A DNA stretch of 64,000 bases from Bacteroidota bacterium (GTDB lineage: Bacteria; Bacteroidota; Bacteroidia; Bacteroidales; FEN-979). The first letter of the stretch is position 1. Each line of letters begins with the position of its first letter. Below the pieces are notes generated by a model. It had not been told where the DNA came from, ran no database searches, and saw only the letters and a program-made list of their open reading frames with translations. The translations under genes and the position numbers were made by a program. Of the stretch, positions 1 through 64,000 are shown one piece after another. The stretch covers positions 1 through 64,000 of the forward strand of contig JAPLDO010000233.1 in assembly GCA_026391715.1 (NCBI GenBank), given 5' to 3'.

Positions 1-242
1 AAATATTCTGTCCATTGAAATCAATTTTGTTACTTTGTGTTTGCATAGGTCTGGTTTTTTATGGTTTATAGTTTGTACCTTAAAACTACTAAATTTCCAG
101 ACTTATGCTTCATTTTGCAAACATAGGGCCTTCGGGGTTTATAAAAACTTAGAGTAGATAAAATGTTGATTTGTTGCCAAATCCCGAAGGAATGAAATGA
201 TTATAGATGTAAAAGATTAAATGAACCTTCAGAACGATCAAC

Positions 243-875
243 TTGTTTAATGCAGATAAGCATTATATACAAAATAAAAAACAGCAATCTGTGGCGACCA
301 AAACCAAAACCGGACTTCTTTTCGGGTCCTTCAATCCGATTCATAACGGACATCTGATAATTGCCGGTTACATGGCGGAATTCACTGATTTGTCGCAGGT
401 TTGGTTTGTTGTTTCACCACATAATCCGTTGAAAGAAAAAAATACTCTGCTGGCAGATCATCACCGTTTAGCTATGGTAAATCTGGCAATTGAAGATGAT
501 TCCCGCTTCAATTCATCAAATATTGAATTTAAAATGCCCAAACCCTCCTATACGATTGATACGCTTACCTATCTTCAGGAAAAATATCCCAGAAAGGAAT
601 TTGCGCTGATTGCTGGTGGCGATATGCTGACTTCGCTACACAAATGGAAGAATTACGAGGCGCTGCTTGCTCAATATCAAATCTATCTTTATCCGAGACC
701 AGGGGTATCCCCAACCCCATTCGACCTTCACTCGTCAATCCGATATACGATGTCGCCTTTGGTTGACATATCATCAAGTTTTATCCGCGACGGCATCCGG
801 GAAGGAAAAAACATGCGGTACTTCCTTCCCGAAAAGGTGTGGAAATATATAGATGAGATGAGTTTTTACAAATAG
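243..875 (+). CDS. nadD: nicotinate-nucleotide adenylyltransferase
   Basis: GLLFGSFNPIHNGHLIIAGYM nucleotidyltransferase motif, SSSFIRDGIREGKNMRYFLPEKVWKYI C-terminus; length fits NadD. Confidence 0.93.
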   Translation: MFNADKHYIQNKKQQSVATKTKTGLLFGSFNPIHNGHLIIAGYMAEFTDLSQVWFVVSPHNPLKEKNTLLADHHRLAMVNLAIEDDSRFNSSNIEFKMPKPSYTIDTLTYLQEKYPRKEFALIAGGDMLTSLHKWKNYEALLAQYQIYLYPRPGVSPTPFDLHSSIRYTMSPLVDISSSFIRDGIREGKNMRYFLPEKVWKYIDEMSFYK

Positions 876-1210
876 GCAAATCCTTAATTGATTTTGATAA
901 TTTTGGTTATTTCAACTTTATTATCAAATATTGCTCAGAGTAAGTATATACCTGCGGGAAGGTTTTCAAGCGATAGTTCGGTTTTCTTCACGCCCGAAAG
1001 TTGTTCTCCGATCAAAAGCTTACCCATCATTCCAAATACCTTAACTTCCGCCATTGGATGTTGATTTTCAATTAAAAGTTCAACTGTAAACCTGCTTTTC
1101 GTCGGATTTGGACATATCCTGAATAATCTGTTTTCAGATACCAGGATGGGTTCATTTTCATCAGACATGATTTGGTTTGCAACGAATGGCGAAGAAAGTG
1201 AAGCGCAATT
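872..1210 (-). pseudogene. orphan T9SS type A sorting-domain remnant interrupted by an in-frame TGA
   Basis: ORF 935..1168 has FRICPNPTKSRFTVEL...LENLPAGIYLL then TGA (935-937); the same frame continues AIFDNKVEITKIIKIN*, a typical CTD end. No signal peptide or passenger domain. Confidence 0.75.
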
Positions 1211-2933
1211 ATTCCGGTTTCACTCCATTTTGCTGCGCCAGTTCTTCTATCCGCGTATAATCGCCGGGACGGTGCAATTGTTTATATGCAAAAAGTAGCG
1301 CTTTGTAAGCGTCGGCATAACAAGGATTTACTTCAAGCGTTTTTTCCCATTTACTAATTGCCTCATCCGTGCGCGAGTTGTTAAAATAGAGTAATCCAAG
1401 GTTATAGTAAGCGTGGTCATAATGGGGATTTACTCTGATTTCCTCAAGATATAATTTTTCAGCCTCTTCCGGACGGTTTGTGTTCATACACACCAAACCT
1501 GTATTGCTGTTTGCCATTGGTTCATAAGGATTAACCTGCAACGCTTTCCTGAACAAAGGTTCGGCTTTTTCAAGGTCGCCTGACAAATAATACATGGCGC
1601 CCAGGTTGTTGTAGTTAAAGGCGTTTGATGGCGATGTTTCTACTGCATTCTGCCAGAAAATAAAATTATCTCTGAAATGCCGGGTGTGTAGAAAAGTAAG
1701 GATGCTGAAAATCATTGCGACGCCAGCAAACGCAGTAACAGGTATCGGTTTGGAAAAATTCGTTTTTTTCACCGGATTACATGACAATATAAAAAATAAG
1801 ATTCCAACCAGGGAAAGATAAATGCGGTGCTCCGAGAATTTGGGAATCTGGTTGTTAACCGACACGAACGACGGAACCAGGAATATCAGAAACCAGAGAA
1901 TACCAAAAAAATAAAAAAACCATTGCTTTGGTTTGGTTATCATAACGAGCGCTATAAGCACACTGGTTGCAACGATACCCAGTTTGATTGATACCTTCAT
2001 ATCGGCAATAATTGGGAATACGGACAGATCGAAAGGGAAAAGCGCTTTCCCGAGAAAGGGTATTACTGCCGGCAGATTTTTGACAACGGAGAATATCTGT
2101 GCCGAAAAAGGAACCTCGCTTCCGCCACCAAGCGCGTAGTACCTTATTACAGCCCAGATAAAAGTTATAATAACCCAGGCAGGACCGGCAATACTATAGT
2201 TTTTCAGCGGAGTGCGCATGATCGCCATGCTGTAAAGAATGATCATCACCGGAAGCACAATCGCGCTTTCCTTGGTGAAAAGCGCAATTAAAAAAAGCGA
2301 CAAATGAAGCAGCAAATACCTGTTATCACCGGTTTTTATGAATTTCAGCCAAAATAGGAATGAACTAAGGATAAAGATAGCCAGCAGGATATCGTTTCGT
2401 CCGGGAACCCATGCTACAGCCTGAGTTACCAGCGGGTGGACCAGGAACAAAAGAGCGAATAAAAATGACCGGATCCGGTCAAATCCAGTCTCGACAAAAA
2501 AAAGGAAAAGCAAAAATGTAGCGAGCAGATGGAAAACGATATTTGAAAAATGGAACATGGCAAAGTTCCCTCTCCCAATCATCGCATCGGCAATAAAGGA
2601 TAGGGTCAATACCGGGCGGTAATAATAACCATTACCTGGTCCGGAGTGAAAAACATCCTCGCTAAAGGCATTTTTTATAAATGAAATCTCGCCGAGCTTA
2701 TCGAGGTTGCTCAGGATGAGGGTTTGGTCGTCGAGGTAAGTGTAATTAAAATTAATAGATTGTCCAAACAAAATGAATGCTACGGTTGCGAACCAAAGAA
2801 GCGGAAAACTCTTACAAAGCAGCGGCGGACACTCGCCCAAACGGTCATTAAATTTTTTTTGATGGAACTTGCCAGTATTACCCGATCTCTCTTTAGTTTT
2901 TGCTTTTACCATCGTATAATAATTTACTCCCAA
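1209..2933 (-). CDS. multi-pass membrane protein with C-terminal TPR repeats (glycosyltransferase/PMT-like)
   Basis: Many hydrophobic segments, AWVPGRNDILLAIFILSSFLFW, then TPR-like NAFNYNNLGAMYYLSGDLEKAEPLFRKALQVNP. Confidence 0.75.
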   Translation of the reverse strand: MGVNYYTMVKAKTKERSGNTGKFHQKKFNDRLGECPPLLCKSFPLLWFATVAFILFGQSINFNYTYLDDQTLILSNLDKLGEISFIKNAFSEDVFHSGPGNGYYYRPVLTLSFIADAMIGRGNFAMFHFSNIVFHLLATFLLFLFFVETGFDRIRSFLFALLFLVHPLVTQAVAWVPGRNDILLAIFILSSFLFWLKFIKTGDNRYLLLHLSLFLIALFTKESAIVLPVMIILYSMAIMRTPLKNYSIAGPAWVIITFIWAVIRYYALGGGSEVPFSAQIFSVVKNLPAVIPFLGKALFPFDLSVFPIIADMKVSIKLGIVATSVLIALVMITKPKQWFFYFFGILWFLIFLVPSFVSVNNQIPKFSEHRIYLSLVGILFFILSCNPVKKTNFSKPIPVTAFAGVAMIFSILTFLHTRHFRDNFIFWQNAVETSPSNAFNYNNLGAMYYLSGDLEKAEPLFRKALQVNPYEPMANSNTGLVCMNTNRPEEAEKLYLEEIRVNPHYDHAYYNLGLLYFNNSRTDEAISKWEKTLEVNPCYADAYKALLFAYKQLHRPGDYTRIEELAQQNGVKPE

Positions 2934-3103
2934 ACCTGTAATAATTGATTCTTTTCCCTGCCAGACTCTGTGAAACCTCGGTGAACTCCTTGATACAATT
3001 GGTTGTTACACAGAGTTCGCGGAGGCGTCACAGAGTTCAACAGAGAATAAAGACACTGGTCACTCGGTTTTATTCCATCGCATACAGTACATCCGAACAA
3101 AGG

Positions 3104-4606
3104 TCAATATCCTGGATTCTGAACCAGCATTGTATTTGAAAGTTCGGCGAGAGGAATTGGCAATATTTCGTTTTTATTGGGCTTAAAACCTTTGCCAGCT
3201 AAAACGGTAGCAGCTTGTCCGGTGCGAACAAGGTCAAACCAGCGATGACCTTCCGTAGCAAGTTCAAGGCGACGCTCTTTATAAATATTATCCAGTGTGG
3301 CAGGTATTGAAGGTAGTCCGACACGCGCCCGGACACGGTCTAAGTAATCCTGCGCTCTTCCAATATTTCCGCCGCCGCGAACTAATGCCTCGGCTTCCAT
3401 AAGGTAGGTATCAGCCAACCGAATCTCCATAATATCGTTTGGATAGTTTAACATAGGATCCCCTCCGATTTGCGTTCGAAACTCCAATAACGGGGCATAC
3501 TTTGCAACAAAATATCCAGTGTTCTGGTAACCTTTTTCATAATTACACAATCCGGCTGTTTTCATACTGTCAATATTGACGATAGTGTATTTGTATCTAG
3601 GATCGTTTTTCATAAGAGTAACCAGGTCGAGGGTAATAGGGTTAAATCCCCAGCTTGCCACATAGGTTGGTCCGGTATAAGCGCGCGGTCCGCACATCTG
3701 GGTATAAATGCTTCCCTCGAAGTTTGGCCACGACTCCCAGCCCGACATGGCTTTGGATGTATGCACAATTTCGAAAATTGACTCGCTGTTGAATTTATTA
3801 TCGGGGCGGAAAATCAATCCAAAATCTGCCAGAAGTGCATAATTGGGTGAACTGTTCACCTGTTCAAACAAATCGGCTGCCTCAATCATCCGGGCTTCAT
3901 CGTTTTGAAACAATATCACTTTGCCCAATAAGGCAAGGGCAGCCATTTTTGTCACGCGCCCGTTTTCAGCGGCGACAACTTGTACCGGAAGATCTACGAT
4001 GGCTTCGTTCAGATCTTTTTCAACCTGCGCATATACCGCCTGGGGCGAAGCTTGCGTTACCTTAAAGAATTCACTGGGAAGGAGAGGAGCGGTAAAAAGG
4101 GGAACGTTTTTAAAAAGCCGCACCAGATCAAAATAATAGAATGCTCTCAGAAACTTACATTCAGCAATAAATCTTGCTTTCAGAGTGTCACTCATAGACA
4201 CATTGGGAAGTTTTGAAAGGAGGGTATTAACCCGGTAAACGCCGGTGAAATTTCTGCCCCAGAAAGCTGCCTGGATACCGATAGCCGCGTCAATTGTATA
4301 GTTATTCCAGACTTGCCAGGTAGGGACGTCTGAAGAACTTCCGCCACCGGCATAACAATCATCGGAGGCAGAGTTGAGCGCCCCCACTTTACAAGCATAA
4401 ACGTCTTTTCCCCAACATTCGGTTCCAAGTGGATCATAGCATGAAACCAGCCCATTAAACGCCTCTTCTGCATTTTTATAATAGTTGGTTTCCAAAGTGG
4501 TGCCTTTGGGTTCAACATTCAGAAATTCTTTTGAGCAGCCATTCAGGATCAGAATCCCCAGGATCAATGTACTCAGATATAAATTAAATTTTTTCATTTT
4601 TTTCAT
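3104..4606 (-). CDS. RagB/SusD family nutrient uptake outer membrane protein
   Basis: Lipobox LILNGCSKEFL, FLRAFYYFDLVRLFKNVPL, ERRLELATEGHRWFDLVRTG, C-term LVQNPGY. Confidence 0.95.
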   Translation of the reverse strand: MKKMKKFNLYLSTLILGILILNGCSKEFLNVEPKGTTLETNYYKNAEEAFNGLVSCYDPLGTECWGKDVYACKVGALNSASDDCYAGGGSSSDVPTWQVWNNYTIDAAIGIQAAFWGRNFTGVYRVNTLLSKLPNVSMSDTLKARFIAECKFLRAFYYFDLVRLFKNVPLFTAPLLPSEFFKVTQASPQAVYAQVEKDLNEAIVDLPVQVVAAENGRVTKMAALALLGKVILFQNDEARMIEAADLFEQVNSSPNYALLADFGLIFRPDNKFNSESIFEIVHTSKAMSGWESWPNFEGSIYTQMCGPRAYTGPTYVASWGFNPITLDLVTLMKNDPRYKYTIVNIDSMKTAGLCNYEKGYQNTGYFVAKYAPLLEFRTQIGGDPMLNYPNDIMEIRLADTYLMEAEALVRGGGNIGRAQDYLDRVRARVGLPSIPATLDNIYKERRLELATEGHRWFDLVRTGQAATVLAGKGFKPNKNEILPIPLAELSNTMLVQNPGY

Positions 4607-4618
4607 TTTTAGAGGTGA

Positions 4619-7600
4619 TTAAATAGTAACTGTTAATCCAATCATAAACGAACGGGCTTGCGGATAAACGCCGCGGTCAATGCCATAACTTGCTCCGCCA
4701 ATTTCCGGATCAAATCCCTTGTATTTGGTAATTGTGAAAAGATTGTTGGCGGTGACATAGATTCTAAGGAGTTGCAAACCTATCTTGCTAACAATCGCCT
4801 TGGGAAACGTATAGCCTAACTGAATGGTTTTAAATCTGAAATAAGCGCCGTTTGTCAGGAAAAATGTTGACGGTTTGCTGAAATTTCCATTTGGGTCGCC
4901 AATTACCAGCCTTGGATAGTCGGTTGATGTTCCCACTCCTGTCCAACGACCTAACGCATCAGAAGTCCAGTTAGCGGTTGGCATATCTAAACGGCGCAAT
5001 CCGTTGAATACATCATTGCCTGCTACGCCCTGGCAGAAAACCAAAAGATCAAATCCCATAAAAGCGGTATTAAGCGTGAAACCATACGACCATGTTGGCG
5101 TTGGGTCTCCGATGAATTTGCGGTCATTCGCATCAATTTTCCCATCTTCGTTCAAATCGGCATACCGAAAATCGCCCGGTTTTGCATTGGGTTGAATCAT
5201 GTTGCCGTTTTTGTCAACATAAGCCTGAACTTTCGACATTGACTGAAAGATGTCGAGAACTTCAAAACCATAGAAAGCGCCCATTGGATGACCTACAGCC
5301 AACCGGCTGATTTCATAACTGCTTGACTGGAAAGTGGCGCCTGAAATATATTCGACAGTTCCGAGGTCGGTAATTTCATTTTTCAGGTAAGAAGCATTTC
5401 CACTGAATTTAAAATCGAATTCGCCAAATTTTTTGTGATAGCCCAATTCCAGTTCAACGCCTTTATTTGACATGGAACCCACATTTCCTGTGGGCGATCC
5501 GTTTGCGCCAATGTAACCGGGTAAAATAACCGGCTGCAACATTCCGGAGGTTTTTTTATTAAACCAGTCGAAAACCAAAGTAATATTCTCAAAAAATGTA
5601 GCTTCGAGCCCAATATCCAACTGACTGGTTTGCTCCCATTTCAAATCGGGATTGGCAGGCGCATTAGGGCTGTAACCTATTACATAATTGTCATTTCCGA
5701 AGGTATAATTTCTGCCGCCGCCAACTGTTGATAAATATTGAAAATCACCAATATTATCATTACCATTCACGCCATAAGAACCGCGGATTTTAACAAACGT
5801 AACAACTTTATTTTCAGGCCAGAATTTTTCGCGCGAGGCTACCCAGCCAATTGAAGCGGAAGGAAAGGTTCCATATCTGTTGTTACTTCCAAACCTGGAG
5901 GAGCCGTCGCGACGAATAATACCGGTAAACAGATACTTTTCATTATAGTTGTAAATTACGCGGGCAAATAATGAGCTAACCTTATGGTCGGGCGATTCCC
6001 AACCGCCGCCAATTCTGTCAGAAGTTACCACATTGTAGTTCATTGAAGCTTCTTCAAAAGTATTGACAGGCAAATTCTTATAGGTAGCGTTCACGCCGAT
6101 ATAATTTTCAACGTAAACACTCGTCCCAATCAGAACTGTTCCATTGTGTTTTCCAAAACTTCTTGTATATGAAGCCGTATTTTCCCAGTTCCAGATAAAA
6201 GCTCTGTTGCTGGCGCGGAAATATGAGTTATTCGATGTAATGGTGGACGCATTCAGATATGAAACAGGGGAAAAACTTTCATCCCCATAAAAAGCGAGTT
6301 TGGCGCCAAAGTCCGATCTTACTTTGAACCCTTTGATTGGCTCAATTTCAGCGTAAATATTGCCAATAAGATTATCCGACCATCCGAAATTGCCTTGCCT
6401 GGTTTTAATGTAAGCAAGCGGGTTTGTCATTTCCTGAACAACTATAGTTGAAATGCCATAAGGATTTCCATTACCATCCCTCACGACAGGAAACGTACTG
6501 TAAGGCGGAGCATTAGCAATAGCGGGATCAGTGATGATTACCGGAGTTATTGGATCTAGGTTGACTGCCGAAGATAAAGGACCACCGTACTCGCTGTTTG
6601 TATTAAGCGATCCCTTACTTTTTATATGCGAATATGCAACGTTATTACCAAACCTAAGCCAATCCTTTAATTTATGGGCTGAATTAAAACGCAGGTTAAG
6701 TCTTTGATAATTACTTATGGATGTAGCAACTACGCCTTCCTGCGAATAGTATCCGATTGATGTATAATAGGTTGATTTATCGTTACCACCGCTTATATTC
6801 AGTTCATAGTTTTGAATTTTTGCAGAATTATTGAAAATTGTACTTTGCCAGTCGGTGCCGCTTCCAAAAGATGAAGGATTGGCAAATACTATCGGTCCGC
6901 CTCCATTTACAGATGCTTCATTTCTTAATGTAGCGTAATCTGTGGCATTTAGCAGATCTAATTTTTTTGCCGGAGACTGCGTGCCGTAATACATATTAAA
7001 ACTTACCTGCATACTCCCCGAACCAACTTTTAAACTACCTCCTTTGCCTTTTTTTGTGGTGACAATGATAACCCCGCTGGCTGCCCTTGTTCCATAAATT
7101 GCTGCCGATGCGGCATCCTTCAATACTTCAATGGATTCAATATCGTCAGAATTCAAATAGTCAATACCGCCATTGTCAAGCGGAACTCCATCAACAACGT
7201 ATAGCGGATTGCTGTTATTGATTGTGGTTGTACCGCGAACTCTCACGGTTGAGGATGCGCCCGGCTGACCCGAACTGGAGGCAACGCTTACGCCGGTAGT
7301 TCTTCCCTGCAACGCCTGTTCGATACGAACAATCGGCATATACTCAAGATCCTTTGATTTTACGCTTGAAATAGCTCCGGTTACCACGCTTTTCTTCTGC
7401 GTTCCATAACCAATAACCACTAATTCGGAAAGTCCTACTGTACTGCTAACGAGTACTACTTTTAATGGAACGTCGGCGGTAGCTTTAATTTCCTGTGTAA
7501 CATATCCAACGAAGGAAAACACAAGAACTTCCGAAGACTTGGTTGAAGTAAGTTTGAAAGCTCCGTTGATATCTGTTGCAGCTCCATTGGTTGTTCCTTT

Positions 7601-7777
7601 GATGACAACGCTTACTCCCGGCAGCGTTTCACCGGTTTTATCCGCAACAGCGCCACTGTATTGGTAACTGGTCTGAGCAAACATCGAAGCGACGCCAAGC
7701 CACATAATGCCAGCCAGTAGCATTAGTCTCCTTCTGAATTTAAGGCAATTTTGAAAATCAGGGTACTTTTTTTTCAT
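4619..7777 (-). CDS. SusC/RagA family TonB-linked outer membrane protein
   Basis: CarboxypepD-like N-domain, VVIGYGTQKKSVVTGAISSV plug, YGTRAASGVIIVTTKKGK, 1052 aa. Confidence 0.96.
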   Translation of the reverse strand: MKKKYPDFQNCLKFRRRLMLLAGIMWLGVASMFAQTSYQYSGAVADKTGETLPGVSVVIKGTTNGAATDINGAFKLTSTKSSEVLVFSFVGYVTQEIKATADVPLKVVLVSSTVGLSELVVIGYGTQKKSVVTGAISSVKSKDLEYMPIVRIEQALQGRTTGVSVASSSGQPGASSTVRVRGTTTINNSNPLYVVDGVPLDNGGIDYLNSDDIESIEVLKDAASAAIYGTRAASGVIIVTTKKGKGGSLKVGSGSMQVSFNMYYGTQSPAKKLDLLNATDYATLRNEASVNGGGPIVFANPSSFGSGTDWQSTIFNNSAKIQNYELNISGGNDKSTYYTSIGYYSQEGVVATSISNYQRLNLRFNSAHKLKDWLRFGNNVAYSHIKSKGSLNTNSEYGGPLSSAVNLDPITPVIITDPAIANAPPYSTFPVVRDGNGNPYGISTIVVQEMTNPLAYIKTRQGNFGWSDNLIGNIYAEIEPIKGFKVRSDFGAKLAFYGDESFSPVSYLNASTITSNNSYFRASNRAFIWNWENTASYTRSFGKHNGTVLIGTSVYVENYIGVNATYKNLPVNTFEEASMNYNVVTSDRIGGGWESPDHKVSSLFARVIYNYNEKYLFTGIIRRDGSSRFGSNNRYGTFPSASIGWVASREKFWPENKVVTFVKIRGSYGVNGNDNIGDFQYLSTVGGGRNYTFGNDNYVIGYSPNAPANPDLKWEQTSQLDIGLEATFFENITLVFDWFNKKTSGMLQPVILPGYIGANGSPTGNVGSMSNKGVELELGYHKKFGEFDFKFSGNASYLKNEITDLGTVEYISGATFQSSSYEISRLAVGHPMGAFYGFEVLDIFQSMSKVQAYVDKNGNMIQPNAKPGDFRYADLNEDGKIDANDRKFIGDPTPTWSYGFTLNTAFMGFDLLVFCQGVAGNDVFNGLRRLDMPTANWTSDALGRWTGVGTSTDYPRLVIGDPNGNFSKPSTFFLTNGAYFRFKTIQLGYTFPKAIVSKIGLQLLRIYVTANNLFTITKYKGFDPEIGGASYGIDRGVYPQARSFMIGLTVTI

Positions 7778-7857
7778 GGTTTTGTTGTTTAGTTAAAGGT
7801 GATTTATAGTTTATAATATGAGATGTATTAGCTATTCATGTTACTGGTTGTGAGTTT

Positions 7858-9309
7858 CTACCATACGACAGAAGCTACTGATTGCGACGGAATTGAATAT
7901 GAAAAATTCTTGTTCCCTTGTTTAACCGAAAAGGTTTTTGAGGAGGAGCTGTAATTGCAAACTATCATAGCTTTCGACCCATCAGGGTTTACAAATGCCA
8001 CAGCCCCAATTTCGCTTAGGGTTTGCGGCATAGTTAACAAAACTCTGAATGCTCCGGGTCTTACGAATTTTGAAAAATGGGCAATAGAATAGTACTCTTC
8101 ATTGAATATTATCTGTCCGTTGGATGAATTGATGGTGACAACGCCCCTGCAATTGCTGCATCCGTTATTCGTGGGTCCATACTGCTGATCCAGCGCCAGG
8201 TTCCACAGGAGAGCGCATTTCGACCAGTTCTGGGTAGTTCCGATAAAGATGTTTTTCATGTTCCACATCAGGTTGGAGCCGAAATCGGTAGCCCAGGCGC
8301 CGCCGGAAATCTCAGTAAAATAAAGCCCTTTATCGGGGTAGGCATTATGAACTGCGCTCATGGCTGAAACATCGCCGGCGTAAGCATGAAAGGCAGTACC
8401 CGCTATGAATTGTCTGACTGCCGCATCATTGAGGATTGATATCGCAAAGTAGGTATTATCCCAGTTGTGATCGTAAATAATAATTTTAGTATTTATCCCA
8501 GCCGCCTGAAATTTCGGGCCAAGATGGTTCTTAATAAAAGTTGCCTGTTCGTCAGGTTGCATCTCCATGCAAGGGTAACCCGCTGTAAAGTATAGCGGTT
8601 CATTTTGTGGCGTTACAGCGGTAATCGTGACGCCATGGTTTTTCATCTCCTGAATATACCTGACGAAATAGTCGGCATAAACTGAATAACAATCAGTTTT
8701 CAATTTTCCCCCTTTCATATTTCCGTTGGTTTTCATCCAGGCGGGCGGGCTCCACGGCGATCCCATCAAACTTATTGCAGGCGTTATCTGAACAATTTCT
8801 TTTAAAATGGGAATCACATCGTTGGTATCGCCGGCGAGGGAGAAATGCTGCAAGGAAAAATCAGTTTGTCCCGATGGCAAATCATCGTAAGTAAAATCGG
8901 AAAGAGAGAAATCGGAAGCGCCGATGGTCAAACGCAAAAAGGAAATACCGGCGCCATTCACCGTGTCGAACAACTTTCGCAGCAAAGTCTGTCTGGCGCC
9001 AGAGCTTAATTTTTTATTAAACAGATAAGCCGAAGAACCTGTTAATGCCGCCCCGAATCCTTCGATGGTTTGAAGTTTTGTAACGGTATCAACAGTGATT
9101 ATTGGCACGGCGGACGATCCCTGAGCTTGTATTGACAAGTCGGCTTCTCTGTTAAATAGTTTTGATTTATCGCCGCGGGTCAGCCACACTTTGGCTTTGC
9201 CAATATCAGTGGGCGTGGGAGGATCGGGTGAAACGTTATTATCGTTGGTTTTACAACTTATCAGAAAAAGAAATATGATCAGGGTCAATATCTTTGATTG
9301 GATTTTCAT
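7858..9309 (-). CDS. GH30 family glycoside hydrolase (glucosylceramidase/endo-beta-1,6-glucanase-like), lipoprotein
   Basis: Lipobox FLISCKTND, IEGFGAALTGSSAYLFN, SPWSPPAWMKTNG, acid/base VTPQNEPLYF, nucleophile YFTEISGG. Confidence 0.92.
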   Translation of the reverse strand: MKIQSKILTLIIFLFLISCKTNDNNVSPDPPTPTDIGKAKVWLTRGDKSKLFNREADLSIQAQGSSAVPIITVDTVTKLQTIEGFGAALTGSSAYLFNKKLSSGARQTLLRKLFDTVNGAGISFLRLTIGASDFSLSDFTYDDLPSGQTDFSLQHFSLAGDTNDVIPILKEIVQITPAISLMGSPWSPPAWMKTNGNMKGGKLKTDCYSVYADYFVRYIQEMKNHGVTITAVTPQNEPLYFTAGYPCMEMQPDEQATFIKNHLGPKFQAAGINTKIIIYDHNWDNTYFAISILNDAAVRQFIAGTAFHAYAGDVSAMSAVHNAYPDKGLYFTEISGGAWATDFGSNLMWNMKNIFIGTTQNWSKCALLWNLALDQQYGPTNNGCSNCRGVVTINSSNGQIIFNEEYYSIAHFSKFVRPGAFRVLLTMPQTLSEIGAVAFVNPDGSKAMIVCNYSSSSKTFSVKQGNKNFSYSIPSQSVASVVW

Positions 9310-9353
9310 TATTTGCGCTTTAATGTTTCCTGTTTATCTCGTTTATAGTTGAT

Positions 9354-9443
9354 TTACGGCTTGCCTGTAGAACCAGTGCGCTGCAACCTTTTGTAGCAGA
9401 ATTCCGTCGGCCGCGTTTGTTTTACAGGCGTGTTACCATCAGT
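9354..9443 (-). repeat. attC-like palindrome E, immediately 3' of the PemK-like gene
   Basis: Inverted arms gcctgtagaac (9363-9373) / gttttacaggc; interior homologous to element F at 18317-18385 (TTTTGtAGCAGAA...GGCkTGTTACCAwCAG). Confidence 0.55.
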
Positions 9444-9450
9444 AAAAAGT

Positions 9451-9774
9451 TCAATCAACAAAAGTCTCCTTGATGATTGTCTTGACCCTTTTGATTTCTT
9501 TAGCTTCAAGTTCCCCAATAATTTTAATAATTCTGGTTGAATCAACAGTTCGGATTTGATCAATTGCGATCCAATTATCATATCCCTCAAGTATGAACCT
9601 GACCCTTGTAAAATAATCCTTAGACTTTGAAGTAATCGGAGCGATTGTTATTGTCCTCAGGTATTTATTCATTTCGTTAGGTGAAATTACTAAGCAGGGG
9701 CGTGTTTTTTTAAATTCTTTCCCAACAGTAGGATCCAAATTTACTATGATGATTTGATATTGCTTTATTTCCAT
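9451..9774 (-). CDS. type II toxin-antitoxin system PemK/MazF family toxin
   Basis: YQIIIVNLDPTVGKEFKKTRPCLVISPNEMNKYLRTITIAPITS PemK/MazF signature. Confidence 0.93.
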   Translation of the reverse strand: MEIKQYQIIIVNLDPTVGKEFKKTRPCLVISPNEMNKYLRTITIAPITSKSKDYFTRVRFILEGYDNWIAIDQIRTVDSTRIIKIIGELEAKEIKRVKTIIKETFVD

Positions 9775-10052
9775 TCTTCAAGATTTTCGTCAATAAAGAT
9801 GTCATCAATAAGAAGTTTGTCATCACCATTCTCATGCATTTGCTGGAATGATTTTTCCCAACCCTGCCTGGGTTGTCTTACAGGTTTTAATATTATTCGT
9901 CCTTTTTCCAATATTAACTCGACTTTATCTTTGATTTCATATTTTTCTAACAAAGATTTTGTTAATCTGATGCCTTTTGAATTTCCGATATCAATAATAG
10001 ATACTTGCATATATTTGGGCATTATAATTACATTGTAATTATAAAAATACAA
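9765..10052 (-). CDS. MazE/AbrB-like antitoxin (start probably the internal Met of MPKYMQVS)
   Basis: MQVSIIDIGNSKGIRLTKSLLEKYEIKDKVELILEKGRIILKPV; overlaps the 5' end of the toxin ORF. Confidence 0.88.
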   Translation of the reverse strand: MYFYNYNVIIMPKYMQVSIIDIGNSKGIRLTKSLLEKYEIKDKVELILEKGRIILKPVRQPRQGWEKSFQQMHENGDDKLLIDDIFIDENLEEWK

Positions 10053-10099
10053 TTTAATTTATCACGGCGCGTCTTCTTTCTATTTTATTTTTATGACTG

Positions 10100-10235
10100 G
10101 TAACGGCTGAGTGTAGAAGTAGTATGGGATTGCGGGCTACAAACCTGTCTGCCGCCACCGAAGTTTGAGCGGAACAGAATGCTTGAATTACCACTGAATC
10201 CCTTATTATATATCGCATTTATTATCGGTTGGTTT
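10100..10235 (-). repeat. attC-like palindrome A, 3' of the flavin reductase operon
   Basis: Core attgcgggctacaaacctgtctgccgccaccgaagtttgagcgg...cccttatta aligns with element B (16706-16785); starts taacggc; arms only partly complementary. Confidence 0.5.
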
Positions 10236-10362
10236 TCTTTCAATTTTGACGCATCAATGCACCAACTTGTAATAACCTATCTTAAAATACCAAAATTAGC
10301 TGGTTTATAAATATTCTTTTCCAATTTATTTTACTAATTGTATTGAAAAATTAGATGTGTTT

Positions 10363-10920
10363 TCAAAATTTCGGGTGCGTTTTCCCTATACTCCAGGCTT
10401 TTGCATACGAATCGCCCAATTGCCAGTATTTCCTTGTATTCATATCAAATAATATCGGGTCAATTTTCTTTAAATCTATTTGCCCATCGGTTAAAACCGA
10501 ATCATCGCAAAAAGTATTAACAATTTCTCCTATGAAAATATCATGCGATCCGTAATCAAGATGATCTATCAGTTTACATTCCATGTTCACTGCAAATTCC
10601 TCAATCATGGGAGCTGTTTTCATCACTCCGTAAAATGATGTAAAGAGTTCGGACTTGTCGGTGTTTTTCCCCGAAACTACACCACAATAATCGGTTACAA
10701 CGGTTTGTTTGGTCGAAGGCACATTTATACTAAATGTTTTATTTTCTATAATGCCATGCCCGCTGAAATGCACCTTTGCCATGCCCATACAAACAATGTT
10801 GGCTTTAAGCACTCCCACATGAGCCATGGTAATATAATTTGGTTTGCCATTAATAACAGTACCCACCAGCACGGTTGGCAAAGGGTACAAAGCATTTAAT
10901 GTACCTATTTTATTTTTCAT
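10363..10920 (-). CDS. flavin reductase family protein
   Basis: PTVLVGTVINGKPNYITMAHVGVLKANIVCMGMAKVHFSGHGI...TFSINVPS; FMN-binding split-barrel-like, 185 aa. Confidence 0.85.
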   Translation of the reverse strand: MKNKIGTLNALYPLPTVLVGTVINGKPNYITMAHVGVLKANIVCMGMAKVHFSGHGIIENKTFSINVPSTKQTVVTDYCGVVSGKNTDKSELFTSFYGVMKTAPMIEEFAVNMECKLIDHLDYGSHDIFIGEIVNTFCDDSVLTDGQIDLKKIDPILFDMNTRKYWQLGDSYAKAWSIGKTHPKF

Positions 10921-10926
10921 GTCTTT

Positions 10927-11439
10927 TTAAAATTTATTCCAATGTACTTTTTGCTTATCGTAGCGGCTTTTAACATCGTGTGTTTTTCCTTCAAAATGTC
11001 CGAAAGGAATTACCGAAACAGGATTTAAATTTGAGGGCAAATTAAGAAGTTCACGAATGTCGTCAATTGCATTTAGGAAGACAGCGCCCCAAACACCGCC
11101 CATGCCCTTGGCATGTATTGCCAATAAAATATTTTCGGTTGCAGCACAACAATCGTGAAAATGATAACCGATATTTTTTTCCAATTTAGTATCGCCGCAA
11201 ACTAAAATGGCTGCTGAAGCATTTTTTAGATAACCAACATTTTGGTTTAGTTTTGAATATTCCTTCATAACGCTTTTATCGGTCATCACTATAAATTGCC
11301 AAGCCTGTTCGTTCCCTGCTGATGGTGCATTCATGCCTGCTTCTAAAATTTCGCAAATATCGGTTTCCGAAATAGTTTCGTTGGTGAATTTTCGCACACT
11401 GCGGCGAGTGTTAATTATATTTAAAAAATTATTTTCCAT
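10927..11439 (-). CDS. nitroreductase family protein
   Basis: NIINTRRSVRKFTNETISETDICEILEAGMNAPSAGNEQAWQFIV; GKGMGGVWGAVF-type segment. Confidence 0.93.
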   Translation of the reverse strand: MENNFLNIINTRRSVRKFTNETISETDICEILEAGMNAPSAGNEQAWQFIVMTDKSVMKEYSKLNQNVGYLKNASAAILVCGDTKLEKNIGYHFHDCCAATENILLAIHAKGMGGVWGAVFLNAIDDIRELLNLPSNLNPVSVIPFGHFEGKTHDVKSRYDKQKVHWNKF

Positions 11440-11455
11440 TTAATTTCATAATCTG

Positions 11456-13132
11456 TCAGTCGACTAACTTTGTAGCCGGTAAAATCATTCCGTCAAATGT
11501 TGAATTTAACGACTCTGCTTTCCCTTCTTTGTTTAAAACGAATGAAATCTTACTGGCAACTTCCATTGCAAAATAATCTAATTCACCTGTGGGCAGCAAT
11601 TCGTATTTAGGCATATATGGCGTTAATACAAATAATTTGTCATTCTCTTTTATTATCTCAATTACGTAATTATTTCCAAAATCATATTTACCAGTCAATT
11701 TATCATAAAAGTCAGGATTAATTTTTATAGGAGTTTCATCTTTAAGTCTGGTCGCTTCAAAAAAATCACCGTTTTGATATTGAAATAAACGATCAACAAT
11801 TGAGTATCTGTCTGATACGAATTTAATTTTTGCATTCCGGGCCTTGAAATAAAATTCATTTTCAGAAATGGGGGTCAATGGACTTGCTTCCATAGCTGTC
11901 ATTTGTCCAAATAATTGTTTGTCTTTCAATGTTACCCATAAGGCCATCCCTTGCCCGTAATTATACCTGCCCACATATTTTTTCAAAATGTTTTCGCTAA
12001 CAATCGTGTCCACGCCAATACGCTGATTTTCGATTTTATCCTGGAGTATAAATTCAAATATTGCCTGACCATTTAATGTTGGATGAATACCTTCCGGTGA
12101 CGGAAGAGAGTTTAATAAAACACAAACGGTAAGCTTGTTTTCCGGCTGGCGTCCAAGAAATGCGCTAAAACCAGAGACGCCACCTGAATGTTGAATAAAT
12201 TTAAGTCCCCTGTTAGTAATTAAGAACCAACCAAACCCATAGTCAACCTTGCTGCCACTGTTTAAACCCGCCTGTGTGAAAGCTGCTTTTAAAGTGGCAT
12301 TTGATAATACTTTTTCATTAAAAATAGCCTCGTTCCATTTGTACAAATCCTTTGTGGTGGAATAAATACTTCCAACTCCCAAAGTCCACGACATTTCCTG
12401 AAAGTCAGCTTTCTTGACCTTTCCACCATTCATACTGTATCCTTGCGCTTCGTTATTCAATACAATATTGGTTTCGTAGATACCTGAATTTTTCATACCC
12501 AAAGGTTTGAAAAAAGTTTCGTTCAGATATTCACCTAAAGTTTTACCTGAAAGTTGCGCAACGATATAACCTAAGATAAAATAACCGGAATTGTTATACA
12601 GGTATCGTTCTCCCGGATTGAAATCGTATGGAAGTTTTTTAATGATATCAAGTAATGCCTGAGGAGTAACAGGCTTGGTCATATCCAAATTAGGTGTAGA
12701 ATTATAATCATGGATTCCGGAAGTATGCGTAAGAAGTTGATAAATCGTTACTTCATTTCCGCGTGGAAAATCGGGGATGTACTTTGATAATTTATCCTCT
12801 GTCTTTATCTTGCCTTCTTCCTGAAGTTTGAGAATAGCAACAGCCGTAAATTGTTTTGAAATAGAACCTATTTTGAATTTTGTATCAGGCGTAACAGGAA
12901 TTTTCTTTTCAATATCTGCATACCCAAATCCTTTTTGGTAAATTATATCTCCGTTTTGGGAAACCAATACAGAAGCTCCCGGCATTGTGTCAATCTGTAA
13001 ACTTCTAAATATGTGCGAAATATAGTAATCTAAGGAGGGTATTCTATTCTTTTCCTGAGCTTGCAGGTTAATACCTGCCAGAAGGTTAATCAAAATGATT
13101 GCAGACGAAACAAATCCAACTATTTTTTTCAT
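11456..13132 (-). CDS. serine hydrolase (beta-lactamase class C-like)
   Basis: FKIGSISKQFTAVAILKLQEEGK (SxxK), YLYNNSGYFILGYIV (YxN), QHSGGVSGFSAF. Confidence 0.93.
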   Translation of the reverse strand: MKKIVGFVSSAIILINLLAGINLQAQEKNRIPSLDYYISHIFRSLQIDTMPGASVLVSQNGDIIYQKGFGYADIEKKIPVTPDTKFKIGSISKQFTAVAILKLQEEGKIKTEDKLSKYIPDFPRGNEVTIYQLLTHTSGIHDYNSTPNLDMTKPVTPQALLDIIKKLPYDFNPGERYLYNNSGYFILGYIVAQLSGKTLGEYLNETFFKPLGMKNSGIYETNIVLNNEAQGYSMNGGKVKKADFQEMSWTLGVGSIYSTTKDLYKWNEAIFNEKVLSNATLKAAFTQAGLNSGSKVDYGFGWFLITNRGLKFIQHSGGVSGFSAFLGRQPENKLTVCVLLNSLPSPEGIHPTLNGQAIFEFILQDKIENQRIGVDTIVSENILKKYVGRYNYGQGMALWVTLKDKQLFGQMTAMEASPLTPISENEFYFKARNAKIKFVSDRYSIVDRLFQYQNGDFFEATRLKDETPIKINPDFYDKLTGKYDFGNNYVIEIIKENDKLFVLTPYMPKYELLPTGELDYFAMEVASKISFVLNKEGKAESLNSTFDGMILPATKLVD

Positions 13133-13207
13133 AATTACTATTTTAAAGATTACTTTTTGAGTTCATTATCAATTTATTATGATGGATCAGCATGATGCCG
13201 CAGAACA

Positions 13208-14515
13208 TTAATTTTTATTGATTCCTTTCCAATCAATCTTTCTTGAGTAATACATTACGATGGTCAAAATGACAAATAGCCCCATGCTCCCTATCAATAG
13301 GGCATAATCTTGCAACTGAAGGATGACGAAAATAAAACTATAAAGTATTACTAGATTTCCGCTCACCAAATAAGCCAATTTTTTGTCTCTAAGGATGCTT
13401 CTTGAGTACCAGGTAATTAGCCCGATTGTCATTATACTTGCTATTAAATACGCGAAGTTGAAATATAACTGCTCTGATAACGATAAGAGCAGAACGTAAA
13501 AAATACATAAGGCAAATCCAATGAGTATATACTGCAATGGGTGGATTGAATTGTTATTCAGCAATTCCAGAAAAAAGAAAATCAGAAATGTAAGCGCAAT
13601 AAACAGAATTGCATATTTGATGGAACGATCCGTTTTGGTATAATTATCAACCGGAAGGTATAACATGACGCCAAATGCCGATTCATCGACTGAGAATGTT
13701 GAATTTAGCCATGATTGTGGATAGTTCCTATTTAAATGAAGCACTTTCCAATTTGCCGAGAAGCCAGTTGATTCAATTTCCCTGCTTATTGGTAAAAAAG
13801 CGCCATCAAAACTAGGAGTTGCCCATCCGGATGAAATGCTTATTATCGTTTGTTTCCCGACTGGAGTGAAATAGAGATATTGCGAACCTCTCAATTTTAA
13901 ATTTATCGAAAAATCGTGGATGTGATTGAGCGAATCCTGGTTATTAATTTGGATTCGGGTGTTGATTCCACTTTTAAAGATGTCAGTTGTCTCAACTCCG
14001 GAATTAAATGAATACTTCGTTGTATCAAAGTTAATGGTAACGCCATTTTCAATTCCGCGCAAATCGGTTATCCCAATCGAAATAAATGCTTCATTATACA
14101 AAATATCTTTTGACTGGATTGAAGGAAGCGATGGATTAAGGTCCGAAAAAGTTCCGTAAATTTCAATATCTGATGTATATACAACGGTTTCATACATTCC
14201 CCGGTATCGTTTTTCAGGCGCTAATTTCCCTTTAATATTTAGTTCCTCAGGAAGTATATGGATGTATTTTTTAGTTTTATGCACTGTCCCATTGGATTCT
14301 CTATAATAGTCCTCGTAGGGGATGGACACAATAGGCCCTGTTAATGTTTGAGCGTTGGCCCATTTGTTGCTTACCTCTGTAAATGCCTCTTTTTGTCGGG
14401 ATTGCCTTTCATCCACTAAGGTATTAATGATTAACGTTGGAATAAGAAGCAAGATAATCAAAGCTGTGACTATAAATCCTTTGATCGTAATCTGGTTTTT
14501 TGATTTCTCAGTCAT
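13208..14515 (-). CDS. CreD-like inner membrane protein
   Basis: LLIPTLIINTLVDERQSRQKEAFTEVSNKWANAQTLTGPIVSIPY; GFSANWKVLHLNRNYPQSW; C-terminal multi-TM. Confidence 0.88.
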   Translation of the reverse strand: MTEKSKNQITIKGFIVTALIILLLIPTLIINTLVDERQSRQKEAFTEVSNKWANAQTLTGPIVSIPYEDYYRESNGTVHKTKKYIHILPEELNIKGKLAPEKRYRGMYETVVYTSDIEIYGTFSDLNPSLPSIQSKDILYNEAFISIGITDLRGIENGVTINFDTTKYSFNSGVETTDIFKSGINTRIQINNQDSLNHIHDFSINLKLRGSQYLYFTPVGKQTIISISSGWATPSFDGAFLPISREIESTGFSANWKVLHLNRNYPQSWLNSTFSVDESAFGVMLYLPVDNYTKTDRSIKYAILFIALTFLIFFFLELLNNNSIHPLQYILIGFALCIFYVLLLSLSEQLYFNFAYLIASIMTIGLITWYSRSILRDKKLAYLVSGNLVILYSFIFVILQLQDYALLIGSMGLFVILTIVMYYSRKIDWKGINKN

Positions 14516-14530
14516 TTTATTATCCGTTAA

Positions 14531-14632
14531 TTGATAGTTGCCAATGCCTTGCCAGCAGCCGCCAGTGCGGGTTTTACTTGTTGCATCGTTGCTTTTCCTC
14601 TGTCGCTAATCGGTTGGGCAGGTTTTCCCTCA
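14531..14632 (-). repeat. attC-like palindrome C (partial copy of family D), 3' of the alpha/beta hydrolase
   Basis: gccagcagccgccagtgcgggttttacttgtt...gcttttcctctgtcg aligns with element D (17871-17925). Confidence 0.45.
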
Positions 14633-14638
14633 TTTTTG

Positions 14639-15913
14639 TTATTTTTTCAGAAACTGATCGAACCAATTTTTCGCATGTATCACTGAATATATGAAAGTTG
14701 CACGATGATCGGCTTTATCTCCTGCATAAACAGCGGTTGTGGGTCCACCGCCCAAAACTTTTTGAAAAGTTTCAGGAAGTCTTGCTATAAAAACCGGAAC
14801 CACCTCGTCAGAGCCACCATAATAATTATACAAAGGCGTATGACTGCGCCAGCGGTATGCCTGACTTTTATCTAAAACTTGCCAATATGGACTTTCGCAT
14901 GTGTTCCCGCTTGCCAGGAACTCAGGCTTAAGATAATCCTGCAGTTTGTCTTTGGTAAGTTTTCTGAAAGTCGCCCAATCTATTTTGCTGTTGTAAAAAT
15001 CGATGGATGCCTGAAGATACTCGGGGCGAATTGCCGAGGCAGTTAATCCAACCTGTTGGTGATAATATTCCTGTGCCTGAATCTGCAATGTTATACAACC
15101 CGGAAGATAAACAGCATCAATTGGTTGATAATTATTAAACCATCGGTCATACATTACAAGTCCATCTGCCGGAGCGCTTGCTGTTGCAGTTGCTGTTACG
15201 GTAATTCCTAAAGATTCCAATTTTTGCAGTAAGACCAGTGTAGCCCAGCCGCCCTGCGACCATCCGGTTAAAAATAATGGACCCTGCTTGATTTTTTTTG
15301 AGGTCAGGATGCTATTGGCTGCAAATAACATATCAACACAGGCCTGTTGAGCGCTGTTTAAAACAAGGTAGCTGTCGGGAAGGTCAGACATTCCTTTTCC
15401 AAAATAATCAGCGCATACAACAATATAACCCTGCGATGCAAACCGCGAAACTATGATTTTTGTCTCCATTGAATTTTCCGGGAAAGATGGCGCTTCGGTT
15501 TTGGAAAATGTTGTTCCATGTTGATACATCAACAATGGCATAGAATCTGAACCATTTTCAGGAATAGCAATTAATCCGGAAGCAACTACTGGCCTGTTGG
15601 AGAGTTCAGGTATTACTGAATTATATTTTACACGATACAATTTTACAGGATATGTTGCAGGCGGGAAACTGTCGTTATATGCCTTGGAACCAACCGTGGA
15701 AGTCTGTAAAAAATCTTCGAGATCTTTCTTGAAAACTTCGTTTAGTTTATGGGTGTCATAAGTTCCGATTAATTGGTATTGAACGCCGGACGATACTTTA
15801 ATATAATCATTGTCAGCTTGTCCGAAGGACTGCGGCAAGAAACCGATGATTAAATTGAAACAAAGGACACAAGCCCCAATTCCTGTTTTGATACTACCAC
15901 TTATAATTTTCAT
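14639..15913 (-). CDS. secreted alpha/beta hydrolase
   Basis: LLMYQHGTTF, nucleophile elbow LTGWSQGGWATL, C-terminal DHRATF. Confidence 0.82.
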   Translation of the reverse strand: MKIISGSIKTGIGACVLCFNLIIGFLPQSFGQADNDYIKVSSGVQYQLIGTYDTHKLNEVFKKDLEDFLQTSTVGSKAYNDSFPPATYPVKLYRVKYNSVIPELSNRPVVASGLIAIPENGSDSMPLLMYQHGTTFSKTEAPSFPENSMETKIIVSRFASQGYIVVCADYFGKGMSDLPDSYLVLNSAQQACVDMLFAANSILTSKKIKQGPLFLTGWSQGGWATLVLLQKLESLGITVTATATASAPADGLVMYDRWFNNYQPIDAVYLPGCITLQIQAQEYYHQQVGLTASAIRPEYLQASIDFYNSKIDWATFRKLTKDKLQDYLKPEFLASGNTCESPYWQVLDKSQAYRWRSHTPLYNYYGGSDEVVPVFIARLPETFQKVLGGGPTTAVYAGDKADHRATFIYSVIHAKNWFDQFLKK

Positions 15914-16102
15914 AATTATCAGTTTTGATGTTGTTTCATTGATAGAAAATTGTACAGGTTACCAATCTGACATTTTGTAAAATAATGGAAATGCATTTTT
16001 GTCGGTGACCATCCTAAGAAATAATTTCAATTTATATATTTGCCCTTTGGCCATTATTATTGTCGGGTAACGCAGGCGGGTTACCCTGCCCTTGTCCCCT
16101 AA

Positions 16103-16138
16103 GAACCGTACTTGATAGTTTCCCATCATACGGCTCAG
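16103..16138 (-). ncRNA. group II intron domain V hairpin
   Basis: rc of agaaccgtacttgatagtttcccatcatacggctc: conserved GAGCCGTA...GAAA...TACGGTTC; coordinates approximate. Confidence 0.75.
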
Positions 16139-16182
16139 TCTCTCCAAAGGCGGATTAAACCACCCGGCAATTTACAATATAT

Positions 16183-16436
16183 TCAGTTCACAAATCTGTA
16201 CCTAAACCTTTTGACGAAGTAATTATCCCAGGAAGTATCGAAAGGATTAGCGTTTCCATTAATGAGCCGATGACGTTTGATATGGAAGTAGCCAAACATG
16301 CGAGGCAAGATAATCTTACCGATGTGTGTAATTTTGGTTTTCTCCGGTGATAAGAGTAACCCCCTTGTACTCGTATAAAACATACTTGCATCCTGTCTTC
16401 TTGCCATTTTGGCCAATGTGTATCAACAACTTTCAC
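16183..16436 (-). pseudogene. group II intron reverse transcriptase/maturase fragment (two frames)
   Basis: TRGLLLSPEKTKITHIG and FGYFHIKRH resemble the RT thumb region (...LSPEKTKITHI...FLGFHIRR...), with most of the RT missing. Confidence 0.65.
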
Positions 16437-16672
16437 ATTTTCGCTGCATGACGGTACGTCGCCGGCAGTTTATATGTTTTCACCATACCACCAAAGCCGA
16501 CGCCTTTCAGAATGTTGTTCTGTCAGGGAATCTTGTTCCGGCAGCTTCACACCCCAATGTTGCCATTGACGCATGTGCCGGTAGGCTACTCATGATGGAA
16601 CATGAGATTAAATCACTCTTATAAAGAACGTTTAAAGTTATTTGAACGGCCTCGTGCCGCACTTCTAATTGA

Positions 16673-16802
16673 GCCTAACGATTGAGGCTATATGCAGTTA
16701 GGTATTGCGGGTTAAACATCTGTCTGCCGACACCGAAGTTTGGGCGGGTCAGGATGCTTGACATACAACCGAAACCCTTATTGCATATAGCCTTCGTTAG
16801 CG
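16673..16802 (-). repeat. attC-like palindrome B, 3' of the Fic gene
   Basis: Arms ctaacgattgaggctatatgca / tgcatatagccttcgttag pair almost perfectly; minus-strand ends GCTAAC...GTTAGGC (the latter fits attC GTTRRRY); shares core with element A. Confidence 0.62.
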
Positions 16803-16875
16803 TTTCGTTGTTTTCTATTTTGTCGTTTCGCTTTTCATTTTTTTGTTGTGTCCTGCCCCTTTTGCCGTTTTTTCT

Positions 16876-17775
16876 TTAATCATTTTCTTCGTAATAATAT
16901 GAGTAGTCAATTCCTTTCATAAACATTTCGCGGTCGTTTATTTTAGTGGTAAGCGCTTTTTCCAAAAGTGTTTTTAGAACACTACTTTGGATTGGACTTA
17001 ACATCATTGCGTTCATGTAATCTCGCTTGCTTATTTTACTCCAATCTACGCATTTTTTGAGGCGTTTTTTTAATATCAAATCCAACCATATTCGGGCGCT
17101 TCTGCCGTTGCCTTCCATAAAAGGGTGTGCAATGTTCATTACTATATATTTGTTTACGATTTCGTCAAATGTAGTTTCGGTCATTGCTTCTATTTGCATT
17201 AATGTGTCGCCTAAAAAGCGCGATACGGCAAATTGAAAACCACCTTTTGAAATATTTTTTTGTCTGATTTGTCCCGCAAAATCATACAATCCGCCAAACA
17301 AATAAGCGTGTATTTGTTGCAAACCTTTAGTTGTGCCAACTTCTATGCTGTTGATAAAAGAACTTTCAAACATGGCATACGCTTTTGTTTTGCTTTTTCC
17401 ATCTATGCTTTCATCGCTGTACGTAAACCATTCTATAAATCGGTTTGCCTTTTTGCTCGGAAATTCTTTGCCTAAGGCAATAATACCGGCGTAATCCAAC
17501 ATATCGCTTAAATATCGTTTACCGTCGCTTGCTAAAAGTTTCAGTTGGGTAGTGGCGCTAACCAACTCGCTGGTTTCTTTTTTTATTTTGGCTTTAAGGT
17601 ATTTCCAATAGTTGCGGGTTTTGGTGTAGTCGTCTTGGTCGGTAAGCAAAGCTACAATATCCAACACACTAAACCACCACTTGGCGTTTTGTTCGTCCCA
17701 AACGGCTCGCACTTCGCGGTCGTCAAAAAAACGTATGGATATTTTTGTATTACTCATAATTTTAATGTTAACCAT
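16876..17775 (-). CDS. Fic/DOC family protein with N-terminal Bro-N-like domain
   Basis: Fic motif [15 protein letters not shown]-terminus [32 protein letters not shown]...[12 protein letters not shown] resembles Bro-N/antirepressor domains. Confidence 0.88.
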
Positions 17776-17861
17776 TCTGTCACGCTGTAATTATTCGTGC
17801 AACGTTATGTTAATTTTTATCTTGTAGTTGAAGTCTGCGGCGTCACGTTACAATAAACGCC

Positions 17862-17987
17862 AACGTGCCACCGGCAGCCGCAGTGCGGGATTTACTTGTT
17901 TTATGTTTGCTTTTCCTTTATCGTTTATAGGTTTGGTGAATGCCCGCCTCCGGAAACCGCCCGCAATGCCCGGCTGCCAGTTCGTTA
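17862..17987 (-). repeat. attC-like palindrome D, 3' of the orphan T9SS-tail ORF
   Basis: Arms ccggcagccg..tgcggg / cccgcaatgcccggctgcc with aacg/cgtt outer ends; left half homologous to element C. Confidence 0.5.
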
Positions 17988-18019
17988 CCTGCAAGGGTTC
18001 ATTATTCAGTGTGTTTTGA

Positions 18020-18319
18020 TCATAATTTAACGACTTTCTCCGTAAACAATAATTTATTGTCAGATGAAAACACATTTATGACATAGCTTCCAGGTTTAAG
18101 GTCTGCAACTGATATCCTATTCTCAAGGGTTCTAATTGTATTGCAAGTCTTACCCCCCGAGTCAGTAATGACAATGTTTTTGATTCCATTAATTGAAATT
18201 GTCAGCAGATTACTTGTCGGATTTGGGTAAATCACATACTCGGTTAATGATACATTTTCAACAACGGGTCTCATACTGTTTTTAATGACTTTTTTAGTAA
18301 TCGATTTATGAGTCCCCAA
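18020..18319 (-). CDS. orphan T9SS C-terminal sorting-domain ORF (probable gene fragment)
   Basis: EYVIYPNPTSNLLTISINGIKNIVITDSGGKTCNTI...DLKPGSYVINVFSSDNKLLFTEKVVKL; no signal peptide or passenger. Confidence 0.75.
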   Translation of the reverse strand: MGTHKSITKKVIKNSMRPVVENVSLTEYVIYPNPTSNLLTISINGIKNIVITDSGGKTCNTIRTLENRISVADLKPGSYVINVFSSDNKLLFTEKVVKL

Positions 18320-18390
18320 ACTGCAATTTTGGTAGCAGAAAACCGCTGATTGCGCTGGTTTTGCAGGCTTGTTACCAACAGCACTTGGTT
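18317..18390 (-). repeat. attC-like element F, 3' of the HigA-like antitoxin gene
   Basis: ctgcaattttggtagcagaaaaccgctgattgcgctggttttgcaggcttgttaccaacag; homologous to element E; short arms ctgcaa/ttgcag. Confidence 0.5.
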
Positions 18391-18391
18391 A

Positions 18392-18697
18392 TTACAAAAT
18401 TGTCAAACGAATCTTTTTGCCAAGCCCAGTCTCAAATATCTTGAATAAGGTTGATAATTGAATGTCGGCTTTTCCGTTTTCAAGTCTGGAAATATAACTT
18501 TTCTTCGTCCCTATTTTGTCTGCTAATTGTTCCTGTGTAATATGGGCTTCTTTTCTTGCTTCTTTTAACATTTCTGAAATAATAAAAAAATTCGCTTTGG
18601 CATCATACGCGTCTCGTAACGAAGTGCCTACTTTGCCATACTTTATATCCAAGAGTTCATCGAATGTTTTAGCGTTTCTTATTGCTTGTTCTTCCAT
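18392..18697 (-). CDS. XRE-family HTH antitoxin (HigA-like)
   Basis: EARKEAHITQEQLADKIGTKKSYISRLENGKADIQLSTLFKIFE helix-turn-helix. Confidence 0.9.
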   Translation of the reverse strand: MEEQAIRNAKTFDELLDIKYGKVGTSLRDAYDAKANFFIISEMLKEARKEAHITQEQLADKIGTKKSYISRLENGKADIQLSTLFKIFETGLGKKIRLTIL

Positions 18698-19049
18698 TTT
18701 CCTTAGTTTTTGAACTTTTAAAATATTCCCGCTTCAGTCGGAGGGCTTTCTCAATTTCTTTCAAAGGTGTTTTCTGTGTCTTTTTTTGAAATCCGCTGAA
18801 TAAAACAACAATATTTCCCTCATCGAAGCAGCAGAAAATTCTGTATATATTTGAACTGTATCCTACTTTCACTTCATAGAGGCCATCAGTACCTTCAATT
18901 AGGCTGAGAAATTTCTTAGAAACTCTCTCAGCCTACCTGATTATTCGCAGCACAAATTCTATCTTCTCCTGAACCCTTGTCGTTTGTTCAAGATAGAAAT
19001 CAGCAAAGTTGCTGCCATGAAATATGATTATTCTTTCAACAAATTTCAC
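18669..19049 (-). pseudogene. HigB/RelE-superfamily toxin interrupted by an in-frame TAG
   Basis: One frame reads (GTG)KFVERIIIFHGSNFADFYLEQTTRVQEKIEFVLRIIR-TAG(18933-18935)-AERVSKKFLSLIEGTDGLYEVKVGYSSNIYRIFCCFDEGNIVVLFSGFQKKTQKTPLKEIEKA. Confidence 0.82.
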
Positions 19050-19123
19050 ATTACAAAGTTAACGGTAAAGTCAACATTTCCTAATTTTCGTTAACAGTAT
19101 GATCCTGTTTTTTTAGGGTTGTT

Positions 19124-19230
19124 GCTAACGGTTAAGGTATTGCCACAGTGCCGTCCGCTCAAATGTTTCAAGTTACCACAAAACTTTCTGGCGGCATTGT
19201 GGCAATACCTGCGTGATGTGTTCGTGCTTT
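19124..19230 (-). repeat. attC-like palindrome G, 3' of the DNA methylase gene
   Basis: Arms aaggtattgccacagtgccg (19134-) / cggcattgtggcaatacct (-19210), flanked by gttgctaacgg and gcgtgatgtgttcgtgc. Confidence 0.6.
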
Positions 19231-19256
19231 TATTTTCCTTTGGTCTGTCGTTTGAA

Positions 19257-20147
19257 TTACATTGTCGCTTTCTTTCTTGTTCGTTTATATTTCACTTTTG
19301 GTTCAAACAAACAATACTGACTTTCCTCAGCAATTTGTTTTGGTAATTTTTGCAGGTAGTTTGAAATAAAAAGTTCTTTTCCTGTTTGGTCAGAAGTGTC
19401 TGTAATATTTCTCATACCATAAGTCAAGTCCCAGGGAATAATGTTTGCGAATGAAAACAAGTCCCGGATATATTCACTGTCGTCATAAGTAATGAGCCAA
19501 TTGTGTTTGCAGTTTTTCATTGTATCTGCAAACCGAATGTGGTCAAAAACTTTGTGCAGGTTTCCGTTCTTTCCGTAAAGAGCCGATTTAGTTGCTGAAT
19601 GATAAGGCGGGTCAAGAAAAATAAATACATTTTCCCCATCTTGTTTTACTAACTCTTCATAGTCAAGATTAGTGATAGTTGAGCCGTTAATTACTTTGGC
19701 AAATTGATTAAGTCTTTTAATACTGCTTTCGGTGAAACGACCTGTAAAAGCTCCTTCACTAAAACCACCGCTTAAACTTGTTCCGGAAAATGTAATTCGG
19801 TTGTAAATAAAAAACGCTGCGGCTCTTTCCAAATCATTAAAGCCTGATATATTTTCATTTAAAAATTTATGTAATTCTTTTCCTATTGTGAATTTATTTC
19901 GCCATTCATAAATTTTATCAATTAAAGTATCTACGTCTCGTTGCGACATTTCCCAAAATTTAAAAAGTTCAAAATAAAGGTCGTTGACCCAAAACTTTTT
20001 ATTTGGAAATCGTTGTTTGGCATAAATAAAAATAGAGCCTCCACCTAAAAATGGTTCACGAAACTCTTCAAAATAGGGCAACAGAGTTGAAATTAAGTCA
20101 ACGGCTCTGCTTTTGCCTCCAGGGTATCTTAATGGACTTTTTATCAT
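19257..20147 (-). CDS. Dam-type (D12 class) DNA adenine methylase
   Basis: LRYPGGKSRAVDLI, FLGGGSIFIYA, motif FIFLDPPYHSATKSALYG. Confidence 0.93.
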   Translation of the reverse strand: MIKSPLRYPGGKSRAVDLISTLLPYFEEFREPFLGGGSIFIYAKQRFPNKKFWVNDLYFELFKFWEMSQRDVDTLIDKIYEWRNKFTIGKELHKFLNENISGFNDLERAAAFFIYNRITFSGTSLSGGFSEGAFTGRFTESSIKRLNQFAKVINGSTITNLDYEELVKQDGENVFIFLDPPYHSATKSALYGKNGNLHKVFDHIRFADTMKNCKHNWLITYDDSEYIRDLFSFANIIPWDLTYGMRNITDTSDQTGKELFISNYLQKLPKQIAEESQYCLFEPKVKYKRTRKKATM

Positions 20148-21235
20148 TTTGAATATTGTACTTTAATGATAAACTTGTTCTGTTTAGCTTCCGCTATTAT
20201 AGTTTCAATTAAAAGGATTTGCGAAACTGAAAGACTATTGTTTTTGAAAAATTCAGAGAGTTCGCTTTTAGAGCTTGAAGAAGTAATGCCTCCTTTAAGT
20301 TTCGAAGATGTCAAACATAAAATAGCTTCACTTTTTATTTTCTTGCTATCTGCAGTTACTTCTGAAAGATTACAATACAAAATCATTTTTAGCAAACCAT
20401 CTTTAATGTCGCCTTTTCTTGGAAGTATAACATTTTTGCTATGCTTTCCTTCAATTAAACTTACCTTGTTTTTAGCAATTAAAATTTCATCCACTGTAAA
20501 AAAATACTGTCCGCCTAAATAGTTGTTTATAGTAACTTTTGCTTTTGATAATGTGGATAAACTTTCTTTTGGTTGAAAAGTTGCAAATTCTCTTGACTGT
20601 GCTTTCTCTGCTTTACCTCTTGAAAACTCCATAAACTGCGAAACATCTTTTCCGATTTTGTTTTGAAAGTTTTCAAGTCCTGAGAAGCCGTGCAGTTTAA
20701 CTCCTGATGATTTTTCTATTGATGTATAAGATGTTTTTACTTTCTCAATAATGGAGTGAATATTTGTATTCAATTCATTTAAATTCCAATGCAAGGCAGA
20801 ACTGTGATATTGTTCAATCTCTTTAATCTTTGTAAGCACATATTTATTGTCAAACTGTTGGTTCGTAATTTTCTTATCTGCTTTGTCAGCTTTGTTGTAG
20901 TAAGCAAAAATCACGAACACATCAAGCAAACTCATAAGTGAAACGGTATCCCATTGGATATAATCTCTGTCACCTACTGCGCCTTCGTCCTTAACGATAG
21001 GAATTACAGTAATCTTTTTAGAAATGTTGAGCGTGTTGTAAACTCTTGCATACGGAAATGAACGGGTGCGTTTAGGTGAAACCCATCTTGAGATTGCAAA
21101 AGAATGTTTACCGTCATTGATAATGCAGGCAGTTGGTACTTTGTTAATGTCAAAGTTAACCGATTCAATTTTTTCAAGTTCGGTTGCAAGTAAAACTTTG
21201 TATGTTATTCCTGTAATTTTTCCTGATATATTCAT
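20144..21235 (-). CDS. putative type II restriction endonuclease partnering the methylase
   Basis: 4-bp overlap with the methylase ORF; EILIAKNKVSLIEGKHSKN is a possible PD-(D/E)XK ExK segment; family not recognised. Confidence 0.55.
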   Translation of the reverse strand: MNISGKITGITYKVLLATELEKIESVNFDINKVPTACIINDGKHSFAISRWVSPKRTRSFPYARVYNTLNISKKITVIPIVKDEGAVGDRDYIQWDTVSLMSLLDVFVIFAYYNKADKADKKITNQQFDNKYVLTKIKEIEQYHSSALHWNLNELNTNIHSIIEKVKTSYTSIEKSSGVKLHGFSGLENFQNKIGKDVSQFMEFSRGKAEKAQSREFATFQPKESLSTLSKAKVTINNYLGGQYFFTVDEILIAKNKVSLIEGKHSKNVILPRKGDIKDGLLKMILYCNLSEVTADSKKIKSEAILCLTSSKLKGGITSSSSKSELSEFFKNNSLSVSQILLIETIIAEAKQNKFIIKVQYSK

Positions 21236-21382
21236 TTTGCAAATTTAAAGTTTCGTTTCATTTTTATATTAGCACTGTCTGCCAATCTTTTTAAGCATGA
21301 CACATAACGCCAAAATAACCACAATACTATTTATGTCCAATTAAACCCAAGGTGTTTACATTCTGCAAAAGGGGTAATTCGG

Positions 21383-22849
21383 TTAATATCCCGGATTTTG
21401 CACCAGCTTTGAATTTTTATCAAGCTCAGCTTGCGGGATAGGCCAAAAAAGCCTGTTTGGCGTGAGGTTATAACCTATTTTTTTACCATCCGGTCCAACT
21501 GCATTGTTCATTACTTCAATCGCTCTTCCTGTGCGTTTGAGATCAAACCAGCGATGCGCTTCATAAGCAAGTTCGAGCCTTCTCTCCTTTTCAATGGCAA
21601 GCCTCATGGCATCCTGGGTTGTGGCAGGTGTATTCTGCAATTTTGCCCGACTTCTGATCTGATTAACAAGAGCTGCAGCGCCTGACAAATCGTTTAGTTC
21701 GTTTAAAGCTTCGGCTTTTAGCAACAGAATATCAGCGAGGCGGATGAAGATGTAGTTTTGATCGCTTCCCGTCGTAAAATTCCGGTACTTGTTGATAAAT
21801 GGATAGTGTGTTTGAGGCCAGTTCGGATCTGACCATTTTCCGGTTACATCCAGAAAAATAATGGAAGCGTTTTTTCTCAGAGTGTCTTGCTCATCGTCAA
21901 ATGCTTTCGTCAAATCATTCGCAGGAAGGTTGAATTTTTTCCAATCCAATCCCCTGAAAATTGTAACGCCCCAATTACCATCGGTTATGCCGCCTGTATA
22001 GTTGATTTCAAAAATTGACTCTGCCGAATTTTTATTCTGATTGTTCCACAGATCATTGAATTCAGGCATCAGGCTGTATCCTCCGGAAATTACCGCGTCA
22101 CAATATTGGGAAACTTTTCCCCAGTCATGAGGCGACTGAGTTGCATAAACGTAGGCAAGCATTGAATTAACAGCGCCTCTTGTTACATAGCCCTTATTGA
22201 CTGCAGTAGCCGGTACAACTGCAACAGCAGTTTCAAGATCGGCAATTATTTGCTTGTAAATCGTTGCCATTGCGGTACGCGGAGGAAACAGGATAGGATA
22301 AATTTCAGCCAGATTACTTGAACTGATTGACTTTACCTCCTTCAACTGCAAGGGAACATCGCCCCAAAGTTGCACCAGTTGAAAATACATGAAAGCTCTG
22401 ATAAATGAAGCTTCTCCAATGATTTGCTTTTTTCGCTCCGGCGTAAGTACCGGGTCGGGACATGAGTTCACATTATTGATTACCAGATTTGTTTTTCCAA
22501 TAGTGGAATATAGGTAACCCCAGTCGCGGCTGACATTTGAGTTGGTTGCGTCGAGTTTAAGAGCGTCAATCTGAAAATTGGCAGGATTATCGCCGCCTGA
22601 ATATGCATCGTCGGATTGGGCGTCGCCGTTTACGAAATAATCGAGCTGGTAATACTCGTTTTTAAAATCGCCATAAGCTCCGCCCAAAGCGGCTTCAACC
22701 TCCTCGGCATTTTTATATAAAACCGAATCGGAGCTGCTGTTTTCAATTGCAATTCCCTGCGATGTCGGTTTCAGGTCGAGAAATTTCGTACATGACTGAA
22801 ATGAAATTCCGCCCAGAATTATTATCGCTAAAATGATTATCCTTTTCAT
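21383..22849 (-). CDS. RagB/SusD family protein
   Basis: From internal Met: MKRIIILAIIILGGISFQSCTKFLDL lipobox; FIRAFMYFQLVQLWGDVPLQ; ERRLELAYEAHRWFDLKRTG; LVQNPGY. Confidence 0.95.
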   Translation of the reverse strand: MKRIIILAIIILGGISFQSCTKFLDLKPTSQGIAIENSSSDSVLYKNAEEVEAALGGAYGDFKNEYYQLDYFVNGDAQSDDAYSGGDNPANFQIDALKLDATNSNVSRDWGYLYSTIGKTNLVINNVNSCPDPVLTPERKKQIIGEASFIRAFMYFQLVQLWGDVPLQLKEVKSISSSNLAEIYPILFPPRTAMATIYKQIIADLETAVAVVPATAVNKGYVTRGAVNSMLAYVYATQSPHDWGKVSQYCDAVISGGYSLMPEFNDLWNNQNKNSAESIFEINYTGGITDGNWGVTIFRGLDWKKFNLPANDLTKAFDDEQDTLRKNASIIFLDVTGKWSDPNWPQTHYPFINKYRNFTTGSDQNYIFIRLADILLLKAEALNELNDLSGAAALVNQIRSRAKLQNTPATTQDAMRLAIEKERRLELAYEAHRWFDLKRTGRAIEVMNNAVGPDGKKIGYNLTPNRLFWPIPQAELDKNSKLVQNPGY

Positions 22850-22859
22850 ATTCCAAAGA

Positions 22860-25790
22860 TTAAAATTCAACATTGAATCCTGCAATAAGCGTTAAAGCCT
22901 GTGGATAGGTTCCATAGTCAATCCCCATTTCGGTAGCGCTGTTGCCGTAAGCATTTACTTCGGGATCGAAACCGGTGTATTTTGTGAAAGTAAGCAGGTT
23001 CTGACCAGTCACGAAGACAGATAGTTTTGGAACGCCTTTCAGTTTTTTTGGATTTTCAATAATTTTGTATGAAAGGGTGATGGATTTTAGTCTTACATAA
23101 GAGCCGTCTTCGACAAAACGAGTGGAGTTGCGAACATTTTCAGTGTTGTTTTTGCCCATCACTCTTGGAATATCGGTATAGCGGTTGTCTGGCGTCCATC
23201 GGTTCAGCACAGAAACCGACTGGTTTTTAGAATCGAACATACCTTCGAGGTCAATCCGTGTGGCATTGTAAATGTCATTGCCAACGCTGCCCTGAAAAAA
23301 TATGGACAAATCGAATCTCCAGTATTTAAATGTGTTGGTGAATCCGAAGGTGTAGAGAGGTTGTCCGTGTCCGATAACAGTGCGGTCGCCTGCGTCAAGG
23401 CGTCCGTTATTATTAAGGTCGGCATATTTGATCATTCCGGTTTCCGGATCAACGCCTTCCGACACATAGCCGTAAAATGTTCCGAGCGGCATCCCAACCT
23501 GAACTATTGATACATTCTGGTTATTGCTGTAAATCCATCCGAAGGCATAAGGTCCGGGGTAAGTTAATTCTTTAACCATGTTACGATTGAACGAGAGATT
23601 AAAATCGGTGTCCCACCTGAGTTTTTTAGCAATGTTAACGGTGTTCAGATTAAATTCTATTCCTTTGTTTTCGATTGTGCCGGCGTTTGTCATAATGTTT
23701 GTAATCGGGCTGGAAGCGGGAAGCTGAACGGGCAGAATGACGTCATGGGTAATTTTATAATATACGTCAACATTGAAGGTAATCCTTGAATTGAACATCG
23801 AAAGGTCTAATCCGATGTTTGTCTGGCTGGTTGTTTCCCATTTCAGATCAGGATTTCCGTAAGTTACCTGCACAGCGCTTGGACCTGATAGCGGATCTGT
23901 ACTGGCGCGAGGGTAGTAGTTAGTTAGTCCGTAGCGTGCATAATTTGGAATTCCTTCCTGGTTGCCGTTTTTACCCCAGCCGCCACGCAGTTTCAAATCA
24001 TTAATTACTGTTATTTTTTTCATAAAGGATTCGGCAGAAATTCTCCAGGCAGCCGAAAACGCAGGCATTGTTCCCCAGGGATTTGCCAGTTTTGAAGAAC
24101 CATCGCGGCGCAAACTAACCGTTAGATAATACTTGCTGTTGTAATCATAAGTAACCCTGCCAAAAAACGAAGCAAGCGCCCATTCCTCGACATTTGTCCA
24201 GCCATAAACTTTATTAGCGGCATTTAACGTAGTAACCGAAACATCGGATGGAAAATCGTTACCTTCTAAATAGGTTTGATTGTGGTTATAACGTTGAATA
24301 CTTGCGCCAACGAGAGCGGCTATTTTATTTTTTCCGAAAGACTTTGTATAATTCAGCGTATTTTCCCAAAGCCAGGTCAGGTTGTTATATTTATCGGAAC
24401 GTCCTACTCCGTTCTTTACGCGACCATCGCTGGTGCGAAACGGATCGAGGTAATAATCCCACTGGTGGTTCAGGAAATCAATGCCGAAGTTGGTTGTGAA
24501 AGAGAAATCTTTAAGAAACGTTGCCGTTGCATTCACATTTCCAAACACTCGGAAATCAACCGATTTCTGGTCGGGACCCTGCATATATGCAATCGGGTTT
24601 TCCCAGGAATTCTGGAAAGGGTTGGGATCAAACTGACCGCTTCCGTCATTTTTGTAAACACTGAGAAATGGCGGCGTATTCAATGCGCTCATAATCACTC
24701 CGCCACGTCCTGAACTGGCGTTATCAGGTGTATCTTTTGTTTTAGAATAGATCATATTCAAACTTGTACCTATTTTCAACCAGTACCGTAACTCATTGTC
24801 GAGATTAAGCCGGAAAGAATACCGGTCAAACTGAGCAGGTTTTACAATTCCTGCCTCACTTAACACGCCAATAGAAGCAAAGTACTGGGTTTTCTCAGAT
24901 CCTCCGGAGGCAGAAAGCTGGTATGACTGATTGTATCCTGTACCGAAAGTTTCTTTACTCCAGTCGGTATAACCGGTCCATGCGGGATTATAAGTACCTG
25001 AATCCATCTCATCAATAAGCGCCCTGTATTGTTTTGTATTCAATACTTCGATGGGTTTGCGCAACCATGACATTCCAAAATAAGTGTTGAATTTGATAGT
25101 TGGAGTATTTTCCTTACCCCTGAAAGTTGAGATAGTCACCACGCCGTTTGCAGCCCTGGCTCCGTAAATGGCGGCTGAGGAGGCGTCTTTTAACACGCTC
25201 ATTGAAGCGATATCGGAGGGATTCAACCCGCGGATGTCGGTTGTAGGTACGCCATCAACTACATAAAGAGGCTCATTACCTGCAAGAACTGAAGTTGTGC
25301 CGCGTACATGAACCGAAATATTCGCTCCGGGTTTGCCCGAAGGCTGCACAACCTGTACGCCGGCAGCCTTACCCTGTAATGCCTGAGCGGCAGTGACAAT
25401 AGGTCTATCTTCAATATCTTTCTGATCCACCACTGAAACCGCAGTTGTCAGGTCCTTTTTAACCTGAGCGCCATATCCAATAACCACAATCTCATTCAGC
25501 GTACTTACATTTTCCTGTAACGCCACATTAATAATGGTCTGATCTTTCAACTTGATCTCTTGCGTGATATACCCAACGCAACTGAATTTTAACCCGCCTT
25601 TATCAGCATCTATCCTGAAAAGTCCGTTAACGTCAGTAGTTGTCCCTTTTGTGGTCCCGGTCAATTGAATAGTAACGCCAGGTATGGTGGAACCATCGGG
25701 ACCGGTAACTTTACCTGTTATTTCGCGATTCTGGGCAAATACAGATAAAGATAAAACGGCAAATAAAACAAGTGTAAAGTGTTTAATCAT
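22860..25790 (-). CDS. SusC/RagA family TonB-linked outer membrane protein
   Basis: VVIGYGAQVKKDLTTAVSVV, YGARAANGVVTISTFRGK, 976 aa. Confidence 0.96.
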   Translation of the reverse strand: MIKHFTLVLFAVLSLSVFAQNREITGKVTGPDGSTIPGVTIQLTGTTKGTTTDVNGLFRIDADKGGLKFSCVGYITQEIKLKDQTIINVALQENVSTLNEIVVIGYGAQVKKDLTTAVSVVDQKDIEDRPIVTAAQALQGKAAGVQVVQPSGKPGANISVHVRGTTSVLAGNEPLYVVDGVPTTDIRGLNPSDIASMSVLKDASSAAIYGARAANGVVTISTFRGKENTPTIKFNTYFGMSWLRKPIEVLNTKQYRALIDEMDSGTYNPAWTGYTDWSKETFGTGYNQSYQLSASGGSEKTQYFASIGVLSEAGIVKPAQFDRYSFRLNLDNELRYWLKIGTSLNMIYSKTKDTPDNASSGRGGVIMSALNTPPFLSVYKNDGSGQFDPNPFQNSWENPIAYMQGPDQKSVDFRVFGNVNATATFLKDFSFTTNFGIDFLNHQWDYYLDPFRTSDGRVKNGVGRSDKYNNLTWLWENTLNYTKSFGKNKIAALVGASIQRYNHNQTYLEGNDFPSDVSVTTLNAANKVYGWTNVEEWALASFFGRVTYDYNSKYYLTVSLRRDGSSKLANPWGTMPAFSAAWRISAESFMKKITVINDLKLRGGWGKNGNQEGIPNYARYGLTNYYPRASTDPLSGPSAVQVTYGNPDLKWETTSQTNIGLDLSMFNSRITFNVDVYYKITHDVILPVQLPASSPITNIMTNAGTIENKGIEFNLNTVNIAKKLRWDTDFNLSFNRNMVKELTYPGPYAFGWIYSNNQNVSIVQVGMPLGTFYGYVSEGVDPETGMIKYADLNNNGRLDAGDRTVIGHGQPLYTFGFTNTFKYWRFDLSIFFQGSVGNDIYNATRIDLEGMFDSKNQSVSVLNRWTPDNRYTDIPRVMGKNNTENVRNSTRFVEDGSYVRLKSITLSYKIIENPKKLKGVPKLSVFVTGQNLLTFTKYTGFDPEVNAYGNSATEMGIDYGTYPQALTLIAGFNVEF

Positions 25791-25809
25791 AGTGTGCTGG
25801 TTTAGTGGT

Positions 25810-26877
25810 TTATTTGAGAATCAGTTTCTGTGTTTTAGTCTCCCCATCAGATTTTACTGATAAAAAATAGATCCCTTTTGGGAGAACCGAAATATCAATA
25901 TCCTTGCTGCTGTTATTGATTTGGAAGTGGAATACTTCCGCGCCGAGTAAATTATAAATAGTTCCCTTACCCGGCAGGACGGATGTAGCTTTGATAATAA
26001 TTTTCCCGCACGTCGGGTTTGGGAAAAACAGTGACTTTTCAAAATTCCGGTTGATATCCTCGCCATCAGAGTCGTCAATGCCGATAGGATATTGATAAAC
26101 CCTTACATAGTCAATCATCATGCGCGCCGAGGTTAGCGCCGGATCAACGCCGTTTTTCAAACCTCCGGTTTCATACTGCGGGTCGCTACCCATATTTCCG
26201 CCCATTGCAATATTCATTATCAGGAAAAAGGGAAGATCGAATGGCCATGTTGAAAGATTTCTCACAGTTGGCTTGTAGGTGTAATACAAAACGCTGTCAA
26301 TGCTGAATTCAATTTTTTCGTAGGTCCAGTTCATCTGGTAAGTATGAAATTCGGAATTGGCTGTGCTGACAAATTTCTTTTTGAAATTCACCATACTGCC
26401 TCCGTAGCTCGAAGGTGTATGCAAAGCGCATTGCACCCAACCGGGATCCTTGCCAACATGCTCCATTACATCAATTTCACCGCAGGCAGGCCAGCCTTTC
26501 GTGGCAAAATTTTCGCCGAGCATCCAAAGCGCGGGCCATGTTCCGCTGCCAACGGGAAGTTTGGCGCGAAAAACAACTCTTCCATATTTAATTTCCAATT
26601 TGTTGTTGGTAAGTAGCCTTGCTGATGTCCAGGAATTTCCTGACTTCAGAGCGTCAATAATCAGAAAGCCATTTTCCTGCCTCGCGTTTTGGTAGGAATT
26701 TGTATAATTCTGAATTTCATTGTTGCCCCATCCGCCACTTCCCAAATCATAAGACCATTTGGCTGGATCGGGAACCCCAATTCCGTTGAATTCGTCGCTC
26801 CAGACGAGCGCTTCCTGCTGGGCAAAACTATTCTGTGAGAATAGGATCACGAAAAAAAATACTATCAGCGATTTCAT
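25810..26877 (-). CDS. GH16 family glycoside hydrolase (laminarinase-like) with T9SS C-terminal domain
   Basis: Catalytic motif GEIDVMEHVG, LVWSDEFNGIG, WPALWMLG; C-term FFPNPTCGKIIIKAT...LPKGIYFLSVKSDGETKTQKLILK. Confidence 0.95.
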   Translation of the reverse strand: MKSLIVFFFVILFSQNSFAQQEALVWSDEFNGIGVPDPAKWSYDLGSGGWGNNEIQNYTNSYQNARQENGFLIIDALKSGNSWTSARLLTNNKLEIKYGRVVFRAKLPVGSGTWPALWMLGENFATKGWPACGEIDVMEHVGKDPGWVQCALHTPSSYGGSMVNFKKKFVSTANSEFHTYQMNWTYEKIEFSIDSVLYYTYKPTVRNLSTWPFDLPFFLIMNIAMGGNMGSDPQYETGGLKNGVDPALTSARMMIDYVRVYQYPIGIDDSDGEDINRNFEKSLFFPNPTCGKIIIKATSVLPGKGTIYNLLGAEVFHFQINNSSKDIDISVLPKGIYFLSVKSDGETKTQKLILK

Positions 26878-26898
26878 AAAGGTTTGATTATAGGTTAT

Positions 26899-26943
26899 AA
26901 AAAAAACAGGAGCGAGGCAGAATCCGGCTCACTCCTGTTTTTG
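26899..26943. terminator. strong hairpin with flanking A/T runs (possible bidirectional terminator/attenuator)
   Basis: aaaaacaggagcgag-gcagaatccgg-ctcactcctgttttt, between the PKD protein stop and the GH16 start. Confidence 0.6.
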
Positions 26944-26971
26944 AATCAATCAAATTGATAACTGTTAAAAA

Positions 26972-28741
26972 TTAGCGTTCAAAAATAATAGACCATGAAG
27001 CTGATCCGTCATGAGCTGCCGATATATCAACTGAAAGGAACATATACTCTTTGGTTCCTGAATAAGCATAACCCATTACTTCGTAAGTATTGGTAGCTGA
27101 GCCAAAATTCGGAATGTCCACGCCATTATTTTCGCCGCCTTTAACGCCGCTTGCAATGCCATTGTATCCTTTATAGAATCCAGCGAATGCAGCCCCGGTT
27201 GCGCCATTTGTTAATGTTAAAATTGCTCTGTTATTACCGCTTGCAGGGGTAAGGGCATAAGCGTGTACGCCACTGCCGAATGCTGCGCCATTACCGCTTG
27301 CCGCTATCTGAGCATCCGACCAACAGCCGTTTGGAGAACCAAAATAGCCATCGTTACGGGCGCTACCCATCGTTTTGTACTCATAGTTGGCACCTCCGCT
27401 GAAAATAAATTCATCGTCGGGCATACATGTCCAGTCGTCAACGCCTGAGCCTCCTGTGAGGAAGCTTTTTGGTAATGCCCACCAGTTGCTTTGTCCAAGC
27501 CCGGAGCCACAGAATACTGATTTTTCAGAAACGTAAACGTGCCAGGCTGCGCCCTCTAACAATGATTCGGTAAGGTCGGTAGTTGGAATGAATAACATAG
27601 TTGAAGCAGTAGTTGTTCCATTTGCATTGGTGGCAGACAAAATGATATTATAAGGTCCTCCACTGTATGTATGAACAGGGTTTTGCTCAGTTGAGTTTGT
27701 ACCATCGCCAAAATCCCAGCTATAAGAGGTTGCATCGGTTGTAGTATTGTTGAAGGTAACAACCAGACCAGACACCGAAGTAGTGAAAGCTGCATTTGGT
27801 TTGTTTCCTGGAATAGGTGGTTCCTGGGTAGGATCGTCATAATGCATCAGAACAAATCTCCAGTATCCACCTGTAAAAGTAGGATCGGCAGAATGGTAAA
27901 TACCTTCAATTACGAGCGTATCAACAGGTCCGTCGGTTAGCAATATAATATTATAGGTGACATAGTCCTGAGGAACTTTTGCTTCGGCGTCGTTTCCTAA
28001 TTTGAAAAAGCCAATGTATGCGCCCTTGCCAACAGCCTGAATTGTCGGAGTGGCTCCGGCAGTCAAAACAAAGGTATGATTTCCAGTGTTCCATGCAGAA
28101 CAGTCGCCATTTATTCCCATCATTACATCGGTTGAGGTGCAGATATTATCAGGGGTGGGGAATATATCTTTTTCTGCCCAATAATCTCCCACAGCGTTAA
28201 ATTTCATTGTGCCATTACGGTAAAATGTCCATTCATCATTTAACATACAAGGGCGTTTTGCAAGTTCGTCATTATTCAAACCTACAGCCCACCAAATAGT
28301 AGAGCGGTCAACAGGTCCGACCTGAAGCGGGTATCGCCCTGTTGCAGTACTGCGAAGCAACTTCCATGTTTTTGCGGTATCGCCAACAAGCATGGTCAAA
28401 AAGGCATTAGGATCGCTAATAGTAACTGGCGCTGAATATGTATCAGTAGCCCCTCCCGGTGACGTGGCTGTAAGTTTTACAGTGTAAATACCTACCGCTC
28501 CATATTTATGAACCGGATTAACTTCTGAAGACTTAGCTGTATTGTCGCCAAAGTCCCAGGAATAACCGGCAGCATTAGACGATGAATTGTTAAAATGGAT
28601 CGTCATAAAATCAGTGTCGTCAGGCGTAGATAAAAAACTTGCAATTACAACATCCTCTGTTGTCTTCTTTTTGCAGCCAATCATGACCGGGATGATTAGC
28701 GCCAGGTAAATCATCCATTTGAACTTTGAAATGTTTTTCAT
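26972..28741 (-). CDS. PKD-domain lipoprotein with duplicated PKD + carbohydrate-binding-like module
   Basis: Lipobox IPVMIGCKKK; two PKD segments (YSWDFGDNTAKSSEVNPVHKY / YSWDFGDGTNSTEQNPVHTYSG), each followed by a Trp-rich module. Confidence 0.85.
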   Translation of the reverse strand: MKNISKFKWMIYLALIIPVMIGCKKKTTEDVVIASFLSTPDDTDFMTIHFNNSSSNAAGYSWDFGDNTAKSSEVNPVHKYGAVGIYTVKLTATSPGGATDTYSAPVTISDPNAFLTMLVGDTAKTWKLLRSTATGRYPLQVGPVDRSTIWWAVGLNNDELAKRPCMLNDEWTFYRNGTMKFNAVGDYWAEKDIFPTPDNICTSTDVMMGINGDCSAWNTGNHTFVLTAGATPTIQAVGKGAYIGFFKLGNDAEAKVPQDYVTYNIILLTDGPVDTLVIEGIYHSADPTFTGGYWRFVLMHYDDPTQEPPIPGNKPNAAFTTSVSGLVVTFNNTTTDATSYSWDFGDGTNSTEQNPVHTYSGGPYNIILSATNANGTTTASTMLFIPTTDLTESLLEGAAWHVYVSEKSVFCGSGLGQSNWWALPKSFLTGGSGVDDWTCMPDDEFIFSGGANYEYKTMGSARNDGYFGSPNGCWSDAQIAASGNGAAFGSGVHAYALTPASGNNRAILTLTNGATGAAFAGFYKGYNGIASGVKGGENNGVDIPNFGSATNTYEVMGYAYSGTKEYMFLSVDISAAHDGSASWSIIFER

Positions 28742-28876
28742 TTTTTTTTAGATTTAATTGGTTAATAATAAATTATTTAGGCAAATATAACAAAATAGGT
28801 ATTAAGCATAAAATATCATTTAAGCTAATGGCTGTTTTTTCTTTTTTTTTAACCGGAATTTTTATACTATTGCATA

Positions 28877-28900
28877 CCAAAATTACATAGTGTAATTTGG
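28877..28900. promoter_or_regulatory. candidate operator palindrome in the PUL2/Nudix regulator intergenic region
   Basis: ccaAAATTAC-atagt-GTAATTTgg inverted repeat. Confidence 0.4.
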
Positions 28901-29145
28901 ACACTAAGGTACAAGGTTTTTTAATATGTTATCAGGTTTTTTAAAAAAAAGAAAAATATTTTTGCGTTGTATTCTATTTCTATGTAAATATCAGATATTA
29001 TGACATTTAGACGTAACGTAATCATCATCCTCATATAAAAACATCAATTATACAAGTTGTAAATTCCCGTCATGTTCAATTTCTTTCTTGCAATTTTGCC
29101 TCTTTCTCAAAATAAATTTGCCAGTTATCCCTTAAAAATTTCAAA

Positions 29146-29883
29146 ATGGCTGGATTAAATGTACCTGAAAACCTTAATCCTCATGTTTCGGTTGATTGTG
29201 TGGTATTCGGGTTCGAATTCGGCAAACTCAATGTCCTGTTGATTGAACGGAACATGGAATTTGAGGGTAAAGAATACCATGACCTCAAGCTTCCTGGCGA
29301 TCTTGTACGGAAGGACGAAGACCTTGATACGGCTGCATCGCGGGTACTCAAGGAGCTCACCGGACTTGATAACATCTATCTGAAACAATTTTCCGCCATT
29401 GGTTCGCCTGAGAGATTGCTGCGGCGTCCCCGCGATATGGAATGGCTTAGAAGTATTGGACATCCAGAAGAAATTGTTGTCACCATTGCCTATTATTCAC
29501 TCCTGAATATTGATCAGGATAAGGCTTCCAGTTTCATTTTGCAATCTAATGCCAGTTGGCTCATGGTTTCCGAGATAAAAGAATTAGCCTTTGACCATTT
29601 ATCTATATTGGAGCAGGCTCTTCAGGTATTACGTACCGACCTTATATTAAACCCTATTGCTTTTGAGCTATTACCTGCCAAATTTACATTGAGGCAATTG
29701 CAACAGCTTTATGAAGTCATTCTGGGAATTAAACTCGATAAACGCAACTTCCGGAAGAAAGTCGCCAACATGCCATTCATTTCACAAATCAATGAAAAAC
29801 AGGTTGAGGTTTCTCATAAACCTGCGCAATACTATAGTTTCAACAGGAAGATTTATATAAAAACAAAAAAGAGTTTGTTTTAG
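29146..29883 (+). CDS. NrtR-like transcriptional regulator (Nudix domain + C-terminal winged helix)
   Basis: HVSVDCVVFGFEFGKLNVLLIERN...DLKLPGDLVRKDEDLDTAASRVLKELTGL (degenerate Nudix box), C-terminal FTLRQLQQLYEVILGIKLDKRNFRKKVANM. Confidence 0.88.
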   Translation: MAGLNVPENLNPHVSVDCVVFGFEFGKLNVLLIERNMEFEGKEYHDLKLPGDLVRKDEDLDTAASRVLKELTGLDNIYLKQFSAIGSPERLLRRPRDMEWLRSIGHPEEIVVTIAYYSLLNIDQDKASSFILQSNASWLMVSEIKELAFDHLSILEQALQVLRTDLILNPIAFELLPAKFTLRQLQQLYEVILGIKLDKRNFRKKVANMPFISQINEKQVEVSHKPAQYYSFNRKIYIKTKKSLF

Positions 29884-29906
29884 CCCAGCCACCTGGGTGG
29901 TGTGGA

Positions 29907-31214
29907 TTAAAATGTTTCGCTTACATTCAGAAACACCCCTTTTGATCCATTAAGTCCAAATCCCATGTCAATAGTGAGATTTGAAAGCGAGCGTTTGTTG
30001 AGCATCACTCGCAAACCGGCGCCAGCGGATGGCGCAATATATTCAAACAATCTTACAGATTTCATATCACTATCGCTCGTGCTGGCATTTGTAAAAACTA
30101 CTCCACTGAGGATACGGGTATAGCGGCTAATTGGAAAACGGTATTCAACCTCGCCATAAATATAATTTACTCCTCTGATTCTTCCCTGCACATACCCTCT
30201 GCCGGTTCGTCCGTAGGTATCCCAACCCACTGCCGGAAGATTCAGGTAGCCCAGTTTCCCGTCGAGGAGAAATTGACTCTGATACCAGAAAGCTATAAGA
30301 TGCGCCGGATTTCGCTTTGATAATCCGACGTATGTGCGAAATTCGGCATTCAGCGATACCGAATTTTTTGAGCTTCCGAGTATATCAAGATTAAATCGTG
30401 GAACAAGGCATGCATAAATTCCTTTAACCGGTCTGATGGAATTATCGCGACTATCATACAGGATTGAAAAAACAAGCCCGGAGGCTGAATACTTTTGCGG
30501 GTTAAATCCATATTTCTCAGAATAAAGATAATGTTGCGAAACCCGTGCAGGTTTCGATTCCAGGTTCTGATACTCATCTGTAATATTAAGAAACCAATCA
30601 AGGTGATACCCAACGCCGAGATAAAAACGGCCAACGATGCGTTTATTAATCGTTTCGTACAACCTGATATAATCGAACTTCATCGGTTCTGCCACATCGT
30701 TTACTGAATAACATAAATCCCCAGAATGCATTATCCAGCGGGAAGTATCTATGCCGGTAATATCCGAACCCAGACCATAAGTAGGTTGTGAAAAGAGGTA
30801 AAACCTCCAGTCTCCCTTTAGAAACATGTCGGCATTGCTGGTAAATATGCTCGAACGCACCGACAAAAGCATCTGGCTGCGGGTTGTAAAGTTCACATTG
30901 ACTGCAAATGCAGATATTGGAGTATTCCTGATGTCGCCCAGATAAACTGCCGGATTAAAAGTTCCTCCCACTACAAAACCAAGAGCCGGGTTATATCCTA
31001 CAAAAGGAAAAGCAGATATATACAGTTTGAATGGCTTTATTGTCACAACCTCCCCATGTAGTCGGGCTCTCTTTTCCTTTGAAAGAAAGAGGTCAAATAC
31101 ATCGCCCTGAACTACCTGTTTTGGGCTTTCATTCTGAGCGCAGACATCTTTAGAAACCGTCTGCAATGCCAACATTACTATAAAAAAAAGGATGAAATGA
31201 TGTACTTTCTTCAT
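29907..31214 (-). CDS. BamA/TamA-like outer membrane beta-barrel protein
   Basis: Surface-antigen-like barrel strands, VFSILYDSRDNSIRPVKGIYACLVPRFN, YGRTGRGYVQGRIRGVNYIYGEVEYRFPI. Confidence 0.75.
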   Translation of the reverse strand: MKKVHHFILFFIVMLALQTVSKDVCAQNESPKQVVQGDVFDLFLSKEKRARLHGEVVTIKPFKLYISAFPFVGYNPALGFVVGGTFNPAVYLGDIRNTPISAFAVNVNFTTRSQMLLSVRSSIFTSNADMFLKGDWRFYLFSQPTYGLGSDITGIDTSRWIMHSGDLCYSVNDVAEPMKFDYIRLYETINKRIVGRFYLGVGYHLDWFLNITDEYQNLESKPARVSQHYLYSEKYGFNPQKYSASGLVFSILYDSRDNSIRPVKGIYACLVPRFNLDILGSSKNSVSLNAEFRTYVGLSKRNPAHLIAFWYQSQFLLDGKLGYLNLPAVGWDTYGRTGRGYVQGRIRGVNYIYGEVEYRFPISRYTRILSGVVFTNASTSDSDMKSVRLFEYIAPSAGAGLRVMLNKRSLSNLTIDMGFGLNGSKGVFLNVSETF

Positions 31215-31266
31215 TTACACGGGTCATTTTTCATACTGTTTATTTTAATTGTATAAACTGATTGAA

Positions 31267-31390
31267 CGCAATCTTACCAGTAAATTTGAAAATCACTTTT
31301 TGGGATAATTCCTGCAAACTTGACAGAAAACCAAACCACAAAGGCGCACAAAGTAGGTCGCTAAGTCGCACGTTTACTGGTACGATTGCG
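31267..31390. repeat. inverted-repeat element, 18-bp arms with one mismatch
   Basis: cgcaatcttaccagtaaa (31267-31284) / tttactggtacgattgcg (31373-31390). Confidence 0.6.
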
Positions 31391-31487
31391 ATTAATCAGT
31401 TTGTATTTTGTGCCATTTCATGTCGCTCTAAGGGATTCTGTTGCAAAACCAATCATTTCGATCATTTCAATCTGCTTTATAATAATT

Positions 31488-33866
31488 TCACTGTTTGATA
31501 AACCGGGCAATTGTTGTGCGTCCTTCAGATTCTATTCTGACGAGATATTGTCCTTCGGGATATCCGCTGATTTCAAGGTCTAACTGTAAAGTGGGTTTCG
31601 TTGGCAAATCAACTGTTGAAGAGTACACAGGTTTACTATCCATTCCGGTTATAGTCAATAAAGCAGCCGTTTGAAGCCCGGTTATCAGAATTGAAACTTT
31701 GTCATTTGCCGGGTTTGGAAAAACAGTAATAGCCATACCGTTTTCTTTATTCTCGGCTATACCGGTACATGGATCAAGTACAATGTGCTTATCTCTCAAG
31801 GCTGTCCCCTCGCATGGAGCGATGGGTAAAACCAACAATTTTACATCAACAAAGCCGGTTGTTTTATCATGGATTCCCGGAAAATAATCGGTAACGAGCG
31901 ATGTCGGGTTTGAGAAATAACCATCGCCGGCAGTGCCCCATGCCACCTTGCTGTAGTTTGTCGCTGATGCGTTCATCGGAATAGGCGAAACATACCAGCA
32001 CACAATTGTATCATTTCCGGCTGTTGATGTTGACGCCGTAATTATGCGAACTTCAGTTGTGTCATGCCTTGTTAGCAAACCATCGCTTACCGCCGCAATG
32101 TATTTTGTGGTTATCGCCGGTTTAACTATCGGGTTGTTTACCGCTGATGAAAAACCTGCCGGGATTGAACTCCATGAATATGTATAAACGCCAGAACCCC
32201 CATAACCATAAGCAACGAGATGTATCGAATCGGAGGAGGAGGTACACAATGACGAAGGAGTTGCGGAGGCTGCTGAGGAGAAAACATTGCCGAAGGTAAA
32301 TGAGGCAATACGGGTTTGCCATGAACTTGTGGATGATGAGCCATAATATTCGGTGGTGTACCAGAATGTTGTTGGAGATGCAGGATCAATGCTGATTCCG
32401 CTGTAATCGCCCCACCGGCAACGTCCGCTCCAAATCCCTGTTTGAGATCCGCCGCCGTTAATGATAATCTTTTCCGCCATAGTCATCTGGTTAATTGGAT
32501 CGGTTTTCAACCGCCCGGTATAACGGATTCCCGGATATGTGGAGAGTCCGGAAACTGAATAGCCCATAGCTATAGTTCCGGCTGTATCCTGAGCTATGCT
32601 CCCCATCCAGCGTGAATTTGCATCAGCGATTGCGTAGGTTGCCTGCTGGTATATGGACCACGTTGTTCCGGTATTCCGGAGTTCATACCAGCGAATACCA
32701 GCGCTTCCTGTACCTGCATTGATTGTATGGTTTAGCGCCATTGACGAATAACCGTTGAATTTCCGGTATTGCAAACGGTACATCAGCCGGTCGGAAAGCG
32801 GGTCGAGTTTTTTATCGGTATCCGGTTGAGGAACCCCATTACTGGAACCGCCCATGGTACTAAAAGGAGTAACATTCAAATAGGTTATATTTCCAAATGT
32901 GGAAGCTGGCGGATTTTCCCAGTCAGCGTGAAACTCAATAATTCCAAGCCGCTGCGTGCCGTGAGTTCTTATATAGGTATAATAATTTGGAGTCCCAAGC
33001 GGGGGGAAATCGCCGTCACAATCGGAGGGCAGGGGTGAAATAAACTCTTCGGTTCCCGGAGGAAGCGTAAAAGAGATACGGAGCGCGTCGGGGTTACCTG
33101 ACAGCATTGCATCCCTGTTATATGCGTAAGCCCCATTGCCAACCCAACCGCCCATAAAGTTGTTGGTTGCCATGTAATAACCATCAGTCCATACGCCAAA
33201 CTTAGGATAATCAGGCATACTGGAAAACTCATATTGATACCGGTACCAGCTTCCGGTAGGATCGGGCGTTTGCGATACTGCAATCATCTGGTAAAATGGA
33301 GCCGTTGACGATCCGTTGGGTAACGAAAATTGTGAAAAAAGCCAGCGATTTGCCACCTCGTCATATATTACAATGGCGTCGCCGCTATTTGCATTGTTTG
33401 GCATACCTGACCAAACTGAGCTATTGGCAAGCGGTCCCAAGATTTTAGCGCCACTCTTGTTGTAAATTGCATAAGAGCAATTTACAGTTTGAAAAAAGTA
33501 ATTTAATCCGGCTTCGCCATGAGTATCAGGTGGAACATAACCGCTTACATTTGGTAGTCCTTCAAAATTCTGAATAGTTGTGTCGGATGGAAGTAATCCG
33601 TCGGTAGCCTGCAACCCCGGGTCAACCATACCTTTTAACCGGGTTGACTGATTTTCGTCCTGATCCGGATCAAAATAATTTTTTATCACGCCATCTTTCC
33701 AGGTTCCATCAAAAGGTTCGGGAGCTGTTTGTATCATATCCCTGAGAGGAGGAGAAATATCAAAGTAAACCGGACGGTCGAAAGAAGGAGCTAAAGCAGC
33801 TTGCTGGGCATTTGAAAACTGCGCAGCCATCAATGTGTTGAAAAGAAGAAAAAAGATTTTTTTCAT
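31488..33866 (-). CDS. large secreted protein with T9SS C-terminal sorting domain
   Basis: Signal peptide MKKIFFLLFNTLMAAQFSNAQ; C-term ITVFPNPANDKVSILITGLQTAALLTITG...YPEGQYLVRIESEGRTTIARFIKQ. Confidence 0.85.
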   Translation of the reverse strand: MKKIFFLLFNTLMAAQFSNAQQAALAPSFDRPVYFDISPPLRDMIQTAPEPFDGTWKDGVIKNYFDPDQDENQSTRLKGMVDPGLQATDGLLPSDTTIQNFEGLPNVSGYVPPDTHGEAGLNYFFQTVNCSYAIYNKSGAKILGPLANSSVWSGMPNNANSGDAIVIYDEVANRWLFSQFSLPNGSSTAPFYQMIAVSQTPDPTGSWYRYQYEFSSMPDYPKFGVWTDGYYMATNNFMGGWVGNGAYAYNRDAMLSGNPDALRISFTLPPGTEEFISPLPSDCDGDFPPLGTPNYYTYIRTHGTQRLGIIEFHADWENPPASTFGNITYLNVTPFSTMGGSSNGVPQPDTDKKLDPLSDRLMYRLQYRKFNGYSSMALNHTINAGTGSAGIRWYELRNTGTTWSIYQQATYAIADANSRWMGSIAQDTAGTIAMGYSVSGLSTYPGIRYTGRLKTDPINQMTMAEKIIINGGGSQTGIWSGRCRWGDYSGISIDPASPTTFWYTTEYYGSSSTSSWQTRIASFTFGNVFSSAASATPSSLCTSSSDSIHLVAYGYGGSGVYTYSWSSIPAGFSSAVNNPIVKPAITTKYIAAVSDGLLTRHDTTEVRIITASTSTAGNDTIVCWYVSPIPMNASATNYSKVAWGTAGDGYFSNPTSLVTDYFPGIHDKTTGFVDVKLLVLPIAPCEGTALRDKHIVLDPCTGIAENKENGMAITVFPNPANDKVSILITGLQTAALLTITGMDSKPVYSSTVDLPTKPTLQLDLEISGYPEGQYLVRIESEGRTTIARFIKQ

Positions 33867-33957
33867 GGAATTTGCAGATTGTTGAAAATAATTGACTTAA
33901 AATAGTCTGCAAATTTAACGATTCCAGATGAAACATTGAATTCGGATAAAATGTAAA

Positions 33958-34242
33958 CTTGAGCCTACTCCGAAAAGTAGTTAGAAAAATCAAAATAAAT
34001 AAACTGCTATTTGTCATATAATCCTACATTGGACCCCACCCCCAACCCCTCCCCAAAAAGGGAGGGGAGTAACGTGCTAATCGGCATAATACAATGATTA
34101 ACAGAACTAAGGCATATTAGCACGAGTCTCCCCCTTCCCTGTTTGGGGAAGGGGGTCGGGGGGAAGGGGGCTAAATGCAGGAGCAAAAGAGTGATGATTT
34201 TAGCAATGTGGCATAAAAATGACTTTTCTGAGTGGGTTCAAG
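33958..34242. repeat. MITE-like element copy 1, containing a second palindromic repeat
   Basis: Left end cttgagcctactccgaaaagtagtt; right end atgacttttctgagtgggttcaag; same termini as copies at 41102, 42700 and 51004. Confidence 0.6.
34031..34172. repeat. palindromic repeat with ~50-bp C-rich/G-rich inverted ends
   Basis: ccccacccccaacccctccccaaaaagggaggggagtaacgtgctaat ... attagcacgagtctcccccttccctgtttggggaagggggtcgggggg; each end also self-folds. Confidence 0.7.
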
Positions 34243-34424
34243 GTTCCAGGTTCCAGATTATCAAAAAAGTGTAAAATTTTTATCATGTAAATTAGTTTAA
34301 AATATCGTCTATTTGTACTTTTACTCGTGGAAAAGTTGCTTTTTTGCTTTTTTGGTTAATGATTGATGATTATCAAGGTCTTAACAAATTTTTCCATCTT
34401 TATAAAATATTTCGGTAATTCCTT

Positions 34425-35252
34425 ATGATGAATAAAAACAATATTCTGACAACTTTCTCTAAAATTCGTTTTTTAATTCTGATCTCTTTTATTGCCAATC
34501 CAACTTTTGGGCAAGGGCTTACAGGTAAAGTAAAATCATTTAGAGACTCATATTTTTCTGTTCATGAAATATTCGGAAAAATAAAAAAAGGAACGAAATT
34601 AAATGATTCTGTTTATCATGATCAGTTTGTTACTTTCGACCAAAACGGAAATGTAACGGAGGCGATTGACTATAATTTTGATGGGACTATATTCTGCAAA
34701 TATACTGGACGAAATGATTATAGGAACAATAACACTGAATCTATATTTGTACGATTTGATTCAAAATTAATTATTGATAAAACACCATTCCTTCTCGCGT
34801 CGGTAAAATACCCTTCGGGAGAAATGTGCGAAATGGCATATAAAAATGATTTAAAGGGTCGCCCCATTGAAGAAACCATCTTTGATCTGATGGGGAGCGT
34901 ATTATTTACGATAATCATCAAAAGAGATGAAAACGGAAACCCATTGGAATATAATTTCTCCGACGGGGTTGTTTATCTTTTTAAATATGACAACCATGGA
35001 AACAGAGTTGAATTGATTTTCCGCTCCTCCACCGGCAAGACTTCTATAACAACTTATAAAAACGATGTCTCTGGAAACATGATCGAAGAGAATATAAACG
35101 ATTTTTTTAAATCATCATATAAATTTCATGATGAACACAACACGTATAAATATCTGTATGACAAGCAAGGCAATTGGATAGAGAGGACAGATTACGAACA
35201 TGATATTCCGCAAAGAATAGTTGTAAGAACCATTGAGTATTTATCTGATTGA
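34425..35252 (+). CDS. secreted hypothetical protein with YD/RHS-like repeats
   Basis: N-terminal signal, repeated FDQNGNVTEAIDYNFDG, YDNHGNRVELIF, YDKQGNWIERTDY. Confidence 0.6.
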   Translation: MMNKNNILTTFSKIRFLILISFIANPTFGQGLTGKVKSFRDSYFSVHEIFGKIKKGTKLNDSVYHDQFVTFDQNGNVTEAIDYNFDGTIFCKYTGRNDYRNNNTESIFVRFDSKLIIDKTPFLLASVKYPSGEMCEMAYKNDLKGRPIEETIFDLMGSVLFTIIIKRDENGNPLEYNFSDGVVYLFKYDNHGNRVELIFRSSTGKTSITTYKNDVSGNMIEENINDFFKSSYKFHDEHNTYKYLYDKQGNWIERTDYEHDIPQRIVVRTIEYLSD

Positions 35253-35303
35253 TACTTGAAATGTGTATTTTTGTTCATAAGTATTCCATTTAATATCTAA
35301 CCC

Positions 35304-36434
35304 ATGAAAATCAAAACAATCACTACCGATTCCATCAGCGATTTTTCCCGGCAGTTCATCAACAGGACGAGCGATGGATTCAAACCCAATACAGCCATCA
35401 TTTTTGCTTCAGTTGAGATGAATCTTCAGGAAATGATTCGGTTCCTGAAGGATAATCAGGTACAGGTATTTGGCTGTAGTTCGTGCGGGGAAATTTTATA
35501 TGATCAGGCAGATCAGATAATTTCCGAAGGCGGGCTTGTGTGTATGTTATTGGAACTAACGCCCGCCGCTTATGAGATAAAGAGATTTGCTAAGAATGAT
35601 TTGTCATCTTTTGACCTCGGTAAAACTGTTGGCGACTGGGCAAATTCGGTTTTTCAGAAACCGGCGATGCTTATCCTTGCCAGTGGCCTCGATACCGATG
35701 GAGAGCAACTTGTTAACGGGGTTCAACACGCCGCCGGTAAAGATATTACAATGTTCGGCGGATTGGCAGGCGATGATGCTCAGTTTAAAAATACTTATGT
35801 TTTTACTGAAAAGCAAATTGAAGAAAACGGCGCAGTTGCCATGGTTTTAGATACAGCTTTTTACGATATTCGCGGGCTTGCCACCAGCGGATGGGTTGGC
35901 ATTGGCGCCGATAAAATCATAACCCATTCCGAAGGCAATATTGTTTATACAATTGATGATGTACCTGCACTCGACGTTTATATCAGCTATCTGAATATTA
36001 ATGCCGGCGAACTACCCGAAATCGGTGTAGAATATCCACTGCTTGTGAAAAAACAGGGATCGCCCGACGTTCTTCGCGCTGTGATTAATGTTGATCGCGA
36101 AAAGAAAGCGCTCATATTTGCAGGCTCTGTGCCTAATGGAGCAATTGTCACATTTTCCAGTTCCCCCGGATTCGAAATCATTGAATCAACCCGAAACAAA
36201 GTCATTGAATTTTATCAGCAAAACCAGGAAACCGACATGCTTATCCTTTTCTCATGTATGGCAAGACACAATGCACTGGGTCCCACTATTTCCGAAGAAA
36301 TTGAAAATGCCTGGCAAAATTGGAAAAAACCACTGATTGGTTTCTTTACGTATGGGGAAATAGGCAGTAATTATAATAATTCCTGCGATTTTCATAATGA
36401 AACCTTCACTATGGTTTCTATTAAGGAAAAGTGA
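35304..36434 (+). CDS. FIST N/C domain sensor protein
   Basis: VFGCSSCGEILYDQ, MFGGLAGDDAQFKNTYVF, DMLILFSCMARHNALGP, KPLIGFFTYGEIG. Confidence 0.9.
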   Translation: MKIKTITTDSISDFSRQFINRTSDGFKPNTAIIFASVEMNLQEMIRFLKDNQVQVFGCSSCGEILYDQADQIISEGGLVCMLLELTPAAYEIKRFAKNDLSSFDLGKTVGDWANSVFQKPAMLILASGLDTDGEQLVNGVQHAAGKDITMFGGLAGDDAQFKNTYVFTEKQIEENGAVAMVLDTAFYDIRGLATSGWVGIGADKIITHSEGNIVYTIDDVPALDVYISYLNINAGELPEIGVEYPLLVKKQGSPDVLRAVINVDREKKALIFAGSVPNGAIVTFSSSPGFEIIESTRNKVIEFYQQNQETDMLILFSCMARHNALGPTISEEIENAWQNWKKPLIGFFTYGEIGSNYNNSCDFHNETFTMVSIKEK

Positions 36435-36435
36435 C

Positions 36436-38187
36436 ATGTCGCTTAAAATCCTTTCACTTATCGAAGATATCGGAAAACTGGAAACCAGCGAGGGAGAAGC
36501 CGGTAAAATCCCAGTCATTCTTGATGAATTGAAAAAAATCAACTCCGATTTTGATAAGATGACTTTCAAACACGAAAGATCAATCAAAGAAAAAAACATT
36601 CTGGCGTCGCTGCTTACTCACACCTCCATTGACCTGAAAAGGGTTTCAGATAGCTTAAAAATCAGAGCCGAAGAACTTTCTACGGTCCTAACCACTATTC
36701 CGGCTTATGTTTACTTTAAAGACACCAACCTCAATTATATGATGGTTAACCAACCATTTGCTGAAATGATTGGGTTATCAACCAACCAGATAATTGGAAA
36801 GCAGTTGCAGGAAATCATTCCCGGTTATAACAACAAAGATTATCTCGTTACGGAAAAAATGGTAATTAATTCCGGAACTGCTATGTACAATATTGAAGAA
36901 GAGGTTGTTCATCATGATCGTAAACGATGGGTGAATAGCAACCTGGCGCCCATAAGGAATGCCGTAAATGAGATAATCGGACTCATCGGGATTTCGTGGG
37001 ATATAACCGACCGAAAACTTCATGAAGAAGAACTTCGTGAAGCCAAAGATGCTGCAGAAGCCGGAACTCAGGCAAAGAACGAATTTATCGCCAGTGTTTC
37101 ACATGAATTCCGCACGCCAATGAATGGGATTCTTGGCCTCGCAGACATCATGCGCAACAGCCCTTTAAATGCCGATCAGGATGATTTGCTGAAAGGAATC
37201 ACAGCTTCTGCTCAAAACCTGTTGGTCTTGTTAAATGATGTTCTCGATTTTTCAGCTATCGAAGCCGGAAAGATGGAAATGGATTATCAACCCTTTATGC
37301 TTGACCGGGTTATGGAAGACATTTCATTGGTGATGAAGATGAAAGCCGCTGAAAAATCACTGCAATTCGATATTATTATTGATGAAAAGGTTCCGAATTA
37401 CCTGATTGGCGATTCCCAGCGACTGAGGCAGATACTGATCAACCTTACAAACAATTCAGTTAAATTCACTGAAACCGGGCAGATCAATGTTTTTGTGAAA
37501 ACAGTTGATAATACTGAAAATAAGGCAACGCTTCGTTTCGAGGTTACCGACACAGGTATTGGAATTCCTCCGCAGGCAATCAATTCACTTTTCCAGGTTT
37601 TCTCAAGAGTTAAACAAGATAAAACAAAACTTATTGCCGGAACAGGCCTTGGTCTTTCGATATGTAAAAAACTTACCGATATGATGGGTGGACGCATTGG
37701 CGTTGAAAGCGTCTATAAAAAAGGTTCAACATTTTGGTTTACGCTTCCTTTTACATTGACAACGCTACCGGGAAAAACCACGCCCAAAAAGGAATCCCCT
37801 GCCGAGAATCGTTTTGCCCGGAAAAAAGTACTTGTTGCCGAAGACAATGCCATTAACCAGCGAATCGTCAGTTTTCATCTGAAAAAAATGGCATTTGAAG
37901 TTGATCTTGCCAGCGACGGACAGGAAGCTTATGAAAAATTTTGCGCCGGAAAATATGACCTGATTATTCTCGACATCCAGATGCCCAAAATGGATGGCTA
38001 TCAGGTTGCCAAAGCAATCCGCAACAAAGAAAGAAACATAGCAAACCATTCGCCTATCATCGCTCTCACAGCTAATGCGATGAAAGGAGACCGGGAGTTG
38101 TACCTCGAAGCGGGGATGGACGGTTACGTGAGTAAACCATTCACTTACGAAACTTTAGAAGAAGCAATTAGCAATCTTCTCATCTGA
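36436..38187 (+). CDS. PAS-domain hybrid histidine kinase with C-terminal receiver
   Basis: VSHEFRTPMNGILGLADIM H-box, LTNNSVKFTETGQI, TGLGLSICKKL, receiver VLVAEDNAINQRIV...LIILDIQMPKMDGYQV. ATG at 36436 preferred over the ORF start at 36397. Confidence 0.93.
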   Translation: MSLKILSLIEDIGKLETSEGEAGKIPVILDELKKINSDFDKMTFKHERSIKEKNILASLLTHTSIDLKRVSDSLKIRAEELSTVLTTIPAYVYFKDTNLNYMMVNQPFAEMIGLSTNQIIGKQLQEIIPGYNNKDYLVTEKMVINSGTAMYNIEEEVVHHDRKRWVNSNLAPIRNAVNEIIGLIGISWDITDRKLHEEELREAKDAAEAGTQAKNEFIASVSHEFRTPMNGILGLADIMRNSPLNADQDDLLKGITASAQNLLVLLNDVLDFSAIEAGKMEMDYQPFMLDRVMEDISLVMKMKAAEKSLQFDIIIDEKVPNYLIGDSQRLRQILINLTNNSVKFTETGQINVFVKTVDNTENKATLRFEVTDTGIGIPPQAINSLFQVFSRVKQDKTKLIAGTGLGLSICKKLTDMMGGRIGVESVYKKGSTFWFTLPFTLTTLPGKTTPKKESPAENRFARKKVLVAEDNAINQRIVSFHLKKMAFEVDLASDGQEAYEKFCAGKYDLIILDIQMPKMDGYQVAKAIRNKERNIANHSPIIALTANAMKGDRELYLEAGMDGYVSKPFTYETLEEAISNLLI

Positions 38188-38210
38188 TATTTCTCTATAA
38201 TCCATTTTGC

Positions 38211-39629
38211 ATGAAAAGAAAATTACTCAATTATTACTATCGGGTTTTGCCCTTTATTATCCTGGTTTTGCTTCTTCCGGTCAGCGGACTAACGCAGCAT
38301 AATAAACCTGAATCAAATTCAGGTAACGAAATACCGGAAAAATTCTCACTGAAAGATCTGGAATACCGGACTTTTCGTTATTTCTGGGATCTTGCCGATT
38401 CGGTTTCCGGATTAATTCCCGATCGTTATCCAACAAAATCCTTTTCCAGCATTGCCGCCACCGGATTCGGGTTATCTGCATACCTCGTTGGCGTTGATCA
38501 GCAATTTATCTCAAGGAAGGAGGCAGCGGCAAGGGTATTGAAAACTCTGCGATTTCTATACCAACTGCCGCAAAGCGCTGATAAAACAGGTGTTGCCGGT
38601 TATAACGGACTATTTTACCACTTTCTCGATATGCGGACAGGGTTGCGTTTTAAAAATGTTGAACTTTCCACAATTGATACGGGGCTTTTAATGGCTGGTA
38701 TACTTTCCTGTTTGCAGTTTTTTTCCGGCGATACAGAGGAGGAACGCGAAATCAGAGAGCTTGCAGATAAACTTTACCGTCGCGTAAACTGGAGCTGGGC
38801 ATTGAATGGAAAAGATATTCTGAGCATGGGATGGCATCCCGAAAGCGGTTTTATTGATAGTTACTGGTATGGATATAATGAAGCGATGATACTTATTATA
38901 ATGGCTATGGGATCTCCCACTTATCCCATCCCCGCTTCATGTTGGAAATCCTGGACTTCAAAGTACAACTGGGCTTCATGGCAAGGCTATGAGCATCTGA
39001 ATTTCGGACCTCTTTTCGGACATCAGTATTCTCATATTTTCATTGATTTCAGAAAAATCAAGGATGAATATATGCGGGCAAAAGGAATTGATTATTTTGA
39101 AAACTCGCGCCGCGCAACCCTCGCCCAGCGTGAATATTGCCGGTCAAATCCGCGTCGGTTTACCAATTACAGCGAGAACATCTGGGGATTAACAGCTTGC
39201 GACGGGCCTGGTTACAGAAAAGCCTTATGGAAAGGGAAAGAGATTGTGTTTGAAGGATACTCAGCCCGCGGCGCTGCCAATGATTACCTTGTTGACGACG
39301 GAACAATTGCGCCAACCGCCGTTGGAGGTTCGATCGCGTTTGCTCCCGAAATCTGTATTCCGGCGCTTGAAGCAATGTATTATTTATATGGTGCAAAACT
39401 TTATCAGGAGTATGGTTTCAAGGATGCATTTAATCCCTCATTTACTTTTGGAAAAGACAACGGAAAAGGCTGGTTTGACGTGGATTACCTCGGAATTGAC
39501 CAGGGACCGATAATTCTGATGATTGCTAACAATCGTTCAGGATTGGTCTGGAATCTGATGAAAAAGAACCCATTTATTGTCAAAGGCTTGAAAAAAGCAG
39601 GGTTCAAAGGGGGATGGCTGATAGAATAG
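38211..39629 (+). CDS. glucoamylase-domain (GH144-like) family protein
   Basis: LEYRTFRYFWDLADSVSGLIPDRYP, IAATGFGLSAYLVG, FIDSYWYGYNEAMILIIMAMGSPTYP, LGIDQGPIILMIANNRSGLVW; paralogous to 60842..62815. Confidence 0.85.
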   Translation: MKRKLLNYYYRVLPFIILVLLLPVSGLTQHNKPESNSGNEIPEKFSLKDLEYRTFRYFWDLADSVSGLIPDRYPTKSFSSIAATGFGLSAYLVGVDQQFISRKEAAARVLKTLRFLYQLPQSADKTGVAGYNGLFYHFLDMRTGLRFKNVELSTIDTGLLMAGILSCLQFFSGDTEEEREIRELADKLYRRVNWSWALNGKDILSMGWHPESGFIDSYWYGYNEAMILIIMAMGSPTYPIPASCWKSWTSKYNWASWQGYEHLNFGPLFGHQYSHIFIDFRKIKDEYMRAKGIDYFENSRRATLAQREYCRSNPRRFTNYSENIWGLTACDGPGYRKALWKGKEIVFEGYSARGAANDYLVDDGTIAPTAVGGSIAFAPEICIPALEAMYYLYGAKLYQEYGFKDAFNPSFTFGKDNGKGWFDVDYLGIDQGPIILMIANNRSGLVWNLMKKNPFIVKGLKKAGFKGGWLIE

Positions 39630-39734
39630 TGAACGTCTTCAATTTTAATAAATATTAATTAGTATCCGGTTGTTTGCCAAATTGTCAAAACTAATTTTTC
39701 TTTACAACTGGTAGCTGTCTCTATTTTGTTTTGC

Positions 39735-39825
39735 TACAAACATTTCTTCGCTAAAGGCGCTGTTCCGTAGGAATGGAATGTTAAAACTGATTCTGGCATG
39801 CTCATTCCATTAAAAAAGTACTGCC
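39735..39825. repeat. Bacteroidetes-type interspersed REP-like sequence
   Basis: ttttgctacaaacatttcttcgctaaaggcgctgttccgtaggaatggaatgttaaaa. Confidence 0.35.
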
Positions 39826-39899
39826 AATCATGAGTTATAAGAACAGAGGTTAAAACTTTGTAATTTTGCCAAAAGTTTTAACTTATAAATCAATTTCCC

Positions 39900-41093
39900 G
39901 TGGATGAAATTCTATTTAAAATTAATGAATTGGCTGAAAACTACGTTGACTATACTTCCGGCAACCTTTCGGAACTTGTAAAAACCCGTTCATTGAGCGC
40001 GGGCGAAAAGGAAGTTGCCGAAGTTCTTGAGCGTCAGATGCGCGATGCAGGATTCGATGAAGTTCGTATTGATAAACTTGGTAATGTTATCGGACGCATC
40101 GGAAACGGAAAAAAAATTCTTGTTTTCGACGGACATATTGACACCGTTGATACCGGAAACCTTGCCAACTGGAGTTTTGATCCATTTTCGGGTGAAATCA
40201 GAGATGGCTTTGTGCATGGTCGCGGCACAGTTGACCAGAAGGGCGGACCTGCCGCATTCGTAACCGCCGGACGCATTCTGAAGGAGATGGCTTTCGATAG
40301 CGATCTCACCATCTATTTCACAGGTACTGTAATGGAAGAGGATTGCGACGGTCTTTGCTGGAAGTATATTGTGGAAGAGGAGAAAATCCGTCCCGACTGG
40401 GTTGTGATTACCGAACCAACGAACCTTAATATTTACCGCGGACAACGCGGCAGGATGGAAATCCAGGTTTCGTTCCGGGGAATTTCATCACACGGATCGG
40501 CGCCCGAACGAGGGAAGAATGCTATATATCTCGCCTCCCGCGCCTGCCTGGAAATCGAAAAACTTAATGAACGTTTGAAATCCGATGATTTTCTCGGGAA
40601 AGGCAGCGTTACTATCTCGGAGTTTGTTTCAGGCAGCCCATCGCTTTGCGCTGTTGCCGACTATGCCCGTATCCACCTCGATCGCAGGCTCACCTGGGGC
40701 GAAACAAAGGAATCGGCAGTTGCTGAAATCCGCGAAATCGTGAAGGAAATGGATGCTGAAGTAACTGTTTTTCAATATGAGGAAACTGCCTATACCGGAC
40801 TTCGTTACGGTATGGAAAAATACTATCCCACCTGGAAGATCGAAGAGGATCACCCCTTTGTGATCCGCGCTCAGGAAGCCTTTGCAGGCATCTTCGGGAA
40901 AGAGCCCATTACTGATAAATGGACATTCTCCACAAATGGCGTTACCATCAATGGCTACTACGGAATCCCTTGTATCGGCTTTGGTCCCGGCAACGAAGTG
41001 TTGGCGCATGCACCCGATGAGAAGGTTCCGGTAAGCGATCTCATTGCGGCTTCAGCTTTCTATGCGGCTCTGGCATTTTATATTTCGGAGTGA
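39900..41093 (+). CDS. ygeY: YgeY family M20-type hydrolase (selenium metabolism-associated)
   Basis: VFDGHIDTVDTGNLANWSFDPFSGEIRDGFVHGRGTVDQKGGPAAFV, EEDCDGLCWKYI, HGSAPERGKNAI; GTG start. Confidence 0.85.
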   Translation: MDEILFKINELAENYVDYTSGNLSELVKTRSLSAGEKEVAEVLERQMRDAGFDEVRIDKLGNVIGRIGNGKKILVFDGHIDTVDTGNLANWSFDPFSGEIRDGFVHGRGTVDQKGGPAAFVTAGRILKEMAFDSDLTIYFTGTVMEEDCDGLCWKYIVEEEKIRPDWVVITEPTNLNIYRGQRGRMEIQVSFRGISSHGSAPERGKNAIYLASRACLEIEKLNERLKSDDFLGKGSVTISEFVSGSPSLCAVADYARIHLDRRLTWGETKESAVAEIREIVKEMDAEVTVFQYEETAYTGLRYGMEKYYPTWKIEEDHPFVIRAQEAFAGIFGKEPITDKWTFSTNGVTINGYYGIPCIGFGPGNEVLAHAPDEKVPVSDLIAASAFYAALAFYISE

Positions 41094-41101
41094 TTGCTTA
41101 A

Positions 41102-41259
41102 TTGAGTCCACTCCGAAAAGTAGTGAAAAAAATAAAGTTTGGCTAAAGCCCGGAATGTCAGCAACTTGAATTGCCACGACCTTAAGGTCGTGGCAATTGA
41201 TAATCAGCTCCTTAGTTGGCTTTAGCCAAATTTTTCTTAGTTTTCAAAGTAGGCTCTTA
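41102..41259. repeat. MITE-like element copy 2
   Basis: ttgagtccactccgaaaagtagtg ... central perfect palindrome aattgccacgaccttaaggtcgtggcaatt (41169-41198) ... ggctttagccaaatttttc...aaagtaggctctt. Confidence 0.8.
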
Positions 41260-41304
41260 ATTGCTTTAAATTATGAAGATAAAATCAAGATAGAAATCAA
41301 GAAA

Positions 41305-42579
41305 ATGTCCGAAAAATTTCATTTCGAATGTATTGATTGCAAAGCTGAATATCCAGGCGATGAACTAATCTACCTTTGCCCTGCCTGTGAAAAGATAAAT
41401 CAACCTGGTCAGCCGCCGCGCGGAGTTTTGAAAACTATCTATGATTATTCCTCCATCCGTGGAACTTATTCCCGCAAACGCCTGTTTAAAACATTGCAGC
41501 AAGATCATTTCCTGCCATTGCTTCCGATAGTTAGCTTTGGCAACTGGTCAAAGTTGAGAATAGGAGGGACGCCGTTGTATGGGATTGAGAAGATTGAGAA
41601 GATTGAAGGGATTGAGAGGATTGAAAAGTTTGAATTATTTCTGAAGGATGATTCGCAGAATCCTACTTTTTCATTTAAAGACAGAGCATCGGCGCTTGTT
41701 TCGGCATGGGCAAAGGAACATGGAATTGAAATGCTGGTGGCGGCTTCAACCGGAAACGCCGGATCGTCTCTTGCCGGTATTTGTGCATCGCAGCGACAAA
41801 AGGCTGTGATAGTGGTTCCTGCAACCGCGCCACTTGCAAAACTTACCCAGGTTCTCATGTATGGCGCTACCCTTATACCCGTGAATGGAACTTATGATGA
41901 AGCCTTCGACCTTAGTGTGAAACTATCGGAAAAATATGGCTGGTACAACCGCAATACAGCCTATAATCCACTTACCATTGAAGGAAAGAAAACGGTATCT
42001 TTTGAAATTTTTAGCGACCTCGGACAAAGGACTCCCGACCGTATCTTTATCCCGGTTGGCGACGGAGTTATCTTTTCCGGCGTATGTAAAGGCTTCGAAG
42101 AACTGTTAATGCTTGGAATCATTGACCGGATGCCCATTCTCGTAGCCGTTCAGTCGGAAGGCAGCGCCAATCTTGTGCATAATCTGGAAACCGACCAATT
42201 CGTTTCTAAACCTTCTGTAACATTGGCAGATTCTATTTCTGTTGACATTCCGCGAAATTTTTTTATGACGAAACACTATTTTGAAAAGTATCGCAACGAA
42301 TGGATCACAGTTACAGATAGCGAGATTATATCCGCCTCCGTATCACTCGCAAGATCGTCCGGAATCTTTTCCGAACCTGCTGCGGTTGCCGCCTTCGCCG
42401 GAATGCTAAAGTACAAGGCGCAGGGATTGATTCCATCCGGCGATCTTAATGTGGTTTTGCTTACCGGCAGCGGTTTGAAAGACCCAGCCGCTGCCCGGTC
42501 TCTTCTTTCAATGCCCGAACCGGTGAAACCGGACATTTCAGCAATCGGGCATTTAATATCTGACCTGCTTCATTCCTGA
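41305..42579 (+). CDS. threonine synthase-like PLP-dependent enzyme
   Basis: FECIDCKAEY, NPTFSFKDRASALVSAWAKEHG (PLP Lys), STGNAGSSLAG. ATG at 41305 preferred; the ORF extension upstream overlaps the repeat. Confidence 0.88.
   Translation: MSEKFHFECIDCKAEYPGDELIYLCPACEKINQPGQPPRGVLKTIYDYSSIRGTYSRKRLFKTLQQDHFLPLLPIVSFGNWSKLRIGGTPLYGIEKIEKIEGIERIEKFELFLKDDSQNPTFSFKDRASALVSAWAKEHGIEMLVAASTGNAGSSLAGICASQRQKAVIVVPATAPLAKLTQVLMYGATLIPVNGTYDEAFDLSVKLSEKYGWYNRNTAYNPLTIEGKKTVSFEIFSDLGQRTPDRIFIPVGDGVIFSGVCKGFEELLMLGIIDRMPILVAVQSEGSANLVHNLETDQFVSKPSVTLADSISVDIPRNFFMTKHYFEKYRNEWITVTDSEIISASVSLARSSGIFSEPAAVAAFAGMLKYKAQGLIPSGDLNVVLLTGSGLKDPAAARSLLSMPEPVKPDISAIGHLISDLLHS
41578..41630 (+). repeat. in-frame tandem repeat inside the threonine synthase-like gene
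   Basis: tatgggattgagaagattgagaagattgaagggattgagaggattgaaaag encodes YGIEKIEKIEGIERIEK. Confidence 0.75.
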
Positions 42580-42699
42580 AAAATTAGATTAAGCATATAC
42601 CAGAAAGCGAAAAAAAATGTCACTTGCGGTGATTATCCTACCTAATTACCGCATATTTTGCGGCGATACATTTTTTGTTGCGGAGAATAATAGATAAAT

Positions 42700-42852
42700 T
42701 TGAGCCCACTCAGAAAAGTAGTTAGAAAAATAAGAATTTAGCTAAAGCCCGGAATGTCAACAACTTGAATTGCCACTACCTTAAGTGGCAATTGATAACC
42801 AGATAGTTACTGGACTTTAGTCCAAATTGTTTGCTTTTCGTTCTAAAGTCTG
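42700..42852. repeat. MITE-like element copy 3 (same orientation as copy 2; shortened palindrome)
   Basis: tttgagcccactcagaaaagtagttagaaaaataag...gctaaagcccggaatgtcaacaacttgaattgccactaccttaagtggcaattgataaccag. Confidence 0.8.
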
Positions 42853-42892
42853 GAGAAATATGCCGCCATTTCAGGGCTGGTGATAGTCATGA

Positions 42893-42960
42893 TTTGCAAC
42901 ATCCGTGGGCTTTACCCACGGTTATTGATATTACGCCGCTTTGCGGCTGATTGCTGGGAA
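42893..42960. repeat. REP-like double hairpin
   Basis: ccgtgggctttacccacgg followed by gccgctttgcggc; common-looking Bacteroidetes intergenic repeat. Confidence 0.55.
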
Positions 42961-43087
42961 ATACTTCACTGGTAAGAATGTGTTCAATCTATAAAATAAC
43001 GCCCACGGTTCGTAGTCGGTACATTGGCTGGTCGCACAAAAAGAAAATTAACAGAGGTCTAATCAACTACACAAACCAATTAATAGC

Positions 43088-45709
43088 ATGATTAAATTTT
43101 TCCTGAATAATCAACTGATTTGCTTTTCAGGGAATGAAGAGCTGACCCTGCTGAACTACATTCGCGGCTCAGCGGGCATAACCTCGGTTAAGGATGGCTG
43201 TTCCGGACAGGCAGCCTGTGGCGCATGTATGGTGGAAATTGACGGGAAGGCAAAGTTATCCTGCACCCAAAAACTGAAACTCATGGAGGGAAAGCGGGTT
43301 ATCACCATGGAAGGCATTCCCGATAAAATCCGCGAAATCATAGCGCAAGCTTATGTTAATAAAGGCGCCGTACAATGTGGCTTTTGTACGCCCGGACTAA
43401 TCATGCGCACAAAAGTTTTGTTCGGAGAAAATCCAAATCCCAACCGGGAAGAAATTAAAAAGGCGATCAACCTGAATCTTTGTCGCTGCACCGGATATAT
43501 AAAAATTGTTGACGCCATTGAAGAGGCTTTGAAGAAACTGCGGGTAAGGAGCGAAAAGGATGACGAAAGGGAATCGCCAGTTCATCCTCCGGTAAAAGCC
43601 GGAATCGGCGAACCGCTACGCAAATATGACGCATATAATACCGCCATCGGGAAAAAACTTTTCGTCAACGACATGCATTTCCCCGGAATGTTATATGGCG
43701 CATTACGTTTCAGCGACCATCCCAGAGCCGCAGTATTATCTGTTGATGTTTCGGAAGCCTTGAAAACAGAGGGTGTGGTAAGAGTTTTCACAGCCGCCGA
43801 CGTTCCAGGCGAAAGATATACCGGACTTATTTTCAGCGACTGGCCTCTGATGATTGCCAAAGGAGAGATCACAAGGTATATTGGCGATGTGATTGCAGGC
43901 GTGGTAGCCACAGATGAAGAGACCGCGAGGAGAGCGTCAAAGCTCATCCGTATAGATTATGAAGTATTTGAGCCGGTTTCTGATCCTGAAAAGGCTATTG
44001 AGCCAGATTCTCCCGAAGTTCACCCCGGAAAGCCGAACCTGCTGGAGAGGTGCATGGTCAGTCGCGGAGATCCAATAGAAACGGTTTTCGGCAATTCAAA
44101 ATATGTTGTTTCCGGAATCTATGAAACGCAGCGAATTGAACACGCTTTCCTCGAAACCGAGGCTGCCATTGCTCTCCCCGATGGCGACGGGATTCGCCTC
44201 TATTCCCAGGGTCAGGGAATTTATGTTGACCAACGACAGGTTGCTTCACTTCTCGCGCTTGATGAAGATAAGGTTCGCGTAACTCTCGCGCCCTGCGGCG
44301 GCGGCTTCGGCGGTCGCGAAGATATGACCGTTCAGGGTCATGCCGCGTTGTTTGCCTGGCATTTGAAATGCCCTGTGCTGGTGCATCTTTCGCGTGAGGA
44401 ATCAATAATCATGCACCCAAAGCGACATCCGGTAAAGATGGACGTCACGCTCTCCTGCGATGAACAAGGAATGTTTACAGGGTTGAAAATGTTGGCGGTT
44501 GGCGATTCTGGGGCTTACGCTTCGGTAGGAACCAAGGTGATGGAGCGAGTTGCAGGTCATGCCAGCGGAGGCTATCATGTTCCATCGGTTGATATAGAAT
44601 CTCTGACCGTTTATACCAACAATATTCCTTCAGGCGCTATGCGCGGATTTGGAGCCAACCAGGCGGCTTTCGCACTGGAAAGTTGTGTTGACGAGTTGTG
44701 CGAAAAAGGCGGATTCGACAGGTGGCAGTTCCGGTTTAAAAATGCGCTTGACCATGGAAAGATGACTGCCACAGGGCAGATTCTTGGAGAAGGAGTCGGG
44801 ATCAAAGCCTGTCTGACGGCATTGAAAGATCATTTTTATTCTGCAAAATATGCGGGCATTGCCTGTGGAATAAAAAATTCCGGAGTTGGAAATGGCATGA
44901 CCGATTTCAGCGATGTAAAAATCAGCATTCTTAATAACGGCAGGGTTTTGATTGAACATGGCTGGACAGAAATGGGTCAAGGAGTGCAGAATATGGCAAT
45001 CCAGACCCTTCACGAGGAAACCGGTATCGCCGCTTCCATGATTGATGTGGTTGTGGACACTAATGCAGGGCTACCTACCGGAATGACAACTTCATCGCGG
45101 GCTACAGCTTTGCTGGGAAATGCTATAATTGACGCTTCAGTCGCGATCCGCAACGACATCAGTCAGTGTATTCAGGGCTTTGGCGATATTGAAGAAAATC
45201 AGCTTAGCCTTGCCCTTCTTCAGTTGGCAGGAAAAACCTATTCAGGAAAATATTATTGCGACTGGACTACCAAACCTGGCGCCGACGTCGAAAAAATTGT
45301 CACACATTATTCTTATGGTTATGCCGCTCAACTTGTCATTCTGAACGACGAGGGTGAAATAGAAAAAGTTTACGCGGCGCACGATGCCGGAAAGATCATG
45401 AACCCCATGCTTTTCGAGGGACAGATTCAGGGAGCTGTTCACATGGGACTTGGTTATGCGCTGACAGAAGATTTACCGATGGAAAAAAGCAGGCTTACGA
45501 GCGCGAATCTTCGTGATTGCGGAGTATTAACCGCTTCGCAAACCCCTGAAATTATCGTTATCGGCATTGAAGAGGCAGACCCGGTTGGACCTTATGGCGC
45601 TAAAGGAATTGGCGAAATCGGACTGGTTCCAACGGCGGCGGCGACGGCAAATGCACTGTATCAGTTCGACAAAATCAGAAGGAAAAAGTTACCGATGAAA
45701 AGAACCTGA
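43088..45709 (+). CDS. fused [2Fe-2S]/molybdopterin hydroxylase, selenium-dependent xanthine dehydrogenase-like
   Basis: GCSGQAACGACMVEIDGKAKLSCTQ, QCGFCTPGLIMRTK, NLCRCTGYIKIVDAI, AMRGFGANQAAFALES, GPYGAKGIGEIGLVPTAAATANAL, in one 873-aa chain. Confidence 0.88.
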   Translation: MIKFFLNNQLICFSGNEELTLLNYIRGSAGITSVKDGCSGQAACGACMVEIDGKAKLSCTQKLKLMEGKRVITMEGIPDKIREIIAQAYVNKGAVQCGFCTPGLIMRTKVLFGENPNPNREEIKKAINLNLCRCTGYIKIVDAIEEALKKLRVRSEKDDERESPVHPPVKAGIGEPLRKYDAYNTAIGKKLFVNDMHFPGMLYGALRFSDHPRAAVLSVDVSEALKTEGVVRVFTAADVPGERYTGLIFSDWPLMIAKGEITRYIGDVIAGVVATDEETARRASKLIRIDYEVFEPVSDPEKAIEPDSPEVHPGKPNLLERCMVSRGDPIETVFGNSKYVVSGIYETQRIEHAFLETEAAIALPDGDGIRLYSQGQGIYVDQRQVASLLALDEDKVRVTLAPCGGGFGGREDMTVQGHAALFAWHLKCPVLVHLSREESIIMHPKRHPVKMDVTLSCDEQGMFTGLKMLAVGDSGAYASVGTKVMERVAGHASGGYHVPSVDIESLTVYTNNIPSGAMRGFGANQAAFALESCVDELCEKGGFDRWQFRFKNALDHGKMTATGQILGEGVGIKACLTALKDHFYSAKYAGIACGIKNSGVGNGMTDFSDVKISILNNGRVLIEHGWTEMGQGVQNMAIQTLHEETGIAASMIDVVVDTNAGLPTGMTTSSRATALLGNAIIDASVAIRNDISQCIQGFGDIEENQLSLALLQLAGKTYSGKYYCDWTTKPGADVEKIVTHYSYGYAAQLVILNDEGEIEKVYAAHDAGKIMNPMLFEGQIQGAVHMGLGYALTEDLPMEKSRLTSANLRDCGVLTASQTPEIIVIGIEEADPVGPYGAKGIGEIGLVPTAAATANALYQFDKIRRKKLPMKRT

Positions 45710-45812
45710 CGCCAATATCTACCGTGAGATCCCTGACGAACCGGGACATTTGCTAACATCCATAAAGTTAGACATTGAGGAGATCGACGGGAACCAACGT
45801 GAGAACAACATC

Positions 45813-47108
45813 CTAACTGAAAAGTTGGATCCGGTCATCAGCCTGGTTGATTTCTATTGTTGGGAGTTCAATCCAGAAGGCGCTACCTTCGCCGACAATG
45901 CTTTCAACGCCAACCAATCCTTTTGTGGCTTCCATTATTCGCTTAACTATAGTTAGTCCAAGCCCGGCGCCTTCAGTTTCTGTTTTTTCAACCCCAATGC
46001 GTTCGAAGGGTGAAAAAAGTTTTGGAATGTCATCCGATGGAATACCCATACCGGTATCTGTAATAGAAATCCGAACAAAAACAATTCCTTTATCGTCCAT
46101 AGGCTGCGTTTCAATTTTGACTAAAATAGCGCCGCCTTGCCTGTTATACTTCACGGCATTGGTGAGCAGGTTGAACAACACTTGTTTTAAACGTTTCCTG
46201 TCGGACATTACAAAAATTGGGTTTACAGACCCATTTACAAGCTCAGGTTTAATTTGCCTGGCATTGGCGAGTGGCTGAATCGCGTCCATCATTTCAGAAA
46301 CGACACTGTTTACCTCCACAGGTTCGGATAAAAGTGGGAGTTTGCCGGATTCGATTCCTGAAATGTCTAATACAACATCTATTAATTCGAGCAGATATTT
46401 CCCGCTGGTTAAAATGTGACCGACACTTTTCTTATGTCTGGGGTTGAGTTCTCCCATATCCATCAACTGTGCAAAGCCAAGTATTGCATTCATCGGGGTC
46501 CTTAATTCATGGCTTACGCGGGAGAGGAATTCGCTTTTGGCACGATTTGCCTTCATTGCCTGGTCTCTTGATCGAATGATCTCTTCTTCAGCCCTTTTAA
46601 TATCCAGGATATTTTTTTGAAGATTTTTATTGACTTCCCTGAGCTCCTGGGTTCGCTCTTCAACTTTTAACTCAAGTGTGGCATTTAGTTCCTGAAGTTC
46701 TTGGCTTTGCCGGTGCAATTTAAGATGCGTGTAAACACGGGCTTTTACCTCTTCTGCCTGAAAAGGTTTATTGATAAAATCAACTCCGCCTGTAGTCAAA
46801 GCTTTTACGATATTAGCCGTGTCGCCCAGCGCGCTGATAAAAATAACCGGTACATCAGCCAGACCGGGGTTTGCTTTTAACCGGCGGCAAACTTCAAATC
46901 CATCCATTCCCGGCATCCTGATATCGAGCAGGATCAAGTCAGGCTTCTCTTTTTCCGCAGCATTCAATGCCAGCATTCCGCCGGGAACGGGTCTTGTTTT
47001 ATACCCTTCGGGTTCTAGTATGTCGTCAAGCAACTTGAGATTGTCGCCAATATCATCAACTATCAGGATATTGGGAATGTATCGGCCGTCAAGGGCGTCG
47101 TCTTTCAT
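45813..47108 (-). CDS. receiver domain-histidine kinase (REC-HK)
   Basis: NILIVDDIGDNLKLLDDIL...LILLDIRMPGMDGFEV; VSHELRTPMNAILGFAQLMD; TGMGIPSDDIPKLFSPFERIG. Confidence 0.93.
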   Translation of the reverse strand: MKDDALDGRYIPNILIVDDIGDNLKLLDDILEPEGYKTRPVPGGMLALNAAEKEKPDLILLDIRMPGMDGFEVCRRLKANPGLADVPVIFISALGDTANIVKALTTGGVDFINKPFQAEEVKARVYTHLKLHRQSQELQELNATLELKVEERTQELREVNKNLQKNILDIKRAEEEIIRSRDQAMKANRAKSEFLSRVSHELRTPMNAILGFAQLMDMGELNPRHKKSVGHILTSGKYLLELIDVVLDISGIESGKLPLLSEPVEVNSVVSEMMDAIQPLANARQIKPELVNGSVNPIFVMSDRKRLKQVLFNLLTNAVKYNRQGGAILVKIETQPMDDKGIVFVRISITDTGMGIPSDDIPKLFSPFERIGVEKTETEGAGLGLTIVKRIMEATKGLVGVESIVGEGSAFWIELPTIEINQADDRIQLFS

Positions 47109-49489
47109 TTTTTTCTGATTGTCAATATCTGTAACAGGTAATTATAATTAAAATCGGTTGCCTCGGTCATTAGGTGACTACAGAGATGCGGATAATCATT
47201 TTCAATGCTCTTAATATGCGCTGTAAGCAGGTGAAAATCGGCTGATTCAACTGCACGCATCATTTGTAATACCAGCTCTTCCGGCAGTTTTGCAATATCA
47301 TCCTCAACGATTCCATTGTTATTCAAATATTTGGAAAGAGTGTCGGATGTTGTTTCTTCTTTGTAAACATACTCGATGCCAAGCGCCTTGCCGATTATGT
47401 CAAACAAGTCACTTTCGTGAAAGGGCTTGCGGATATAGCCTTCGATATCAAGTGTGGATGTTTTTTGTTTCTCGTCTTCATGCGAGCTGGCGGTTACCGC
47501 AATAATCGGCGTTTGCTTCCCTTTTTCAGTTGATTTGATGTGTCGGGTTGCCTCATAGCCATCCATCACGGGCATTCGCATATCCATCAGAATCAGGTGC
47601 GGGTTCCACTCTTCAAACTTCGTAATGGCATCTGCTCCGTTTACCGCTTCATTGGTTTCGAAACCAGCCAGTCTGAGAAAACTCCCCATTACCTGCCTGT
47701 TCTCTTCTTTATCATCTACAATCAGTAAGCGATAAACATCGTTTGGGTTATCAATGCCCGTCACACGTTTTGAAATGTAAGCTTCACGAACTTCGGGTTT
47801 CCCCTCCCTGATTTCCACATTGATGGTAAAAACCGAACCTTTACCTTTTTCGCTGGCAACGGTAATATCTCCCCCCATTAACAGGGCCAGTTCACGGCTC
47901 AGGGCAAGCCCCAGACCTGTGCCGCTGTTTTTCTTGATTCCGGCAGTTGTCTGTTCGAACTGTCTAAAGAGTTTTCCCAGTTCGTCCTCCGACATTCCCG
48001 GACCTGAATCCTGAATTTCGACAATCAGGCGGCTTTTGCTGTCATTACCTTTATAAACGCGGGTATTTACGGTAACTCCGCCTTTGTCGGTGAATTTTAT
48101 TGCATTTCCGATAAGATTGATAAGGATTTGTCGTAATTTATGGTCATCTGTAATGATATGATGCGGAAGATCGCCGGAGGCTTCAATAACCAACTGAAGT
48201 TGTTTGGATTGGGCTTGTTCTTTGAACATCATCTGTACGTCGTTCAAAACAGCATGCAGATCAAAATTTGTAGGGTTTAACACTGCGCGGCCAGCTTCCA
48301 TTTTAGACAATTCAAGAATGTCGTTTATGAGTTTTAGCAAATGTTCGCCGGCTCGATTGATGGAGGCAACAAACTCCTTTTGTGAATTGGTTAATGATTT
48401 TTCCCGGTTCATCAGTTGCGAAAACCCAATGATCGCGTTCAGTGGCGTTCTGATTTCATGCGACATATTCGTCAGGAATGTACTCTTAGCCTTATTGGCA
48501 ACTTCGGCGTCTTCCTTTGCCTTAAGGAGCGCTATTTCAGCCTTCTTGCGCTCAGTGATATCGCGGGTGACGCCAATCATAGATACTGAACTTCCGTCAT
48601 TCTCCAGTACCGGATAACAAAAAGATTCGGTCAACAATGTAGACCCGTCTTTACGATAATACTCAAGTTCTCCATGAAAGTCTGGCAGAGGCAGTCCAGT
48701 CACAAAAGCAGCATGTAGTTGCTGAACGTAACCTATGCTAATGACTTGAGAATCTGGTGTGAGTATCTTGTCAAGCGGCTGGTTCATCGCCTCCTCCACA
48801 GTGAGGCCGCGCAACAGCTCCACGGCTGGACTGACATAAGTAATGGTGCCGTCAAGATTCATGGTATAGACGACATCCCTGGTATTTTGTGCCAATAACC
48901 GGTAACGTTCTTCGCTGATCCGCAACTCATCTTCCACCCGTTTGCGCTCGGTGATGTCGGTGATGAAGCCATGCCACATCACCGATCCATCCGCCTCCTT
49001 CTGAGGTATAGCATTGCCGTAGAGTGAGTGGATGGTGTCATCATCAAATTTCACCCGGTATTCATGTTGCCAGGGAGTGAGGTTTTGCGCCGATTCCTTG
49101 ATTGAAGCGACAACGCCGGCAAGGTCGTCAGGATGACCATTTGCAAATACCTTTGAAGCATCTTCTCGCACTTCATCGGGGCTTACCCGGTATATCTCCC
49201 TGATAGCCTCGCTGGCGTAAGGGAAACAGGAGGTTCCGTCGGGGCGCAGAAGATATTGGTAAACAAGTCCGGGAACCCGGCTGGCGATTTTCTTCAGATT
49301 ATCCTGTTGAAATGCCAGTTCTTTGTTGGCAATGAGCAGCTCTTCGGCTCGTTTTGTTTTTTCTTCGTTTTGAAATGCCAGTTCTTCTATAAGTTCAAGT
49401 ATTTTGGCTTCTGACTTCATTTTGAGCAACTCTTCAGCCTTTTGACGAATAATTTCGGCTGTTGATTTGTTTTCGGCATTTTTTTTCAT
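47105..49489 (-). CDS. multi-PAS hybrid histidine kinase with receiver
   Basis: Two PAS/PAC regions, MSHEIRTPLNAIIGFSQLMN, GTGLGLALSRELALLMGG, receiver LLIVDDKEENRQVM...LILMDMRMPVMDGYEA. Confidence 0.93.
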   Translation of the reverse strand: MKKNAENKSTAEIIRQKAEELLKMKSEAKILELIEELAFQNEEKTKRAEELLIANKELAFQQDNLKKIASRVPGLVYQYLLRPDGTSCFPYASEAIREIYRVSPDEVREDASKVFANGHPDDLAGVVASIKESAQNLTPWQHEYRVKFDDDTIHSLYGNAIPQKEADGSVMWHGFITDITERKRVEDELRISEERYRLLAQNTRDVVYTMNLDGTITYVSPAVELLRGLTVEEAMNQPLDKILTPDSQVISIGYVQQLHAAFVTGLPLPDFHGELEYYRKDGSTLLTESFCYPVLENDGSSVSMIGVTRDITERKKAEIALLKAKEDAEVANKAKSTFLTNMSHEIRTPLNAIIGFSQLMNREKSLTNSQKEFVASINRAGEHLLKLINDILELSKMEAGRAVLNPTNFDLHAVLNDVQMMFKEQAQSKQLQLVIEASGDLPHHIITDDHKLRQILINLIGNAIKFTDKGGVTVNTRVYKGNDSKSRLIVEIQDSGPGMSEDELGKLFRQFEQTTAGIKKNSGTGLGLALSRELALLMGGDITVASEKGKGSVFTINVEIREGKPEVREAYISKRVTGIDNPNDVYRLLIVDDKEENRQVMGSFLRLAGFETNEAVNGADAITKFEEWNPHLILMDMRMPVMDGYEATRHIKSTEKGKQTPIIAVTASSHEDEKQKTSTLDIEGYIRKPFHESDLFDIIGKALGIEYVYKEETTSDTLSKYLNNNGIVEDDIAKLPEELVLQMMRAVESADFHLLTAHIKSIENDYPHLCSHLMTEATDFNYNYLLQILTIRKK

Positions 49490-50637
49490 GCGTTTGGAAT
49501 TGTAAAAATGAACATACTGCCTTCACAAGGAGAGGATTCTACCCAAATATTTCCGCCATGTTTTTCGACAAATTCTTTACATAGAATTAAACCGAGACCG
49601 GTTCCTTTCTCGTTGTTGGTGCCGGGGGTCGAATAGGTTTCGTCGAGGCGGAATAGTTTTTCAATTCTGTCTTTTGAAATGCCAACCCCTGAATCCCTCA
49701 CCGTTACTGTTAGTACGTCTGGTTTTTCTACTGCCGAAATGGTTATCTCGCCGCCAGGGTTAGTGAATTTTATGGCGTTGGAAATCAGGTTCCGGAAAAC
49801 GGTATTTATCATCGCCTGATCAGCGTAAACAGTGGCATTCAAAGGTAAATCCTTTTTGATGGCGATTGATTTTTGCCCGGCAATGTCATCAAATAAAGAG
49901 GTAATTTTTTTAATAAAATCAACCATTTCGAAATGCTCAGGAATGAATTCCATCCTGCCGGTTTTGGCGCGGACCCATTCCATCAGGTTCATGAGCAGAT
50001 CAACTGACTTTTGGGAGGATTTAAGGATAATTTCGGCATGTTTTTCAATTCCGTCATAATCCTTTTCCCTGACTTGTTCGACAAGAATTTCGCTAAAACC
50101 CATAATAGCGTGAAAAGGACTTTTAAGGTCGTGAGCGATGATTGAGAAGAATTTATCTTTGGTTGCGTTAAGTTTCTCAAGTTCTTTGGTCTGGCGCTTC
50201 AGCTTTTCTTTTTGTTCCAGAAGCTCCAGGCTTTGATTATGAAGTTTAAGATGGGTTTGAGCCCGCGCTATGACTTCTTCTGCCTGAAAAGGTTTATTGA
50301 TATAATCAACTCCGCCTGTAGTCAAAGCTTTTACGATATTAGGCGTGTCGCCCAGCGCGCTGATAAAAATAACCGGTACATCTGCCAGACCGGGGTTTGC
50401 TTTTAACCGGCGGCAAACTTCAAATCCATCCATTCCCGGCATCATGATATCGAGCAGGATCAGATCGGGCTTTTCTATTTCAGCCGCCTTTAATGCCAGT
50501 TCTCCGCCGGGAACAAGTCGCGTTTTATATCCTTCGGGTTTTAGTATATCATCAAGTAATCTGAGATTGTCGCCAATATCATCAACGATAAGAATGTTGG
50601 GAATATGGCTGGCTACATGGTGTTGTTCAACTTTCAT
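49486..50637 (-). CDS. receiver domain-histidine kinase (REC-HK)
   Basis: NILIVDDIGDNLRLLDDIL...LILLDIMMPGMDGFEV; FFSIIAHDLKSPFHAIMGFSEIL; GTGLGLILCKEFVEKHGG. Confidence 0.93.
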   Translation of the reverse strand: MKVEQHHVASHIPNILIVDDIGDNLRLLDDILKPEGYKTRLVPGGELALKAAEIEKPDLILLDIMMPGMDGFEVCRRLKANPGLADVPVIFISALGDTPNIVKALTTGGVDYINKPFQAEEVIARAQTHLKLHNQSLELLEQKEKLKRQTKELEKLNATKDKFFSIIAHDLKSPFHAIMGFSEILVEQVREKDYDGIEKHAEIILKSSQKSVDLLMNLMEWVRAKTGRMEFIPEHFEMVDFIKKITSLFDDIAGQKSIAIKKDLPLNATVYADQAMINTVFRNLISNAIKFTNPGGEITISAVEKPDVLTVTVRDSGVGISKDRIEKLFRLDETYSTPGTNNEKGTGLGLILCKEFVEKHGGNIWVESSPCEGSMFIFTIPNA

Positions 50638-51003
50638 AGTTCAATATTTAGTTATGCTGACCGGGGTAAGGCATTGTCGAAAATATAACCGCCAAAGAGT
50701 TTAGTAACACTTTGGCAATTTGGAAAAGGATTTTAATATTTTTAACCCCTGACTCAAAAATGTATATTATGTAAAAGTAGTTTATAATTCAGGAAACTGA
50801 CGATAAACCTTTGAATTTTGTTAATGTAAGTGTGATTCAATGATGGTATATGGCATTGGGAATAGTATAATACTCCCCAATTATAAGAAAGAAATATTAT
50901 TTGATTTGAGAAAAACATTGGTTTTACTACTCAAAGAAGATGGAATGTATTACATTTGGAAAGATCAAATTCCAACCAAAGTCGATCCAACAATTTGAAT
51001 GAA

Positions 51004-51161
51004 GAGCCTGATCCGAAAAGGAAACAATTTGGACCAAAGTCCAGTAAATATCTGGTTATCAATTGCCACTACCTTAAGGTAGTGGCAATTCAAGTTGCTG
51101 ATATACCGGGCTCGCAGCCAAATTTTTATTTTTATAACCACTTTTCGGAGTGGGCTCAAAA
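51004..51161. repeat. MITE-like element copy 4 (inverted relative to copies 2 and 3)
   Basis: gagcctgatccgaaaagg ... perfect palindrome aattgccactaccttaaggtagtggcaatt (51061-51090) ... taaccacttttcggagtgggctcaaa. Confidence 0.8.
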
Positions 51162-51167
51162 TTGAAG

Positions 51168-51175
51168 TAATTTTG
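51168..51175 (+). promoter_or_regulatory. candidate Bacteroidetes -7 promoter element (TAnnTTTG) for PUL3 GH30
   Basis: TAATTTTG 20 bp upstream of the 51196 ATG. Confidence 0.35.
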
Positions 51176-51195
51176 TAATAACTAAACACTGTTGT

Positions 51196-52659
51196 ATGAA
51201 AAAGCTGATTCTTCTACTTAGTCTTCTTTGGTTGTTGTCACCTGATATTTTAATTGCCGGCAATACGCCGGATAACCCGGTTGCTCCTGCCGGGAAAAAG
51301 GTAACTGTTTATACTACCGCCGAGAATACGAAATTCAGGATTTCAGCCACAGAAACTCTTATTATGTCCGATTTCGGTCAGCCATTAGAAACTCAACCTT
51401 GTATTTTTGTGGATCCCGGCAAAACCTTCCAGACCTTCATTGGGATTGGCGCAGCTTTAACAGACGCTTCAGCGGAAACTTTTGCGAAAATGCCAAAAGA
51501 TAAGCAGCAGGAAATTCTGCAAAACTATTTTGATCCTCAAAAGGGAATTGGCTATACGCTTGCGCGAACCAACATTCACAGTTGCGATTTTTCCAGTGGC
51601 AGCTATACGTATGTTGATGAAAATGACGCCGATTTGAAATCATTCACCATTGCCCACGACAGGGAATTCCGGATACCATTCATCAAACAGGCGATTGCTG
51701 CGGCAGGCGGTAAACTTACTTTGTATGCAAGTCCCTGGAGCCCCCCGGCATGGATGAAGGATAATAATAATATGTTGCAGGGTGGAAAACTGAAACCGGC
51801 TTTTTATCAAAGCTGGGCAAATTATTTTGTCAAGTTTATCAGCGCTTATCAGGCGGAGGGCGTCCCGGTTTGGGGAATCAGCGTTCAGAATGAACCTATG
51901 GCAAAACAAAAGTGGGAATCCTGTATTTTTACTGCGGAAGATGAAAGAGATTTTATTAAGAATTTCCTCGGACCCACTCTGAAGAAAGCTGGAATGAGCG
52001 ATAAAAAACTTATTGCCTGGGATCACAACCGCGACCTGATTTATCAGCGCGCCAGCACAATTCTTGATGATCCTGAAGCTGCAAAATACGTCTGGGGCAT
52101 TGGATTTCATTGGTATGAAACCTGGACAGGCGGAGGGAATATCTTCGATAATGTTAAACGTGTTGCTGAATCGTATCCCGAAAAGGCGCTGATTTTTACC
52201 GAAGGCTGCGCCGAAAGTTTCACTTTCAGTAAAATGAATGAATGGAAATGGGGAGAAATATATGGGCGAAATATGATCAATGATTTCAACAACGGCGCGG
52301 TTGGCTGGACAGATTGGAACATAGCGCTTGATGAAACCGGCGGTCCGAATCACGTTCAGAATTTGTGCTTTGCGCCGCTTCATGCAAATACAAAAACCGG
52401 CGAGTTGTATTATCTAAGTTCATTTTATTATATCGGACATTTCTCGAAATTTATCCGCCCCGGCGCTAAAAGAATCATCAGCTCGGCAAGCCAGGGCCAG
52501 CTACTTACAACTGCTTTCCTCAATACCGATGGAAAAATCGCGGTTATTGTAATGAATCAAAGTGAAGATAAAATTCCATATCGTTTATGGATACATGGAC
52601 AGGCTGCTGAAACAATTAGTTTACCACATTCGATACAGACTTTGGTGGTGGATTTTTGA
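51196..52659 (+). CDS. GH30 family glycoside hydrolase, secreted
   Basis: FIGIGAALTDASAETFAKM, SPWSPPAWMKDNN, acid/base SVQNEPMAKQKWESC, nucleophile IFTEGCAES. Confidence 0.94.
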   Translation: MKKLILLLSLLWLLSPDILIAGNTPDNPVAPAGKKVTVYTTAENTKFRISATETLIMSDFGQPLETQPCIFVDPGKTFQTFIGIGAALTDASAETFAKMPKDKQQEILQNYFDPQKGIGYTLARTNIHSCDFSSGSYTYVDENDADLKSFTIAHDREFRIPFIKQAIAAAGGKLTLYASPWSPPAWMKDNNNMLQGGKLKPAFYQSWANYFVKFISAYQAEGVPVWGISVQNEPMAKQKWESCIFTAEDERDFIKNFLGPTLKKAGMSDKKLIAWDHNRDLIYQRASTILDDPEAAKYVWGIGFHWYETWTGGGNIFDNVKRVAESYPEKALIFTEGCAESFTFSKMNEWKWGEIYGRNMINDFNNGAVGWTDWNIALDETGGPNHVQNLCFAPLHANTKTGELYYLSSFYYIGHFSKFIRPGAKRIISSASQGQLLTTAFLNTDGKIAVIVMNQSEDKIPYRLWIHGQAAETISLPHSIQTLVVDF

Positions 52660-52733
52660 CCGCAATAAAATAAATTTCCACACCAAACTATTTTAGTACT
52701 TTTATCATTTATTTTTCACAAAAAATTCAGGTT

Positions 52734-55700
52734 ATGCAAGAAGTTGTCTCGTATAAGAGTTTTTCCAGGCTCTTCAGTGTTGTTTTATCTCTCTTTTTTC
52801 TAATGGGTTTTGGTTTGGTTTCTTTTGCTCAGGTTAGAACAATAACCGGAGTAGTCACTGCAAGCGATACCAAAGAAACGCTTCCTGGCGCCACAATTCT
52901 CATCAAAGGCGCTACCGCCGGCGCTGTAACCGATATCAATGGAATGTATTCCATTACAGTAAAATCGGACAAAGCGGCGCTGGTTTTTTCTTATGTTGGT
53001 TACAATACCAAAACGATTGAGCTGGGGAAACAAACCGTTATAGACGTGCAGCTCGAACCTAAAAAAACAACCCTCGACGAATTGGTTGTAATTGGTTATG
53101 GAACTGTGAGAAAAAGCGATCTGTCCGGTTCCGTTGGAAGCGTTAAATCGGAAGACATTACTAAAATTACATCATTCAATCCTGTCCAAAGCCTTCAGGG
53201 AAATGTTACAGGCGTGCAGGTGACAACTGTTTCCGGTGAACCTGGCGCAGGCGCCGCAGTAAGAATCAGAGGAATTGGAACTTTCGGAAATTCCAGTCCT
53301 ATATACGTGGTTGATGGCGTTATTGTGAATGATATTTCGTTTCTGAACAGCGCCGACATCACCTCAATGGAGGTTCTCAAGGACGCCTCTGCCTCGGCAA
53401 TTTATGGATCGCGAGGAGCCAACGGGGTAATTATGGTGACAACTAAGATAGGCAACGCCAAAGATGAAAAAACTGTCTTCAATTTTTCAGGAGAAATCGG
53501 GATGCAGAAGTTGGGTAAAAAAATTGATTTGCTTAGCGGACGGGACTTCGCCATTGTGAGAAATGTAATCAAACCCGGCTATTACAACAATGTTGACGCC
53601 GTTCCAAACACAGACTGGCAGGATTTGATTTTTCAAACAGCTCCGGTTTATGATTTTCAGTTGTCGGCGTCAGGCTCATCCAAAAATATGCAATATTATA
53701 TCAGCGGAGGTTATTTCAAGCAGGGAGGCATAATTGAAAAATCGAGTTATGAGCGTATCACTCTGAAAATAAACAATATTTATAATTTATCGCGGTATGT
53801 AAAACTTGGGAATAACATAACGTTGGCGCCATACAGCCAGCAGGTTTCACCCGGAGTGACCTGGGCTGCATACAGAGCCTGGCCTACGCTTGTTCCATAT
53901 TATCCCGATGGCAGTTTTGCGGCAGTTCCCGGCGTAGGTAATCCTCTGGCAGATCTGGCATACTCAAATAACTTCAATAAAGGAATAAGGGGAGTTGGAA
54001 ATATTTACGGCGAGGTCAATTTTCTTAAAGCCTTTACCTTCAAAACCAGTTTTGGCATTGACGCCGGGTATAATAAATCGGAAAACTTCACCCCTGCCTA
54101 TACTGTTTATAATCCCGATGGAACAATTTCGATGCAGCAAAACCTCCTGAGCCGTCTTAGTAAAAACAATAATTATAATTTTACGTGGCTGTGGGAAAAT
54201 ACGCTGAATTTTAAAAAGGATTTCGGCAAACATTCAATTGACGCTATTGCTGGTTACACCATGCAAAATACAACTTCCGACGGGTTCAACCTTTCTGGCG
54301 CCAACCTTATACGCGACGGATCAAGTTTCTGGTATATCCAACCCTCCTATATTTACGACCCAACCAATCACGTAAACAACATCAGCGACATTAACGAGGC
54401 GGTTGATATGAATCAGTATTATTCAATGATCTCGTTCCTGTTCCGCGTAAATTACGTTTTCAATAAAAAATACATCCTTACAGCTACTTTCAGAAGCGAC
54501 GGGTCATCCAAATTTGCTCAAAATAACCGGTATGCAAACTTCCCCTCCTTTGCATTGGGTTGGAATGTTTCGCAGGAAAAATTTATGCAAAATATTTCCT
54601 GGCTTAGTAAATTGAAAGTAAGAGCAAGTTGGGGAAAACTCGGAAATGATAAAATTCCCTATTGGGACCGCTTTGCACGTGTGGAATCGAACATTCTTGC
54701 CATCTTTGGAACCAAAGGCGATCCCAACACAGGCGCTTCTTTTGGAATTAATGGCAACCCCGATTTGAAGTGGGAAGTTACAACTCAGACCGATATCGGA
54801 CTTGAATTTGGTTTATTCGACAACCGGTTTACCGCTGAATTTGATTATTACAACAAACAAACCGATGATATTCTTATTTTATTATCTGTTCCCGGATACT
54901 TTGGAAATGGCTCAGGCGCCAAGGTGAGGTTCAATGCCGCCTCAGCCGTGAACAGGGGATTTGAGTTCAACCTCGGCTGGCGCGATCAGGTTGGGAAATT
55001 CAAATATAATATCGGCGTTCTCGGAACCACCATACATAATGAAGTTCTGAAAATTGGCGGAATCAGCGGCGTTGATGATGCGCTGTACGGCAGTTATGTT
55101 AACAATGTCCCGATTACCCGCAGCATTGTTGGATTACCGATAGGGTCATTCTACGGATATCAAACCGATGGCGTCTTTCAAAACCAGGCAGAATTGGATG
55201 CTTACCCTCACGACGGATTAGCCGGAGTGGGCGATCTGAGGTTTGTTGATATAAATGGCGACGGGAAAATTGATGGCAGAGACAGAACATTTATTGGCTC
55301 CCCAATCCCAAAATTCATTTTTGGTTTCAACTTTGGTTTTGAAATCTATGGGGTTGATTTGTCTCTCAACATTCAAGGACAAACAGGAAATAAAATCTTC
55401 AACGCAAAGGAGGTGATCAGACCTGATCCCTATAATTTTGAAGCTCACGTTCTCAATTATTGGAGCGGGGAGGGTACAAGCTCAACCGAACCCCGTCCAT
55501 CATTTGGAGGTTACAACTACACTTCATCTGATCATTTTATCCAGGATGGTTCTTTCCTGAGAATACGAAATGTAATTCTGGGCTATTCGTTGCCTGCCGC
55601 CTTGAGCGCTAAAATATTTATGCAAAAAATAAGATTGTACATTAAAGCAGACAACCTTTATACATTTACAAAATTTACAGGTTATACCCCTGAAATTGGT

Positions 55701-55787
55701 AGCGACGATGTTTTATCGGCGGGTATTGATTATGGAGCTTACCCCATAACTGCTGTTTATTCAATAGGTATCAATTTAAACTTCTAA
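52734..55787 (+). CDS. SusC/RagA family TonB-linked outer membrane protein
   Basis: VVIGYGTVRKSDLSGSVGSV, YGSRGANGVIMVTTK, 1017 aa. Confidence 0.96.
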   Translation: MQEVVSYKSFSRLFSVVLSLFFLMGFGLVSFAQVRTITGVVTASDTKETLPGATILIKGATAGAVTDINGMYSITVKSDKAALVFSYVGYNTKTIELGKQTVIDVQLEPKKTTLDELVVIGYGTVRKSDLSGSVGSVKSEDITKITSFNPVQSLQGNVTGVQVTTVSGEPGAGAAVRIRGIGTFGNSSPIYVVDGVIVNDISFLNSADITSMEVLKDASASAIYGSRGANGVIMVTTKIGNAKDEKTVFNFSGEIGMQKLGKKIDLLSGRDFAIVRNVIKPGYYNNVDAVPNTDWQDLIFQTAPVYDFQLSASGSSKNMQYYISGGYFKQGGIIEKSSYERITLKINNIYNLSRYVKLGNNITLAPYSQQVSPGVTWAAYRAWPTLVPYYPDGSFAAVPGVGNPLADLAYSNNFNKGIRGVGNIYGEVNFLKAFTFKTSFGIDAGYNKSENFTPAYTVYNPDGTISMQQNLLSRLSKNNNYNFTWLWENTLNFKKDFGKHSIDAIAGYTMQNTTSDGFNLSGANLIRDGSSFWYIQPSYIYDPTNHVNNISDINEAVDMNQYYSMISFLFRVNYVFNKKYILTATFRSDGSSKFAQNNRYANFPSFALGWNVSQEKFMQNISWLSKLKVRASWGKLGNDKIPYWDRFARVESNILAIFGTKGDPNTGASFGINGNPDLKWEVTTQTDIGLEFGLFDNRFTAEFDYYNKQTDDILILLSVPGYFGNGSGAKVRFNAASAVNRGFEFNLGWRDQVGKFKYNIGVLGTTIHNEVLKIGGISGVDDALYGSYVNNVPITRSIVGLPIGSFYGYQTDGVFQNQAELDAYPHDGLAGVGDLRFVDINGDGKIDGRDRTFIGSPIPKFIFGFNFGFEIYGVDLSLNIQGQTGNKIFNAKEVIRPDPYNFEAHVLNYWSGEGTSSTEPRPSFGGYNYTSSDHFIQDGSFLRIRNVILGYSLPAALSAKIFMQKIRLYIKADNLYTFTKFTGYTPEIGSDDVLSAGIDYGAYPITAVYSIGINLNF

Positions 55788-57295
55788 TGGATATGAGAAC
55801 GCAAAAAAAATTATACATCCCCATCATTGTCATTCTTGTTGCTTTTTCCTTTGCAGGGTGCAAGAAATTTCTTGAAAAAGATCTTCAGGGAACACTTACT
55901 CAACAATTATTTCCTGTATCCGCATCCGACGCCTTGCTGGCAACAAACGCCACTTATGAAGCTTTCAGGGATTGGGCGTACAACGCAGGAGGATTCCCAA
56001 TCTTTGATATCATGTCGGATGACGCCCGCAAAGGCAGCAACCCCGGCGATGCAGCCACAACGGTAGGACCTTATGATTCCTTTACACACACGCCTACACA
56101 GGATGGACTTGGCAGTTACTGGAACGCTTTATATGTAGGCGTGAAAAGGGCAAATGTGGTTATTGAAAAGATTCCGGCAATCGTCATGGATGAAAAATTA
56201 AAAACAAGGTACATTGCCGAAGCAAGATTCCTCCGTGGGTTGATATACTTCGACTTTGTGCGCTCATGGGGAGGCGTTCCGCTTGTCACCACAACACAGC
56301 CTCCATTAAAATTACCTCGTGCTTCTGAGGAAGACGTTTATGCCCTTATCATTGGGGATCTGAATTTTGCAGCGGATAACTTACCCCTGAAATCAGGTTA
56401 TCAGGGCGTTGATCTCGGAAGGGCAACCAAAGGAGCCGCACAGGCGTTGCTTGCGCGCGTCTATCTCTTCAGGAATGATTTCATCAATGCCGAAAAATAT
56501 GCCATGGATGTTATCAATTCAAATGAATATGGACTGGAAACCAAATTTATTGACGCCAATGGGGTGAATGGCAATAACGGGACGGAATCGGTTTTTGAGG
56601 TAGGCGCTATCCAGTCCGAAACTACTTCAGGCGGGGGAAACCAATACGCAAATACGCAGGGCGTCAGGGGAACTCCAAACCGGGGCTGGGGATTCAACCG
56701 CCCGTCAGTTGATCTGCGAAATTCTTACACACCCGGCGACCCTCGATATCAGGGAACGGTTATCAACCTCGGCGACTCGATTGATGGCGTTTTAATCCTT
56801 GGCGATGGGCAAACCCCTAAAATTACCAAAGCCTGGAACGGTCAGGACAGCGTTATTATAGAAGTTCAATGTTACAACCGGAAAGTCTGGGTTCCCGGAG
56901 ATAATACCATAACCCAGTGGGGACATCATCGCAGATTGATAAGATATGCCGACGTACTCTTAATGGCGGCTGAAGCGCTCAATGAAAATAATAAACCCAC
57001 GGAAGCGTTAGTTTACCTTAATAAGGTCAGGCAGCGTGCGCGGCAGGGAAACAATACTATTTTACCGGATATCACAACTACAAACCAGCAGGAGTTGAGG
57101 GATATTATTTTTAATGAAAGGAGACTCGAACTGGCTATGGAAGGATGGAGATTCTGGGATCTGGTAAGGACAGGAAGAGCTGCGCAGGTTTTAGACTCGC
57201 TTGGGTTTGTTGCAGGAAAACATGAACTTCTGCCTATACCTCAAAGTGAAATTGATATCTCTGAAGGATCGCTTGTTCAAAACCCGAATTGGTAA
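55787..57295 (+). CDS. RagB/SusD family protein
   Basis: Lipobox FAGCKKFLEKD, FLRGLIYFDFVRSWGGVPLV, ERRLELAMEGWRFWDLVRTG, LVQNPNW. Confidence 0.95.
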   Translation: MDMRTQKKLYIPIIVILVAFSFAGCKKFLEKDLQGTLTQQLFPVSASDALLATNATYEAFRDWAYNAGGFPIFDIMSDDARKGSNPGDAATTVGPYDSFTHTPTQDGLGSYWNALYVGVKRANVVIEKIPAIVMDEKLKTRYIAEARFLRGLIYFDFVRSWGGVPLVTTTQPPLKLPRASEEDVYALIIGDLNFAADNLPLKSGYQGVDLGRATKGAAQALLARVYLFRNDFINAEKYAMDVINSNEYGLETKFIDANGVNGNNGTESVFEVGAIQSETTSGGGNQYANTQGVRGTPNRGWGFNRPSVDLRNSYTPGDPRYQGTVINLGDSIDGVLILGDGQTPKITKAWNGQDSVIIEVQCYNRKVWVPGDNTITQWGHHRRLIRYADVLLMAAEALNENNKPTEALVYLNKVRQRARQGNNTILPDITTTNQQELRDIIFNERRLELAMEGWRFWDLVRTGRAAQVLDSLGFVAGKHELLPIPQSEIDISEGSLVQNPNW

Positions 57296-57349
57296 TTTTT
57301 TCCAAAATAACACAAATAATCAAATATTGTTTAACCCAAATGTAAAAAA

Positions 57350-58633
57350 ATGAAAAAGCAAGTTGTTTTATTTAGCTCATTGTTTATCGCAGCGGCTCTC
57401 CTGATGGGAGTGGCAAGCTGCAAAAAGAAAACTGATACAGTATCATTTACTTTATCCTCGCTCGTTGCCCAACTGGATGGAGGAAGTATTGATTTGAACG
57501 GGGCTTCATCCGCAAATAATGTACCCTCAAAACCAACGATTGTCGCCACCTTTTCGCTTGACGTCAATGCCGCCGGAATAACATCCGACAACATCATACT
57601 ATTAAGGGATTGGGACAAGAAAAACATCCCTTTAACAGTAACCACATCCGGCAACAAGATTACCATCGTTCCAAATGAGGAATTAGGCAACGGAGCATTA
57701 TTTAAACTTACGTTCCCGGCAGTTTCCGCCTCCAGCGGAGAGTCAATTTCAAGTTTTTTCCGCACCTTTTCAACCATTGGAACATTTGTTCCAACCGGTC
57801 AGGTTGCATACTGGAATTTCGAGGATAATGCGAATGACCAGGTGGGTACTTTTAACGCTGACAGTTTAATAAATATAACCTATACTCCTTCATATAAAAC
57901 CACTGCGGGAAAAGCTGCAACTTTCGACGGAACTACCAGCATTATCGAAATTCCCAATGCCGACCAATTAACAAACACGGCAGAATTTTCTTTATGTTTC
58001 TGGATGAAAACAAACTCAATCGGTCATGTTGATGCCGCAGGTAATCCCAAAGGACATTTTGTAGTTGGGCTGGGAGCATTCAATGGATTCCAGTTTGAAA
58101 TACAGGGCAGCTACGCTGAATGTAAGCTTGGCGCAACTTATGATTGTGGCGCCCCCGCTACAAACAGTCATGACCTCACTTTCAATGGCGACGGACTATT
58201 TAACAATAATCCGCTGGGATGGAAAGCGTGTACTTTTTGCAAATTGTTATCGCCTACCCCGCCTGAAGGAATGGCTGCCATTATTAAAGATAAATGGGCT
58301 TCTGTTGTTTTCGTTTTCAACGGAACAACCAAAGTAGCGTCATTGTACATAAACGGCGAAATAATGAAATCGGAAGATTTCACCCTTGCAGATCCAACAT
58401 TAAATCTTGCTACCGGGCTAAAATGGAATGGAATGCCACCTGATGTTTATCCCAGACTCGCTTTCGGATTCATTCAATCAAGGCAGGGTAAACTGTGGGC
58501 TACGCAACCCTGGGGTGGATATTCGATTCCAACATCGAACCATTTCGGCGGACAATTGGATGACATAAGAATTTTCCATCGCGCCTTAACCGCAACCGAA
58601 ATAGATTTGATGTACTCATCTGAAAAACCATAA
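57350..58633 (+). CDS. lipoprotein with Ig-like and LamG/concanavalin-like domain
   Basis: LLMGVASCKKK lipobox, VAYWNFEDNANDQVGTFNAD, TAEFSLCFWMKTNS, LDDIRIFHRALTATEI. Confidence 0.85.
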   Translation: MKKQVVLFSSLFIAAALLMGVASCKKKTDTVSFTLSSLVAQLDGGSIDLNGASSANNVPSKPTIVATFSLDVNAAGITSDNIILLRDWDKKNIPLTVTTSGNKITIVPNEELGNGALFKLTFPAVSASSGESISSFFRTFSTIGTFVPTGQVAYWNFEDNANDQVGTFNADSLINITYTPSYKTTAGKAATFDGTTSIIEIPNADQLTNTAEFSLCFWMKTNSIGHVDAAGNPKGHFVVGLGAFNGFQFEIQGSYAECKLGATYDCGAPATNSHDLTFNGDGLFNNNPLGWKACTFCKLLSPTPPEGMAAIIKDKWASVVFVFNGTTKVASLYINGEIMKSEDFTLADPTLNLATGLKWNGMPPDVYPRLAFGFIQSRQGKLWATQPWGGYSIPTSNHFGGQLDDIRIFHRALTATEIDLMYSSEKP

Positions 58634-58651
58634 TTCTTTACAAATTGATAT

Positions 58652-58700
58652 ACAGAGAGGGTTTCGGAGCTTCTTAACCCTCTCTGAATATCTGTTTTTT
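58652..58700 (+). terminator. hairpin terminator-like element downstream of the LamG protein
   Basis: cagagaggg-tttcggagcttcttaa-ccctctctg, then aatatctgtttttt. Confidence 0.55.
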
Positions 58701-58787
58701 GCTGTTTGATAAATATTTCAGTCCTTGTCTAAAATAAATAATTACCTTTGAGAATCTAATAATTGTACTAACTAAAAAATTAAAATT

Positions 58788-60716
58788 ATGAAAAAAATTC
58801 TACTCATTAGCATTATGCTGCTGACAATTGTCGGCTTTTCGAAAGCGCAGGTTGTATCTGATTTCGAAGTTATTAAAATGAATTTAATGTTGGGAGGGGC
58901 TAACGATTCGAGTTCCTTTGCAGTGGTCCCCAATCCCGATCCAACCGGAATTAACACAAGTAAATGGGTGGCTGCGTTTGCTCGTTCTAAAAATGGCGTT
59001 CCCTGGGGAGGCTTCTGGTCGGCTTTAGCTTCAGCCGTTGACGTAACGGTTAACAAGTACGTCCACGTAAAAGTGTGGAAACCCCGTATCAGTCCTATTA
59101 AGTTTAAACTCGAAGGAGGAACCGCAGGCACTCTTGAAGTTGCCTCAATGACTCCGCAAACCAGTATCGGCACATGGGAAGACATGGTATTTGATTTTAC
59201 CTCAAAAACCGGTACTTATCCTACAATAGCATTCATGCCCGACTTTGAAGATCCTCTCACAATTACCGATAATCTGACTATATTTTTCGATGACATCATG
59301 GTTAACAACGACCCAACGCCTAATAGCGCTCCTGTTTATGTAATCGAAGATTATGAAATCATTCCATTGAACCTGATGTTAGGCGATCCTGCTGTTGATG
59401 CAAGCGCAATGGGTTTAGTTCCAAACCCTGATCCCACAGGTATTAATACCAGCAATTGGGTTGTATTGTTTATTCGCGATAAAAATGGCGTTCCCTGGGG
59501 TGGATTCTGGTCCCCGACAGCCGTTGACTTAACAACCAACAAGTACATGCATGTAAAAGTGTGGAAACCACGTATCAGCCCAATTAAATTCAAAATCCAG
59601 GATGGCGCCGCAGGCACTCTCGAAGCTGCTTCCACCGGACCCCAAACCTCTGTTGGAGTATGGCAGGACATGGTTTTCGATTTCTCATCCAAAACAGGTC
59701 CATATCCAATTATTGCCTTCATGCCCGATATTGAGGATCCACTCACACTTACCGAGGATATGTTCATGTTTTTCGACGATATCATTTTAAACAATGATCC
59801 CAATCCTATTGTACCCCCCGTGTTACCACAGGTAATTCTTAATGTTGATATGCATCGTTCCGGACTCACAGCAGGACAACAGGTTTATTTTGCAGGCGAT
59901 TTTGGCGGCGTCTATGGCACCTGGAATGAACCGGGAACAAATCCAGAAAATGAGCTTACGGATGCCAATGGCGATTCTATTTATTCCGTAACATTGACTT
60001 TGCCGGTTGGAAATTATCAATTTAAGCTGTTTAAAGGCGCTGGCTGGAATGGTGGCGAATGGACGGGCGATCCCAACCGTAAGGTAACTATTGCCGGCGA
60101 TGTTGCCCTTACCTACAAATGGGGCGTTAAACCTGCCGTTGTCACCTTTAATGTTGATATGAAAGGCTCAGGATTAACAACCGGACCAGTTTCAAACGTA
60201 GGAAATTTCGGAGGAATTTACGGAATATGGAATGAACCCGGAACAAACCCTGCTAACGCATTGATAGCCGCGCTCCCGGTTACGGACTCTATTTATACTA
60301 TTACCATGACTCTTGATTCTATCGGAACATATCAGTTTAAGTTTTTCAATGGCATGGGATGGAATACAGGCGAATGGACCGGCGATCCAAACAGATCTGT
60401 CAAAGTATTAGGAGATACTACTTTTGCCGTTTTCAAATGGGGACAGAAATACCCCGCCGGTATCAGCGCAAACCCACTTGCAAACCAAATCACCGTTTAC
60501 CCTGTTCCATTTAACAATAACCTGATAGTAAACACTTCGGTTGAATTGAAATCAGCCGCCATTACTTCAACTATGGGTCAGCAGGCGCTGCGAATTGAAA
60601 ACCTTCGTATTGGCGCTACTACCGTTAATACATCAGAACTAACTGCCGGCTTGTATTTCGTTACCTTCTATCCGAAATCCGGCAATCCATATACATTGAA
60701 AATTATGAAATATTAA
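58788..60716 (+). CDS. secreted A-A-B-B repeat protein with starch-binding-fold-like modules and T9SS domain
   Basis: Two copies of (N..LMLG...VPNPDPTGINTS.WV...GVPWGGFWS...FFDDI), two of (VDM..SGLT...WNEPGTNP...EWTGDPNR), then ITVYPVPFNNNLIV...LTAGLYFV. Confidence 0.85.
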   Translation: MKKILLISIMLLTIVGFSKAQVVSDFEVIKMNLMLGGANDSSSFAVVPNPDPTGINTSKWVAAFARSKNGVPWGGFWSALASAVDVTVNKYVHVKVWKPRISPIKFKLEGGTAGTLEVASMTPQTSIGTWEDMVFDFTSKTGTYPTIAFMPDFEDPLTITDNLTIFFDDIMVNNDPTPNSAPVYVIEDYEIIPLNLMLGDPAVDASAMGLVPNPDPTGINTSNWVVLFIRDKNGVPWGGFWSPTAVDLTTNKYMHVKVWKPRISPIKFKIQDGAAGTLEAASTGPQTSVGVWQDMVFDFSSKTGPYPIIAFMPDIEDPLTLTEDMFMFFDDIILNNDPNPIVPPVLPQVILNVDMHRSGLTAGQQVYFAGDFGGVYGTWNEPGTNPENELTDANGDSIYSVTLTLPVGNYQFKLFKGAGWNGGEWTGDPNRKVTIAGDVALTYKWGVKPAVVTFNVDMKGSGLTTGPVSNVGNFGGIYGIWNEPGTNPANALIAALPVTDSIYTITMTLDSIGTYQFKFFNGMGWNTGEWTGDPNRSVKVLGDTTFAVFKWGQKYPAGISANPLANQITVYPVPFNNNLIVNTSVELKSAAITSTMGQQALRIENLRIGATTVNTSELTAGLYFVTFYPKSGNPYTLKIMKY

Positions 60717-60781
60717 CTGTAATTTATTAACGCGGAAAATTGGAACTCGCTTCCAGGAGTACCGTTTTAAAGTCAAAAAAA

Positions 60782-60817
60782 TTGAAGCCTCTTTTCTAAG
60801 GGGCTTCAGTTTTTTTG
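60782..60817 (+). terminator. rho-independent terminator
   Basis: tgaagcc-tcttttctaagg-ggcttca followed by gttttttt. Confidence 0.7.
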
Positions 60818-60841
60818 TTCGGTTGGCTAACTTCTTTTATT

Positions 60842-62815
60842 ATGAAAAAATATTCTTTTCTGACTCTGTTTCTGGCTCTTAACCTGCTTTTTTACACAGC
60901 CTGTAAGAAAAATCAGGTTGATACGCCTACAGGTACTATTCAATTGGCGCAGGTCAAAGCAGGTTCGGTAACGCTAAAAACCGGGGAAACCACCAAAGAC
61001 ATTGCAGTTGACAGTTTAATTACTATTTACTTTAATAATATTCTCGACCCTTCTGCTGTTATCGGTAGCATAATTTTAAAGAAAGCCGATAATACCGGAA
61101 TCTCCTGCAATTATATCGTTTTAGATGAAAATAGAACTGTCAGACTTACTCCTCAAAAACCGCTTGATCACAGTACAAACTATAAATTGCAGATTACTTC
61201 GGGATTGAAAGGATCGCTTGGCGAAACCTTTCCCGGAATTGAATTTCTTTTCATTACCATCGCCGGAAAACTTCGCATTGATTCTATTACTATTAACCGG
61301 CAGCTCTTTCAAATACCATTAATTCCAAAGAATATTGACTGGAAAAATGTAAGCGTCGAAATTACCTTTTCAGATTCGCTGGACCCCGCGAAACTTAATT
61401 CGTATTTTTCCTTGTCTTCAGGAATGCCATTGAGTTTTTCACTTTCAGAAAACAATAGAAAAGTAACGGTTTCAAACACGCAACCATTAAAACCTTTTTC
61501 GCAGTGTTTTTTGAATATTTCAAAGAATTTAACATCCAAAAACGGATTTCCTTTCGACGGGTTTACCAACTATTTTTATACCGCCCTCGATTCAACTCCA
61601 AAATTCCCGGTCATTCCCGATGATCAGCTTCTTACTCTCGTCCAGGAAAAAACCTTCCGTTACTTTTACGATTTTGCTCATCCATCATGCGGACTTGCAC
61701 GGGAACGGAATACATCGGGCGATATCGTTACCATTGGCGGCTCCGGGTTCGGGGTAATGGCGTTAATAGTTGGAATTGAGAGAGGCTTTATCACCCGTGA
61801 CGAAGGTTTGACCCGATTAGCGAAAATTCTGAATTTTCTTGAAACATGCGATCGTTATCATGGCGCCTGGGCTCACTGGCTCAACGGAAGTACCGGAAAA
61901 ACCATCCCTTTTAGCGATAACGATAATGGCGCCGACCTGGTTGAGACCTCTTACATGATTGAAGGACTAATAACCATGCGGCAATACCTTGATCCGGCTT
62001 TTCCAACTGAACAAATTCTGATTGATAGGATAGACGCCCTTAACAATGCGGTTGAATATGATTGGTTTACGCGGGGACAGAATGTATTGTACTGGCACTG
62101 GTCGCCAAACCTGGGTTGGATTATGAATATGCAGGTTCAGGGATACAATGAAACGCTTATAACCTATATTGTCGCGGCAACTTCAACCCTCCACCCGATA
62201 TCCGCGTCAGCGTATCATCAAGGATATGCAAGAAACGGCGGAATAAAAAACGGCGGCAGTTACTATGGATACAAGCTCCCTCTCGGCGAGCCTTACGGCG
62301 GACCTTTATTTTATACCCATTATTCTTTTCTTGGATTAGACCCACGAAACCTTCAGGATCAATATGCAAACTATTGGGAACAGAATGTAAACCAATCTTT
62401 GATTAACTGGAGCTATTGTTTTACAAATCCAAAAGGCTATCCCGGATATAGTAAAGTTTGCTGGGGACTTACCGCCAGTGATAATCCCTGGGGTTATGAG
62501 GCGCAGTCGCCAACTAATGATCTGGGAGTAATAACGCCGTCGGCGGCTGTTTCAGCAATTGCATACACTCCCGAACAATCCATGAATGCCATCAGGTTTT
62601 TCTATTACACTCTCGGCGACCGGCTGTGGGGCGAATATGGTTTTTATGACGCCTTTGCCCCGTCGGAAGGATGGTGGGCAGATTCCTATCTTGCAATTGA
62701 TCAGGGTCCGATTGTTTGTATGATCGAGAATTACCGGAGTGGTTTGCTGTGGAGTTTGTTTATGTCGAATCCTGGTGTAAAGTCAGGATTGACAAAGCTG
62801 GGATTCACATATTGA
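60842..62815 (+). CDS. glucoamylase-domain (GH144-like) lipoprotein with N-terminal Ig-like domains
   Basis: MKKYSFLTLFLALNLLFYTACKK lipobox; EKTFRYFYDFAHPSCGLARERN, MNMQVQGYNETLITYIVAATS, LAIDQGPIVCMIENYRSGLLW. Confidence 0.87.
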   Translation: MKKYSFLTLFLALNLLFYTACKKNQVDTPTGTIQLAQVKAGSVTLKTGETTKDIAVDSLITIYFNNILDPSAVIGSIILKKADNTGISCNYIVLDENRTVRLTPQKPLDHSTNYKLQITSGLKGSLGETFPGIEFLFITIAGKLRIDSITINRQLFQIPLIPKNIDWKNVSVEITFSDSLDPAKLNSYFSLSSGMPLSFSLSENNRKVTVSNTQPLKPFSQCFLNISKNLTSKNGFPFDGFTNYFYTALDSTPKFPVIPDDQLLTLVQEKTFRYFYDFAHPSCGLARERNTSGDIVTIGGSGFGVMALIVGIERGFITRDEGLTRLAKILNFLETCDRYHGAWAHWLNGSTGKTIPFSDNDNGADLVETSYMIEGLITMRQYLDPAFPTEQILIDRIDALNNAVEYDWFTRGQNVLYWHWSPNLGWIMNMQVQGYNETLITYIVAATSTLHPISASAYHQGYARNGGIKNGGSYYGYKLPLGEPYGGPLFYTHYSFLGLDPRNLQDQYANYWEQNVNQSLINWSYCFTNPKGYPGYSKVCWGLTASDNPWGYEAQSPTNDLGVITPSAAVSAIAYTPEQSMNAIRFFYYTLGDRLWGEYGFYDAFAPSEGWWADSYLAIDQGPIVCMIENYRSGLLWSLFMSNPGVKSGLTKLGFTY

Positions 62816-62894
62816 GATATTTTGATTTATACCTCCCGCTAAAACGAGAGGAAATTCAAGTATAAAAACAAAAGGAATTAAAAGATTGGTTAAC

Positions 62895-62970
62895 AAACTT
62901 TAGCTTTGCGGCTCTCTGCGTAAAAACTCAGCGGTTCTCTGCGGTTAAGTCTTTTTTACCGCAGAGTAGC
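62895..62970. repeat. interspersed ctctgcg-type intergenic repeat
   Basis: tttgcggctctctgcgtaaaaactcagcggttctctgcggttaagtcttttttaccgcagag; a related sequence lies at 2960-3045. Confidence 0.45.
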
Positions 62971-63032
62971 TAAATAATTATTAGGTACACAAGCGGATAA
63001 TCATAAAAAACAATTCAGAAAAATTAAAGGCT

Positions 63033-64000
63033 ATGTTGAAAATTTTCCAAACCAGAACTATCATTTTCTTACTATTCACAATGGCAACTTTGGCATTGAA
63101 ATCGCAAACTCCGACCAACAGCGGAATTTCACCCGCTGATAAAAGCAAAATTGATAACCTTTTGAAAACAATGACTCTCGATGAAAAGATCGGGCAATTA
63201 TCATTGTTCACTTCCGATTGGGATGTAACCGGTCCTACGCTTAACAGTAATTACAAAAATTTGATTAAAGAAGGGAAAGTTGGCGCAATTTTCAACGCAT
63301 ACACTGTTGATTATGTCAGGGAATTACAAAAACTTGCCGTTGAAGAATCCAGGCTGAAAATACCGCTTATATTTGGTTATGATGTGATTCACGGTCACCG
63401 GACTATTTTTCCGATACCACTGGCTTCGGCATGTAGCTGGAATCTGGCGGCTATTGAACAATCGGAGCGGATTGCTGCCTGCGAGGCGTCAGCCGAAGGT
63501 ATAAACTGGACTTTTGCCCCGATGGTTGATATTGCCCGCGATCCACGCTGGGGAAGGGTTGCCGAAGGCGCCGGAGAAGATACCTGGCTCGGCTGCCGCA
63601 TTGCAGAAGCCCGCGTAAAGGGTTTTCAGGGTTTAAATCTAAAAGACAACAATACAATCCTTGCCTGCGCAAAACATTTTGCAGCTTACGGAGCCGCGCA
63701 AAGCGGCAGAGATTATCACACAGTTGATATATCGCAACTTTCCCTTTACGAATGGTATCTTCCGCCATATAAAGCATGTATTGACGCCGGCGTTGGTTCG
63801 GTGATGACTTCGTTCAACGAAATTGCGGGAATTCCATCCACTTCAAACAAATGGCTTCTGACCGATCTGGTGCGAAAAGATTGGGGCTTCAAAGGCTTTG
63901 TCGTTACAGATTATACATCAATTAACGAGTTGGTAAATCATGGCGTGGCAAGGGATAACAAAGATGCAGCAATGCTCTCGCTTAATGCCGGAGTTGATAT
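63033..64000 (+). CDS. GH3 family beta-glucosidase, truncated by the window end
   Basis: MLKIFQTRTIIFLLFTMATLALKSQ signal; LKIPLIFGYDVIHGHRTIFPIPLASACSWN, KHFAAYGAAQSGRDYHTVDIS, GFVVTDYTSINELVNHG. Confidence 0.94.
   Translation, partial: MLKIFQTRTIIFLLFTMATLALKSQTPTNSGISPADKSKIDNLLKTMTLDEKIGQLSLFTSDWDVTGPTLNSNYKNLIKEGKVGAIFNAYTVDYVRELQKLAVEESRLKIPLIFGYDVIHGHRTIFPIPLASACSWNLAAIEQSERIAACEASAEGINWTFAPMVDIARDPRWGRVAEGAGEDTWLGCRIAEARVKGFQGLNLKDNNTILACAKHFAAYGAAQSGRDYHTVDISQLSLYEWYLPPYKACIDAGVGSVMTSFNEIAGIPSTSNKWLLTDLVRKDWGFKGFVVTDYTSINELVNHGVARDNKDAAMLSLNAGVD

Follow-up and report, generated by a model that had tools for sequence, protein, structure and literature searches.

The systems described so far that most resemble the locus analyzed here are classical integrons and CALINs, in which a cassette consists of a gene and a palindromic site 3' of it with YAAC/CGTTR ends, and crossover takes place at G^TT. 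In these systems, a landing site and the array come after the recombinase gene, recombinase-less clusters occur, and the cargo includes toxin-antitoxin (TA), restriction-modification (R-M), defense, and resistance genes; the system described below shares all of these features. IntI enzymes are defined by an insertion specific to them (PMC8352920). Classical attC sites have RYYYAAC/GTTRRRY boxes and an inner stem and recombine as a folded single (bottom) strand, and a CALIN has two or more canonical attC sites and no IntI in the vicinity. According to the IntegronFinder 2.0 study, integrons are nearly absent from Bacteroidota, with only In0 elements known earlier and one complete integron, in Salinibacter ruber (PMC9024848). 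XerA and XerC/D resemble the recombinases described here in that their tyrosine recombinase core has no IntI insertion, but XerC/D act on dif and not on cassette arrays and lack HARP repeats. REP/RAYT systems also place palindromic intergenic repeats 3' of genes. In addition, a tpnF/xerD-tet(X3)-ISCR2 unit on Acinetobacter plasmids, in which our analysis places tet(X3) as the first cassette behind tpnF, has been described as ISCR2 mobilized (PMC7722449, PMC7494873); the terms "integron" and "attC" are absent from PMC7494873, and "integron" and "integrase" are absent from PMC7722449.

In the window, which is the whole 64,000-nucleotide stretch of DNA analyzed, every main ORF from 9.35 to 21.3 kb lies on the minus strand. 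These encode a PemK toxin and its partner, a BRO-N/Fic protein, a type II restriction enzyme and a D12 methyltransferase, a Gp49/HTH pair, CreD, a serine hydrolase, a nitroreductase, a flavin reductase, and an alpha/beta hydrolase. No IS91-type transposase is found among the main window ORFs, and no recombinase gene adjoins the window array, which has seven sites. The cluster spans 9357..21308 on the minus strand, from the first cassette start at 21308 to the end of the last site at 9357, and it lies between a SusD gene (ending at 21383) and a GH30 gene (starting at 9309) of one PUL. In all eight relatives with this PUL that were examined, SusD and GH30 are direct neighbors separated by 63 to 421 bp, compared with 12,074 bp here; because the two genes adjoin in 8/8 relatives, the block is, as judged from these sequences, an insertion within one PUL. 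The base-exact empty site at the PUL is not readable because the intergenic DNA of the relatives is too diverged. A sequence-only reading of this DNA had proposed an all-minus block of ~12 kb with cassette-typical genes (TA, Fic, R-M, and hydrolases), with which the ORFs and gene types agree, and seven palindromes located 3' of genes in one relative orientation and forming the families A/B, C/D, and E/F, which their positions and sequence relatedness confirm. Its placement of the array between two PULs has to be corrected, since the array sits inside one.

Each of the palindromes E, A, C, B, D, F, and G sits immediately 3' of a minus-strand gene, where that reading placed it, and A/B, C/D, and E/F form pairs related by sequence (D1 74%, D2 80%, D3 76%). 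As single-stranded DNA, B and G fold far better than shuffled sequences (z of -3.99 and -4.15, respectively), E folds weakly better, and A, C, D, and F fold no better than shuffles, which indicates that several copies have decayed. Truncation or decay affects C, D, and F in the window, and three cassette borders there are not delimited; we count both points against the explanation favored here. At all four sites that could be tested (G, F, B, and E), the best match of the left arm among 213 GTT positions is the predicted start of the site's own cassette, at 21308, 19129, 17864, and 10104, respectively. All features of the cluster are on the minus strand. Cassette 1 (19129..21307) starts with ^GTTATGTGTCATGC at 21308, as predicted from the left arm of G, carries the type II restriction enzyme (20144-21235) and the D12 adenine methyltransferase (19257-20147), and ends in recombination site G (19129..19227), a palindrome with 19-nt arms that are 95% complementary and with the end CCG^TT. 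Cassette 2 (18323..19128), the start of which at 19129 is matched by the left arm of F, comprises a Gp49-like fragment and an HTH gene of toxin-antitoxin type and ends in site F, which is truncated on its 3' side. It is followed by a fragment with a Por secretion tail and site D (17865..18322), which retains just the 3' portion of a C/D-type site, a type also present in the array of a relative (L078). Cassette 4 (16680..17864), starting at 17864 according to the left arm of B, encodes the BRO-N/Fic protein (PADLOC PDC-S04) and ends in recombination site B (16673..16810), the best-preserved site of the 120-bp class, which also shows arm covariation. Cassette 5 (14531..16679) contains the alpha/beta hydrolase gene (14639-15913) and ends in the degenerate site C; an ORF-less group II intron remnant (16062..16662), with matches to RF02012 and RF00029 and a GTGCG start just 3' of site B, is inserted in it. 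The genes for CreD, the serine hydrolase, the nitroreductase, and the flavin reductase occupy 10105..14530 up to site A and form one span in which no internal cassette borders are delimited. Site A (10098..10232) belongs to the A/B family and has partly decayed arms. Cassette 7 (9357..10104), with the PemK/MazF toxin and its partner, starts at 10104 according to the left arm of E and ends in E, the last site, which has the end CCG^TA.

About 14 A/B-type copies are dispersed across this genome, with the upstream gene co-oriented with the copy wherever this is clear, and the arms covary among copies (GGCTATATGC/GCATATAGCC versus GTGTAGCAGC/GCTGCTACAC). Two covariance models were used: R1, built from eight A/B-type copies of this genome only and blind to recombinases, and R2, built from 58 array sites from other genomes. 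R1 matches site A with an E value of 9e-29. R2 gives its sole significant matches in the 64 kb at A (E 6.9e-8) and B (E 3.8e-13) and finds ten more sites in the loci read in the same genome; no recombination-site family in Rfam was matched. R1 sites are present in 33 of 61 genomes (this genome and its relatives) and in places form tight arrays in which a site sits between the stop codon of one gene, which it follows directly, and the start codon of the next. The layout is YAAC, hairpin, CGTT, with the YAAC/CGTTR ends and the inner stem conserved in 80 sites. Site length is nearly fixed in these 80 sites, with a median YAAC-to-CGTT distance of 120.5 bp (5 to 95% range, 118 to 123) and about 120 bp ± 3 in most, and the outer arms are ~10 bp long. 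Cassettes start with GTTRNNNNNNA, and the final A (position 11) is found in 75 of 79 starts; most left arms have C there, which makes an A.C mismatch a constant feature. Left arms are more complementary to the start of the cassette they belong to (75 to 97% over positions 4 to 9) than to the sequence beside the site (38 to 81%), and they match their own starts at 6.9 of 10 positions, compared with 3.4 for the following start and 3.1 for the control (p 2e-5). Such pairing is expected if the site is perfect in the circular cassette and is divided when the circle integrates at CG^TT. Among the scattered single copies of this genome, the predicted start is clear for two (L225 and L227) and not for the rest.

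A tyrosine recombinase of 280 to 680 amino acids, in most cases with N-terminal HARP-like repeats, is encoded near several arrays. The member in this genome (542 amino acids) is located on contig C79 and not beside the window array. Among 80 named loci encoding relatives of the C79 recombinase, 33 of 34 R1 matches are downstream of the recombinase gene and on its strand (p 1.7e-23). Because R1 was built without knowledge of recombinases, this linkage is independent evidence. A model-free detector (YAAC, stem, CGTT) applied to the same loci gave 54 sites downstream on the recombinase strand versus 10 elsewhere. Hosts of the arrays include Arundinibacter roseus, Aquiflexum, Algoriphagus, Flavobacterium, and Zunongwangia, and no match to the recombinase was found in phages at an E value of 1e-40. 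At the genome level, R1 sites and the recombinase are not correlated across the 61 genomes (21 with both, 12 with sites only, 16 with the recombinase only, and 12 with neither; p 0.79), which we count against the explanation; the use of one site family under R1, common recombinase-less clusters, and draft assemblies probably account for it. A landing site beside the recombinase gene is found in loci of other genomes, where the first cassette starts 23 to 224 bp past the end of the recombinase match in 17 of 24 loci. The intervening stretch is often AT rich, and an attI-like inverted repeat is clear or significant in only a few loci. The AlphaFold2 model of the Arundinibacter member shows three repeats at the N terminus, along with a SAM-like and a catalytic domain. 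IntI4 is both the closest solved fold and the top profile match of the recombinase, and the XerA profile (NF040815) nearly reaches its cutoff. In a 46-row quick tree, the array recombinases are separable from IntI, and this tree does not decide between a sister group and convergence.

Comparisons between genomes revealed that genes and sites with G^TT borders are gained or lost as units. One cassette is common to genomes of two families, being 93% identical with an almost identical site, and the identity ends at CCGTT. The tet(X3) unit is common to Acinetobacter plasmids and an Empedobacter brevis plasmid (97.5% identical) and starts exactly at ^GTTATGTGCC in both. In Acinetobacter, the unit is preceded by TnpF, which belongs to the recombinase clade in truncated form (57.6% identical, with tree support of 100); in Empedobacter, another site precedes it, with R2 sites flanking tet(X) on both sides. 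The match of the tet(X3) left arm to its own start is tied for best and not unique, so the tet(X) case rests on the junction of the shared cassette. In addition, a 1,029-bp aadS cassette, together with its site, is present at CGTTGTACG in only one of the Empedobacter plasmids pLPY01 and pYWS9-3-1, and the flanks on its two sides are identical at 999 of 1,000 and 700 of 700 positions. These comparisons, together with the arms that match their own starts, give the outcome that the sequence-only reading had set as a check: genes and palindromes form units that move with exact junctions at the GTT end. Its suggestion that an IntI or another tyrosine recombinase be sought yielded no IntI over the cutoff and a tyrosine recombinase on C79, away from the array. 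Of its two readings of the block, as CALIN-like or as a distinct Bacteroidetes cassette system, the distinct system is supported, and membership in the classical integrons is not.

That the cluster is the CALIN of a classical IntI integron, with the palindromes being ordinary attC sites, is very improbable. The YAAC/GTTR ends of the R box and the G^TT junctions agree with such a reading, and a true IntI gene is present in one congeneric genome (G003) and in one of the same order. However, no IntI in this genome matches TIGR02249 over the curated cutoff, sites of this kind do not occur near the two true IntI loci, where R2, as in the class 1 integron array of L222, finds no match. The seven window sites are of a different class from canonical attC sites, and sites of this class differ from those of classical integrons in their nearly fixed length of ~120 bp, longer outer arms (~10 bp), and constant mismatch. 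Unlike true IntIs, the array-linked recombinases lack the IntI-specific insertion and have up to three N-terminal HARP-like repeats; they match TIGR02249 at 7-179 and 238-315 only, below the cutoff. Moreover, at R1-positive loci the array is downstream of and co-oriented with the recombinase gene, and the system is distributed in Bacteroidota.

The dispersal of the copies across the genome would suit REP/MITE-like palindromes mobilized by a RAYT or another HUH transposase and associated with genes by chance, but this genome has no Y1 (TnpA-REP) transposase (no match to PF01797, with positive controls), the sites form tight arrays downstream of one recombinase family, left arms fit the starts of their own cassettes, and genes travel with the site. 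This explanation is refuted by the gain or loss of gene and site together with exact junctions, and we regard it as extremely improbable. It is also very unlikely that IS91-family rolling-circle elements, consisting of a Y2 transposase and an accessory tyrosine recombinase, move the genes and that the palindromes are their ends. IS91-type pairs do lie beside sites in L066, L067, L068, and L240, which is counted against the explanation favored here, and the tet(X3) unit, truncated in Acinetobacter, is moved there by ISCR2 (PMC7722449). However, such elements adjoin few sites only, one-sided transposition gives neither two CGTT borders nor complementarity between arm and start, and downstream sites are absent from the Proteobacterial members of the 80 recombinase loci (L153-L161).

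The window block is therefore very probably a CALIN-like cassette cluster of an integron-like system of Bacteroidota that has a HARP-repeat tyrosine recombinase and exchanges cassettes at CG^TT. Cassette units, exact CG^TT junctions, complementarity of the arm to its own start, linkage between recombinase and array, and insertion into the PUL are evident at the level of sequence. A cassette unit comprises TT, the gene or genes, a left arm ending in YAAC, the hairpin, and CG, and it presumably leaves as a circle and reinserts at CG^TT. We infer that the tyrosine recombinase with N-terminal HARP-like repeats catalyzes this exchange with a folded single strand as its substrate and that the enzyme encoded on contig C79 can act on the window sites. 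In the complete arrays of other genomes, the gene for this enzyme lies in cis, just upstream of the attI-like landing site, and in this genome it lies on C79. The cluster entered between SusD and GH30, lacks an adjacent recombinase, and is partly decayed. By what it does, the system works like an integron, and its enzyme and site set it outside the known family. It is likely a Bacteroidota integron class of its own, characterized by a HARP-repeat recombinase that has no IntI domain, a hairpin site of nearly fixed length, and a landing site, which arose as a sister of the known integrons or as an independent invention, has gone unseen since detection tools require IntI or canonical attC, and underlies the mobility of tet(X), estT-floR, and aadS as cassettes. 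The system is apparently undescribed and widespread in Bacteroidota; our literature searches, whose scope excluded preprints and most subscription journals, found no description of such a system.

If this reading is true, a widespread parallel system would alter the view of integrons as nearly absent from Bacteroidota and would provide a second model of cassette capture and shuffling. The system predicts pairs of site and enzyme for a simple assay, and the existence of IntI-like enzymes without the IntI domain would make the long-open question of integron origin directly testable. It would also provide a mobility mechanism for tet(X), which confers tigecycline inactivation, and for aadS and estT-floR, some of which are already in Acinetobacter.

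Resistance genes in Empedobacter plasmids lie between sites of this class. In two of these plasmids, estT-floR and aadS occupy such positions (L238:5303-9006 and L239:6390-9064), and aadS is either present or missing, with exact borders. The tet(X3) gene is flanked by a site on each side in Empedobacter pSE1-3-9kb (L235:698-2033), whereas in Acinetobacter p80-1-2-tetX3 (L220:6046-8165) its site is truncated; the start of the tet(X3) unit is common to both plasmids and exact at GTTATGTGCC. A further cassette of the own genome, on contig C149 (L225:5515-8659), comprises an HTH control gene, a D12 methyltransferase, an AlwI-type restriction enzyme, and a terminal site, with an acetate-kinase-like gene downstream.

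In Arundinibacter roseus, the recombinase is followed by a single-strand-binding protein gene (L082:11711-12058) and then by the first cassette. The solitary true IntI genes of a congeneric genome (G003, L030:6291-7232) and a genome of the same order (G049, L031:12267-13175) score above the TIGR02249 cut-off, and no sites of this class were found near them. Pairs of an IS91-type transposase and a tyrosine recombinase directly adjoin sites of this class (L066:993-1907, L067:2967-3530, L068:2282-3223, and L240:3816-5758), which may be their targets. The attC sites of classical integrons are known homing targets of group II introns; in the window, an ORF-less group II intron remnant (16062-16662, minus strand; RF02012 and RF00029) starts 17 to 18 nt past site B's CG^TT boundary, on the 3' side; B is the best-preserved 120-bp-class site there.

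Judging from these plasmid sequences, tet(X3) behaves in both Acinetobacter and Empedobacter as a cassette of this integron-like system.
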